Origin: a virus
Strand: one strand, 5' to 3'
IMG/VR virus record: IMGVR_UViG_3300047552_000100
Coordinates: 1 to 37,395 of that record
DNA length: 37,395 nt
Made by a program: the position numbers and the translations under genes. Positions within the stretch are counted from its first letter, which is position 1. Each line of letters opens with the position of its first letter. Below are positions 1 to 37,395 of this stretch, in pieces. The notes beneath the pieces are model-generated. The model searched no databases. It was given only the letters and a program-made list of their open reading frames with translations, and had not been told where the DNA came from.

Positions 1-61
1 CATTTCCACAACAACTGTCTATGACGTGCGGAATCGAAAGATATGGAAGCACGTCGAGTAA
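1..61 (+). CDS. 3' end of HNH endonuclease gene (duplicate of right end)
   Basis: Bases 2-61 encode the last 19 residues and the stop codon of the HNH endonuclease that is complete at 36751-37329. The sequence is identical to the right end of the window. It is the same gene seen twice because the contig ends overlap, not a second copy. Confidence 0.9.
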   Translation, partial: ISTTTVYDVRNRKIWKHVE

Positions 62-63
62 CC

Positions 64-86
64 AAGGCCCTGCGGGGCCTTTTTTC
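64..86 (+). terminator. Rho-independent terminator after HNH gene
   Basis: A 7-bp stem (AAGGCCC with GGGCCTT) closes a TGCG loop and runs into a T tract. It lies 2 bases after the HNH stop and only about 12 bases before the next start codon. A very similar module with a TTCG loop, also ending in CTTGG, sits at 7124-7150. Because it lies directly in front of a late gene, late transcription must read through it. Confidence 0.85.
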
Positions 87-97
87 TTGGAAAAACC

Positions 98-313
98 ATG
101 AACGAATACCCCAAGCAACTCTACCGCTCCAGCTACGAAGACACCGTGGTTGTGGCCGACGCTGACGAAGAGCAGGCAGCGCGTACCGAGGGCTATGAAA
201 TGTTCGCTGAAATCTTTGAGCGTGAGGGCGAGTTCCCTGCGCCTGTCAAAGAGAAGCGCACCCGCAAGGCTGCAGAGCCTGCCGCTGAACCCGCACCCAC
301 TGAGGCCCAGTAA
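98..313 (+). CDS. Hypothetical virion-region protein, 71 aa
   Basis: This is a small acidic protein with an Ala/Pro/Glu/Lys-rich tail, between the HNH gene and the gp4-like gene. It has no catalytic motif I can name. The N-terminal pattern (YPKQLYRSS, then VVVADADEEQAA) resembles small uncharacterised proteins I associate with phage head genes. The start has only a weak GGA-type ribosome site and lies 12 bases from the terminator at 64-86. Its stop overlaps the next start (TAATG), so it is translationally coupled to the head-completion gene. A head-region role is inferred from position only. Confidence 0.75.
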   Translation: MNEYPKQLYRSSYEDTVVVADADEEQAARTEGYEMFAEIFEREGEFPAPVKEKRTRKAAEPAAEPAPTEAQ

Positions 314-1017
314 TGTCCACTGCGCTCGACCTGATCAAGCGTGCATATCGCCTCATCGGCGTTTACTCCATTGGTGAGACGCCGAGCGCGGACGAAACTG
401 CGGACGCACTCTCAGCACTGAACTCGATGCTGGCGTCGTGGAGCAATGAGAAGCTGATGGTGTACGTTGCCAGCCAGGATGTGATCACACTCACGCCGGG
501 CGTCGGTTCGTACACCGTCGGCCCATCTGGCACGACTATTTCCAGCCGCCCGCAGGACATCGACTCGTCCACCAATCTGGTGTGGAACGGGATCACCTAT
601 CCGCTGGTTGTGGCAACGCTCCAGCAGTACAACTCCATCAAACTCAAAGGGCTGACCACCACGCTGCCGTCTGTGGTGTGGCTCAACCCGACATTCCCGG
701 ACGCAACCGTCACGCTGTACCCGGTCCCGAGCCTGCCGCTCACGCTCAACCTGTGGTCGTGGAAGCCTCTGACGGGCTTCACAAGCGCCACAGACACCGT
801 GTCCCTTCCTCCGGGCTATGAGGAGGCCATCGCCTTCAATCTGGCCTGCTCGTTGGCTCCAGAGAACGAGGTGCCGGTGCCGCAACAAGTGCAGAAGACT
901 GCGACCATGAGCAAGAAGCTCTTGAAGCGCACGAACTTTGAGCCGCCGACGCTGCAGTTTGAAGAGGGCATTCCTGGCGGTGGACGGTTCAATATCTACA
1001 CTGGACTGCCTGCATGA
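313..1017 (+). CDS. Head completion / tail accessory protein, P22 gp4-like
   Basis: This 234-aa protein opens with a helical segment (TALDLIKRAYRLIGVYSIGE, then a stretch ending in LNSMLASWSNEKL), the hallmark of the P22 gp4 family of packaged-DNA stabilisation proteins. That family binds beneath the portal after packaging and builds the neck. Its position immediately before the gp10-like gene matches P22 gene order (4 then 10). The start overlaps the previous stop (TAATG) and its own stop overlaps the next start (ATGA). Length is moderately longer than P22 gp4 (about 166 aa). The family call rests on the N-terminal pattern and gene order. Confidence 0.82.
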   Translation: MSTALDLIKRAYRLIGVYSIGETPSADETADALSALNSMLASWSNEKLMVYVASQDVITLTPGVGSYTVGPSGTTISSRPQDIDSSTNLVWNGITYPLVVATLQQYNSIKLKGLTTTLPSVVWLNPTFPDATVTLYPVPSLPLTLNLWSWKPLTGFTSATDTVSLPPGYEEAIAFNLACSLAPENEVPVPQQVQKTATMSKKLLKRTNFEPPTLQFEEGIPGGGRFNIYTGLPA

Positions 1018-2414
1018 ATCTCCAGCCGATTCCGCTCTTTGGGCTTGGCACGCAGGGCAAGTCTGCCAACGTAGACGCGCAGCGCCGCGTCAATCTGTAC
1101 GTCGAGGTGCAGAGCGACCCAGAGAAGAACGTCCTGACGCTGTACCCGACGCCGGGCTTGGTCACGTTCGTCAACTTTGGACTGACTGCCATTCGCGGCA
1201 TCTACGAAAAGGGCGAGACTCTTTATGTGGCGTGGAGCAACACGCTGTATTCGGTGTCGAACAACGGCACCATGACGTCCTTGGGCACGCTGTCCACATC
1301 CTCTGGCCGCGTGGCCTTTGCTGACAACGGCATTCAGGTGATGTGCGTGGACGGTGCAAATGGGTACATCTACAACACCCAGACGCTGGTGTTTGCAAAG
1401 ATCACTGATGTGGACTTCCCCGGAGGCGACACTGTGACCGTCTACAACGGGCGGTTTGTGGTAAACAAGCCAAACTCTGGGCAGTTCTACATCTCTGCTT
1501 TGTATGACGGCACGAGCTGGGATGCGCTGGACTTTGCAACGGCAGAGGCGGACCCGGACAACATCGTGCGCGTGATCTCTGACTCCGGGCAGTTGATCCT
1601 GTTTGGCGACAGAACCACGGAGTTCTGGGGCGACTCAGGGGCCGCCGACTTCCCCTATGCGCGGATTGGTTCTGCAGCTATCGAGTGGGGTCTTGCTGCG
1701 CGGTGGAGCCTGGTGAAGTTCATGGACTCGCTGATATTCCTGCGGAAGAACCGATTGGGGCAGGTCCAGGTGTGCGTGCAAAGCGGCTCTGATGCACAGC
1801 CAGTGTCTACGCCTGAGATGGACTACATCTTCAGCCAGTACACAGCCTATTCGGATGCAACTGGCTTTGCCTACATGCTCAGTGGCCACCCGTTCTATCA
1901 GATCAACTTCCCAACAGCCGACGAGTCGTGGCTGTACGACGGGCAAAGCAAGGCGTGGAGCAAGGTCCAATATGGAGCCGCCGGCCGGCACCGTGGCGAG
2001 ATCCACTCCCAACTGCTGGCAAAGAACTACGTCTCCGATTGGGAGAACGGCAAGCTGTACCGGCTGACCGAAGGCGTCTACACCGACAACGGTGCGCCGA
2101 TTTACCGGGAGTTCCAATCCCGCCACCAGGCATCTGGCGACAACTCGCACATCTCGCAGTTGTGGCTTGAGATGGAAGGCGGTGTGGGGCTGGAGACAGG
2201 CCAAGGAGCGAACCCGCAGGTGATGATGCAAATCAGCCGTGACGGAGGGCATGAGTGGGGCGCAGAGGTTTGGCGCTCCATTGGTGCGGTCGGCAAGTAC
2301 CGGACTCGCGCGGTGTTCAACCGGCTTGGACGTGCGCGTGATTGGGTTTTCCGCTTTCGCGTGACTGACCCAGTGAAGACGGTGTTTGTGGCGGCTTGGG
2401 GGCGCAGGGCATGA
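1014..2414 (+). CDS. Packaged DNA stabilization protein, P22 gp10-like
   Basis: This 466-aa protein has the characteristic opening of the P22 gp10 family: a short leader, then RRVNLYVE, then LYPTPGL near residues 20-50. A beta-rich body with repeated blade-like segments (VSDSGQLILFGDRTTEFWGD, SLIFLRKNRLGQVQV) follows, consistent with a beta-propeller. In P22, gp10 is a hub protein attached below gp4 that closes the head and carries the tail needle and spikes. The length is close to P22 gp10 (472 aa). The gene overlaps both neighbours by ATGA. No gp26 tail-needle gene is recognisable downstream. Confidence 0.85.
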   Translation: MNLQPIPLFGLGTQGKSANVDAQRRVNLYVEVQSDPEKNVLTLYPTPGLVTFVNFGLTAIRGIYEKGETLYVAWSNTLYSVSNNGTMTSLGTLSTSSGRVAFADNGIQVMCVDGANGYIYNTQTLVFAKITDVDFPGGDTVTVYNGRFVVNKPNSGQFYISALYDGTSWDALDFATAEADPDNIVRVISDSGQLILFGDRTTEFWGDSGAADFPYARIGSAAIEWGLAARWSLVKFMDSLIFLRKNRLGQVQVCVQSGSDAQPVSTPEMDYIFSQYTAYSDATGFAYMLSGHPFYQINFPTADESWLYDGQSKAWSKVQYGAAGRHRGEIHSQLLAKNYVSDWENGKLYRLTEGVYTDNGAPIYREFQSRHQASGDNSHISQLWLEMEGGVGLETGQGANPQVMMQISRDGGHEWGAEVWRSIGAVGKYRTRAVFNRLGRARDWVFRFRVTDPVKTVFVAAWGRRA

Positions 2415-2665
2415 GCTTTGAGTACCCGAGCAACACGCCTGTGGTGAACCCGCAGACGGGCAAGGCCACCGACCCGTGGCAGTCTGTCTTCAACCGCTGG
2501 CATCAGATCATCATCACCGGGCAGCAGTCTGGGACTACGGCAAACCGGCCAACGACCCAGGTGTGGGTCGGGCGGTTCTACTTCGACACAACGCTGAATA
2601 AGCCGGTGTGGGTGAAGTCAGTGGCCCCGGTTGTGTGGGTTGATGCGACGGGGGCGGTTGTATGA
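2411..2665 (+). CDS. Hypothetical small structural protein, 84 aa
   Basis: The ATG at 2411 overlaps the gp10-like stop (ATGA) and follows a G-rich ribosome site, so I prefer it to the TTG at 2396. The protein is Pro/Thr/Asn-rich, with a TGKATDPWQSVFNRWHQII segment and a C-terminal WVGRFYFDTTLNKPVW segment of the kind seen at the ends of phage structural proteins. No helical needle domain is visible, so it is not an obvious gp26 homologue. It overlaps the cupin gene by ATGA. A neck or tail accessory role is inferred from position. Confidence 0.75.
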   Translation: MSFEYPSNTPVVNPQTGKATDPWQSVFNRWHQIIITGQQSGTTANRPTTQVWVGRFYFDTTLNKPVWVKSVAPVVWVDATGAVV

Positions 2666-3117
2666 AGGTCACCTATGGCAATGGGTTTGCTGTTGAGGCA
2701 AAGCCGCAGAAGGTTGAGGCGCTGCTGCAGACGATGCTGCAGATGCCGCAGTACGAGCCTGAGACAAAGCACTACTTTCACGGCGGGATGTACTGCCGCG
2801 AGGTGTGGCGCGACGCAGGGGTGGTGATCGTCGGCAAGGTCCACAAGAAAGAGCATTTCTATTACGTCGTGAGTGGGACTGTGGTCATCACCTCCGACGA
2901 TGGCGTGCAGCGGGTTACAGGCCCGCACATGTTCTTGAGCAAGCCAGGAACGCGCCGGGCGGTGTACGCGGAAACGCCAGCCCTGTGCATGACTTTCCAT
3001 GTGACAGAGGCGGCAACCGTCGAGGACGCAGAGGTTGAATTGGTAGAGCCAGAGCCGGATTCGGCCTTTGACTCACGCAACAGGATCAAACAAAAGGAAG
3101 TCGAGGTGATCGCATGA
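2662..3117 (+). CDS. Cupin-fold protein in the virion operon
   Basis: Residues about 68-115 form a cupin core: EHFYYVVSGTVVIT, a short turn, a GPHMFLSKPGTRRAV segment and a final strand with CMTFHV. The first motif keeps EH but lacks the full GX5HXHX4EX6G set, so metal binding is uncertain. Similar compact cupin-like proteins occur among structural genes of some podoviruses, and cupins often trimerise or act as sugar epimerases. The gene is coupled on both sides by ATGA overlaps, so it is co-translated with neck and ejection proteins. Function is open; a small virion component is more likely than an enzyme. Confidence 0.7.
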   Translation: MKVTYGNGFAVEAKPQKVEALLQTMLQMPQYEPETKHYFHGGMYCREVWRDAGVVIVGKVHKKEHFYYVVSGTVVITSDDGVQRVTGPHMFLSKPGTRRAVYAETPALCMTFHVTEAATVEDAEVELVEPEPDSAFDSRNRIKQKEVEVIA

Positions 3118-3740
3118 CTTGGGTAGCAGCAGCAGTAATTGGCGGCAGTGTTATTTCTGGCGCTATGGGTGCCGACGCATCCAGAAGCGCAGCAGGGGCG
3201 CAGGCCGGTGCATCAGACCGTGCGACAGCACTACAGCGGCAGATGTATGAGGAAGGCGTGCAGCGCATGCAGCCGTTCTACAAGACGTCTGTCGACGCGA
3301 ACAACTCTTTGCGGCGTCTGATGGGTATGGACGGCGGCAACACGATGGAAGAGTTGCAGTCTGACCCTAGCTATCAGTTCCGACTTGACCAAGGAATGCA
3401 GGGCGTTAACAACAGCGCAGCAGCCAGGGGGAACCTTCTGTCTGGTGGAACGCTCAAGGCGCTGCAGAAGTACGGGCAGGACTTCGCCTCCAACGAGTAC
3501 ACGAACCGCTACAACCGACTGTCGAGCCTTGCAGGCAACGGCCAGGTGGCAGGGAATATGAACTCTGCTGGAGCGAACTTCGGCTCCACCGCTGGCAACA
3601 ACATGATGGCGTCAGGCAACGCGCAGGCCGCTGGGCTGATGGGTGGCGCAAACGCTTGGAGCAGTGCAATCGGCCAAGGCATCAATGGCTGGCAGCAGAA
3701 CCAACTTATGAAGTTGATCGGGGGCAAAAATGGCGCTTGA
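3114..3740 (+). CDS. Internal virion / DNA ejection protein, gp7-like position
   Basis: This 208-aa Ala/Gly/Asn-rich protein begins with a hydrophobic glycine-rich segment (AAAVIGGSVISGAMGAD), then a helix with GAQAGASDRATALQRQMYEEG. Its C-terminal half is rich in NNSAAARGNLLSGG-like stretches. The 'ADASRSAAGAQ...ALQRQMYE...PFY' pattern recurs in phage proteins annotated as DNA transfer or tail proteins. Its place as the first of three large Ala-rich proteins after gp10 matches P22 genes 7, 20 and 16, whose products are ejected and form a DNA conduit across the envelope. It overlaps the next gene by 11 bases. Confidence 0.72.
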   Translation: MTWVAAAVIGGSVISGAMGADASRSAAGAQAGASDRATALQRQMYEEGVQRMQPFYKTSVDANNSLRRLMGMDGGNTMEELQSDPSYQFRLDQGMQGVNNSAAARGNLLSGGTLKALQKYGQDFASNEYTNRYNRLSSLAGNGQVAGNMNSAGANFGSTAGNNMMASGNAQAAGLMGGANAWSSAIGQGINGWQQNQLMKLIGGKNGA

Positions 3741-5139
3741 TGCATCCATTGCGATGGGCTACAAGCCCATCCAGCTAGAGTCACCTGTAAACCAGTTTGC
3801 AAACATCTTGCAGATTCAGCAGGCCCAGAGTCAGAACAAACTCGCTGGCCTGACGCTGCAAAAGAATGAGCGCGATCAGCAAGAGGCGGCGACTCTGAAT
3901 CAACTCTACGCTGGTGCTGTAAATCCAGACGGGACGATTGACCGCACAAAACTGTTCCAGGGGCTTGCGACGAGCAACCTTGGCACAAAGATTCCGGCAA
4001 TCAAAAAGGCTTTCCTGGAAGAAGACGAGGCCACTGACAAGTCCAACAAGGCCAGAGTCGAGCTATTCGATATGTCAATGAAGGGTCGGCGCGACGCATT
4101 GGCTGGCGTGACAACTCCAGAGCAATACCTGCAGTGGCATGAAGGCAACCACTCTGATCCTATTCTTGGGCCGATGCTCGCATCCCGTGGTGTTAAGCCG
4201 GGAGACGCAAGGGCGCAGGTTGAGGCTGCAATGCAGACCCCTGGAGGGCTGCAGCAACTGATTACCCAATCGGCACTTGGGATGACCAAGTTTGCAGAAC
4301 TGAACAAGCCGAGCATTCACACGGTCAACAGCGGGAAAGTGACGACCATGTACGCCACGCCAGGCATGGGCGGCGCTCCTACTGCCATTAACACCACGCA
4401 GATGACGACCACCCCGGATGCAGATCAACGGGACGCCACCACAAAGGCAGAAGGCGCTGCTGGACGCGCTGTGACGCTCAATGGACAGCGCTTGGCTGAC
4501 GCCCGTGCGCGTGAGCAACTCGCACAAGGCAAGGTTCCTGCTGGCTACCGCCTGGCAGCAGATGGCAAGGGGCTTGAAGCAATCCCTGGCGGTCCTGCTG
4601 ATCCAAGCGCACAACACGGCAATGCGTCTGAGGGTGAGCGCAAGGCAGCGACTTTGCTGCAGCGTCTCCAGTTCTCACAGCAGCAACTTGCAAAAGCCCG
4701 CGAAGACAGCCCGAATGCAGCGACGCCAAACGCACTTGCAAATGGGCTGGAATGGATGGGCATGGATGCTTTGGCAAACGGGGTGACAAGCGAGGCACGG
4801 CAGCGGATTGAAGGCGCACAGCTTGACATGCTTGACGCAGCGTTGACCCTTGGAACTGGTGCTGCGTACACGCGGGAGCAGTTGAAGGGTTACGCAAAGT
4901 CGTACTTCCCGCAGCTCAACGACGATCCAAAGACGATAGAAGAAAAGAACCAGCGACTTTTGAATGTCATCGAGGCCGCGAAGACGTCAGCAGGCAGGGC
5001 CGCTCCAAAGGCATCTGCTGCGGCACCAGCACCAGCACAGGTTCCACCGACCAACGCGAAGGGCTGGAAGTTGCACGTTGATGGAAAAGGGAATCGTGCC
5101 TACGTTGGACCCAACAATGAAGTCGAAGAGGTGCGCTGA
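3730..5139 (+). CDS. Internal virion / DNA ejection protein, gp20-like position
   Basis: This 469-aa protein is mostly helical, with Gln-rich coiled-coil-like segments near residues 20-60 (NQFANILQIQQAQSQNKLAG) and 300-325 (LLQRLQFSQQQLAKARED), then an Ala/Pro linker and a small terminal domain (GWKLHVDGKGNRAYVGPNNE). The composition and the middle position of the trio suit a P22 gp20-type ejection protein. The assignment is by context; the sequence diverges from anything I can align by eye. Its stop overlaps the next start (TGATG). Confidence 0.7.
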   Translation: MALDASIAMGYKPIQLESPVNQFANILQIQQAQSQNKLAGLTLQKNERDQQEAATLNQLYAGAVNPDGTIDRTKLFQGLATSNLGTKIPAIKKAFLEEDEATDKSNKARVELFDMSMKGRRDALAGVTTPEQYLQWHEGNHSDPILGPMLASRGVKPGDARAQVEAAMQTPGGLQQLITQSALGMTKFAELNKPSIHTVNSGKVTTMYATPGMGGAPTAINTTQMTTTPDADQRDATTKAEGAAGRAVTLNGQRLADARAREQLAQGKVPAGYRLAADGKGLEAIPGGPADPSAQHGNASEGERKAATLLQRLQFSQQQLAKAREDSPNAATPNALANGLEWMGMDALANGVTSEARQRIEGAQLDMLDAALTLGTGAAYTREQLKGYAKSYFPQLNDDPKTIEEKNQRLLNVIEAAKTSAGRAAPKASAAAPAPAQVPPTNAKGWKLHVDGKGNRAYVGPNNEVEEVR

Positions 5140-7121
5140 TGGCCTTTGATCTTGCAAGTGCGAAGCCAGCAACTGGCTTTGACCTGAGTTCTGCCAAGCC
5201 TGTCGAGGCTGACAAGCCGAAATCCAGCAAGTCCTACAAAGAGGGGCGTGGCGCAGAAGGATGGCAGCGTGGCCTGTCCTCCGTCATGCAGGGGCCGCTG
5301 ATGGGCTTTGCTGACGAGGTTGGCGGTGCCGTTGGCGGTGCATGGGACACCCTGACAAAGGGCGGTGACTATTCGACAAACTATGCGTCAAACCGTGACT
5401 TCATCCGTGGCGCTGCAGACCAGGAAGCGCAAGACAGGCCGGTTATCTCTACCGTGCTGCAGACAGCAGCTTCTGCGCCAATGCTGGTTCGCAACATTCT
5501 TGCACCAGCGGTTGCACCAGTCGTTCGCTCTGTGCCGGTGCTGAACAACATCGCCCAAGGAACCGGCATTGCAGCGCGTGCCGCACAGGCCGCTGGAACA
5601 GGCGCAACATACGGTGCCGTTCAGGGCGCTGGCAACTCAACCGCAGACACCGCAGCAGGCGTTGCCGCTGACTCAGGGACAAATGCGTTGTTGAGCAGTG
5701 TCTTTGGCGGCGTTGGCGTCCCCGTGGCTGGAGCAGTCGGCGCAGTTGCTGGGAATGTCCGTCAGCGTGTGTCGAACTCTCCAGCAGCGCAAGCCGCTGC
5801 TGAACGATACGCGCAATGGAAGATCGCCCAGGCGTTGGCACGCGACGGGCAGGACGTCGGGCGCACTGGCGCACGGCTCAACGTCCTCGGGCAAGAGGCC
5901 CGCGTTGTGGACGCTGGCGGGGCGAACACCCGCCAGTTGCTGGACACGCTTGCCACCATCCCTGGCGAGACAAAGCATGGCGTGGAGCAGGCCATTCACC
6001 AGCGCCAGGCAGGACGCGGCGCACGCATGATTGCTTCCGCAGAGGAGAACCTCAACGCTCAAGGTCAGCGCCTTGCGCCTACCATTGAGGCGTGGACAGA
6101 GCAGCGGTCTCAGGCTGCTGCACCGCTGTACGAGCAACTGCGAACCATTAACATCCAGCAGCCGTCCAATGGCCTTGCAAGCGCAGTGGCGGCAGCAGAT
6201 GAACTCGGTGCTACAAGCCTTGCGCGGCGCATGGCGACTGCGGAGCAAGTTGGCTACTCGCTGGACTCCAAGAACCCAGCGTCTTGGTCAATGAATGACC
6301 TTGATCTGGTAAAGCGCGGCCTGGACAAGATGATCGCCGCAGAGACGGATATTGCGGGCAAAGTGTCATCCCTTGGACGTTCATACCAGACGCTAAAGAC
6401 TACGCTTGTCAACGAACTGGACCACGCGACAACCGACCCGGCAACAGGCAGGTCAGTGTACAAAGCTGCGCGTGACGCATTTGCTGGACCATCTGCAATC
6501 ATCGATGCAGCACAAAGAGGCCGCACTGCCATCGCAAGCGACGGGGCGACCATCGCTGGCATGACGTCCGGTCTGTCCGAGTCTGAGCGACAGGCTTTCC
6601 GTCTTGGTGCTTTCGAGGCACTGCGGAACAAACTGGGAACGCAGGGTGGGCAGACCAACATCATCAATATGTGGAAAGAGCCTGCAACGCAGGAGAAACT
6701 CAAAGCCATATTTGGTGATGAACGCTCGTTCCGGCAGTTCGCCGCTGACGTTGCACGCGAGGGGCGTCTCAAAGGTCTTGACGGTATCGGCAGGGGTTCG
6801 CAGACAGCATCCCGCCAGTTTGGCGTTGGCGACCTAGATTCCGGCGCGGCAACTGATGCTGCAAGCCTGGTAGCGAACACAAAGGGCGGCAACCTGGTGG
6901 GTGCCTATGGCGCAGCCAAGAACCTGTGGAACAAGGTTTCAACTCCAGAGTCCGTGCGGAACCAGATGGGACGCATTCTTTTGTCTGGTGGCAATGAAGG
7001 TGCGACAAACATCAACGCACTGGCCCAAGTCCTTGCCGAAATTGAAGGAAGGAATGCTGCCATCGCAACTGGCTCCGGGCTTATTGGAAGTCAGTTAGCC
7101 CGACCGATTTCGACGCGATAA
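5139..7121 (+). CDS. Internal virion / DNA ejection protein, gp16-like position
   Basis: This is the largest of the trio (660 aa). The N-terminus carries short repeated LASAKPATGFDL / LSSAKPVEADKP units. A hydrophobic Ala/Gly/Val-rich region follows at about residues 105-205 that could insert into or cross a membrane. The C-terminal half is helical and charged (HQRQAGRGARMIASAEENL, VSSLGRSYQTLKTTLVNEL). These traits and its place as last ejection protein before the fiber match P22 gp16, which is needed for DNA entry. A lytic transglycosylase motif is not visible. Transcription appears to pause at the terminator just downstream. Confidence 0.72.
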   Translation: MAFDLASAKPATGFDLSSAKPVEADKPKSSKSYKEGRGAEGWQRGLSSVMQGPLMGFADEVGGAVGGAWDTLTKGGDYSTNYASNRDFIRGAADQEAQDRPVISTVLQTAASAPMLVRNILAPAVAPVVRSVPVLNNIAQGTGIAARAAQAAGTGATYGAVQGAGNSTADTAAGVAADSGTNALLSSVFGGVGVPVAGAVGAVAGNVRQRVSNSPAAQAAAERYAQWKIAQALARDGQDVGRTGARLNVLGQEARVVDAGGANTRQLLDTLATIPGETKHGVEQAIHQRQAGRGARMIASAEENLNAQGQRLAPTIEAWTEQRSQAAAPLYEQLRTINIQQPSNGLASAVAAADELGATSLARRMATAEQVGYSLDSKNPASWSMNDLDLVKRGLDKMIAAETDIAGKVSSLGRSYQTLKTTLVNELDHATTDPATGRSVYKAARDAFAGPSAIIDAAQRGRTAIASDGATIAGMTSGLSESERQAFRLGAFEALRNKLGTQGGQTNIINMWKEPATQEKLKAIFGDERSFRQFAADVAREGRLKGLDGIGRGSQTASRQFGVGDLDSGAATDAASLVANTKGGNLVGAYGAAKNLWNKVSTPESVRNQMGRILLSGGNEGATNINALAQVLAEIEGRNAAIATGSGLIGSQLARPISTR

Positions 7122-7123
7122 CC

Positions 7124-7150
7124 AAGACCCTTCGGGGTCTTTTTTCTTGG
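7124..7150 (+). terminator. Rho-independent terminator before tail fiber gene
   Basis: A 7-bp stem (AAGACCC with GGGTCTT) closes a stable TTCG tetraloop and is followed by T residues and CTTGG. It begins 3 bases after the ejection protein stop and ends about 10 bases before the fiber start. The module is nearly the same as the one at 64-86. Confidence 0.87.
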
Positions 7151-7159
7151 GAACCATAA

Positions 7160-8566
7160 ATGGCCTATTACCTCTCCCCAATCGGCAACGACCAGCAAAC
7201 GGACGCAAACGGCAACCCGCTGGTCGGAGGCAAGATTTACACCTACCAGGCGGGCACCAGCACGCCATACGGGACGTACACCGACAACACCAGCGGGACG
7301 CTGCAGGCAAACCCCATCATCCTGAACACTCTTGGCCTGCCGAACAGCCCCATCTGGATGACGGGCGGCGTGGCTGTGAAGTACGTCATCAAGGACTCGT
7401 CTGATGTGACGATCCGCACTGTGGACAACGTGGTCGGTGTGAACGACACCACCAACGCTGCCTCTGAGTGGCTGGACTTGAACCTGGTTCCGACATACAT
7501 CGGGGCCACGCAGTTCTCGGTTGTTGGCGACCAGACAGCAGTGCTTCAGGTCAACCGTCGTGTGCGTACCAGGAACACTGCCGGATACGTCTACGGGCGC
7601 ATTTCTGTCGCTTCCTACGCAACCGGCGTGACCACGGTCACAGTGGTGAACGACTCTGGCGCTTTGGATTCCGGCCTGTCGCTGGTGTCGTATGGGTTCT
7701 TGAGCTTCACGCCAGCATCTATTCCCTACGCCATGTATGCGGCAGCCGGTGCAAACACTGACATCACAAGCCTCGGTGGACTGACAACCGCTATCAGCGG
7801 GACGGCTCTGGGCAGCAAAATCCAGCCCATCACGGCAAGTGTCGCGGCCAATGCGCTGACCATCACGCTGAACCCGACAACGCTCGACTTCAGAAGCTCA
7901 ACGCTTGGCAGTGGTACGGTAAACACCCGTGCCGTGCCTGCTGCAATCAGCCTGACTGTTTCCAGTGGGTCCACTCTCGGAACGGTCAGCGGTCAGATCA
8001 GCCGCCTGTACGTCCTTGCAATCGACAACGCTGGAACGGTTGAGCTTGCGGTTTCTGGCGGCAATGCGCTGCTTGACGAAACCAACCTCATCAGTACGAC
8101 GGCAGAGGGCGGCGCTGGTGGTGCAGATAGCGCAACAACCATTTACTCGACCACCGCTCGGACAAGCGTGCCCTATCGGGTCGTTGGTTATGTGGAGTCC
8201 ACGCAAGCAACGGCAGGAACGTGGGCCACGAACCCTTCAACGATCCAAGGCGCTGGTGGGAATGCTGTAAACAGCCTCTACGGATTCGGGAATGGACAGG
8301 CGTGGGGAACGGTTACTAGAACCAGTGGCACGACCTACTACAACACCACCGGCAAACCTCTGTCGATCATGGCGCAGATTTCCACCGCCGCCGCTACACC
8401 TGGCAGCGTGTCCATCAACATCAACGCCACGGGTGCGATGACGATGGCGTACTCATTCAACGCCAACGCAACCAATGCAGTGGGCTTCTGCACCATCCCT
8501 GCTGGCGCGAGTTATGTACTCACAGACACCAGCCTGACAGGACGCACAACTTGGGAAATGAGGTAA
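7160..8566 (+). CDS. Tail fiber / tailspike protein
   Basis: This 468-aa protein starts with a conserved podovirus fiber head (YYLSPIGNDQQTDANGNPLVGGKIYTYQAGT, given here only as its features: YLSPIGNDQQ near residue 4, then GGKIYTYQAGTSTP and LNTLGLPNSPIWM to about residue 75). This head anchors the fiber to the neck or tail. The rest is Thr/Ser/Ala/Gly-rich beta structure ending in a small beta domain (FCTIPAGASYVL), consistent with a trimeric receptor-binding fiber. No lyase or hydrolase motif and no C-terminal chaperone domain is visible. The gene follows the terminator by about 10 bases and has a GGGAA ribosome site. Confidence 0.83.
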   Translation: MAYYLSPIGNDQQTDANGNPLVGGKIYTYQAGTSTPYGTYTDNTSGTLQANPIILNTLGLPNSPIWMTGGVAVKYVIKDSSDVTIRTVDNVVGVNDTTNAASEWLDLNLVPTYIGATQFSVVGDQTAVLQVNRRVRTRNTAGYVYGRISVASYATGVTTVTVVNDSGALDSGLSLVSYGFLSFTPASIPYAMYAAAGANTDITSLGGLTTAISGTALGSKIQPITASVAANALTITLNPTTLDFRSSTLGSGTVNTRAVPAAISLTVSSGSTLGTVSGQISRLYVLAIDNAGTVELAVSGGNALLDETNLISTTAEGGAGGADSATTIYSTTARTSVPYRVVGYVESTQATAGTWATNPSTIQGAGGNAVNSLYGFGNGQAWGTVTRTSGTTYYNTTGKPLSIMAQISTAAATPGSVSININATGAMTMAYSFNANATNAVGFCTIPAGASYVLTDTSLTGRTTWEMR

Positions 8567-8568
8567 TC

Positions 8569-8886
8569 ATGTACTACAAAGCTCCGGACAACTCCGTCCA
8601 CTTCCTTGATGATGATTCATTCATCTCTCTGCTGCCTTCTGGCTCTGTGCCAATCACAGATGAGGAAGCTGAAGCACTCAAGCCTGCACCCGCAGCACCG
8701 TCTGCACAGTCTCAAATCAGCGCACTTGAGCAGTCGAATCTGCTCCCCCGGGTAACACGCGAATTCATGCTTTTGCAGTTCGCTGCTGTTGCGGCATCAC
8801 AAGGCATTGACCCGACAACGAACATTGCCTATGTCAAGGTAAAAGAGTTGGACGATCAGATCGCAGGGCTTCGGAGCCAACTGTGA
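8569..8886 (+). CDS. Tail fiber-associated protein, putative assembly chaperone
   Basis: The ATG at 8569 directly follows the fiber stop with a GAGGT ribosome site, so it is preferred to the upstream in-frame start at 8551. The 105-aa protein begins YYKAPDNSVHFLDDD and continues with LLPSGSVPITDEEAEAL, a layout common to small tail-fiber assembly chaperones of tailed phages. A Pro/Ala linker and a helical C-terminus (KVKELDDQIAGLRSQL) follow. The family match is by pattern and position. Its stop overlaps the next GTG start. Confidence 0.72.
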   Translation: MYYKAPDNSVHFLDDDSFISLLPSGSVPITDEEAEALKPAPAAPSAQSQISALEQSNLLPRVTREFMLLQFAAVAASQGIDPTTNIAYVKVKELDDQIAGLRSQL

Positions 8887-9176
8887 TCGACCTGCTGATC
8901 CTGCTATTGAAGCCAGCACTGCTTTGGGAGTCAAACCCACGGCGGTTCTGGTATCTGACGCCCATAGCTGTGATCGCTTGGCTGGCAGACATGCTGGCCG
9001 CGCACACCGCATGGGCGCTCATTGCTGGAAGTCCAAAAGCCAATGAGTGGACTATCTCGCACACGCTGGAGCGGCTCACGCTTGAGTCTGCACCAGACCA
9101 GATGTTCTACATCTCTCTGGCTCGAAAGATCAACCGCATGGCCCCCGGTGGCCGACACATCAAGGCAATCGTGTAA
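8883..9176 (+). CDS. Hypothetical membrane-associated protein, 97 aa
   Basis: GTG start overlapping the previous stop (GTGA). Residues 1-13 and about 23-50 are hydrophobic (IDLLILLLKPALLW; YLTPIAVIAWLADMLAAHTAWALIAG), giving one or two membrane segments, followed by a soluble tail with many charged residues. Similar short proteins precede the lysis genes in Burkholderiales prophages by my recollection. It begins a tightly overlapping run of membrane-linked genes (8883-10670), so a lysis-accessory role is plausible but unproven. Confidence 0.7.
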   Translation: MIDLLILLLKPALLWESNPRRFWYLTPIAVIAWLADMLAAHTAWALIAGSPKANEWTISHTLERLTLESAPDQMFYISLARKINRMAPGGRHIKAIV

Positions 9177-9430
9177 TGGACATTCAAACCGCATTCAACA
9201 TCGTGCTTGCTCTGGTTGCGTTTTTGGGTGGGTGGGTGTTGAACTCACTTCGGGAAAGCATCAAGAGCCTTCAAGTCACGGACAGTGAACTCGCAACCAA
9301 GGTGCAGCACATCGAGGTTCTGGTGGCTGGAAGCTACGTCAAGCGCGATGACATGGACAAGTTGACCGCTGCACTGTTTGCAAAGCTGGACAAGATCGAA
9401 GCGAAGCTGGACGGGAAAGCGGATAAGTGA
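9176..9430 (+). CDS. Small membrane protein with coiled coil (holin- or spanin-like architecture)
   Basis: The start overlaps the previous stop (TAATG). The 84-aa protein has one N-terminal membrane helix (residues about 5-25, FNIVLALVAFLGGWVLNSL), then a charged heptad-like helix (IKSLQVTDSELATKVQHIEV; LAKLDKIEAKLDGKADK). This is the architecture of class III-type holins and of i-spanins, and of several unassigned phage membrane proteins. Adjacent lysis genes support a lysis role. I cannot decide between holin, antiholin and spanin from sequence alone. Confidence 0.72.
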   Translation: MDIQTAFNIVLALVAFLGGWVLNSLRESIKSLQVTDSELATKVQHIEVLVAGSYVKRDDMDKLTAALFAKLDKIEAKLDGKADK

Positions 9431-9870
9431 TCTCCAACAGAATCATCACCTACTTTTCAAAAACCATGCTTATCGAAGTACAACGCACACCTGGGAGCCT
9501 GACATGCACCTTGGGCAAGCTCTATATCGATAGCGTGGAGTATTGCTACACCTTGGAAGACATTGTTAGAGAGGTGAAGGTCTATGGAGAAACTGCCATA
9601 CCTGCTGGCGTTTATCGTGTTGTCATTACTCACAGTAACCGCTTTGGTTGTGATATGCCTCTCTTGCTTAACGTTCCTGGCTTCGAGGGTGTGCGAATCC
9701 ACCCCGGAAACACAGATGCCGATACACACGGCTGCATCCTCGTTGGAACACATGTCGGAGCAGACGGAGAGAGTATTTCTGATTCAAGAGCCGCATATCA
9801 CCGGATATTCACAAAAATACGGGATGCCATCGATGCGGGTGAAGAAGTCCAGATTGAGTTGAGGGACTAA
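9427..9870 (+). CDS. DUF5675 family protein, candidate lysis enzyme
   Basis: The core is typical of DUF5675: IEVQRTPGSLTCTLGKL, then AIPAGVYRVVITHSNRFG and the motif IHPGNTDADTHGCILVG near residues 95-110. The His/Cys pair in THGC resembles the HGCxR signature of L,D-transpeptidases, so a cell-wall activity is conceivable, though this is inference. The GTG at 9427 overlaps the previous stop (GTGA) and has a GGGAAAG site upstream; the ATG at 9466 starts right at the domain and is the alternative. No canonical endolysin (lysozyme, amidase, transglycosylase) exists elsewhere in the genome, which makes this the best lysin candidate. Its stop overlaps the next start (TAATG). Confidence 0.78.
   Translation: MISNRIITYFSKTMLIEVQRTPGSLTCTLGKLYIDSVEYCYTLEDIVREVKVYGETAIPAGVYRVVITHSNRFGCDMPLLLNVPGFEGVRIHPGNTDADTHGCILVGTHVGADGESISDSRAAYHRIFTKIRDAIDAGEEVQIELRD
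9584..9862 (+). CDS. Possible embedded ORF: membrane protein inside DUF5675 gene
   Basis: A 92-codon frame lies wholly inside the DUF5675 gene in another frame. Its ATG is preceded by GAGAGGTGAAGG, a good ribosome site. The product would have a strong N-terminal hydrophobic helix (residues about 5-35, with LLAFIVLSLLTVTALVVIC) and a hydrophilic remainder, an arrangement seen in embedded Rz1-type and holin-like proteins of lysis cassettes. No clean lipobox with the usual spacing is visible. A chance open frame cannot be excluded, so this is a weak call. Confidence 0.25.
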   Translation: MEKLPYLLAFIVLSLLTVTALVVICLSCLTFLASRVCESTPETQMPIHTAASSLEHMSEQTERVFLIQEPHITGYSQKYGMPSMRVKKSRLS

Positions 9871-9938
9871 TGAACTACTTTGAGTGGCTGCTTGTTGTCC
9901 TGATCGCAATCGTGATCTTCAGCACGACTATCAAATGA
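9870..9938 (+). CDS. 22-aa single-helix membrane micro-protein
   Basis: A 22-codon gene starts at the TAATG overlap with DUF5675 and stops at an ATGA overlap with the next gene, so it fits exactly between two tightly packed genes. The peptide is MNYFEW followed by an uninterrupted hydrophobic helix (LLVVLIAIVIF) and STTIK, a classic single transmembrane segment. Seamless coupling on both sides and position inside the lysis run argue that it is translated. It could be a small holin or antiholin partner, or a spanin-like element; no homologue is recognised. Confidence 0.6.
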   Translation: MNYFEWLLVVLIAIVIFSTTIK

Positions 9939-10153
9939 CACCCGTTATTGATTTCAACCGGATTGACTACGACGATCCGCGAATCACTCCAGCGGTTGAA
10001 CTGACCCTGCGCCGAATGCTTGCCAAGCGTGACCAGTATTTGTACTCAGGCCGTGACCATGAGGCTAGAGGACTTGGAACGGGGATCTGGATTGCATGGC
10101 AAACGGCCTTGGACATGGAGCCTGGAACCATTAACGGAGACTTGAATGGATGA
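9935..10153 (+). CDS. Hypothetical 72-aa protein in lysis region
   Basis: The ATG at 9935 overlaps the micro-protein stop (ATGA), so it is preferred to the upstream in-frame start at 9884. The product is soluble and charged (IDFNRIDYDDPRITPAVE; LAKRDQYLYSGRDHEARGLG), with no membrane segment or catalytic motif I can name. Its stop overlaps the holin start by 8 bases. It is co-translated with lysis genes but its role is unknown. Confidence 0.7.
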   Translation: MTPVIDFNRIDYDDPRITPAVELTLRRMLAKRDQYLYSGRDHEARGLGTGIWIAWQTALDMEPGTINGDLNG

Positions 10154-10670
10154 TTGGAAGAAACTACTTGGCACAGTCGCACCCTTGGTGGGTAGTGCAT
10201 TTGGCGGCCCCTTGGGTGGTGTCGCTGCTAGTTTTGTGGCTGATAAGCTGGGCCTTTCGGAAAAGACTGTGGCCGCAGTCACCGACGCGATACAGGGCGG
10301 CAAGCTCGACCCGGCCCAAGTGGCTCAACTGAAACTAGCTGAGATTGAATTCCAGAAGTTTCTCAAGCAGAACGACATTGACATTGAGAAAGTCCACGCA
10401 GCGGATAGAAACTCTGCCCGTGACATGCTAAAGGCCACAGGCAGCTATGTACCGTCTTCGCTGACATTCATCATTGTTGTAGCTGTGCTTGGGCTTGAAG
10501 GCTCAATGATCCTGAACGGCACACCGCAGGGAATTGACCAGCTAGTGCTTGGCCGAATCATGGGTACGCTGGACATGGCACTTGGCCTAGTTCTGGCCTT
10601 CTGGTTTGGGACTACGCGCAATAGCCAAGACAAGACCCAGCTATTGGCTAACAGCGCACCAGCAAAGTAG
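10146..10670 (+). CDS. Holin of 3TM type (GTA-holin-like family)
   Basis: This 174-aa protein has a Gly/Ala-rich N-terminal region (VAPLVGSAFGGPLGGVAASF), a helical middle with GGKLDPAQVAQLKLAEIEFQ and a KVHAADRNSARDML segment, then two C-terminal hydrophobic helices (LTFIIVVAVLGLEGSMIL; LDMALGLVLAFWFGTT). This order, with the 'DxxSAR' junction before the helices, matches the 3-TM holin family described for gene-transfer-agent release (PF11351). It would form the membrane lesions that trigger lysis. It is the last gene of the late transcript before attP. Confidence 0.83.
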   Translation: MDDWKKLLGTVAPLVGSAFGGPLGGVAASFVADKLGLSEKTVAAVTDAIQGGKLDPAQVAQLKLAEIEFQKFLKQNDIDIEKVHAADRNSARDMLKATGSYVPSSLTFIIVVAVLGLEGSMILNGTPQGIDQLVLGRIMGTLDMALGLVLAFWFGTTRNSQDKTQLLANSAPAK

Positions 10671-10762
10671 GTTTTTGCGGAGCGCACCGCAATCAACTAA
10701 CCCTGAAACTTACCCGAGTGACCTGCAACCCTCTGGAAACCCGCATGCCTATTGGCTTTGTC

Positions 10763-10790
10763 TGGAGCGGGCGATGGGAATCGAACCCAA
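10763..10790 (-). other. attP: Putative attP core: 3' end of a tRNA-Gly gene
   Basis: Read on the minus strand this is a tRNA 3' end: a T-loop GGTTCGATTCC with partial T stem, acceptor strand CGCCCGC, discriminator T and CCA. U at position 73 and the acceptor strand fit bacterial tRNA-Gly. The 5' part of the tRNA is absent and the T stem loses pairing at its outer base, as expected where the shared core ends. It lies 82 bases from the integrase stop, the standard place for attP of a tRNA-targeting tyrosine integrase. Confidence 0.75.
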
Positions 10791-10795
10791 TTCAG

Positions 10796-10822
10796 AGGGG
10801 CGTCTAGGGGCAGCGTAGGGGC
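10796..10822 (+). repeat. Three phased AGGGGC repeats beside attP (arm-site candidates)
   Basis: AGGGGC occurs at 10796, 10806 and 10817, spaced 10 and 11 bases, so the copies face the same side of the helix. They sit between the tRNA core and the integrase gene. Such short helically phased repeats are typical arm-type binding sites for integrase or sites for its accessory factor. The role is inferred from position and spacing. Confidence 0.5.
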
Positions 10823-10846
10823 AGGCTCACAATGAAGCACTCCCTC

Positions 10847-11986
10847 TTATTCCCCTACCGTCCCCGACTTTATCCCTGATTTATCCCCGAAAGTTGATTC
10901 AAGTCGGGCCATTTCCAAGTCATCCCGTTGTCCGTCAACCCACTTGGAATACGTCCGTAGGAAGATCTCCACGCTATGCCCCAATTGTCTGGCACAGAAG
11001 GCCGGTGTCATGCCTGCCATGAGCATAGCCGTTGCGTAGGTGTGCCGCATCTGGTAGGCGCGTCTGTAGCGGATTCCAGTACCTTTAAGCAGGTGGTTCC
11101 AGAAGTTCTGCCTGAATGGTTGCTCCTTTGTCCAACCCTCTCCAGTTCGTGGGTCTAGGAACACTCTCCCATTGGCAATGCGGGTAAGTGCCTGCTGGCG
11201 CTGGATAGCTGCCCAAGCACGGCTATTGAGGATCACCGTCCGGGCCGTTGCCGTCTTGGTCTTGTCGGTCATCTTTCCCCTGACAAGCCCGCCCTTGATC
11301 ATCACGGTCTTTCTCTTCAAGTCCACATCCTGCCAACTCAAACCAAGAATCTCGCTGGTACGCATCCCCGTCCAGAACCAGAACTCAACCAAGTTGCTGA
11401 CATGGCCGGGGTGTCTTTTCTCTGCCAGTTGAATGATCGCCTCACGCTCCTGTGAATCAAACGGGTCAGGTGGCTCTTTCTGCCACTTTGGGCTGTCGAT
11501 TCCCTCCACTGGTGACTCTTTGATCAGCCCGTCCCGTATCGCCAGATTGAACGACTCCCGCAGCACCGATAAGTAGTTGGTCAGCGTCTTGCCTGACAGA
11601 TCAGGCCTAGAGGCTAGGACAGTCAGAATCTCTGAGTGCTTAACGTGAAGCGTGGCACCGGGGAGGTGGTCAGCCCAGAAACCTTTGGCTGCGGTGTAGC
11701 TGGCCTTGGTGCTGTCGGTGATCCTGCGGGACTTGATCCACGCATCAATCTGGGTGTCCAGCGAAAGCGGAGAACCACCGTCAACGGGGAAGTATTCGGC
11801 AGGGTGGAAAGTGCCAAGTCGAATCTTCTCCCGTATCTCAGCGGCTAGACGTTCGGCATAGCGGATGTTTGCAGGGCTTGGGTGGAGCGGTTGGCCGTTG
11901 GTTGTGACGGTGCGGCGCTCCTGTTTCCCGTTGAATGTGAACGTGATGCGGAGCGAGTTCTCGCGGATTTCGACCCCTTTGCCCAT
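10847..11986 (-). CDS. int: Tyrosine site-specific integrase
   Basis: This 379-aa recombinase has an arm-binding N-terminal domain (about residues 1-65, the DUF3596-like type), a core-binding helical domain (75-165) and a C-terminal catalytic domain. Visible catalytic residues are Arg209 (GMRTSE), Lys244 region (KTKTATART), Arg314-His315 (QMRHTYAT, with Tyr in place of the usual first His), His337 (LGHS) and the nucleophile Tyr346 (RTYSKW). The start at 11986 has a GAGGAG site and lies inside the excisionase gene. It would integrate the phage at a host tRNA-Gly gene via the adjacent attP. It is the last gene of the leftward operon. Confidence 0.93.
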   Translation of the reverse strand: MGKGVEIRENSLRITFTFNGKQERRTVTTNGQPLHPSPANIRYAERLAAEIREKIRLGTFHPAEYFPVDGGSPLSLDTQIDAWIKSRRITDSTKASYTAAKGFWADHLPGATLHVKHSEILTVLASRPDLSGKTLTNYLSVLRESFNLAIRDGLIKESPVEGIDSPKWQKEPPDPFDSQEREAIIQLAEKRHPGHVSNLVEFWFWTGMRTSEILGLSWQDVDLKRKTVMIKGGLVRGKMTDKTKTATARTVILNSRAWAAIQRQQALTRIANGRVFLDPRTGEGWTKEQPFRQNFWNHLLKGTGIRYRRAYQMRHTYATAMLMAGMTPAFCARQLGHSVEIFLRTYSKWVDGQRDDLEMARLESTFGDKSGIKSGTVGE

Positions 11987-12135
11987 TTTCCGAACTCCTC
12001 AAGGTCAATGTAAATTCGCCCGTCTGGGGCTTTGTGCCAGATCCCGTATCCCCACACACCGGCTTCAATCTTACGCCTGATGGCTTTCTCGGTAAGTCCG
12101 GTCTGCTGAGCGGCTAGGGTGATGGTTACGATCAT
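11845..12135 (-). CDS. xis: Putative excisionase / DNA-binding protein
   Basis: The ATG at 12135 has an AAGGGG site and starts the conserved part, so it is preferred to the start at 12168. Residues 1-54 look like a small winged-helix excisionase: MIVTITLAAQQTGLTEKAIR, then a wing with GIWHKAPDGRIYIDLEEF. The last 40 residues are Ser/Arg/Thr-rich and coincide with the integrase N-terminal coding region, so they may be a by-product of the overlap. The two genes overlap by 142 bases, which links their expression. It would direct excision with integrase. An alternative is a MerR-like regulator. Confidence 0.75.
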   Translation of the reverse strand: MIVTITLAAQQTGLTEKAIRRKIEAGVWGYGIWHKAPDGRIYIDLEEFGKWAKGSKSARTRSASRSHSTGNRSAAPSQPTANRSTQALQTSAMPNV

Positions 12136-12136
12136 T

Positions 12137-12955
12137 TCAGCCCCTTTCCTGTGCACGTCCAGCGCCACCTGTTAACTTTTCGCCGTTTTCTGTGCATGAC
12201 TTGATGGCGGCGATGGTGTTGAGGTTCACCACCCCGATTCCAAACTCACGCAAGCACACGGCGTTGACCCGTTCCATTTCCTCAAGCGCCATCCGCAGCA
12301 CAGCGTCCTTGTCACGGTTTGACTCCACCCTGATGTCTGCGTTGCAGTTGCCGCACTTCACGATGTCGAAGTCTTTGCTGTGCGGGAATCGCATCGCCAC
12401 CGGCTCCACCTTGGTCACTGGTGCTGCATATAGCGGCATGGGGTCAACTTTCACCGACACAGGCACAGGGCCGTGGACAACATTGTTTGCCCAGTAGAAC
12501 CCGCGCTCTTGGAAGTCGTAGTACGCCACCGGCTCCTGCACATAGCACGGCCCGTCTTTGCGATGTACTGTCCCCGGTGTCGGCTCACCGCATACGCACT
12601 CCTGCTCCTGCGAAAACTGCGACACTTTGTGCAGTGCCAGTTCCTTGGTCAGTCGCTCAACTTCATCTGCATAGTGCTCTGACTCTTTAACCTCTGCTTC
12701 GTAAGCGGCTGTGATGGTTGCGTTCTGCTCGGTCAGCCGCTCCACCTCTGCTGCGGCTTCTTCATACGCTTCAACCGCAGTCTTGCAGACTTCTTTTACA
12801 TGCTCAACCTCTGCGCGGAGTTCCTTGTTCTGGTCACGCAGCTTGTTGATGTATGGCCCTTGGTCTTCCATTTCTCCACGAAGCTGTTCCACCTCTGCCG
12901 TCAGTTCTTGGTACACGCTAATGGTGCGTGAATCAGGGTCGTATGTTTCGATCAT
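12137..12955 (-). CDS. Hypothetical coiled-coil and zinc-ribbon protein, 272 aa
   Basis: Residues about 15-110 form a long coiled coil (EVEQLRGEMEDQ, EVEHVKEVCKTAVEAYEEAAAEVERL). A Cys-rich piece (CVCGE ... C) and a PVAYYDFQERGFYWANN ... PLYAAP segment follow. That last pattern is frequent in accessory proteins of beta- and gammaproteobacterial prophages. A CGNCNADI element near residue 205 could be half of a zinc site. The start overlaps the upstream stop by ATGA with an AAGGAG site. Function unknown; it belongs to the variable accessory part of the leftward operon. Confidence 0.75.
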   Translation of the reverse strand: MIETYDPDSRTISVYQELTAEVEQLRGEMEDQGPYINKLRDQNKELRAEVEHVKEVCKTAVEAYEEAAAEVERLTEQNATITAAYEAEVKESEHYADEVERLTKELALHKVSQFSQEQECVCGEPTPGTVHRKDGPCYVQEPVAYYDFQERGFYWANNVVHGPVPVSVKVDPMPLYAAPVTKVEPVAMRFPHSKDFDIVKCGNCNADIRVESNRDKDAVLRMALEEMERVNAVCLREFGIGVVNLNTIAAIKSCTENGEKLTGGAGRAQERG

Positions 12956-13443
12956 GGTTTCTCCTTCATTGCGGCGTCGATGTGTTCGTCGAGAGTCAGC
13001 TTGCCCGTGTACTCAATCTGGAAGTACGGGTTGTCACGCAGAAACCGATACCGCGCAGCGTCTTTCTCCAGCGCCTCCACAGCAGCAGCGAGGGCGGCAC
13101 GGTGCTTGTCACTCTGGTGTGCGTCAGCGAGAGCCATCCCTCCCCAATAAGTCATCGGCCTGACTTTTTCGTCATAAAGCCCCAACTCTTGGGACATATC
13201 CACCAGCTTTTGCATGGCAGCTTCTGCCCGTTGCACTTCCAACGCCTTCCACCATCCGAAGGCATACGCTGTCTTCTCTGCCTCGGTTTTTGCCTCGTGC
13301 GGTGCTGAGAGCATTGCTTCCCACTGCTCGTCACGGGCGGCGATGATGGCGTGGACAAACGTGAACACGCTCTCTGGTTCGCACCAAGTATTCGCTTCGC
13401 TGATTGCGCGTATCTGCTCATCAGCCATGTCTGCTGGTTTCAC
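12952..13443 (-). CDS. Hypothetical protein, 163 aa
   Basis: I choose the GTG at 13443 because it overlaps the upstream stop (GTGA) and has an AGGGGGG site; a GTG at 13479 is also in frame. The protein is helical and charged, with ISEANTWCEPESVFTFVHAI, a Trp-rich middle (AYAFGWWKALEVQ) and a C-terminal LEKDAARYRFLRDNPYF element. The last is widely seen in short phage accessory proteins I cannot assign. No enzymatic motif. Confidence 0.7.
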   Translation of the reverse strand: MKPADMADEQIRAISEANTWCEPESVFTFVHAIIAARDEQWEAMLSAPHEAKTEAEKTAYAFGWWKALEVQRAEAAMQKLVDMSQELGLYDEKVRPMTYWGGMALADAHQSDKHRAALAAAVEALEKDAARYRFLRDNPYFQIEYTGKLTLDEHIDAAMKEKP

Positions 13444-13649
13444 GATGCTGCCCCCCTGTTGCGTATCTGCTCTGCACACTGCTTTGCTGCCACGCCTGCG
13501 TAATTCACATTACTTGCGTCAGATAACTCATCACACACTTGAGCGCATTCCTCACGCTCTTCTCTAATAGCCGCAGCTAGGATTGCCTCATGCTCTGCAA
13601 CTGTCATGCAGAGAATCCCATCTACATTCCTGACAAACTTTGGTGTCAT
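13440..13649 (-). CDS. Hypothetical protein, 69 aa
   Basis: A short soluble protein with the pattern EAILAAAIREEREECAQVCD followed by AAKQCAEQIRNRG. This REERxxCAxVC...CAxxIR layout is very common in small uncharacterised phage proteins. The ATG is flush with the methyltransferase stop (13650) and overlaps the stop of the second frame at that locus (ATGA). Its own stop overlaps the next GTG. Function unknown. Confidence 0.72.
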   Translation of the reverse strand: MTPKFVRNVDGILCMTVAEHEAILAAAIREEREECAQVCDELSDASNVNYAGVAAKQCAEQIRNRGAAS

Positions 13650-14509
13650 TCAGATACCTCCAAGGAGTCTGTAGGCGACTGCTGCCTGGAGCGGGACTTG
13701 GGCATTGCAGAGTCCTTTAAGACGGTGAACCCTATTGGGAATCCCATTAGCCACTCGACCCACGTCGGATTCAGTAGTCCACCAATTGCTGAGTTGTCCA
13801 ATATCGCAATCTTTGTCTCTAGGTTTGAATGCCCCAACCTTTCGAACTTCCCCGTCCTCATATAGACTTTGTGGTTCCTGCTCTCCCCCTGCGCGGCCCT
13901 TGGGGTTGGGAAAAGTTGCACAAATCTCCCTATCGTGTCCATCTGAATCTTCCCATCTCGTATCCTGGGCTTTTTCCCATCCTTGTAATCTCGCGTTGTT
14001 GGAGTAGGTACAAAGTGCAAACCATCTATCTCTGTGGTGAGCCGCCCCACAATCGGAAGCTCGTAGGCAAAGCCATTCAGAGTCATACCCGAGCGCGGCA
14101 AGGTCTGCCAGGACTGTTCCGAGTCCGTTAGAAACGATTGCTGAGACGTTTTCCAAGAACAACTGCTTTGGTCGAACCACGCCAGCGATGCGGAGGACTT
14201 CACGGTAGAGGCCACTTCGCGTTTCCGGGCCAACGCCTGCCTGTTTTCCGGCAGTGCTAATGTCCTGGCAAGGGAATCCCGCATGAATGATGTCCACGAC
14301 TCCGGTGTACTCGGATGGATCAAACAATCGAACGTCCCCTTCCCACACTCGCAAGCCTGGAAACCATCCGTCTGCTGCTCGTTCTCTGAGGACTTGGCAG
14401 GCATATTTGTCCCATTCCACAGCGACAACTGGGGTGTGTCCAAGGATTTTGTCGGCAAGGAGGCCACCTCCATGTCCTGCGAATAAATGCATTGAGGTTC
14501 GCATTTCAC
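13646..14509 (-). CDS. Second open frame across dcm gene (287 aa), possible overlapping gene
   Basis: A same-strand frame shifted by one base from the C5 methyltransferase is open over its whole length and beyond both ends. It starts with GTG overlapping the upstream stop (GTGA) and ends overlapping the next start (ATGA), exactly like undoubted genes of this operon. Its product contains SLAWFDQSSCSWKTS, LPRSGMTLNGFAYELP, a VPTPTTRDYKDG segment and LNPTWVEWLMGFPIGFT near the C-terminus. From memory these resemble a family of uncharacterised phage and bacterial proteins with SWxTS, RSGM, PTPT and VEWLMGFP motifs. It has no MTase catalytic motifs. It may be a true overprinted gene or a recurrent shadow of dcm; I cannot tell which. 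Confidence 0.4.
   Translation of the reverse strand: MKCEPQCIYSQDMEVASLPTKSLDTPQLSLWNGTNMPAKSSENEQQTDGFQACECGKGTFDCLIHPSTPESWTSFMRDSLARTLALPENRQALARKREVASTVKSSASLAWFDQSSCSWKTSQQSFLTDSEQSWQTLPRSGMTLNGFAYELPIVGRLTTEIDGLHFVPTPTTRDYKDGKKPRIRDGKIQMDTIGRFVQLFPTPRAAQGESRNHKVYMRTGKFERLGHSNLETKIAILDNSAIGGLLNPTWVEWLMGFPIGFTVLKDSAMPKSRSRQQSPTDSLEVSE
13650..14504 (-). CDS. dcm: DNA (cytosine-5) methyltransferase
   Basis: From the ATG at 14504 the 284-aa enzyme has the C5-MTase motifs in order: I (HLFAGHGGG, residues 6-14), II (AVEWDKYA), IV with the catalytic Cys79 (GFPCQDIS), VI (LENV, 117-120), VIII (AAHHRDRW), and a C-terminal IX/X region (GIPNRVHRLKGLCNAQVP, with CN in place of the usual GN). It would methylate cytosine in phage DNA and likely protect it from host restriction. 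No cognate nuclease is next to it, so it is an orphan. The short target-recognition region lies at about 175-240. It starts one base after the membrane peptide stop and ends flush with the next gene. The same DNA is open in a second frame. Confidence 0.9.
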   Translation of the reverse strand: MRTSMHLFAGHGGGLLADKILGHTPVVAVEWDKYACQVLRERAADGWFPGLRVWEGDVRLFDPSEYTGVVDIIHAGFPCQDISTAGKQAGVGPETRSGLYREVLRIAGVVRPKQLFLENVSAIVSNGLGTVLADLAALGYDSEWLCLRASDCGAAHHRDRWFALCTYSNNARLQGWEKAQDTRWEDSDGHDREICATFPNPKGRAGGEQEPQSLYEDGEVRKVGAFKPRDKDCDIGQLSNWWTTESDVGRVANGIPNRVHRLKGLCNAQVPLQAAVAYRLLGGI

Positions 14510-14601
14510 TTAAACAACCTTTCCAGCAGCCAATCGCCCACATAGTTCATAAGCACAACAATCGCTACACCTGCACAGAATCCGAGAATGAAGCCGATCA
14601 T
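14506..14601 (-). CDS. 31-aa single-helix membrane peptide
   Basis: The ATG at 14601 overlaps the upstream stop (ATGA) and follows AGGGGGCTGAA. The 31-aa product has a membrane helix (IGFILGFCAGVAIVVLM) and a short amphipathic tail (NYVGDWLLERLF). The stop overlaps the GTG of the second frame at the methyltransferase locus. Its role is unknown; single-pass micro-proteins in early operons often modulate host membrane functions or superinfection. Confidence 0.65.
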   Translation of the reverse strand: MIGFILGFCAGVAIVVLMNYVGDWLLERLFK

Positions 14602-14756
14602 TTCAGCCCCCTGCGGTATTCGTTCAGCAACTCGCGTGCGGCGCTCACCTGGTGCTGCAGAGCAACGTTCTGCTGCAGCAAGTCCTGGCACAGCTTCACC
14701 AGTTGCGCGTGGCTCCAGCTAGGCACAGAGGCCAGCTTCTTCTCAAGGTCTTTCAC
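14598..14756 (-). CDS. Hypothetical coiled-coil protein, 52 aa
   Basis: The GTG at 14756 overlaps the stop of the zinc-ribbon gene (GTGA) and has an AAAGGGC site, so I prefer it to the GTG at 14801. The product (KDLEKKLASVPSWSHAQLVK, then a helix LLQQNVALQHQVSAARELL) is helical and likely dimeric. No known family. Confidence 0.65.
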   Translation of the reverse strand: MKDLEKKLASVPSWSHAQLVKLCQDLLQQNVALQHQVSAARELLNEYRRGLK

Positions 14757-14884
14757 TGCACTGCCCTTTCCTCGGTGCTGAATCTGTGGCCGTTGGCGCA
14801 CTCATAACGGCGGCGGCGCGTGCCGTCCCTGCGTGATCTGGTTTCCAGGCATATGGTCCATGCCTTGCAATGGATGCACTTCAT
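14753..14884 (-). CDS. 43-aa zinc-ribbon protein
   Basis: The ATG at 14884 overlaps the helicase stop (ATGA) with a strong GAGGAGG site. The product is MKCIHCKAWTICLETRSRRD, then GTRRRRYECANGHRFSTEE. CxxC near the N-terminus and C29-x3-H33 form one zinc ribbon. The layout (xCxxC ... ETR ... DGTxRRRYEC.NGHRF.T.E) recalls the N-terminal zinc domain of NrdR and small phage proteins built only of that domain. It may bind nucleic acid. It is too short for usual ORF calling but the context is convincing. Confidence 0.72.
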   Translation of the reverse strand: MKCIHCKAWTICLETRSRRDGTRRRRYECANGHRFSTEERAVQ

Positions 14885-16500
14885 GCGTGAGCCTCCTCAA
14901 ACTCGTAAGAAACAATCGTCGGGAACTGGCCTGCCATGTTCACCTTGATGCGCTTTGGCACAGCAAACCCGTCGCACCACTCGATGGCCTCGTCCGTACA
15001 GGTGGGCGTATCGATGATGTTGTTGCGCTTGTGGACCCAGATGCGTGCCTTCTCGGCAGCAAAGCCGCCGTGGTCCAGGCAGACCCACTCGCGGGCCACC
15101 ATCTGCATCCCGGACCAATACTCGACCTGCATACTGTCGGCCTTGCCTTCTTTGCGATGGCGTCGGTACGTCACGCGGTCCACCGTGTAGTCGTAGATGC
15201 GTGACGCTGCCTGCGCTGCCATCACCGCGTGGTTGCTGGCCTCCACCGCCTTGTCGGCCTTTGGCTCCCGCATCAGTGCGCCGCAGGAGGGGCAGTAGAG
15301 CAAGCTGGCAGGCATCACCTGTTCACCGCACTCCGGGCAGGTCGCCACTGGTGCGCCGCCTCCCGTTGGGGGCCGCTTGCTGCGTCCCTTGATGGCGTCC
15401 ACCGGCCCCAGGCGCTCGGTGGTGTCGCTAAAGTCCATCCACAGGCAGTCAACCTTTCCGGGCGACACCCGCATGCCCCGCCCAGCGCCCTGCACATACA
15501 ACACGGGCGACTTCGTTGGGCGCAGCCAGAGAATGGCGTCCACATCAGGCACATCAAAGCCAGTGGCAAGTGCCAGCACCGTCACCAGGCAGCGCAGTTC
15601 GCCAGCGCGGAACTTGGCAATCAGGTCCGCACGCGCCTGCTTTGGCGTGTCGCCGGTCACCACCGCAGTGTTGATGCCGCGCTCGATCAGGTGGTCGCGG
15701 AAGTGCTGCGCGTTCTGTACCGTCGCGCAAAACGCAATCCACTTCTTCCTGTCTGCTGCCAGGGCGCACGCGTCATCCGCAGCCCCATCCAGATACCCGT
15801 CAACCCGCTCCGACAACTCGCCTATGGCGTAGTCGCCATTGGAGGTGCTGATGCCGCTGGTATCGATGCGGGTCTTGATGACGTCCACCGGGCGCACCAG
15901 GGATGCGAGGTGCCCTTGGTCGATCAGTTCCTGGACCTTCACCGTGTGGGCAACCCCACCAAACAGCGGCGCGTCCCCCTCGGTCAGCCAGATGCCATTG
16001 CCCCGGAAGGGCGTGGCCGTGAAGCCAACGACCCGATAGATGTTGTACTTGTTGAGGTCGGTGAGGAACTTGCGGAACCGTCCTGCTTCTTCGCCGTCAG
16101 GATTTACAAGGTGCGCCTCGTCGATCACAACGCAGCGGATGTTGCCGATAAGGTGCGCGTCCTTGTAAATGCTGCCGATGGTGGCAACGATTACGTCTGC
16201 GTGCGCGTGCTTGCGGCCAAGGCTGGCGCTGTAGAACCCAACGCTGATGTGCGTGGGCAACATCGAGCGCAGCTTCTCCGCGTTCTGCTCGGCCAACTCC
16301 TTGCTGGGCACGATCACCACCGTGCGCGGGTGTTCTTCCGGCCATGTATCGAACAGGAGTCGCGCCAGTTCTGCAATGACCACCGACTTGCCTGCCCCAG
16401 TGGGCAGCACGCACAGTGGGTTGCAGTCTGGGCGCGAGGTCCAGTGCTGGTACAGCTTGTCCAGCGTCTCTTGCTGGTATGGGCGCAGTGAATATGTCAT
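14881..16500 (-). CDS. DEAH-box superfamily 2 helicase
   Basis: This 539-aa helicase has a Q-like start (LRPYQQETLDKL), Walker A PTGAGKS (33-39), motif Ia (IVPSKELAEQN), DEAH (127-130), TATP (161-164), a second RecA domain with motif V (LATGFDVPDVDAI) and VI (QGAGRGMR), then a zinc ribbon with two CPxCG knuckles near residues 393 and 408. The C-terminal domain (about 430-539) is specific to phage relatives. Such SSL2/ComF-like helicases sit in phage replication or recombination operons. It overlaps the nuclease gene by ATGA, which suggests joint action. Confidence 0.9.
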   Translation of the reverse strand: MTYSLRPYQQETLDKLYQHWTSRPDCNPLCVLPTGAGKSVVIAELARLLFDTWPEEHPRTVVIVPSKELAEQNAEKLRSMLPTHISVGFYSASLGRKHAHADVIVATIGSIYKDAHLIGNIRCVVIDEAHLVNPDGEEAGRFRKFLTDLNKYNIYRVVGFTATPFRGNGIWLTEGDAPLFGGVAHTVKVQELIDQGHLASLVRPVDVIKTRIDTSGISTSNGDYAIGELSERVDGYLDGAADDACALAADRKKWIAFCATVQNAQHFRDHLIERGINTAVVTGDTPKQARADLIAKFRAGELRCLVTVLALATGFDVPDVDAILWLRPTKSPVLYVQGAGRGMRVSPGKVDCLWMDFSDTTERLGPVDAIKGRSKRPPTGGGAPVATCPECGEQVMPASLLYCPSCGALMREPKADKAVEASNHAVMAAQAASRIYDYTVDRVTYRRHRKEGKADSMQVEYWSGMQMVAREWVCLDHGGFAAEKARIWVHKRNNIIDTPTCTDEAIEWCDGFAVPKRIKVNMAGQFPTIVSYEFEEAHA

Positions 16501-17570
16501 CCGACTACCCTCGCGTTGAACTTCTCGCGCAACTCGCGCATGTCATCAGCCTGGGCCAGTACAGGCAGTGCAGCCTTGTCAGCGCACGCATGAATCTCAG
16601 CGGAGGTGTACCCGTCAGGTGCAGCGCCGTTGACAAACTCCCAGCCGGTTGCGCGGTGGCGGTACTTGACCCAGTTTTCCTCATGGTTGGCCTGCTTTAC
16701 ATCGGCCCACTGCTCCAGCAGGATGGGGATGTAGCGGTGGTGTTCGCACCCTTTGCGCTGGTCTGATGTGGTCAGGTTTACGCCGCGTCCTTCGCAGGTC
16801 CAGCCTGCGTCCTTCACGGGCGTGCTGTGGGCGCAAGTGCGGCAGTTGACCGCAGGAGCCTCTTCCCCGTGGCAGATGGCGTGGTGGTCGCACCACTTGC
16901 ACAGATAGAAGTCCGGGCTACCGATGCGCTCCAGCGGCTCTGGCGCGTTGATGATGTGATGCGCCAGGGCAATGAACTGCTCTGCCGCCTTCTTGTCGTA
17001 GCCCACGCGCTCGATGTGCAGCCGGTCATCGTCCTTGCAGACCGTGGTGTACAGCGCACGCTCCATCCCGGTCCAGTGCATATAGCACTGCATCTGCGCC
17101 CAATGCTCTGGCTTGCTCTCGCGCACGCCCTTCGCGGCCAGGTCATCAAACGCCTTCTTGCCCGCCGTCTTGCACTCCCAAACGTGCCACGCCTTGGGCG
17201 CATCAGGCACACCCTGGACGCCGCCGTCCATAGAGCCGCCAAAGTGGCCGTCGCAGTCGGAGAAGCGGAACTGCTGCCCCGTGCTGGCGTCCACTTGCAT
17301 GATGTTCATCCCGGCAGAGCGCAGCAGGCCAGCCATGACGTCCTCCTCGCGCTGTCCGCGTGCGAACAGGCGCAAGGTGCGTGCGTCAAAGCTGGCCTTC
17401 CTGGCCCAGCGGAAGGCGTACCAGAGCGAACGCCCGCAGGGGCGTCCGATCAGTGACGCGCCAAGGTGGGTGCGGAACCCATCCTCGGCGTTTGCCAGTA
17501 CAGCCGCGTCGATTGCCTCCAGCGTTTTGGAGGCAATCTTCAGGTCTGCGTTGAACTTCAGTTCAGCCAT
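16497..17570 (-). CDS. PD-(D/E)XK family nuclease
   Basis: This 357-aa protein shows an N-terminal region with LGASLIGRPCGRSLWYAFRW, a GxxREEDV segment (helix with the first acidic residue), then GHFGGSMDGGVQG and HVWECKTAGKKAF near residue 130, i.e. the D ... ExK core, and a QMQCYMHWTG helix. This is the layout of Cas4/RecB-like exonucleases used by phages as recombination nucleases. A Cys-rich region follows (LCKWCDHHAIC, CRTCAHS, C, C) that could bind metal. Its start shares an A with the DUF669 stop (TAATG). It probably provides the 5'-3' resection partner for the Sak4-like protein. Confidence 0.85.
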   Translation of the reverse strand: MAELKFNADLKIASKTLEAIDAAVLANAEDGFRTHLGASLIGRPCGRSLWYAFRWARKASFDARTLRLFARGQREEDVMAGLLRSAGMNIMQVDASTGQQFRFSDCDGHFGGSMDGGVQGVPDAPKAWHVWECKTAGKKAFDDLAAKGVRESKPEHWAQMQCYMHWTGMERALYTTVCKDDDRLHIERVGYDKKAAEQFIALAHHIINAPEPLERIGSPDFYLCKWCDHHAICHGEEAPAVNCRTCAHSTPVKDAGWTCEGRGVNLTTSDQRKGCEHHRYIPILLEQWADVKQANHEENWVKYRHRATGWEFVNGAAPDGYTSAEIHACADKAALPVLAQADDMRELREKFNARVVG

Positions 17571-18055
17571 TACGCTGCCTTGGCCCAGGGTGCTGCCTTC
17601 GCGCCAAACGGTGCGGCTGGTGCTTGCGGTGCTGCTGCTTGGGCTGCAGGCGGGGTCGCTACGCCACCCATTGCCTCATAGCCCGCGACCTCGTTCTTGT
17701 CGCCATACACGGCGTCCTGGCGAATCTTCACGCGCACCTTGAGCGGCTTGTTGTGAAGCTGCGCGGTGTCCTGCATGTTGATCACGCCCACCGCGTGGCA
17801 GATGGCCGACAGTTGCTGCTGACCAATCTTCTGCGCCACCTCGTTCGTGTGCTGGATGTTCAGTTGGGACCAGAGGCGGCGACCCTTGTGGGGGCCGTCG
17901 ATGATGTCCAGCGTCAGCTTCATGCCCAGGCCGTTGCCGCTCTTGAGCGGCTCCACCGAGGACTCGATGATGCGGGCGTTGTAGGTGCCAGCCGGGAGGA
18001 TTTCTCGGCTGGTGTCGGGTGCCACGGTTGCGGCGTTGAAAGAGAAGGTTGCCAT
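17570..18055 (-). CDS. DUF669 family protein, putative single-strand DNA-binding protein
   Basis: The 161-aa product begins ATFSFNAATVAPDTSREILP and continues with AGTYNARIIESSVEPLKSGNG, characteristic of DUF669. A beta-rich core with KGRRLWSQLNIQH follows, then an Ala/Pro-rich tail. DUF669 proteins usually travel with AAA_24/Sak4 ATPases and nucleases in phages and are thought to act as an SSB-like factor. The tail here is not acidic, unlike cellular SSB. A GGAG site lies about 10 bases before the ATG. Confidence 0.85.
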   Translation of the reverse strand: MATFSFNAATVAPDTSREILPAGTYNARIIESSVEPLKSGNGLGMKLTLDIIDGPHKGRRLWSQLNIQHTNEVAQKIGQQQLSAICHAVGVINMQDTAQLHNKPLKVRVKIRQDAVYGDKNEVAGYEAMGGVATPPAAQAAAPQAPAAPFGAKAAPWAKAA

Positions 18056-18078
18056 TTTGGGAATTACTCCAGTTGGGG

Positions 18079-18801
18079 TTAGGACACGGATGCCGCCGTG
18101 TCAGCGGTTTGCACGCCGGGAGTGGCGTGAATCTTTTGAGCAATCAGGGAGAGGTCGGGCGCTTCAAACATGGCAAGCGCACCGCTGCGGTCCTTGGCCT
18201 CGTACTGAAAGTCGCGGCCCGTCTGCAGCCAGCGGGTGACGTTGCCTTCTGCGTCGCGGTCCACGCGCAGGGCAAAAACCTCGTCAAAGAAGTACCCGAT
18301 GCCTTGGCCCAGCTTCGCGCCTGGCAGGCTGGGGAAGTAAAGCTGCGCCCCGGTGATCTGGTCCTCTTTGCGCTCCTGCTTGCAGGAGAAATAGACGTTG
18401 CGCTGGGGCAGGTCGCGGAAGGCGCGGATGAGGCCCCCCATCTGCTCCTGCAGCAGCCCGTAGGCGGCGCGGGGGTCTTTGTTCGCCTTCTTGGCCGCGT
18501 CCAGGCAGACCTCGGCAATCTCGCTGATGGAGTCGAGGCAAATCCAATCGAAGGCGCTGGCCTCTGCGGACTCGGTAACGAAGCGGTACGCCTCGGTGAC
18601 GTCATCCAGGCTCTTGACCTCGATGACTGGGATGGCGCAGTGGCGCAGGGACAGGAGGCCCGCCTCCGCACTGATGATGACGGGCGTGCCGCCAGTGGTC
18701 GCGCACAAGGTGGTTTTCCCAGTGCCTGCAGGGCCGTGGACCAAGACCTTCAAGCCTTGGTCAGCCAGCGCCTGCGCTGTGGTTGTCAAACGAATAGCCA
18801 T
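18079..18801 (-). CDS. Sak4-like AAA ATPase (RecA-fold recombinase)
   Basis: The ATG at 18801 has an AAGGAG site and begins the conserved region, so the longer frame to 18987 is discounted. The 240-aa protein has Walker A GPAGTGKT (about residues 22-29), an IISAEAGLLSL segment, and Walker B in FDWICLDSI, followed by KKANKDPRAAYGLLQEQM and NVYFSCKQE. This is the AAA_24 / Sak4 family, single-strand annealing recombinases of phages. With DUF669, the nuclease and the helicase it forms a recombination module expressed from the leftward promoter. Confidence 0.88.
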   Translation of the reverse strand: MAIRLTTTAQALADQGLKVLVHGPAGTGKTTLCATTGGTPVIISAEAGLLSLRHCAIPVIEVKSLDDVTEAYRFVTESAEASAFDWICLDSISEIAEVCLDAAKKANKDPRAAYGLLQEQMGGLIRAFRDLPQRNVYFSCKQERKEDQITGAQLYFPSLPGAKLGQGIGYFFDEVFALRVDRDAEGNVTRWLQTGRDFQYEAKDRSGALAMFEAPDLSLIAQKIHATPGVQTADTAASVS

Positions 18802-18829
18802 TGATTTCTCTCCTTGGTGGTGGCTGTGG

Positions 18830-19096
18830 TTACTGCGCCCGTGCGAGGCGCATTGGTTTGCTGGGGATGCAGACCAGTTCCCCTTCTTGTGTCCAGGTGA
18901 ATCCAGACTCGCCGTAAAGCTGTCTGCAGGCACCTGCTGCGGCCATGTCGCGCTTGAATTCGCGCTGCGCGGCCTTCTGCGCGTCAAGCAGGGCGGCCGA
19001 TGCGGCCATCTCTGCGCTGTGGTCCTCTTGCATGACGTAGGCGTAGGTCGCCAAGATGCCGATGAAGAGGGCGATGTTTATGAGGCGGTGAGTCAT
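18830..19096 (-). CDS. Hypothetical membrane-anchored protein, 88 aa
   Basis: The N-terminus is an uncleaved-looking membrane helix (INIALFIGILATYAYVM). A helical charged region (AALLDAQKAAQREFKRDMAA) and a small Cys-containing domain (ACRQLYGESGFTWTQEGELVCIP) follow. Two cysteines could pair if the domain is periplasmic. The start overlaps the upstream stop by ATGA. No known family. Confidence 0.72.
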   Translation of the reverse strand: MTHRLINIALFIGILATYAYVMQEDHSAEMAASAALLDAQKAAQREFKRDMAAAGACRQLYGESGFTWTQEGELVCIPSKPMRLARAQ

Positions 19097-19377
19097 TTGC
19101 GGACTCCGAGGTCGTTGAATGCTGTGACCGTGCTGGTCATGTCAGGGAATGCGTCCTGCATCGCGGCTTGGTTCATCTCCAGCGAGATGCCGTTCTCGAT
19201 GTCGAGGATTGCGCCAAGCACCGCATCGCCAACCACCGAGTCGGTGGGGAAGCGGCCCAAAATGGCGTTGAGTACCTGCAGCGCCTCCTCGGTCTGGAAG
19301 ACCGGCTCCATGCGGATGAGTTGCGTCAGGGTGTGGTCCATGAAGAGCCCGTGCGCGGCGTGTGGGGCCGTGTTCAT
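19093..19377 (-). CDS. Hypothetical protein, 94 aa
   Basis: I take the ATG at 19377, one base after the upstream stop and with a CGGAG site; an ATG at 19407 and a start at 19440 are in frame. The product (GLFMDHTLTQLIRMEPVFQ, then EEALQVLNAILGRFP, then LGAILDIENGISLEM) is helical and acidic with no recognised motif. It sits second in the leftward operon, where phages often keep host-takeover proteins. Confidence 0.65.
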   Translation of the reverse strand: MNTAPHAAHGLFMDHTLTQLIRMEPVFQTEEALQVLNAILGRFPTDSVVGDAVLGAILDIENGISLEMNQAAMQDAFPDMTSTVTAFNDLGVRK

Positions 19378-19378
19378 G

Positions 19379-19528
19379 TCAGTGGCTCCGCAGCCAGGTT
19401 TGGACATGAGCCACGTCAACGGTGGTGAGCCAACCGTCAACCCATACAGCCACCGTGCCCGGCTCAGTACCGGCTTGCGCCTGGTATCCGATTGCCCGGA
19501 TCAGTTGAATTGCCTTGATAACGTCCAC
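19379..19528 (-). CDS. 49-aa first gene of leftward operon
   Basis: A 49-codon frame begins with GTG at 19528, preceded by CAGGAGC at good spacing, and ends one base before the next ATG. The product is DVIKAIQLIRAIGYQAQAGT, then VAVWVDGWLTTVDVAHVQTW. It lies about 40 bases downstream of the predicted start site of the leftward promoter, where the first gene should be. It is a small amphipathic protein of unknown role; a lambda N-like basic antiterminator is not suggested by its composition. Confidence 0.6.
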   Translation of the reverse strand: MDVIKAIQLIRAIGYQAQAGTEPGTVAVWVDGWLTTVDVAHVQTWLRSH

Positions 19529-19574
19529 TGCTTGCTCCTGTTCGATGCGATGCCGGGTGGCGACCGCATGAAAA

Positions 19575-19630
19575 GGACTATAAGAGCGCTAACGAATAAA
19601 TGCAAGTGGCCTAACGTAAGAAGGCTAATG
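19575..19630. promoter_or_regulatory. Left operator region (OL-like)
   Basis: The box at 19575-19594 reads GGACTATAAGAGCGCTAACG and is nearly the same as 20817-20835 at the right promoter. Additional CTAACG (19611-19616) and CTAATG (19625-19630) half-sites lie upstream. The shared box overlaps the -10 of the leftward promoter, so binding by CI or Cro would block it. Assignment is by repeat and position. Confidence 0.55.
19577..19605 (-). promoter_or_regulatory. Leftward early promoter (PL-like)
   Basis: On the minus strand, TTGCAT (19605-19600) and TATAGT (19582-19577) are separated by exactly 17 bases. Transcription would begin near 19570 and enter the 49-aa gene and the whole leftward operon. 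CTAACG elements lie in the spacer (19589) and upstream (19611, with CTAATG at 19625), consistent with repressor control. Confidence 0.75.
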
Positions 19631-19682
19631 TATTTGTGACCAGTGGGTCAGTAACTGCAATTAACAGCTGTTCAGGCGTAAA

Positions 19683-19704
19683 AAAACCGCCGTGGGGCGG
19701 TTTT
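19683..19704 (-). terminator. Bidirectional terminator downstream of lipoprotein gene
   Basis: CCGCC (19687-19691) and GGCGG (19696-19700) flank a GTGG loop, extended by A4/T4 pairing. On the minus strand it ends in seven T residues. It stops the leftward CI-lipoprotein transcript before it runs into the leftward promoter. Confidence 0.85.
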
Positions 19705-19741
19705 GTTGTCAAGGCAGGAAGTGTTTACTTATTGCCTGCGG

Positions 19742-20011
19742 TCATTTGTCCACACACTGGAAGTTAACCTCTGCGGCTGGGGTCTTGCCAAATTCGACGT
19801 CGTTCTTTTGGACGTTCGTAACGTTTACGACTTTGCCATTTGCATTGCAGAAGTCCGCGGCCTCCCGAGACAACTTGGCCGCATGGACCGCCCCTGACGT
19901 AAATCCCCACTCTGACTTTGCAATCGTGTATGAATTCGGCCCGGTCTGTACAACACCTGAACTGGCGCATCCAGCTAAGGTGGCAATCAGTAGCGTCGCA
20001 ATCTTTCTCAT
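19742..20011 (-). CDS. Small lipoprotein co-transcribed with the repressor (candidate lysogenic conversion gene)
   Basis: This 89-aa protein has a lipoprotein signal peptide: RK, a hydrophobic core IATLLIATLAG and Cys15 in a LAGC lipobox. The mature part (about 75 aa) contains TIAKSEWGFTSGAVHAAKL and NANGKVVNVTNVQKNDVEFG and two further Cys (in DFCN and FQCVDK). It starts 12 bases after the CI stop with an AAAGGGG site and is followed by a terminator, so it is expressed with CI in the lysogen. By analogy to Cor-type lipoproteins it may block superinfection or alter the surface; that is inference. No promoter of its own is evident. Confidence 0.82.
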   Translation of the reverse strand: MRKIATLLIATLAGCASSGVVQTGPNSYTIAKSEWGFTSGAVHAAKLSREAADFCNANGKVVNVTNVQKNDVEFGKTPAAEVNFQCVDK

Positions 20012-20023
20012 GCTTGTCCCCTT

Positions 20024-20770
20024 TCAGATTCTTTCGGTCTGCCTGTAGACCACCTCGCCAATTACCTGGGTGTGTTCGTCGCACACCTTGCGCGGGAAGC
20101 GGCGCTGGTCCGGGTTGTCAGAGGTCAGCCACCACTGGCCTGCGTCGCGCACCAGGCGCTTGACCACCACTTCGCCCTCATAGGCCACCACAAACGCAAT
20201 CCCGTCCTTGGCCTCTGACTGCGCCGTGTTCGCCACTATCAGGTCGCCAGAGTAGAGGCTGGGGGCCATGCTTTCCCCAGATACGCGCAGGGCAATCATC
20301 TTCTTTGGCTGATAACCGTGCTGGGTGTACCAATCCTTGCGGAACACGATGGGAGGTCCGTCCTCGTCCATGTACTCCACCGCAAAGCCCGTGACCCCCG
20401 CCTGGGCCTTCACCTTCACCCGCCGGATGGCAGGGTAGTCCGGGTTATCGGTCAGCGAGATGGGCTTGGGGGCGACCAATAGGTTGGCCTCCATCGAGGC
20501 CATGTTGTAGAACCCAGCCTGCGCCTCCAGGGTGTAGTGCGTCGGACCCTTCTTCTCACCCTTGCCGGTGGCAATCCAGAGCGAGTTGTAGCCAGTGGCC
20601 TCTGCCAACTTTGCCGCTGCCTCCGGGTTCTTGATCTCCCGGATGGTCGAGTTCCCGCGCCCAAGCCACTGGGAAACCGCCGAATGCGACACCCCAGCTA
20701 TGCGGGCCACAGTGGCTATATCCCACTCCTTCTCCCGCATCAGCGCGTCTATCCGTTCCTTGAGCGTCAT
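20024..20770 (-). CDS. cI: CI-type repressor with S24 autoprotease domain
   Basis: The ATG at 20770 has GGAG at proper spacing; an adjacent ATG at 20773 is too close. The 248-aa protein has an N-terminal helix-turn-helix (VARIAGVSHSAVSQWLGRGN, residues about 21-40) and a C-terminal S24 domain: a cleavage-type Ala124-Gly125 (KAQAG), nucleophile Ser167 (SGESMAPSLYSGD) and Lys204 (VVVKRLV). It should bind operators at both early promoters, maintain lysogeny and self-cleave on RecA activation. Its recognition helix is identical over SHSAVSQW to that of Cro. It is transcribed with the downstream lipoprotein. Confidence 0.92.
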   Translation of the reverse strand: MTLKERIDALMREKEWDIATVARIAGVSHSAVSQWLGRGNSTIREIKNPEAAAKLAEATGYNSLWIATGKGEKKGPTHYTLEAQAGFYNMASMEANLLVAPKPISLTDNPDYPAIRRVKVKAQAGVTGFAVEYMDEDGPPIVFRKDWYTQHGYQPKKMIALRVSGESMAPSLYSGDLIVANTAQSEAKDGIAFVVAYEGEVVVKRLVRDAGQWWLTSDNPDQRRFPRKVCDEHTQVIGEVVYRQTERI

Positions 20771-20796
20771 CATTTCTCCAGAGTAACAGCGCACTA

Positions 20797-20835
20797 CGTT
20801 AGATAGCTTGCAATTTGGATATAAGGGCGCTAACA
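20797..20835. promoter_or_regulatory. Right operator / rightward early promoter region
   Basis: Between divergent cI and cro. On the plus strand TATAAG (20820-20825) could be the -10 for cro; no good -35 is present (nearest TTAGAT or GTTAGA). The box GGATATAAGGGCGCTAACA (20817-20835) matches the left operator box, and CGTTAG (20797-20802) is an inverted half-site. A TTGCAA (20808-20813) could serve as a -35 toward cI. Exact boundaries are uncertain. Confidence 0.6.
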
Positions 20836-20843
20836 TCCTCCGC

Positions 20844-21026
20844 ATGACTAAAACCGAAGCTATCGAACTCCTGGGGGGCACGGTGACAGCCGTTGCCGAC
20901 GCTATTGGCATCTCCCACTCTGCGGTCTCGCAGTGGCCGGAAGAACTAACGGACGCCATACGCGACCGTGTTCAGGCGGCTCTGTACCGCCTCAAGCAGC
21001 AAAAAGACGAACAAAGCGGCGACTGA
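20844..21026 (+). CDS. cro: Cro-like repressor
   Basis: The ATG at 20844 starts a 60-aa protein TKTEAIELLGGTVTAVADAI, then GISHSAVSQW and DRVQAALYRL. This is the Cro/YdaS-type helix-turn-helix (about residues 11-35). Its recognition helix shares SHSAVSQW with CI. There is no clear ribosome site (CCTCCGC precedes the ATG) and the predicted 5' leader would be about a dozen bases, so translation may be weak or leaderless-like. An in-frame start at 20808 lies upstream of the promoter box and is unlikely. It heads the rightward operon. Confidence 0.87.
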   Translation: MTKTEAIELLGGTVTAVADAIGISHSAVSQWPEELTDAIRDRVQAALYRLKQQKDEQSGD

Positions 21027-21029
21027 ACC

Positions 21030-21248
21030 GTGGCCGTCGAAAAGGGAGAACTCCGGGGAATGGTGCCGCTGCCATTGCTGCAAGCGCTTGATGCCGTCGC
21101 ACTCGCACGCGGCCAAGACCGCACCGAGTTGGTCGCTTGGCTGCTTACCCGTGACGTCAAACAAATCATCCATGAGGCCACTTTAGTGAGCCGCATGACG
21201 CGAGGCAATCCGTTGGCGACGGAGTCCTCCGCAGAGGAACAGAAATGA
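21030..21248 (+). CDS. Small regulatory-type protein, RHH-like, 72 aa
   Basis: GTG start at 21030, with an alternative ATG at 21060 that has GGGAG 11 bases upstream. The core (MVPLPLLQALDAVALARGQD, then RTELVAWLL) has the strand-helix-helix pattern of ribbon-helix-helix DNA-binding proteins and resembles short proteins next to cro in Burkholderiales phages. It may act like CII or as a regulator of the early operon. Its stop overlaps the next start (ATGA). Confidence 0.65.
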   Translation: MAVEKGELRGMVPLPLLQALDAVALARGQDRTELVAWLLTRDVKQIIHEATLVSRMTRGNPLATESSAEEQK

Positions 21249-23503
21249 CCCCCAACATCATTCCCATGCACAACAACAACCTCTCCGCTGCACTGGCATA
21301 CGCCTCAGTCGGCTGGCACATCCTCCCAGCGTGGTGGATAGAAGCAGGCAAGTGCGCCTGCGGTAACGCAGCCTGCAAGTCCCCCGGCAAACACCCCATC
21401 CCCTCCCTTGCGCCTTGGGGCCAGAAGAGCGCCACCACCGCGCCGGACACCATCAAGCAGTGGTGGGCAAAGTTCCCCAGCGCCAACATCGCCGCCTTCC
21501 TGGAGCCAAGCGGGCTAGTCGCCATCGACATCGACCCGCGCAACGGCGGTCTGCAGACCATCGACGACATAGAGGCCAAGCACGGGCCGCTGGTCTCCGA
21601 CCTGCTGCAGTTCACAGGCGGCGGGGGCGAACACCGCGTCTTCCAGCTACCGCAGAACAACAAGCTGCCCGGCAAGCTGGGGCCGGGCGTGGATGTGAAG
21701 GCCAACGGCTACATCATGCTCGAGCCCTCCAACCACATCAGCGGCGGGACGTACTCATGGGAGGCCAGCAGCGACCCGAGGGATGGCGTCATGGCCTCAC
21801 CCCTGCCGGATTGGCTGCGCGACCTCGCCGGCCACGCCGTCACTGCCTCAAATACTGAGCCAGTGCAGGGCAGGGTGATTGGCGTTACCGAGGAGGTCAA
21901 GGCCGAGATCGTGCAGGCGATGGACGCCATACCTGCCGATGACCGGGAAACGTGGCTCACCGTTGGCATGGCCCTGCACAGCATTGGCGACCCCAACTGG
22001 GCGTTCTACATCTGGGACTCATGGAGCCAGCAGTCCAAGAAGTACGACATGGTCGACCAGACGCGTGTGTGGCGCAGCTTCAAGTCTCGCGGGCTGGACG
22101 GCATCACATACAAGTCCATCTTCGGCATCGCCAAGGAACTGGGCACCGTGGTGGTACCAATGCCCTCCACAGAGCCAGCGGTCCCGGTGGAGTCCATCAA
22201 CATCCGCAAGATGGAGGAGGAGTACCCCATTGACCCGGCCCTCCTGGTGCCGCCTGGCATCCTCAAAGAGGTCACCGATTGGGTCAACCAGACCGCCCGC
22301 AAGCCCCAGCCCCAGTTCGCAGTCCAGACGGCCATAGCATTCTGCGCCACAGTCCTCGGACGCAGGTTCGCCACAGACCACGGGAACTGGCCCAGCCTGT
22401 ACCTCCTCAACATTGGCCTCTCAGCCAGCGGCAAAGAGTACGCCAAGGAGGCGCTGGAAACCCTGCTGGAAGCCTGCAGCCTCTCCAGCCTCATTGGCCC
22501 CAGCGGCTACAGCAGCGACTCCGGCCTCATGTCCTCCCTGCACGCCCAGCCAAACCACACCACCGTCATCGACGAGTTCCACAGGGTGCTGGAACAGGCC
22601 AGCATCAAGGGCAACGCCCGCAGCCAGGGGATGGTTCGGGCGCTGATTGAGTGCTGGGGCCGCACAAACGGCGTCATGCGCTCCGTTGGCTACAGCACCG
22701 TGGGCGCTACCGCCTCCCAGGTCAAAGCCCTCCAGGGGCGCGACGTATCGAACCCGGCGCTGACCGTCCTGGCCATGTCCATCCCCAGCTTCTGGGAGTC
22801 CATAGGGTCAGCAGCCGCCAAGGATGGCTTCCTCAACCGCTTCCTCATCGTGGAGACCACCATCGGGCGGCAGGTCGGGCAGTTCAATGGCCGCGTACCC
22901 GTACCTCAGACGGTCATCGATTGGGCCAAGCAAGTCCGCGCCCGCTACACCGGGCTGGTGGACCCGGACATCAACCCGGACGGGATCAACCCCGTCATCG
23001 TCGGCATCGACTCCGTTGCCATGAGCCTATTTACCGCCTTCTCAGCCGAGTGCATCACCTTCATGGACGAGCATGACGCAGACGGCCTGGCCGAGATGTT
23101 CGGGCGCTCCAACGAGATGGCAATGAAGCTGGCCCTGATCATTGCCCTGGGCAACTCGGGCAGCATCGTCCGCGCCAGGGACGCCGAATGGGCCATCCAA
23201 TACGTCAAAACCTACGCCCTACGCACCGTCTACCGGCTCAAGACCTGCATGGCAGACGGCGAGTTTGAGGCGTCAAAGAAGCAAGTCCTGCAGCTAATCC
23301 TCATGTCCGGCGAAGAGGGAATGACCGTGCGCGACATAAACACCTCCTCCAGGCGCTTTAGGGGCATGACACAGCGCCAGCAGATCGAACTGCTGAACTC
23401 GATGGCCTTCCTCGGGGAAATCCAACAGGTCACCTTCCCACCCGAATCCGGGCGCGGCAAAGCCCGCCAGGCGTGGGTCGCAGTGGAGCCGCAAATTGAT
23501 TAA
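21245..23503 (+). CDS. Primase-polymerase / helicase fusion (PrimPol-PriCT-DUF3987-like ATPase)
   Basis: The 752-aa replication protein starts with a bifunctional primase/polymerase domain (about 15-200): GWHILPAW, Cys-rich CACGNAACKSPGKHP, catalytic DxD at 95-97 (AIDIDP) and His130 (GGGGEHRVF). A PriCT-like domain follows (about 220-290: VQAMDAIPADDRETWLTVGM). The C-terminal 430 residues carry a P-loop-like GLSASGKEYAKE and TVIDEFHRVLEQ (Walker B), as in DUF3987-type ATPases. One protein could thus supply priming and unwinding. The iteron cluster lies directly downstream. Confidence 0.88.
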   Translation: MTPNIIPMHNNNLSAALAYASVGWHILPAWWIEAGKCACGNAACKSPGKHPIPSLAPWGQKSATTAPDTIKQWWAKFPSANIAAFLEPSGLVAIDIDPRNGGLQTIDDIEAKHGPLVSDLLQFTGGGGEHRVFQLPQNNKLPGKLGPGVDVKANGYIMLEPSNHISGGTYSWEASSDPRDGVMASPLPDWLRDLAGHAVTASNTEPVQGRVIGVTEEVKAEIVQAMDAIPADDRETWLTVGMALHSIGDPNWAFYIWDSWSQQSKKYDMVDQTRVWRSFKSRGLDGITYKSIFGIAKELGTVVVPMPSTEPAVPVESINIRKMEEEYPIDPALLVPPGILKEVTDWVNQTARKPQPQFAVQTAIAFCATVLGRRFATDHGNWPSLYLLNIGLSASGKEYAKEALETLLEACSLSSLIGPSGYSSDSGLMSSLHAQPNHTTVIDEFHRVLEQASIKGNARSQGMVRALIECWGRTNGVMRSVGYSTVGATASQVKALQGRDVSNPALTVLAMSIPSFWESIGSAAAKDGFLNRFLIVETTIGRQVGQFNGRVPVPQTVIDWAKQVRARYTGLVDPDINPDGINPVIVGIDSVAMSLFTAFSAECITFMDEHDADGLAEMFGRSNEMAMKLALIIALGNSGSIVRARDAEWAIQYVKTYALRTVYRLKTCMADGEFEASKKQVLQLILMSGEEGMTVRDINTSSRRFRGMTQRQQIELLNSMAFLGEIQQVTFPPESGRGKARQAWVAVEPQID

Positions 23504-23596
23504 CGCAGACAACGCAGACAAAAACAGGGTATTTCCCCCCCTGTCCATGCACATTCGTGCAGACAAACGCAGACAACACTGTCTGCACGGGAAACG

Positions 23597-23614
23597 CCCT
23601 ATCCATGCGGGTTT
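23597..23614 (+). repeat. 18-bp direct repeat, copy 1
   Basis: CCCTATCCATGCGGGTTT is repeated exactly at 23712-23729, 115 bases away. A related GTCCATGC element is at 23543. The pair brackets the AT-rich segment. Confidence 0.85.
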
Positions 23615-23670
23615 TAGCCATAACGCAGACAAAACAGGGGGTGCGCCCGTCTTTTTTATGAGTAGTAAGA

Positions 23671-23696
23671 GAAGAAATATATATATATATGTCTTC
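23671..23696. other. AT-rich palindromic segment (possible unwinding element)
   Basis: GAAGA at 23671 and TCTTC at 23692 flank an alternating AT run of about 14 bases, making an almost perfect palindrome. It is the most AT-rich spot of the origin region and would melt or extrude easily. Confidence 0.6.
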
Positions 23697-23711
23697 ATTA
23701 ATACTCAAAGC

Positions 23712-23729
23712 CCCTATCCATGCGGGTTT
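23712..23729 (+). repeat. 18-bp direct repeat, copy 2
   Basis: Second exact copy of CCCTATCCATGCGGGTTT, on the far side of the AT-rich segment and before the last iteron cluster. Confidence 0.85.
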
Positions 23730-23781
23730 CCGGCGCAGACGGGCTTGTCTGCACTGTCTGCGTTAATCGCCGGGGGGTCAA

Positions 23782-24120
23782 ATGCACTTTGACATCCCCG
23801 TCAAGACCGTCAGCACCCTCAACACCAGGGAACACTTCCGCGTAGGGCAGGTCAGGAAGGCGCTACATCGCGCTACAACGCGCCGAATCGTCCACACGCT
23901 ACCCAAGCCCCAACTGCCCGTAATCGTGTGCCTCACGCGCCATTCTGCGGGCACGCTGGACGCACACGACAACCTGCCAAGCGCCATGAAGCACGTCGTC
24001 GACGAAATCGCCTCATGGCTGGGCATCGACGACGCAGACCCACGCGTGCAATGGCGCTATGAACAAGAGAAATGTAAGCGTGGACTAACTTGGGTATCAG
24101 TGGAGGTAATAGAGGCATGA
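23782..24120 (+). CDS. RusA-like protein, putative Holliday junction resolvase
   Basis: The 112-aa product has the RusA-type core: an N-terminal strand region (PVKTVSTLNTREHFR), a central strand with LPVIVCLTRHS, then LDAHDNLPSAMKHVVDEIAS and WLGIDDADPRVQWRYEQEKC. The D-x-x-DNL and DD pairs supply acidic residues for metal binding as in RusA. It could resolve or trim replication and recombination junctions before packaging. The family call is from this pattern; catalysis is inferred. It follows the origin and overlaps the next gene by ATGA. Confidence 0.7.
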   Translation: MHFDIPVKTVSTLNTREHFRVGQVRKALHRATTRRIVHTLPKPQLPVIVCLTRHSAGTLDAHDNLPSAMKHVVDEIASWLGIDDADPRVQWRYEQEKCKRGLTWVSVEVIEA

Positions 24121-24494
24121 TCAACGAGACACGCTATTTGCTGGACGCGCTCCTTCAAGAATGGCACCGCTGGGCCAGAGGATTCAGCCCCGTCGCAGAA
24201 CACCACACCAGCCCCGTCTTTGGCTACCAGGTCAATAGCCGCCAGTGGGACTCGGAGGATGACGTCCTGGACGGCCACCTCCACAACGCCAAGATGAAGG
24301 CCGTGGACTTCCACATCAGCGAACTCCCGCCCATGTACCGCACCGCCATCGACATCCAGGCACGCAACCTTGTCACAGGCAAGTTCGTCTGGACCTCCGC
24401 ACGCCTTCCGTCAGACGCAGACAAACGGGCGCTGATATTGGCAGAGGCACGCAACCAGCTACTGCAACGCCTCATGCGCGATGGGGTGCTATGA
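24117..24494 (+). CDS. Last early gene: candidate late antiterminator (Q-position protein)
   Basis: The ATG at 24117 overlaps the previous stop (ATGA), so it replaces the upstream in-frame start at 24090. The 125-aa protein begins INETRYLLDALLQEWHRWAR, then shows MKAVDFHISELPPMYRTAID and LILAEARNQLLQRLM. The EWHRWAR start recalls the first helix of Q-type antiterminators (WxxWAR), but the rest is not a Q family I recognise. It sits at the lambda Q position, directly before a promoter, structured leader and terminator that precede the late genes. Function as antiterminator is inference from context. Confidence 0.62.
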   Translation: MINETRYLLDALLQEWHRWARGFSPVAEHHTSPVFGYQVNSRQWDSEDDVLDGHLHNAKMKAVDFHISELPPMYRTAIDIQARNLVTGKFVWTSARLPSDADKRALILAEARNQLLQRLMRDGVL

Positions 24495-24509
24495 CGCTAT
24501 CCGTAGCGT
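24494..24509. promoter_or_regulatory. Perfect palindrome upstream of late promoter
   Basis: ACGCTA-TCCG-TAGCGT is a 6-bp perfect inverted repeat around a four-base centre, starting at the last base of the preceding gene and ending one base before the -35. It could be the binding site of an antiterminator or other regulator. Confidence 0.45.
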
Positions 24510-24510
24510 A

Positions 24511-24538
24511 TTGCATTGGCTGTTCGCATAGCCATAAT
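24511..24538 (+). promoter_or_regulatory. Candidate late promoter (PR'-like)
   Basis: TTGCAT (24511-24516) and CATAAT (24533-24538) are separated by 16 bases. Transcription would start near 24545 and run through a structured leader to the terminator at 24666-24687 and then the late genes. Confidence 0.55.
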
Positions 24539-24544
24539 TCGTCC

Positions 24545-24687
24545 CGTAGGGCATAACTCGCCCTGAAATTTCCGCAGGGCCGAATCACCATCCTCCCAGG
24601 CGCAATGTCTAACTGGATTCGCGCCCTGCACCTAATACTCCCTTGGTTGGTTGACTCTGACCTTCGCCACCTTCGGGTGGCTTTTTT
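24545..24687 (+). ncRNA. Candidate late leader RNA (6S-like position)
   Basis: About 143 bases between the putative late start site and the terminator can fold into a hairpin AGGGC/GCCCT (24548-24564), a long stem GCAGGGCCGAATC pairing with GATTCG-C-GCCCTGC (24574-24586 with 24616-24629, one bulged C), and the terminator hairpin. Lambda makes a similar short leader from pR' unless Q acts. No coding frame of note is present. Confidence 0.42.
24666..24687 (+). terminator. Rho-independent terminator before late genes (tR'-like)
   Basis: GCCACC and GGTGGC form a perfect 6-bp stem with a TTCG tetraloop, followed by six T residues. It lies 48 bases before the first late gene. Confidence 0.92.
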
Positions 24688-24734
24688 ATTCCAAACGACC
24701 TGACGCTTCAGGGAGTCCGAAGGGACATTGATCA

Positions 24735-25994
24735 ATGAAAACCTGGCCCGCCGATAAGGTGGAGCGCCGCGCTATCGGCACGCTCCTCCCATACGCCAAA
24801 AACTCGCGCACCCACTCAGACGCACAGGTCGCTCAAATAGCCGCGTCCATGAAAGAGTGGGGCTGGACCACACCCGTCCTCGTCGACGAGCAGGGCCAGA
24901 TCATCGCGGGCCACGGGCGCGTTATGGCCGCACGCAAGCTGGACTACAAGGAAGTCCCCGTCATGGTCGCCACGGGCTGGACAGAGGCCCAGAAACGCGC
25001 CTACGTCATAGCCGACAACAAGCTGGCCCTGAACGCTGGCTGGGATATGGACCTCCTGAAAGTCGAGTTGCAAGACCTGCAGACCGACTTTGACCTGGGC
25101 CTCACTGGCTTCACCGACGAGGAACTCAAAAGCCTCCTGGCCGAAACCACCGAAGGCCTGACCGACGAGGACGATGTGCCGGAAGTGCCAGAGGAGCCGG
25201 TCACAAAGCCTGGTGACGTCTGGGTCATGGGCAAGCACCGGCTTATGTGTGGTGACTCGACAAGCGTCGACGCCATGCAAACGCTGTGCAAGGACCAACT
25301 GGTCGATATGTGGCTCACTGACCCGCCGTACAACGTCGCGTACGAAGGCAAAACAAAAGACGCCCTGAAGATCGAGAACGACTCGATGGGCAATGACGAG
25401 TTCCGACAGTTCCTGCGCGACGCCTTTGTTACCGCAGACACGGCCATGAAGCCAGGCGCGGTGTTCTACATCTGGCACGCGGACTCGGAGGGCTACAACT
25501 TCCGGGGCGCGTGCTTCGATGCCGGTTGGCAGGTTCGCCAGTGCCTTATCTGGAAGAAGTCCACGATGGTCATGGGCCGTCAGGACTACCAGTGGAAGCA
25601 CGAGCCTTGCCTCTACGGCTGGAAGGACGGAGCAGGCCACCTGTGGGCCACTGACCGCAAGCAGACAACTATTCTGGAGTTCGACAAGCCTCACCGCAAC
25701 GGCGAACACCCGACGATGAAGCCCGTCGCCCTCTTTGAGTACCAGATGCTCAACAACACAAAGGGCGGGGACATAGTGCTGGACAGCTTTGGCGGTTCAG
25801 GCACAACGCTGCTTGCAGCCGAGAAAAACGGGCGCGTCGCACGCCTCATGGAACTCGACCCCAAGTATTGCGACGTCATCGTCAAACGCTGGCAGGATTT
25901 CACCGGAAAACAGGCTGTTCTGGAGTCAACGGGCCAGATTTTCCCCACTAATAAAGTCGCGGAGGCTGAATATGCAGACCAAGCCGCCGCATAA
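24735..25994 (+). CDS. ParB-N domain DNA methyltransferase (beta-class N6/N4 MTase)
   Basis: The 419-aa protein has an N-terminal ParB/Srx-like domain (about 5-100: LLPYAKNSRTHSDAQVAQIA, IIAGHGRVMAARKL, YVIADNKLALNAGWD), an acidic linker, and a methyltransferase domain with DPPY (196-199) before the SAM-binding motif DSFGGSGTT (350-358), i.e. motif order of beta-class adenine-N6 or cytosine-N4 enzymes. It is an orphan enzyme and begins the late operon directly upstream of the terminase genes, as in many phages, suggesting methylation around packaging or restriction avoidance. It overlaps the small terminase by 23 bases. Confidence 0.9.
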   Translation: MKTWPADKVERRAIGTLLPYAKNSRTHSDAQVAQIAASMKEWGWTTPVLVDEQGQIIAGHGRVMAARKLDYKEVPVMVATGWTEAQKRAYVIADNKLALNAGWDMDLLKVELQDLQTDFDLGLTGFTDEELKSLLAETTEGLTDEDDVPEVPEEPVTKPGDVWVMGKHRLMCGDSTSVDAMQTLCKDQLVDMWLTDPPYNVAYEGKTKDALKIENDSMGNDEFRQFLRDAFVTADTAMKPGAVFYIWHADSEGYNFRGACFDAGWQVRQCLIWKKSTMVMGRQDYQWKHEPCLYGWKDGAGHLWATDRKQTTILEFDKPHRNGEHPTMKPVALFEYQMLNNTKGGDIVLDSFGGSGTTLLAAEKNGRVARLMELDPKYCDVIVKRWQDFTGKQAVLESTGQIFPTNKVAEAEYADQAAA

Positions 25995-26325
25995 GCCCAC
26001 CCCAGACGACCGCAAGCAGGTCGAAATGCTCGCTGGCCTGGGCATACCGCAGGAGCAAATCTGCCTGCTGATCCAGGGCGGCATCGACGACAAGACGCTG
26101 CGGAAGTATTACGCAGCCGAGTTGGTTGCAGGCGTCGCCAAGGCAAACAGCCAGGTGAGCAAGAGCCTGTTCCAGAAGGCAGTAGCAGGCGATACGGGCG
26201 CACAGATTTGGTGGACCAAGACCCGCATGGGTTGGAAGGACACCAGCCGCATCGAGCACACCGGCAAGGACGGTGAGCAACTGTTCAAGTCCATCGAGCG
26301 GCAAATTGTCAAAACTGGTAATTAA
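25972..26325 (+). CDS. terS: Terminase small subunit
   Basis: The ATG at 25972 has GGAGG at ideal spacing, inside the methyltransferase 3' end. The 117-aa product has an N-terminal helix-turn-helix (KQVEMLAGLGIPQEQICLLI, then DDKTLRKYYAAEL) and a C-terminal segment with LFQKAVAGDTGAQIWWTKTR, a layout typical of small terminases. It would recognise the packaging site and recruit the large subunit. It overlaps the large subunit gene by about 53 bases or 20 bases depending on the start used there. Confidence 0.87.
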   Translation: MQTKPPHKPTPDDRKQVEMLAGLGIPQEQICLLIQGGIDDKTLRKYYAAELVAGVAKANSQVSKSLFQKAVAGDTGAQIWWTKTRMGWKDTSRIEHTGKDGEQLFKSIERQIVKTGN

Positions 26326-27541
26326 GACACCAGAAGTATTCGAGCCGCTCCTGTACCCAGCCCGCTACAAGGCAGCGTGGGGTGGCCGAGGCTCTGGCAA
26401 GTCGCACTTCTTTGCCGAACTGCTGGTAGAGGACTGCATACGCGAGAAGATAGACGCGGTGTGCCTGCGCGAGGTGCAGAAGTCGCTGAAGTTCTCGGTC
26501 AAGAAGCTGCTGGAGACAAAGATCGCCGCGATGAACGCTGGCGCGTACTTTGAGGTCCAGAACGAGCAGATCAAGGCCAAGAACGGCGGCGTGATCATCT
26601 TCCAGGGTATGCAGGATCACACCAGTGACTCGATCAAGAGCCTGGAAGGATTCAAGCGTGCCTGGTTCGAGGAGGCACAAAGCGCATCGCAGCGCAGCCT
26701 TGACCTGCTGCGCCCGACGATTCGCGCACCTGGCTCAGAACTGTGGTTCAGTTGGAACCCCAACCTAGAGACAGACCCGGTGGACAAGCTGCTGCGCGGC
26801 GACAACCCACCGAAGGACGCCGTCGTCGTCAAGGCCAACTATCAGGACAACCCGTGGCTACCACGGGAACTGATAGACGAGTTGGAGTACGACAGGCGTC
26901 GCGACCCGGACAAGTTCGCGCACATCTGGCTCGGTGAGTACCAGCGCAACAGCGAGGCCCGCGTGTTTCGCAACTGGACCGTCGAGGAGTTCGAGCGGCC
27001 TCTGGGCACTGTTCACCGCCTGGGCGCGGACTGGGGGTTCAGCGTGGACCCCAGCGTCCTGGTGCGCTGCTCGATAGAGGGCAACCGGCTGTACGTTGAC
27101 TATGAAGCGTGGCAGGTCGGCTGCGAGATCGTGAACCTGCCTGAGTTGTTCATGCAGGTTCCTGAGTCTGAGAAGTGGCCCATCACTGCGGACAGTGCAA
27201 GGCCAGAGACCATCAGCCACATGCAGCGCAACGGATTTCCGAAGATTCGGGCGGCTATCAAGGGCGCAAAGAGCCTGGAAGAGGGCGTTGAATTCCTCAA
27301 GTCTTTCGACATTGTGGTGCACCCGCGCTGCAAGCATCTGATCGACGAACTGACGCTGTATTCGTACAAGACGGACCCGCTGACGGGCACCGTCGTTCCC
27401 CTTTTAGAAGACAAGGACAACCATGTGATCGACGCGCTGCGTTACGCCTGCGAGGGCGCAAGACGCGCAGGGCTGCGACGCGAACGCAAAGAACTCAAGA
27501 CCATCCCAGACGCCTCTCACGGCGGCTGGATGGCAGCATAA
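26273..27541 (+). CDS. terL: Terminase large subunit (PBSX/P22-type)
   Basis: The 422-aa motor has Walker A GGRGSGKS (37-44), Walker B AWFEEA (130-135) and an RNase H-like nuclease domain with acidic residues in GADWGFSVDP (about 245), ITADSARPE (about 303) and DNHVIDALRYA (about 383). It cuts concatemers and drives DNA into the procapsid through the portal. The start is uncertain: GTG 26273 has a close AAGGA site, and TTG 26306 is an alternative nearer the conserved part (KTPEVFEPLL). The terminase/portal order and P22-like head imply headful packaging. Confidence 0.93.
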   Translation: MSNCSSPSSGKLSKLVIKTPEVFEPLLYPARYKAAWGGRGSGKSHFFAELLVEDCIREKIDAVCLREVQKSLKFSVKKLLETKIAAMNAGAYFEVQNEQIKAKNGGVIIFQGMQDHTSDSIKSLEGFKRAWFEEAQSASQRSLDLLRPTIRAPGSELWFSWNPNLETDPVDKLLRGDNPPKDAVVVKANYQDNPWLPRELIDELEYDRRRDPDKFAHIWLGEYQRNSEARVFRNWTVEEFERPLGTVHRLGADWGFSVDPSVLVRCSIEGNRLYVDYEAWQVGCEIVNLPELFMQVPESEKWPITADSARPETISHMQRNGFPKIRAAIKGAKSLEEGVEFLKSFDIVVHPRCKHLIDELTLYSYKTDPLTGTVVPLLEDKDNHVIDALRYACEGARRAGLRRERKELKTIPDASHGGWMAA

Positions 27542-27543
27542 CC

Positions 27544-29823
27544 ATGACCCAAGACGACATCCTTCAAACTGCCAAAGAGAGGTTCGAGAAATCCATCGAA
27601 CACTCCGCCCACAACCGGGAGAAGGCGAAGGAGGACATTCGTTTTGCCGCTGCATCCCCCGATGACCCGTGGCAGTGGGACGAGATGGATGTGCAGGGCC
27701 GCAAGCAACAGCAGCGCCCGATGCTCACCATCAACAAGCTGCCGCAGCACATTCGCCAGGTCACAAATGACATCCGGCAGAACCGCCCGGCCATCAAGTT
27801 CCGGCCTGCAGACGACGGCGCGGACGTTGAGGTGGCCGAGATTCTGAACGGGCTGGCACGCCACATCGAGGCCAACAGCGACGCTGATGTGGCCTACGAC
27901 ACGGCAACAGAGCATCAGGTCACGCACGGGCTGGGCTACTTCCGCATCCTGGCTGACTACATCAGCGAGGACTCGTTCGACCAGGACATCTTCATCTGCC
28001 GCGTCAAAGACCCGTTCCGTGTCCACGACGACCCGGAGTCGGAAGACCCCGCTGGCGCAGACCGCAAGTGGCTCTTCGTTGAGGACAAGATCAGCGAGGA
28101 AGAGTTCAAGCGCCAGTACCCCAAGGCAGACCCCATCGACTGGACGTTCGCCCGCTCGACAGATTGGTTCAGCGAAGACATGGTGCGCGTGGTCGAGTAT
28201 TACGAGATCACGGACAAGGAAGAGGATCTATTCCTCTGGGCGAACAACTCGACGTCGTTCAAGTCTGACCCACTGCCAGAAGGCGTCTTCATCGGTGAAA
28301 AGCCGGTAAAAACACGCAAGAGCAAGAAGCGCATCGTGATGTGGCGCAAGCTCAACGGCCAGCAGATCCTTGAAGAGCGCGAGTTCCCGAGCAAGTTCAT
28401 CCCGTTCTGCCGCGTAATCGGCAACGAGTGGGTGGTCGACGGCAAGTCGTACATCAGCGGCCTGGTGCGAAACACCAAAGACAGCCAGAGGATGTACAAC
28501 GTGGCGCAGTCGGCCATCGTTGAGCGCGTGATGCAGGCTCCCAAGGCCCCGTGGCTGGCTCCCGCTGAGTCGGTTGAAGGCTACGAGAAGACCTGGCAGA
28601 CGGCCAACACGGCCAACCACGCCTTCCTGCCGTACAACCACCTGGACGGCGAAGGCAACCCCATCCCGGCACCGCAGCGGCAGATGCCGACAACTGTCGA
28701 GGCGGGGCTGAACCAGATCGTTATGGGCGCGTCCGACGATATCAAGTCGGAGACGGGGCAGTACGACGCAAGCCTGGGACAGAAGTCCAACGAGACAAGT
28801 GGCCGCGCCATCATGGCCCGCCAGCGCGAGGGCGACAACGCTACGTTCCACTACATCGACAACCTGGCGCGTGCCATTCGCCACTGCGGGCGCATCATCC
28901 TGGACATGATCCCGCGCATCTACGACACGCAGCGCGTGGCTCGTATCTTGGGCGAGGACGGCAGCGCCAACAAGGCCATCCTGAGTCCTGACCACCCAGC
29001 GGCCATCAGCGAGTTCCGGGACGAAGAGGGCGAGATCAACCGCATCTTCAACCCGACCATCGGCACATACGACGTCTATACGACGTCCGGCCCGTCGTTC
29101 ACCACCCGCCGCATGGAGGCGCTCGATGCCATGACGGCCATGACGCAGGCCAACCCGGCGCTGTGGCAGGTGATTGGCGACCAGTTGGTGAAGAACATGG
29201 ACTGGCCTGGCGCAGAGGAGATGGCCGAGCGCCTGAAACTCACGCTCCTGCCGCAGGTCCAGCAAGAGATTGACAAGGACAAGCAGCCTGACCCAGTGCC
29301 GCCGCAAGTGCAGCAGGCTATGGACCAGATGCAAGGCCAGATGCAGCAGTTGGACCATGTGATCCAGCAGATGCAGGCCGAGTTGGAGCAGAAAGAGCAG
29401 GAAGCGAACGCTGCGAAGCTGGCCGTGCAGAAGGCGCAGTCGGAGTGCATTTCGCTCAAGCTGGAGATTGAAAAGCGCGACGCCATTGACGAAATCCGGG
29501 ACGCGCAAGAGGTGCAAATGCCTGTTGAGCAAGCACCACAACAGCCTCAACAACAGCAGGCTCCTTTGGTATTGCCTGATGTTAATGGGCAGCTTGTTGG
29601 GGCCATTGGGCCTGTCCTTGAGACATTGGCAGCAACCATGCAAAGCACTGGCGAGGCCGTGGCAGTGATTGCCCAGGGACAGCAACAGTTGATGCAAGAG
29701 ATGGCCGCAGATCGTGAGCAAGACATGGCGCTCTTGATGGAGTTGCAGCGTCCGAAGCAATCGCAAGTGCGAATTGTCAAACAACCCGACGGCTCGTTCG
29801 TCGGTGAAAAGATTGAAGGCTAA
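27544..29823 (+). CDS. Portal protein, P22-type
   Basis: The 759-aa protein begins with the P22 portal pattern: AKERFEKSIEHSAHNREKAK, then EDIRFAA and WDEMD, then RPMLTINKLPQHIRQVTNDI, RQNRPAI. Signature elements continue (YYEITDKEEDLF; FIPFCRVIGNEW). The C-terminal part is a long Gln-rich helix (about 590-680, QQAMDQMQGQMQQLDHVIQQ), like the barrel helix of P22 portal. It forms the dodecameric vertex for packaging and neck assembly. Length is close to P22 gp1 (725 aa). It follows the large terminase by 2 bases with no strong ribosome site. Confidence 0.92.
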   Translation: MTQDDILQTAKERFEKSIEHSAHNREKAKEDIRFAAASPDDPWQWDEMDVQGRKQQQRPMLTINKLPQHIRQVTNDIRQNRPAIKFRPADDGADVEVAEILNGLARHIEANSDADVAYDTATEHQVTHGLGYFRILADYISEDSFDQDIFICRVKDPFRVHDDPESEDPAGADRKWLFVEDKISEEEFKRQYPKADPIDWTFARSTDWFSEDMVRVVEYYEITDKEEDLFLWANNSTSFKSDPLPEGVFIGEKPVKTRKSKKRIVMWRKLNGQQILEEREFPSKFIPFCRVIGNEWVVDGKSYISGLVRNTKDSQRMYNVAQSAIVERVMQAPKAPWLAPAESVEGYEKTWQTANTANHAFLPYNHLDGEGNPIPAPQRQMPTTVEAGLNQIVMGASDDIKSETGQYDASLGQKSNETSGRAIMARQREGDNATFHYIDNLARAIRHCGRIILDMIPRIYDTQRVARILGEDGSANKAILSPDHPAAISEFRDEEGEINRIFNPTIGTYDVYTTSGPSFTTRRMEALDAMTAMTQANPALWQVIGDQLVKNMDWPGAEEMAERLKLTLLPQVQQEIDKDKQPDPVPPQVQQAMDQMQGQMQQLDHVIQQMQAELEQKEQEANAAKLAVQKAQSECISLKLEIEKRDAIDEIRDAQEVQMPVEQAPQQPQQQQAPLVLPDVNGQLVGAIGPVLETLAATMQSTGEAVAVIAQGQQQLMQEMAADREQDMALLMELQRPKQSQVRIVKQPDGSFVGEKIEG

Positions 29824-29825
29824 AC

Positions 29826-30251
29826 ATGGCAACGCTAACCTACGTCAAATACCAAATTGGCACTGAGGTGCTGCAAGAGGCGGCTAATGCTGGCACTGAT
29901 TCCTGGCGGCTGATTCTGTCAAACACTGCCCCCAATGTGGCGACTGCTACGACTGCGGCCAGTGTCTCTGAGTTGGCTACCTCTGGTGGATATACCGCTG
30001 GTGGTGTTACCTGTACGGTGACAAGTGCAGCGCAGACGGGTGGTGTTTATAAGTTGGTGCTTGCTGCTCCTGCCTCTCCTACTTGGACGGCAACGGGTGG
30101 CGGTTTTACCTTCCAGTACATCCATCTCTACAACCTGACGAATACTCAAGTCATTGGGTATTGGGATCGTGGCTCTGCTACTACCTTGGCAGCGGGTGAT
30201 ACGTACACGCCTACGCTTGATCCGACCAACGGCACTTACACGGTGACCTGA
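29826..30251 (+). CDS. Hypothetical structural protein, 141 aa
   Basis: A Thr/Ala/Gly-rich beta protein (ATLTYVKYQIGTEVLQEAAN, WRLILSNTAPN, VTSAAQTGGVYKLVL, FQYIHLYNL). Similar short proteins occur among virion genes and may be decoration or appendage proteins. It is the first gene of a block absent from the P22 layout between portal and scaffold. A GAAGG site precedes the ATG. The stop overlaps the next start (TGATG). Confidence 0.75.
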   Translation: MATLTYVKYQIGTEVLQEAANAGTDSWRLILSNTAPNVATATTAASVSELATSGGYTAGGVTCTVTSAAQTGGVYKLVLAAPASPTWTATGGGFTFQYIHLYNLTNTQVIGYWDRGSATTLAAGDTYTPTLDPTNGTYTVT

Positions 30252-30622
30252 TGCCAGTATTTCGCGACAGGGTTAAGGACACCAGTACCTCGACGGGTAC
30301 GGGCAACTTCACGTTGTCAGGCACTGCGCCGACAGGCTATCAGTCGTTCGCCACGGCGTTTGCGGTTGATCCTAGTGTTCTGTTCCTTTACTGCATCGTG
30401 GACAACACAAGCGGCCAGTGGGAGACAGGCACAGGGTATCTGAGCGCATCGACAACGCTTGTGCGAACTGATCCACCGTTTGACGGCTCAAGTGGGCAAA
30501 ACACGCTGGTGAATTTCAGCGCAGGGACGAAGGATGTTTTCTGCACTGCGACGGGCCATTTTCTTGAAGACATAGACACAGGTGCCATGCTCCATCGCTC
30601 GATGGGCTGGGCCATGCCGTAA
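30251..30622 (+). CDS. Hypothetical structural protein, 123 aa
   Basis: The opening VFRDRVKDTSTSTGTGNFTL, then SGTAPTGYQSFATAF and YLSASTTLVRTDPP, is a beta-sandwich-like pattern I associate with many phages, usually next to tail or head appendage genes. Function unknown, structural by context. It is coupled to the preceding gene and separated by 9 bases from the next. Confidence 0.77.
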   Translation: MPVFRDRVKDTSTSTGTGNFTLSGTAPTGYQSFATAFAVDPSVLFLYCIVDNTSGQWETGTGYLSASTTLVRTDPPFDGSSGQNTLVNFSAGTKDVFCTATGHFLEDIDTGAMLHRSMGWAMP

Positions 30623-30631
30623 GGAGCGAAC

Positions 30632-31381
30632 ATGCCTGGAAATAACGATCCTATCTACTCGAAGCGTGGTGCGATCACTCGTTCCGCGCTGCTCAAAACT
30701 GCTGCAACGTCAGACTACTCTGGCGTCAACGAATACAACAAAGAGGTGTTCGCAGCAGACCCGACAAATGGTAGCTACATCCAGCGTCTGCGGTTTAAGG
30801 CTATGGGCACCAATGTGGCAACCGTGGCCCGTATCTACCTGAACGACGGTGATCAGGCAGCGAACTTTGGCGCAGCTATCGGCGCACCTACTGGCACACC
30901 GTCTGCGTCTGGGGGCACTGTCTGGGCAGGTACTTACTACGCAATGATCATTGCCGTTGATGCAAAGGGGCGACTAACACCCATTGGAACCATCTCCGCT
31001 GGCGTGGTGGTAACTGGCACAACCGGTTCTATTGCGTGGTCGTGGACTGCGCCATCAAACGTCAATGTAGTGTCCTATCGTGTGTATATCGGCATCACAA
31101 ATTCGGTTGAGGCATTGACTCGCTATTTCTCAACAGCGACAAACAGCTACTCGCAAACGACGATGCACAGTGAGGGGACGTATGACGATCCGCAGGTGGG
31201 TAACTCCAAGCTGTATGGTGAAGTGTCACTTCCTGCAACGACTGCTATTGCCACGGCTGCAACGTCTGACATTGACTACCCGATGAATATCGCCCTTCCT
31301 CCGGGGTGGGAGGTGTACGTCGGTTTGGCGACCGGGGTTGCAGCGGGTTGGTTGGTGATGGGAATCGGCGGGGATTACTGA
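30632..31381 (+). CDS. Hypothetical structural protein with Fn3-like domain, 249 aa
   Basis: An AAGGAG site precedes the ATG. Residues 1-85 (PIYSKRGAITRSALLKTAAT; NVATVARIYLNDGD) form a domain I cannot name. About residues 85-175 resemble a fibronectin type III-like fold (GTYYAMIIAVDAKGRLTPIG, WSWTAPSNVNVVSYRVYIG). A short C-terminal domain (YPMNIALPPGWEVYVGLATG) follows. Likely a virion surface or appendage protein. The stop overlaps the next start (TGATG). Confidence 0.73.
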   Translation: MPGNNDPIYSKRGAITRSALLKTAATSDYSGVNEYNKEVFAADPTNGSYIQRLRFKAMGTNVATVARIYLNDGDQAANFGAAIGAPTGTPSASGGTVWAGTYYAMIIAVDAKGRLTPIGTISAGVVVTGTTGSIAWSWTAPSNVNVVSYRVYIGITNSVEALTRYFSTATNSYSQTTMHSEGTYDDPQVGNSKLYGEVSLPATTAIATAATSDIDYPMNIALPPGWEVYVGLATGVAAGWLVMGIGGDY

Positions 31382-32316
31382 TGCTCGACGTTGGACATAT
31401 CCCAACGCCCTACGGGAATAGCGACGTCCAGCTATTCACGAACCCGTCCACGGTAAACCAACTCCAGTGGAAGACATGGCTCAAGCCTCGCGGCAAGACC
31501 ATGATGCACATGATCTTGGCGTCCGGTGGCGGTGGCGGAGGAGGTGGTTTCACCCGTGCTGCTGCGGCTGCTGGTGGCGGTGGTGGCTCTGGCGGTTCGT
31601 CTGGACTCACGCGGCTCACTATCCCGCTGATCTTTGTGCCTGATGTGCTTTATGTGCAGCCGGGGGCAGGTGGACAGGGCGTGTTGTCCGGTGGCGGTAC
31701 GGCAGGCTCTGGCGTGTTGTCCTATGTGACGGTGAAGCCTTCTGTGGCCACGCCTGGAACTGTGCAGGCGACGAACGTCTTTGCTGTGTCTGGTGCTGCT
31801 GCCCCTGCTGGTGGTGGTACTGGTACAGGTGCAGCAGTTGGTGCTTTGGGCGCTGCTGGAACGATTGCAACGATTGGCGCAATGCCATTGGCTCACATGG
31901 GCCACTTTGACCTGATAGCTGGGACTGCCGGTGTTGCCGGTGGTGCTGTTGCTGGTGCCAATGGTTCTGCACAATCTATCCCAACGGCCACGCCTTTCTG
32001 GGGTGCTACGGGTGGGGCTGGCACTACGTCTGCCGACTTTGCTGGTGGAGCTTTCACCGCGCAGGCTGACTCCTACATATCTGAAATGCGACCCGCAACG
32101 CCAGCGGCTGGATCGAACAACGGTTCAGGCGGCAGGACTATCTGGGCACCGTTCTACTCATGGGGCGGTGGCGGTGGATCGTCCTCAAACACTGGTGTCG
32201 GCGGCAACGGTGGCAACGGTGGTTTGGGTTGTGGCGGTGGGGGAGGTGGTGCAGGTACTACGGGTGGCCGTGGCGGGGATGGCGGTTCTGGGTTTGTCCT
32301 GATTATTTGCTGGTGA
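31381..32316 (+). CDS. Polyglycine-rich structural protein / putative adhesin
   Basis: The ATG at 31381 overlaps the preceding stop. The 311-aa product has a short N-terminal domain (HIPTPYGNSDVQLFTNPSTV), then long Gly tracts (eight Gly after LAS; GGGGGSGGSSG; a C-terminal region of GGNGG and GGGGGG repeats) ending GGSGFVLIICW. Poly-glycine-II stacks of this kind form the adhesin tip gp38 of phage S16 and other phage binding proteins, so this could be a receptor-binding or appendage protein. The hydrophobic end strand is typical of the family. Function is inferred from architecture. Confidence 0.72.
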   Translation: MLDVGHIPTPYGNSDVQLFTNPSTVNQLQWKTWLKPRGKTMMHMILASGGGGGGGGFTRAAAAAGGGGGSGGSSGLTRLTIPLIFVPDVLYVQPGAGGQGVLSGGGTAGSGVLSYVTVKPSVATPGTVQATNVFAVSGAAAPAGGGTGTGAAVGALGAAGTIATIGAMPLAHMGHFDLIAGTAGVAGGAVAGANGSAQSIPTATPFWGATGGAGTTSADFAGGAFTAQADSYISEMRPATPAAGSNNGSGGRTIWAPFYSWGGGGGSSSNTGVGGNGGNGGLGCGGGGGGAGTTGGRGGDGGSGFVLIICW

Positions 32317-32321
32317 CGTAA

Positions 32322-33161
32322 ATGCTCGGCTCAAGCCCGATTGCATCGACGCCACTTGCATCGCTTCCGGTAGCCTCCGGCGGCGGGCCGGTTAACTATG
32401 CAGACTCCCTATCTGTCGGCACCTACGCAATATCGGGTAAGACGGTATCGGATTCAGTCTCAAAGGCTGATTCACTAGCCGTTGGCGCGTATGTAATCAG
32501 CGGCAAGGACATCACCGACGTAGTAGCTGCGGGTGGTGTTTCCTACGCTGACAACCTGAGTGCCGGAAGCTATGCGATTGCCGGCAAGACGGTAACGGAT
32601 AGCAAGGCGATAAGCGATAGCCTGTCCAAAGGCTCCTATGTACTAGCAGGGCAGGCAATCACTGACCTGCTGGCGAAGCATGACAGTCTGTCTAAAGGCT
32701 CCTACGTCTACACAGGCATTAACCTGAATGACGTTGTTACTGGTGCCACTGCGTACGCAGACAACCTGTCACCTGGCTCGTATGTTGTAGACGGTAAGCA
32801 GCTAACCGACTCCATATCGAGCGCAGGCGGCATCCAGATGGTCCACGGCGGGCCAGCGCCGAGGAAACGGTACGACGAAAAGGGCAGCTACTGGGCGAAG
32901 CTGCTATCGGCCCCTGTTGCGCGGTACGTTGAAGAACTGCCCGACGAGGTTGCAGAGGTTATCGAGGCAGAGGCGGCGCAGAAGGTTGAGCAGCCGAAGC
33001 TATCGAAGGCGCAGGCAGAGCGCGACATGCGTGCTGCGCTGGACGAACTTGGGTTTGCGTACAAGCAAGCCTACAAACAAATCTATCTTGAGCTGGCCGC
33101 AGAGATGCGCCAGGCGCAGGAAGACGAGCAAATTGCGGCAATCATCGCTGCGCTGATTTAA
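32322..33161 (+). CDS. Repeat-containing structural protein, 279 aa
   Basis: Residues about 27-167 hold six copies of a 22-26-residue unit with consensus (Y)ADSLSxGSYxISGKxITD, starting near 27, 49, 75, 98, 120 and 145. The periodic SYxIxGK strand suggests a stacked beta-structure or stalk. The C-terminal 110 residues are helical and charged (EVAEVIEAEAAQKVEQPKL, DELGFAYKQAYKQIYLEL). It sits between the polyglycine protein and the SGNH esterase and may be a linker of the same appendage. I do not recognise a known family. Confidence 0.72.
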   Translation: MLGSSPIASTPLASLPVASGGGPVNYADSLSVGTYAISGKTVSDSVSKADSLAVGAYVISGKDITDVVAAGGVSYADNLSAGSYAIAGKTVTDSKAISDSLSKGSYVLAGQAITDLLAKHDSLSKGSYVYTGINLNDVVTGATAYADNLSPGSYVVDGKQLTDSISSAGGIQMVHGGPAPRKRYDEKGSYWAKLLSAPVARYVEELPDEVAEVIEAEAAQKVEQPKLSKAQAERDMRAALDELGFAYKQAYKQIYLELAAEMRQAQEDEQIAAIIAALI

Positions 33162-33171
33162 GAGGCAAAGA

Positions 33172-34494
33172 ATGGCAACGACTATCCAGTATTGGGGCAA
33201 CGTCAACTATCAGGAAAAGCCCGTCACTGGACGCCTTGTCCTGTGGACTAGGGGCCAGAAGCAGGACGTTCCTGATGACATTGCAACACTGTTGCTTGCA
33301 GCTGGTGCTGGATTTACCCGCGACCTGGACAACTCCGGCGAGGTTGCTGTGTACGCCCAGGACACCTCCGGCAACGTCATAGGGCTGGTGGGGCCGGGGG
33401 GCTATCCAATCCTGTCGCCAAGCAACACCGTCGCACGGAAGTGGCGCATCGCTCTGGCGAAGGCAATGGCAGGCACACAGAACGCGAAGCTGGCTTTTGT
33501 CGGTGACAGCACCACTGCGTCGATGACTGGCGTCACCGTTTTGTCGTTCCAGAACACCATAGCAAGCACGGTGTCGAAGATTCTGAATAAGTCACTGTTC
33601 ACGACGAACAACAATTGCACCTTTGGCGACTTCCTCAGAAACAACCCAGCCAACGGATATGCAACCGTTGATCCAAGATTCGGTGGGGCTGGGCTTGCGG
33701 CATGGACTCAGACTGCTTTTGCCACGGCTGGCGGGTGTTCATTTGGAAACTCCACAACCACGACGACTCTGGCGTTCACTCCGCTTGAGTCGTTCGACCA
33801 GATCGACGTTTACTCACTGGACAACACTGGCGGATACGGGCAGTGGACTATCAACGTGGACGGCGGCGCATCGCTTGGAACCGTTGACAACAACGGAACG
33901 CGGGCCATCAGGAAGTCATCCTTCTCGGTTGCTCTCGGTGCGCACACCATCAACATCCAGCGCAATGGCACTGGTGGTCAGGTCTACATCTTTGGGATTG
34001 TCACGCGCAACAGCACGGCGAAGGCCATCGACATATTCAACCTTGGGTGCGGAAGTTCGGACACGGCATTCTGGGCTGGATCGACTCCCGGCACAGGCCC
34101 GTCAAACGCAATCACAACATACGCACCAGACCTGACGGTGATTGATCTGGGCATCAACGACCGCAGGCTTATCAACTATTCATCCACGTTCGACACCAAC
34201 TTGCAGGCCGTTGTCACCGCCGCGAAGACAAGCGGTGATGTGCTGTTGTGCGTCCCGGTGCCTTCTGACTTGGCCTACAGCGCGTACACCACAACCGCGA
34301 ACATCGGCGCGTATAACGATGCAATCTACCGCATCGCTGCTGCAAACAACTGCCAAGTGTTCAACAAGGAAACGCTGTTCCAAAGCTACACGCTTGGGCA
34401 GGCAGGTGGCCTGTACATCGACCAATTGCATCCCAATGGCCCCGGCTACGGTGTGATCGGCCAGCAGTTGGCGCAGGCCATCATGACCCTCTAA
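33172..34494 (+). CDS. SGNH/GDSL hydrolase domain virion protein
   Basis: The 440-aa protein has a short N-terminal domain (IQYWGNVNYQEKPVTGRLVL to about residue 60), then an SGNH fold: block I GDST with Ser113, block III GIND (327-330), block V D417-x-x-H420-P (DQLHPNGPG). A CBM-like beta-sandwich insert occupies about 195-285 (ESFDQIDVYSLDNTGGYGQW; VALGAHTINIQRNG). Such enzymes deacetylate surface polysaccharides. In this position, after a fiber-like block, it is probably a virion-borne esterase that trims O-acetyl groups on capsule or O-antigen. Substrate not visible in sequence. Confidence 0.82.
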   Translation: MATTIQYWGNVNYQEKPVTGRLVLWTRGQKQDVPDDIATLLLAAGAGFTRDLDNSGEVAVYAQDTSGNVIGLVGPGGYPILSPSNTVARKWRIALAKAMAGTQNAKLAFVGDSTTASMTGVTVLSFQNTIASTVSKILNKSLFTTNNNCTFGDFLRNNPANGYATVDPRFGGAGLAAWTQTAFATAGGCSFGNSTTTTTLAFTPLESFDQIDVYSLDNTGGYGQWTINVDGGASLGTVDNNGTRAIRKSSFSVALGAHTINIQRNGTGGQVYIFGIVTRNSTAKAIDIFNLGCGSSDTAFWAGSTPGTGPSNAITTYAPDLTVIDLGINDRRLINYSSTFDTNLQAVVTAAKTSGDVLLCVPVPSDLAYSAYTTTANIGAYNDAIYRIAAANNCQVFNKETLFQSYTLGQAGGLYIDQLHPNGPGYGVIGQQLAQAIMTL

Positions 34495-34496
34495 CC

Positions 34497-34580
34497 ATGT
34501 CCCCCCTATCCATCATCCTGATCGCGTGGGGCATTGGTGCGCTGTGGGCGTGGTCTATCGCCCGAATGGGCAAAGATTAA
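34497..34580 (+). CDS. 27-aa membrane micro-protein
   Basis: ATG two bases after the SGNH stop; the peptide is SPLSIILIAWGIGALWAW followed by SIARMGKD, a Trp-rich single membrane helix. No strong ribosome site. It may be coupled to the preceding gene. A real but unrecognised micro-protein is plausible. Confidence 0.4.
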   Translation: MSPLSIILIAWGIGALWAWSIARMGKD

Positions 34581-34631
34581 GGATTTAGGGCTACGCCCAA
34601 AAACCGTACCTGTGCGGATCACAGGGCCAAA

Positions 34632-34654
34632 GGTCACCGTCGGTGGCCTTTTTT
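34632..34654 (+). terminator. Rho-independent terminator before scaffold gene
   Basis: GGTCACC and GGTGGCC form a 7-bp stem (one G-T pair) with a GTC loop, followed by six T residues. It ends 12 bases before the scaffold start. Confidence 0.82.
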
Positions 34655-34666
34655 ATTTCCCAAACC

Positions 34667-35437
34667 ATGTCTAACGACGAAACCGATGCGGGCTTGCCCG
34701 CGACCTCCGAATCGGAAGAGGTAAAAGTAGCCGAGCAAAACACCCCGACTGAGACTGCGACAGACGGTGTTGTGGAAAAAGAGCAGGTTGAGCAACCGAA
34801 AACCTTTACGCAAGCAGAGGTGGACGCGATTGTTCAGAAGGCCAAGCTGAAAGCAGCGCGGACCGAGGCACGCCGACTTGAGGTGCAGTTGCGAGAGCAG
34901 CAGCAATCGAAGGTTCTGGAAGAGCCAAAGCGCGAGGCATTCAGGGACGATGACGCATATCTGGAAGCACAGATCGAGCATCTAGCCGAGAAGAAAGCAG
35001 CGGAGAAGCTGGAGCAACGCCAGCGCATGCAGGAACAGGAAAGGATGCAAGAGACCTTCTTGGAAAAAGCCGAGCGTGCGTCGGAAAAGTACCCCGACTT
35101 CAACGAGGTGGTGGGCAATCCAACGCTTGCCATCAACACCAACATGGCCGAGTTCATCGCTGAGAGCGAGCTGGGCCACGAGGTTGCTTATCACCTTGGC
35201 AAGAACCCGGCACTGGCCGTGCGAATTGCGAACATGTCCCCAGTGAAGGCCGCGATGGAGATGGCCCGCATCGAGCGGGAGATCGCCGCAAAACCCAAAG
35301 CAACGCCGTCAAAGGCACCGGAACCCATCAATCCTGTCGGAAACAGGGGCAAGTCGACCAGTTCGCCGCTACCAAGCGACGACGACGACATCGCCACCTG
35401 GATGCGAAAGGAACGGGACCGGCTCCGCAAACGGTAA
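34667..35437 (+). CDS. Scaffolding protein
   Basis: The ATG at 34667 is preferred to an in-frame start inside the terminator (34643). The 256-aa protein is highly charged and helical: an acidic Ser/Thr/Glu-rich N-terminus, a long coiled coil (EARRLEVQLREQQQSKVLEE, AEKKAAEKLEQRQRMQEQER), a central YPDFNEVV element and a basic C-terminal helix (MRKERDRLRKR) which in P22-like scaffolds binds coat. It directly precedes coat, as in P22. No ribosome site is obvious before the ATG, and a terminator lies 12 bases upstream. Confidence 0.85.
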   Translation: MSNDETDAGLPATSESEEVKVAEQNTPTETATDGVVEKEQVEQPKTFTQAEVDAIVQKAKLKAARTEARRLEVQLREQQQSKVLEEPKREAFRDDDAYLEAQIEHLAEKKAAEKLEQRQRMQEQERMQETFLEKAERASEKYPDFNEVVGNPTLAINTNMAEFIAESELGHEVAYHLGKNPALAVRIANMSPVKAAMEMARIEREIAAKPKATPSKAPEPINPVGNRGKSTSSPLPSDDDDIATWMRKERDRLRKR

Positions 35438-35446
35438 CCACAGCAC

Positions 35447-35468
35447 AGCACCGAGAGGTGCTTTTTTT
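35447..35468 (+). terminator. Rho-independent terminator between scaffold and coat
   Basis: AGCACC and GGTGCT form a perfect 6-bp stem with a GAGA (GNRA) tetraloop, followed by seven T residues (35462-35468). It ends 17 bases before the coat start. Confidence 0.88.
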
Positions 35469-35485
35469 ACGTCTGAAAGAGCAAA

Positions 35486-36676
35486 ATGGCAAATACCATC
35501 CTGACCCCCACCGCAGTGACCCGCAAGGCATTGCAGATCCTCCACCAAAAGCTGAACTTCATCGGCTCCATCAACCGCCAGTACGACGACTCGTTCGCCA
35601 ACTCCGGCGCGAAGATCGGCTCCTCGCTGAAGATTCGACTGCCCAACCAGTACACCGTTCGCACTGGTGCATCGCTGTCCACCCAGGACACGACTGAGAA
35701 CAGCACCACTCTCTCTGTGGCAACGCAGAAGGGCGTGGACACCACGTTCACCACGAACGAACTGACGCTGTCTATGGACGACTTCGCTGACCGCATCCTG
35801 GAGCCAGCAATGGCTGTTCTGGCTGCGAACATCGAGGCCGATGCCCTGTCGATGGCTCTGGACGTGTACCAGTCTGTCAACAACGTTGGCTCTGCCATCA
35901 CCTTGAACAAGGTGCTGACGGCACGCAAGTCGCTGACTGACGCACTGGCACCTAACGACAAGCGCCGCTTGCTCCTGAACACTCAGGACAATCTGGACCT
36001 GGTTGACTCCTTGAAGGGTCTGTTCCAGGACGGCTCGACGATTGCCAAGCAGTACCGCGACGGCCTGGTGGGTTCCACCGCTGGCTTTGGCGACATCTAC
36101 GAGAACACGCTGATTGCATCGCAGACCACTGGCACTGCTGCATCGGCCACCACCTACACGGTGAACGGTGCCGGTCAGACCGGCGCTGCTGTCACTGTGG
36201 CAGCTGGTGCAACCACGTTCAAGCGTGGCGACGTTGTGACCTTCGCAGGTTGCAACCGCGTCCACCCTGAGACGAAGGTCGACACTGGTGTTCTGCAGCA
36301 GTTCGTGATTACCGCCGACTACGCTGGCGGCGCTGGCAACCTGGCTATCTCCCCGTCCATCGTGACGTCGGGCGGCACCCAGAACGTGTCTGCATCGCCT
36401 ACCAACGGCGGCGCTGTGACGAAGATCGGTGGTGCTTCTGCCGTGTACAAGCCCTCGCTGGCCTACCACGAGAACGCATTCACCTTCGCCACTGCCGACT
36501 TGGAAGACGTGTCGCAGTACGGCGCATGGGGCGCTCGTCAGGTGTTCGATGGCATTTCGATGCGTATCGCGCGTCAATATGCGATTTCTAGTGACACCGT
36601 GCCCTGTCGTATCGATGTTTTGTATGGATACAAAACCATCCGCCCGGAACTCGCAGCACGTATCCTCTCAAACTGA
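35486..36676 (+). CDS. Major coat protein, P22 gp5-like
   Basis: The 396-aa product has the P22 coat opening (LTPTAVTRKALQILHQKLNF, INRQYDDSFANSGAKIGSSL, IRLPNQYTV) and the later DLVDSLKGLFQDG and LIASQTTGT segments. An insertion-domain-like region (about 225-320: VAAGATTFKRGDVVTFAG to VTKIG) fits the I-domain of P22 gp5. The fold is HK97-like and forms the T=7 shell. Length is slightly less than gp5 (430 aa). An AAAGAG site precedes the ATG, with a terminator just upstream. The stop lies within an inverted repeat (36664-36690). Confidence 0.93.
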   Translation: MANTILTPTAVTRKALQILHQKLNFIGSINRQYDDSFANSGAKIGSSLKIRLPNQYTVRTGASLSTQDTTENSTTLSVATQKGVDTTFTTNELTLSMDDFADRILEPAMAVLAANIEADALSMALDVYQSVNNVGSAITLNKVLTARKSLTDALAPNDKRRLLLNTQDNLDLVDSLKGLFQDGSTIAKQYRDGLVGSTAGFGDIYENTLIASQTTGTAASATTYTVNGAGQTGAAVTVAAGATTFKRGDVVTFAGCNRVHPETKVDTGVLQQFVITADYAGGAGNLAISPSIVTSGGTQNVSASPTNGGAVTKIGGASAVYKPSLAYHENAFTFATADLEDVSQYGAWGARQVFDGISMRIARQYAISSDTVPCRIDVLYGYKTIRPELAARILSN

Positions 36677-36690
36677 TGTAATTTGAGAGG
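36664..36690 (+). other. Inverted repeat at end of coat gene
   Basis: CCTCTCAAA and TTTGAGAGG form a perfect 9-bp stem around 9 bases that include the coat stop. No T tract follows, so it is not a standard terminator. It may stabilise the coat mRNA end or weaken read-through into the HNH gene. Confidence 0.7.
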
Positions 36691-36691
36691 C

Positions 36692-36720
36692 TTGCAACCT
36701 GTTGTGTCGCCTGTTATACT
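36692..36720 (+). promoter_or_regulatory. Sigma70 promoter for HNH gene
   Basis: TTGCAA (36692-36697) and TATACT (36715-36720) are separated by exactly 17 bases, upstream of a good AGGAG site and the HNH start. CTAGT-CTAC-ACTAG, an inverted repeat near the start site (36719-36732), could be a control site. Confidence 0.72.
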
Positions 36721-36750
36721 AGTCTACACTAGATTAACAGGAGTCACAAC

Positions 36751-37329
36751 ATGGTTGCTTTATGTTCATTCAAAGGTTGTTTTGGAAAAGCCCATAGCAA
36801 GGGTTTGTGCGGTTCGCACTACCAGCAATTGCGACAGGGCAAAGAGTTGGTCCCGCTGCAGAAGCAGTTTCATGGACTGACTGAGAAGGAACGATTTTTC
36901 AAGCGGGTCGGCAAGCTGGACTCTGGCTGCTGGCTTTGGCTCGGTTCTCTGAATAACGGCTATGGGCAATTCAGGCGCGACGATGGCCGAATTGTTCTGG
37001 CGCACAGGTTTTCATACTTGCTGCACAACGACACGGCTGTTGACAGCCTGGTTGTAATGCACAAGTGCGACACGCCAAGATGCGTGAATCCAGAGCATTT
37101 GATGCTTGGGACTCAGGCAGACAACGTGAGAGACATGCGAGAAAAGGGCAGGGAGAAGAAACGCGGCAACCCTGGAGAAGATCACGGCATGGCCGTGCTG
37201 ACCAATGAGAAGGTCAGAGAGATTAGGTCTAGCAAGGAAACAGGGCCTGCGATAGCAAAGAGGCTCGGCATTTCCACAACAACTGTCTATGACGTGCGGA
37301 ATCGAAAGATATGGAAGCACGTCGAGTAA
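36751..37329 (+). CDS. HNH homing-type endonuclease
   Basis: The 192-aa protein has an N-terminal zinc-binding segment (LCSFKGCFGKAHSKGLCGSH), an HNH_3-like core (VVMHKCDTPRCVNPEHLMLG, His and Asn residues near 105-118) followed by TQADNVRDM, and a C-terminal helix-turn-helix (AIAKRLGISTTTVYDVRN). The order nuclease then HTH is typical of free-standing homing endonucleases. It interrupts the coat to gp4 region and has its own promoter, AGGAG site and a terminator, so it behaves as an inserted selfish unit. It has the same strand as neighbours. No intron or intein accompanies it. The gene crosses the contig join. Confidence 0.9.
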   Translation: MVALCSFKGCFGKAHSKGLCGSHYQQLRQGKELVPLQKQFHGLTEKERFFKRVGKLDSGCWLWLGSLNNGYGQFRRDDGRIVLAHRFSYLLHNDTAVDSLVVMHKCDTPRCVNPEHLMLGTQADNVRDMREKGREKKRGNPGEDHGMAVLTNEKVREIRSSKETGPAIAKRLGISTTTVYDVRNRKIWKHVE

Positions 37330-37331
37330 CC

Positions 37332-37354
37332 AAGGCCCTGCGGGGCCTTTTTTC
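37332..37354 (+). terminator. Rho-independent terminator after HNH gene (duplicate copy)
   Basis: Second view of the terminator at 64-86: stem AAGGCCC/GGGCCTT, TGCG loop, T tract, in the terminal overlap. It is the same element, not a second one. Confidence 0.85.
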
Positions 37355-37365
37355 TTGGAAAAACC

Positions 37366-37395
37366 ATGAACGAATACCCCAAGCAACTCTACCGC
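37366..37395 (+). CDS. 5' end of hypothetical gene (duplicate of 98-313)
   Basis: The first ten codons of the 71-aa protein, cut off by the window edge. The complete gene is at 98-313. Confidence 0.85.
   Translation, partial: MNEYPKQLYR

Follow-up and report, generated by a model that had tools for sequence, protein, structure and literature searches.

A putative recognition subunit overprinted on a phage C5 cytosine DNA methyltransferase gene

The window, i.e. the whole stretch of DNA that was analysed, is a 37,395-base virus record in which an integrase, a helicase and a Cas4-like exonuclease are encoded close to a C5 methyltransferase locus. Two frames on the same strand are open across this locus, dcm (frame 0) and a frame shifted by one base (+1), referred to here as ALT. 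The features are as follows.

13650 to 14504, minus strand: dcm (frame 0), 284 amino acids, C5 methyltransferase motifs I-VIII and X; proposed alpha (catalytic) subunit
13646 to 14509, minus strand: ALT (frame +1 to dcm), 287 amino acids, GTG start; proposed beta (recognition) subunit
14506 to 14619, minus strand: upstream 37-residue ORF, the TGA of which overlaps the ALT start (GTGA); weak match to phrog_3958
13440 to 13649, minus strand: downstream 69-residue ORF, the ATG of which overlaps the ALT stop (ATGA); without a PHROG match
14518 to 14524, minus strand: SD-like GGAAAGG, of putative role, 8 nt before the ALT GTG and 13 nt before the ATG at 14504
14262 to 14279, minus strand: dcm motif IV, GFPCQD (catalytic Cys); P78, C79 and Q80 invariant in a 104-sequence alignment
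14145 to 14153, minus strand: dcm motif VI, ENV; E118 and N119 invariant in the same alignment
14025 to 14033, minus strand: dcm motif VIII, RDR; R158 and R160 invariant in the same alignment
13785 to 13997, minus strand: dcm residues 170-240, a hypervariable linker in the place of the small domain; predicted to be disordered from about residue 180
13659 to 13721, minus strand: dcm motif X helices (RLKGLCNAQVPLQAAVAYRLL region), residues 258-267 and 271-282; consensus LKxLGNAVVP
14045 to 14311, minus strand: ALT N-domain, residues 67-155, over dcm motifs IV-VIII; MRDSLA, SWKTS, RSGMT and AYELP
13790 to 14011, minus strand: ALT PTP modules, VPTPTTRDYKDG and LFPTPRAAQ, proposed target recognition domain (TRD); T169, P170, P201, T202 and P203 nearly invariant
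13724 to 13774, minus strand: ALT LNPTWVEWLMGFPIGFT, proposed motif IX, overlapping dcm VGRVANGIPN; constraint is ALT-dominant

The ALT frame starts at the GTG of a GTGA that also holds the stop codon of the upstream ORF (14508-14506), and its TGA lies within an ATGA that provides the start of the downstream ORF (13649). As ALT starts before and ends after dcm (14509-13646 and 14504-13650, respectively), dcm is completely nested in ALT. A re-reading of the sequence bore out the earlier note on the two open same-strand frames, their coordinates, their motifs and the GTGA/ATGA coupling. Close homologues have the same layout, with the ALT start a few nucleotides ahead of the dcm ATG. The dcm start at 14504 is uncertain, since the homologues start at the equivalent of the ATG at 14492 (MHLFAG).

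The dcm product matches phrog_363 (4e-55) and the Pfam family DNA_methylase (E = 5e-34), the latter over profile positions 4-179 of 324 only, and carries GFPCQD, ENV and HHRDRW. M.HhaI matches the dcm profile strongly over 12-179 and through a second, sub-threshold stretch only at 294-318, with 180-293 unmatched. The AF2 model of dcm has a pLDDT above 90 over most of residues 1-170 and below 50 for most of 183-250, and was aligned by Foldseek to M.HhaI (327 residues) over about 172 columns. No small domain (TRD and motif IX) is predicted by AF2 in the dcm chain, residues 180-255 being disordered, while two confident helices within 258-282 agree with the packing of motif X on the large domain. 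In the window, motif X has a Cys at residue 266 (13707-13709), where Gly is nearly invariant in the homologues (LCNAQVP, compared with LGNAxVP). As modelled, dcm is a C5 cytosine DNA methyltransferase large domain without the small domain.

The ALT product matches phrog_1008, 'DNA methyltransferase' (7.8e-23), and phrog_26627 (5.4e-7), as do 107 and 106 of 108 ALT members, respectively. Searches with ALT gave no Pfam or NCBIfam family and no significant PDB match. AF2 modelled ALT alone poorly (pLDDT 61, pTM 0.28) and a fold search with this model gave no match in the PDB. The N-domain has conserved columns and is almost free of stops in 113 loci. PTP modules are present in nearly all ALT homologues, mostly one to four per protein with a maximum of five, and the motif-IX-like segment (LNPxWVEWLMGFPxGWT) sits exactly where the small domain would be expected to have it.

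In the window by itself the open +1 frame is a modest surprise, as 299 of 20,000 synonymous shuffles of dcm (about 1.5%) were free of +1 stops; its persistence among the homologues greatly exceeds what chance would give. The first set of ALT-related loci comprised 8 phage records and 80 from IMG/VR, and in all 88 a dcm-like frame is accompanied by ALT at +1; a search based on dcm returned 73 loci, nearly all with ALT. With dcm as the only query, 44 non-redundant homologues were obtained, and their 8,758 core codons (codons 60-250) of ALT held one stop, compared with 143 expected from synonymous shuffling of dcm. In 113 non-redundant loci, dcm codons 60-259 contained 20 +1 stops, compared with about 496 expected; codons 0-39 and from 260 onwards had as many as expected or more, and the +2 frame had no comparable depletion. 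The shuffles behind these expectations keep the codon usage of each gene and not the relatedness of the loci, which is partly offset by the codon and phase tests described below. These counts support one of the two possibilities raised by the earlier note, that overprinting of dcm-type genes by a partner is common; the note left the nature of the partner unnamed.

Genes of the dcm type without ALT also exist (Lw1, Kopi and phi3Ts), and their +1 stops, counted in single genes, are as expected. They were taken as negatives because a control from Streptococcus phage P0093 had failed: gp47 had been considered as a ghost frame and the canonical methyltransferase over which it lies as a negative control, and the candidate was dropped when the +1 ORF itself proved to be constrained. 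Two further controls, of 7 helicase loci and 4 Kopi-like loci, were too small.

The two frames are constrained in different parts of the locus. Under ALT WVEWLMGFP the third bases of dcm codons are near-fixed (GTG 91/95, GGT 94/101, GTG 95/99, GCT 92/94 and GGG 105/108), and the ALT Met is kept where the dcm residue varies between D, N, H and Y. Divergent pairs (<45% identity) that share a residue use identical codons 2.6 times as often as expected in motif IX and about 1.0 times in the first 60 codons. The ratio of third- to first-position change (pos3/pos1), taken over 88 nearest-neighbour pairs that are not fully independent, is 2.77 in motifs I-III, 2.05 in IV-VI, 1.50 in VI-VIII, 0.79 in the TRD, 0.49 in IX and 2.54 in X. 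Amino-acid differences between nearest neighbours are fewer in ALT than in dcm in both the TRD (0.585 vs 0.688) and motif IX (0.195 vs 0.310). Both frames are under purifying selection, and this selection is frame-specific. The earlier note held that frequent ALT-frame stops beside an intact dcm, together with a lack of constraint, would speak against the second frame; the homologues show the opposite on both counts, in the 1 against 143 stops and in the near-fixed bases. Its description of VEWLMGFPIG as the alternate reading of dcm VGRVANGIPN is right as to the overlap, but the segment is not merely an alternate reading, as it is motif-IX-like and ALT is the more constrained frame there.

The identity of this segment was traced through actinophage relatives, which keep the canonical order of motifs. 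In xhp1 a single ORF holds motifs I-VIII, PTP, IX and X, and in Heather, Lilbooboo, Wile, TelAviv and Jumbo ORF1 holds I-VIII and ORF2, in +1, holds PTP, IX and X. The C-terminal part of ORF2 from Heather and Wile matches the canonical methyltransferase PHROG phrog_116 (1e-8 to 5e-8), and the C-terminal part of ALT matches the motif IX region of the actinophage ORF2 (hhalign probability 96.6, E 6.7e-10). In profile matches to canonical motif IX, the actinophage ORF2 gave P 0.016, and ALT directly gave the right register with P 0.12, which is not significant. As ALT matches ORF2 and ORF2 matches a canonical methyltransferase PHROG, the ALT C-terminus is probably motif IX with its TRD. Pairs of loci at least 70% identical in motifs I-VIII have a mean identity of 78% there, 19% between VIII and IX and 65% at the C-terminus; most pairs that are 93-97% identical in I-VIII fall to 9-57% between VIII and IX. 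This drop looks like the pattern left by exchange of recognition modules.

On sequence evidence hundreds of phages and prophages from many bacterial phyla, E. coli prophages among them, share the dcm/ALT arrangement. In bacterial and archaeal genomes 295 ALT-encoding stretches were found; this set is biased towards ALT carriers, as it was fetched with the pattern VEWLMG[FW]P. Of the best 80 of the 295, 76 have the catalytic motifs in frame 0, IX in +1 and X in 0, 75 of them exactly as in the window and one with an extra match to X in +1; these 76 come from Proteobacteria, Actinobacteria, Firmicutes, Verrucomicrobia and others. Most records annotate one frame only, and ALT is present in PHROGs and absent from Pfam and NCBIfam. 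The listings of phrog_1008 and phrog_26627 (the latter as unknown) make no mention of overlap or partnership with phrog_363, and no report of the dcm/ALT overlap was found in the literature searched, which did not extend to the primary papers on M.EcoHK31I.

Several loci depart from the common layout. The E. coli PT62 prophage (L349) holds a further methyltransferase at 440-1426, distant from the first and likewise overlapped by an ORF in +1; this ORF has PTP modules and LNPAHSRWLMGLP, and the locus is probably another branch of the arrangement. A one-base shift alters the frame bearing the C-terminal parts in L120-L122, L157 and L161, as a real variant or a sequencing error; in L120-L122 frame 0 reads motifs I-VIII and then ALT motif IX. 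The dcm of L350 (3374-4135, E. coli PCP07014) is annotated as a pseudogene, with an internal stop, and its two frames are broken no more than a few bases apart. In Gordonia phage McKinley (L343, 865-2741) ALT-like matches fall in +1 as well as in +2 of the dcm frame, and each of these carries a methyltransferase annotation. Two loci have inserts across which both frames are open: in L079 (1372-3117) the ALT frame reads a LAGLIDADG-like stretch (AGLIDGEG) between VI and VIII, and in L080 (2305-3645) it continues beyond motif IX into an HNH-like Cys/His sequence. These inserts are possible homing-endonuclease invasions.

We consider it probable that the locus encodes a two-chain C5 methyltransferase, the recognition and motif IX subunit being overprinted on the catalytic subunit. 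Frame 0 would encode the large catalytic domain (motifs I-VIII and X). The product of frame +1 would be a distinct protein made up of an N-domain, at least one PTP module acting as the TRD, and motif IX. The chains would associate, ALT giving the DNA-reading small domain and dcm giving AdoMet binding and the catalytic Cys, and a swap of the VIII-IX cassette would change specificity with both frames staying open. On this reading ALT would be translated, would bind dcm and contact the DNA target, and methylation would depend on it. The poor AF2 model of ALT alone, the non-significant direct match of ALT to canonical motif IX and the Cys in motif X of the window count against this reading. The role in the phage is likely to be self-protection from host restriction or the marking of its own DNA.

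The strongest alternative, which we nevertheless regard as rather unlikely, is that ALT, though real and overprinted, has an independent function, for example in regulating the methyltransferase or in countering restriction, and is not the recognition subunit. It draws on the canonical C5 methyltransferases of Firmicutes phages, over whose motifs IV-VIII lies a conserved +1 ORF of about 140-190 residues. Across 43 such genes this ORF has no stops in codons 60-179, compared with about 240 expected, and third-position change is reduced; it is an ALT N-domain that ends in SLSDILEENVxEKYFLS, and neither PTP modules nor motif IX were found in it (L172 1586-2008, phrog_16143; L259-L338). As the N-domain is kept there over a complete methyltransferase, it has a function beyond supplying the TRD, for which the two-chain model gives no account. 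The dcm of the window type, however, has no predicted TRD or motif IX, and the motif-IX-like segment of ALT stands at the canonical place, with the swapped cassette exactly there.

A further possibility is that ribosomes translating dcm enter +1 by programmed frameshifting close to motif VIII, so that the +1 C-terminal part becomes fused to the dcm chain. This would fit the order and placement of the motifs, which suit a single ancestral chain such as the fused xhp1 protein. We hold it to be improbable, as the lack of stops and the conservation of ALT begin at about dcm codon 60 or earlier, far upstream of any shift point, and the fused chain would be without motif X. ALT also has starts of its own: in clade A a GTG or ATG just upstream of dcm, and in clade B an internal ATG for which SD-like sequences are enriched (40%, compared with 17% in shuffles).

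Motif-rich dcm stretches do produce +1 readings of some similarity to ALT, the synonymous shuffles having a median score of 46-65 bits with the ALT profile. That ALT is a ghost frame echoing conserved dcm residues, the other possibility raised by the earlier note for this widely annotated family, is nevertheless refuted by the stops, codon choice and phase. The expected stop numbers in Lw1, Kopi and phi3Ts and the cross-validated scores of the real ALT frames (median 154-202 bits), which beat every synonymous shuffle in 113 of 113 loci, also speak against it. The profile test by itself is unspecific, because +2 scores also beat the shuffles, less strongly.

Long genes that overlap on the same strand are a disputed matter in prokaryotes, and annotation usually discards them. 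The dcm/ALT pair is a deeply conserved overlap in which the statistics separate the frames and the hidden frame has a plausible function, with testable relatives in E. coli prophages and mycobacteriophages. If the two-chain reading is true, a common family of unassigned phage ORFs is explained. A 'DNA methyltransferase' annotated in frame 0 only would then probably be without its recognition subunit, and cloning of frame 0 alone may thus yield an inactive enzyme.

M.HhaI and M.HaeIII are monomeric, their single chain including the small domain with TRD and IX (PMC3404938). The window dcm has the same catalytic fold and motifs and, unlike these enzymes, a chain predicted to be without the small domain. 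M.EcoHK31I (YGGCCR) is a natural two-polypeptide C5 methyltransferase that needs both chains, the larger with motifs I-VIII, X and a predicted TRD and the smaller with IX (PMC3404938). The window would resemble it in having I-VIII and X in the dcm chain and the proposed IX in the other, a likeness that depends on the link of ALT to motif IX through the actinophage relatives, and differs in that TRD-like constraint is in the +1 chain and the dcm linker is disordered. For the small chain of M.EcoHK31I, Lee, Kam and Shaw (1995) reportedly described an overlapping reading frame. With the TRD on the other chain, and the comparison being by description and not by sequence, membership of the M.EcoHK31I type is not claimed. 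M.AquI (CYCGRG), also of two polypeptides, is split before IX-X, its small chain holding IX and X (PMC3404938). A locus on Picosynechococcus pAQ5 (L175), a candidate for M.AquI, was left out of the comparison. The actinophage pairs, e.g. Heather 35/36, are like M.AquI, whereas in the window motif X is in frame 0, with the catalytic motifs.
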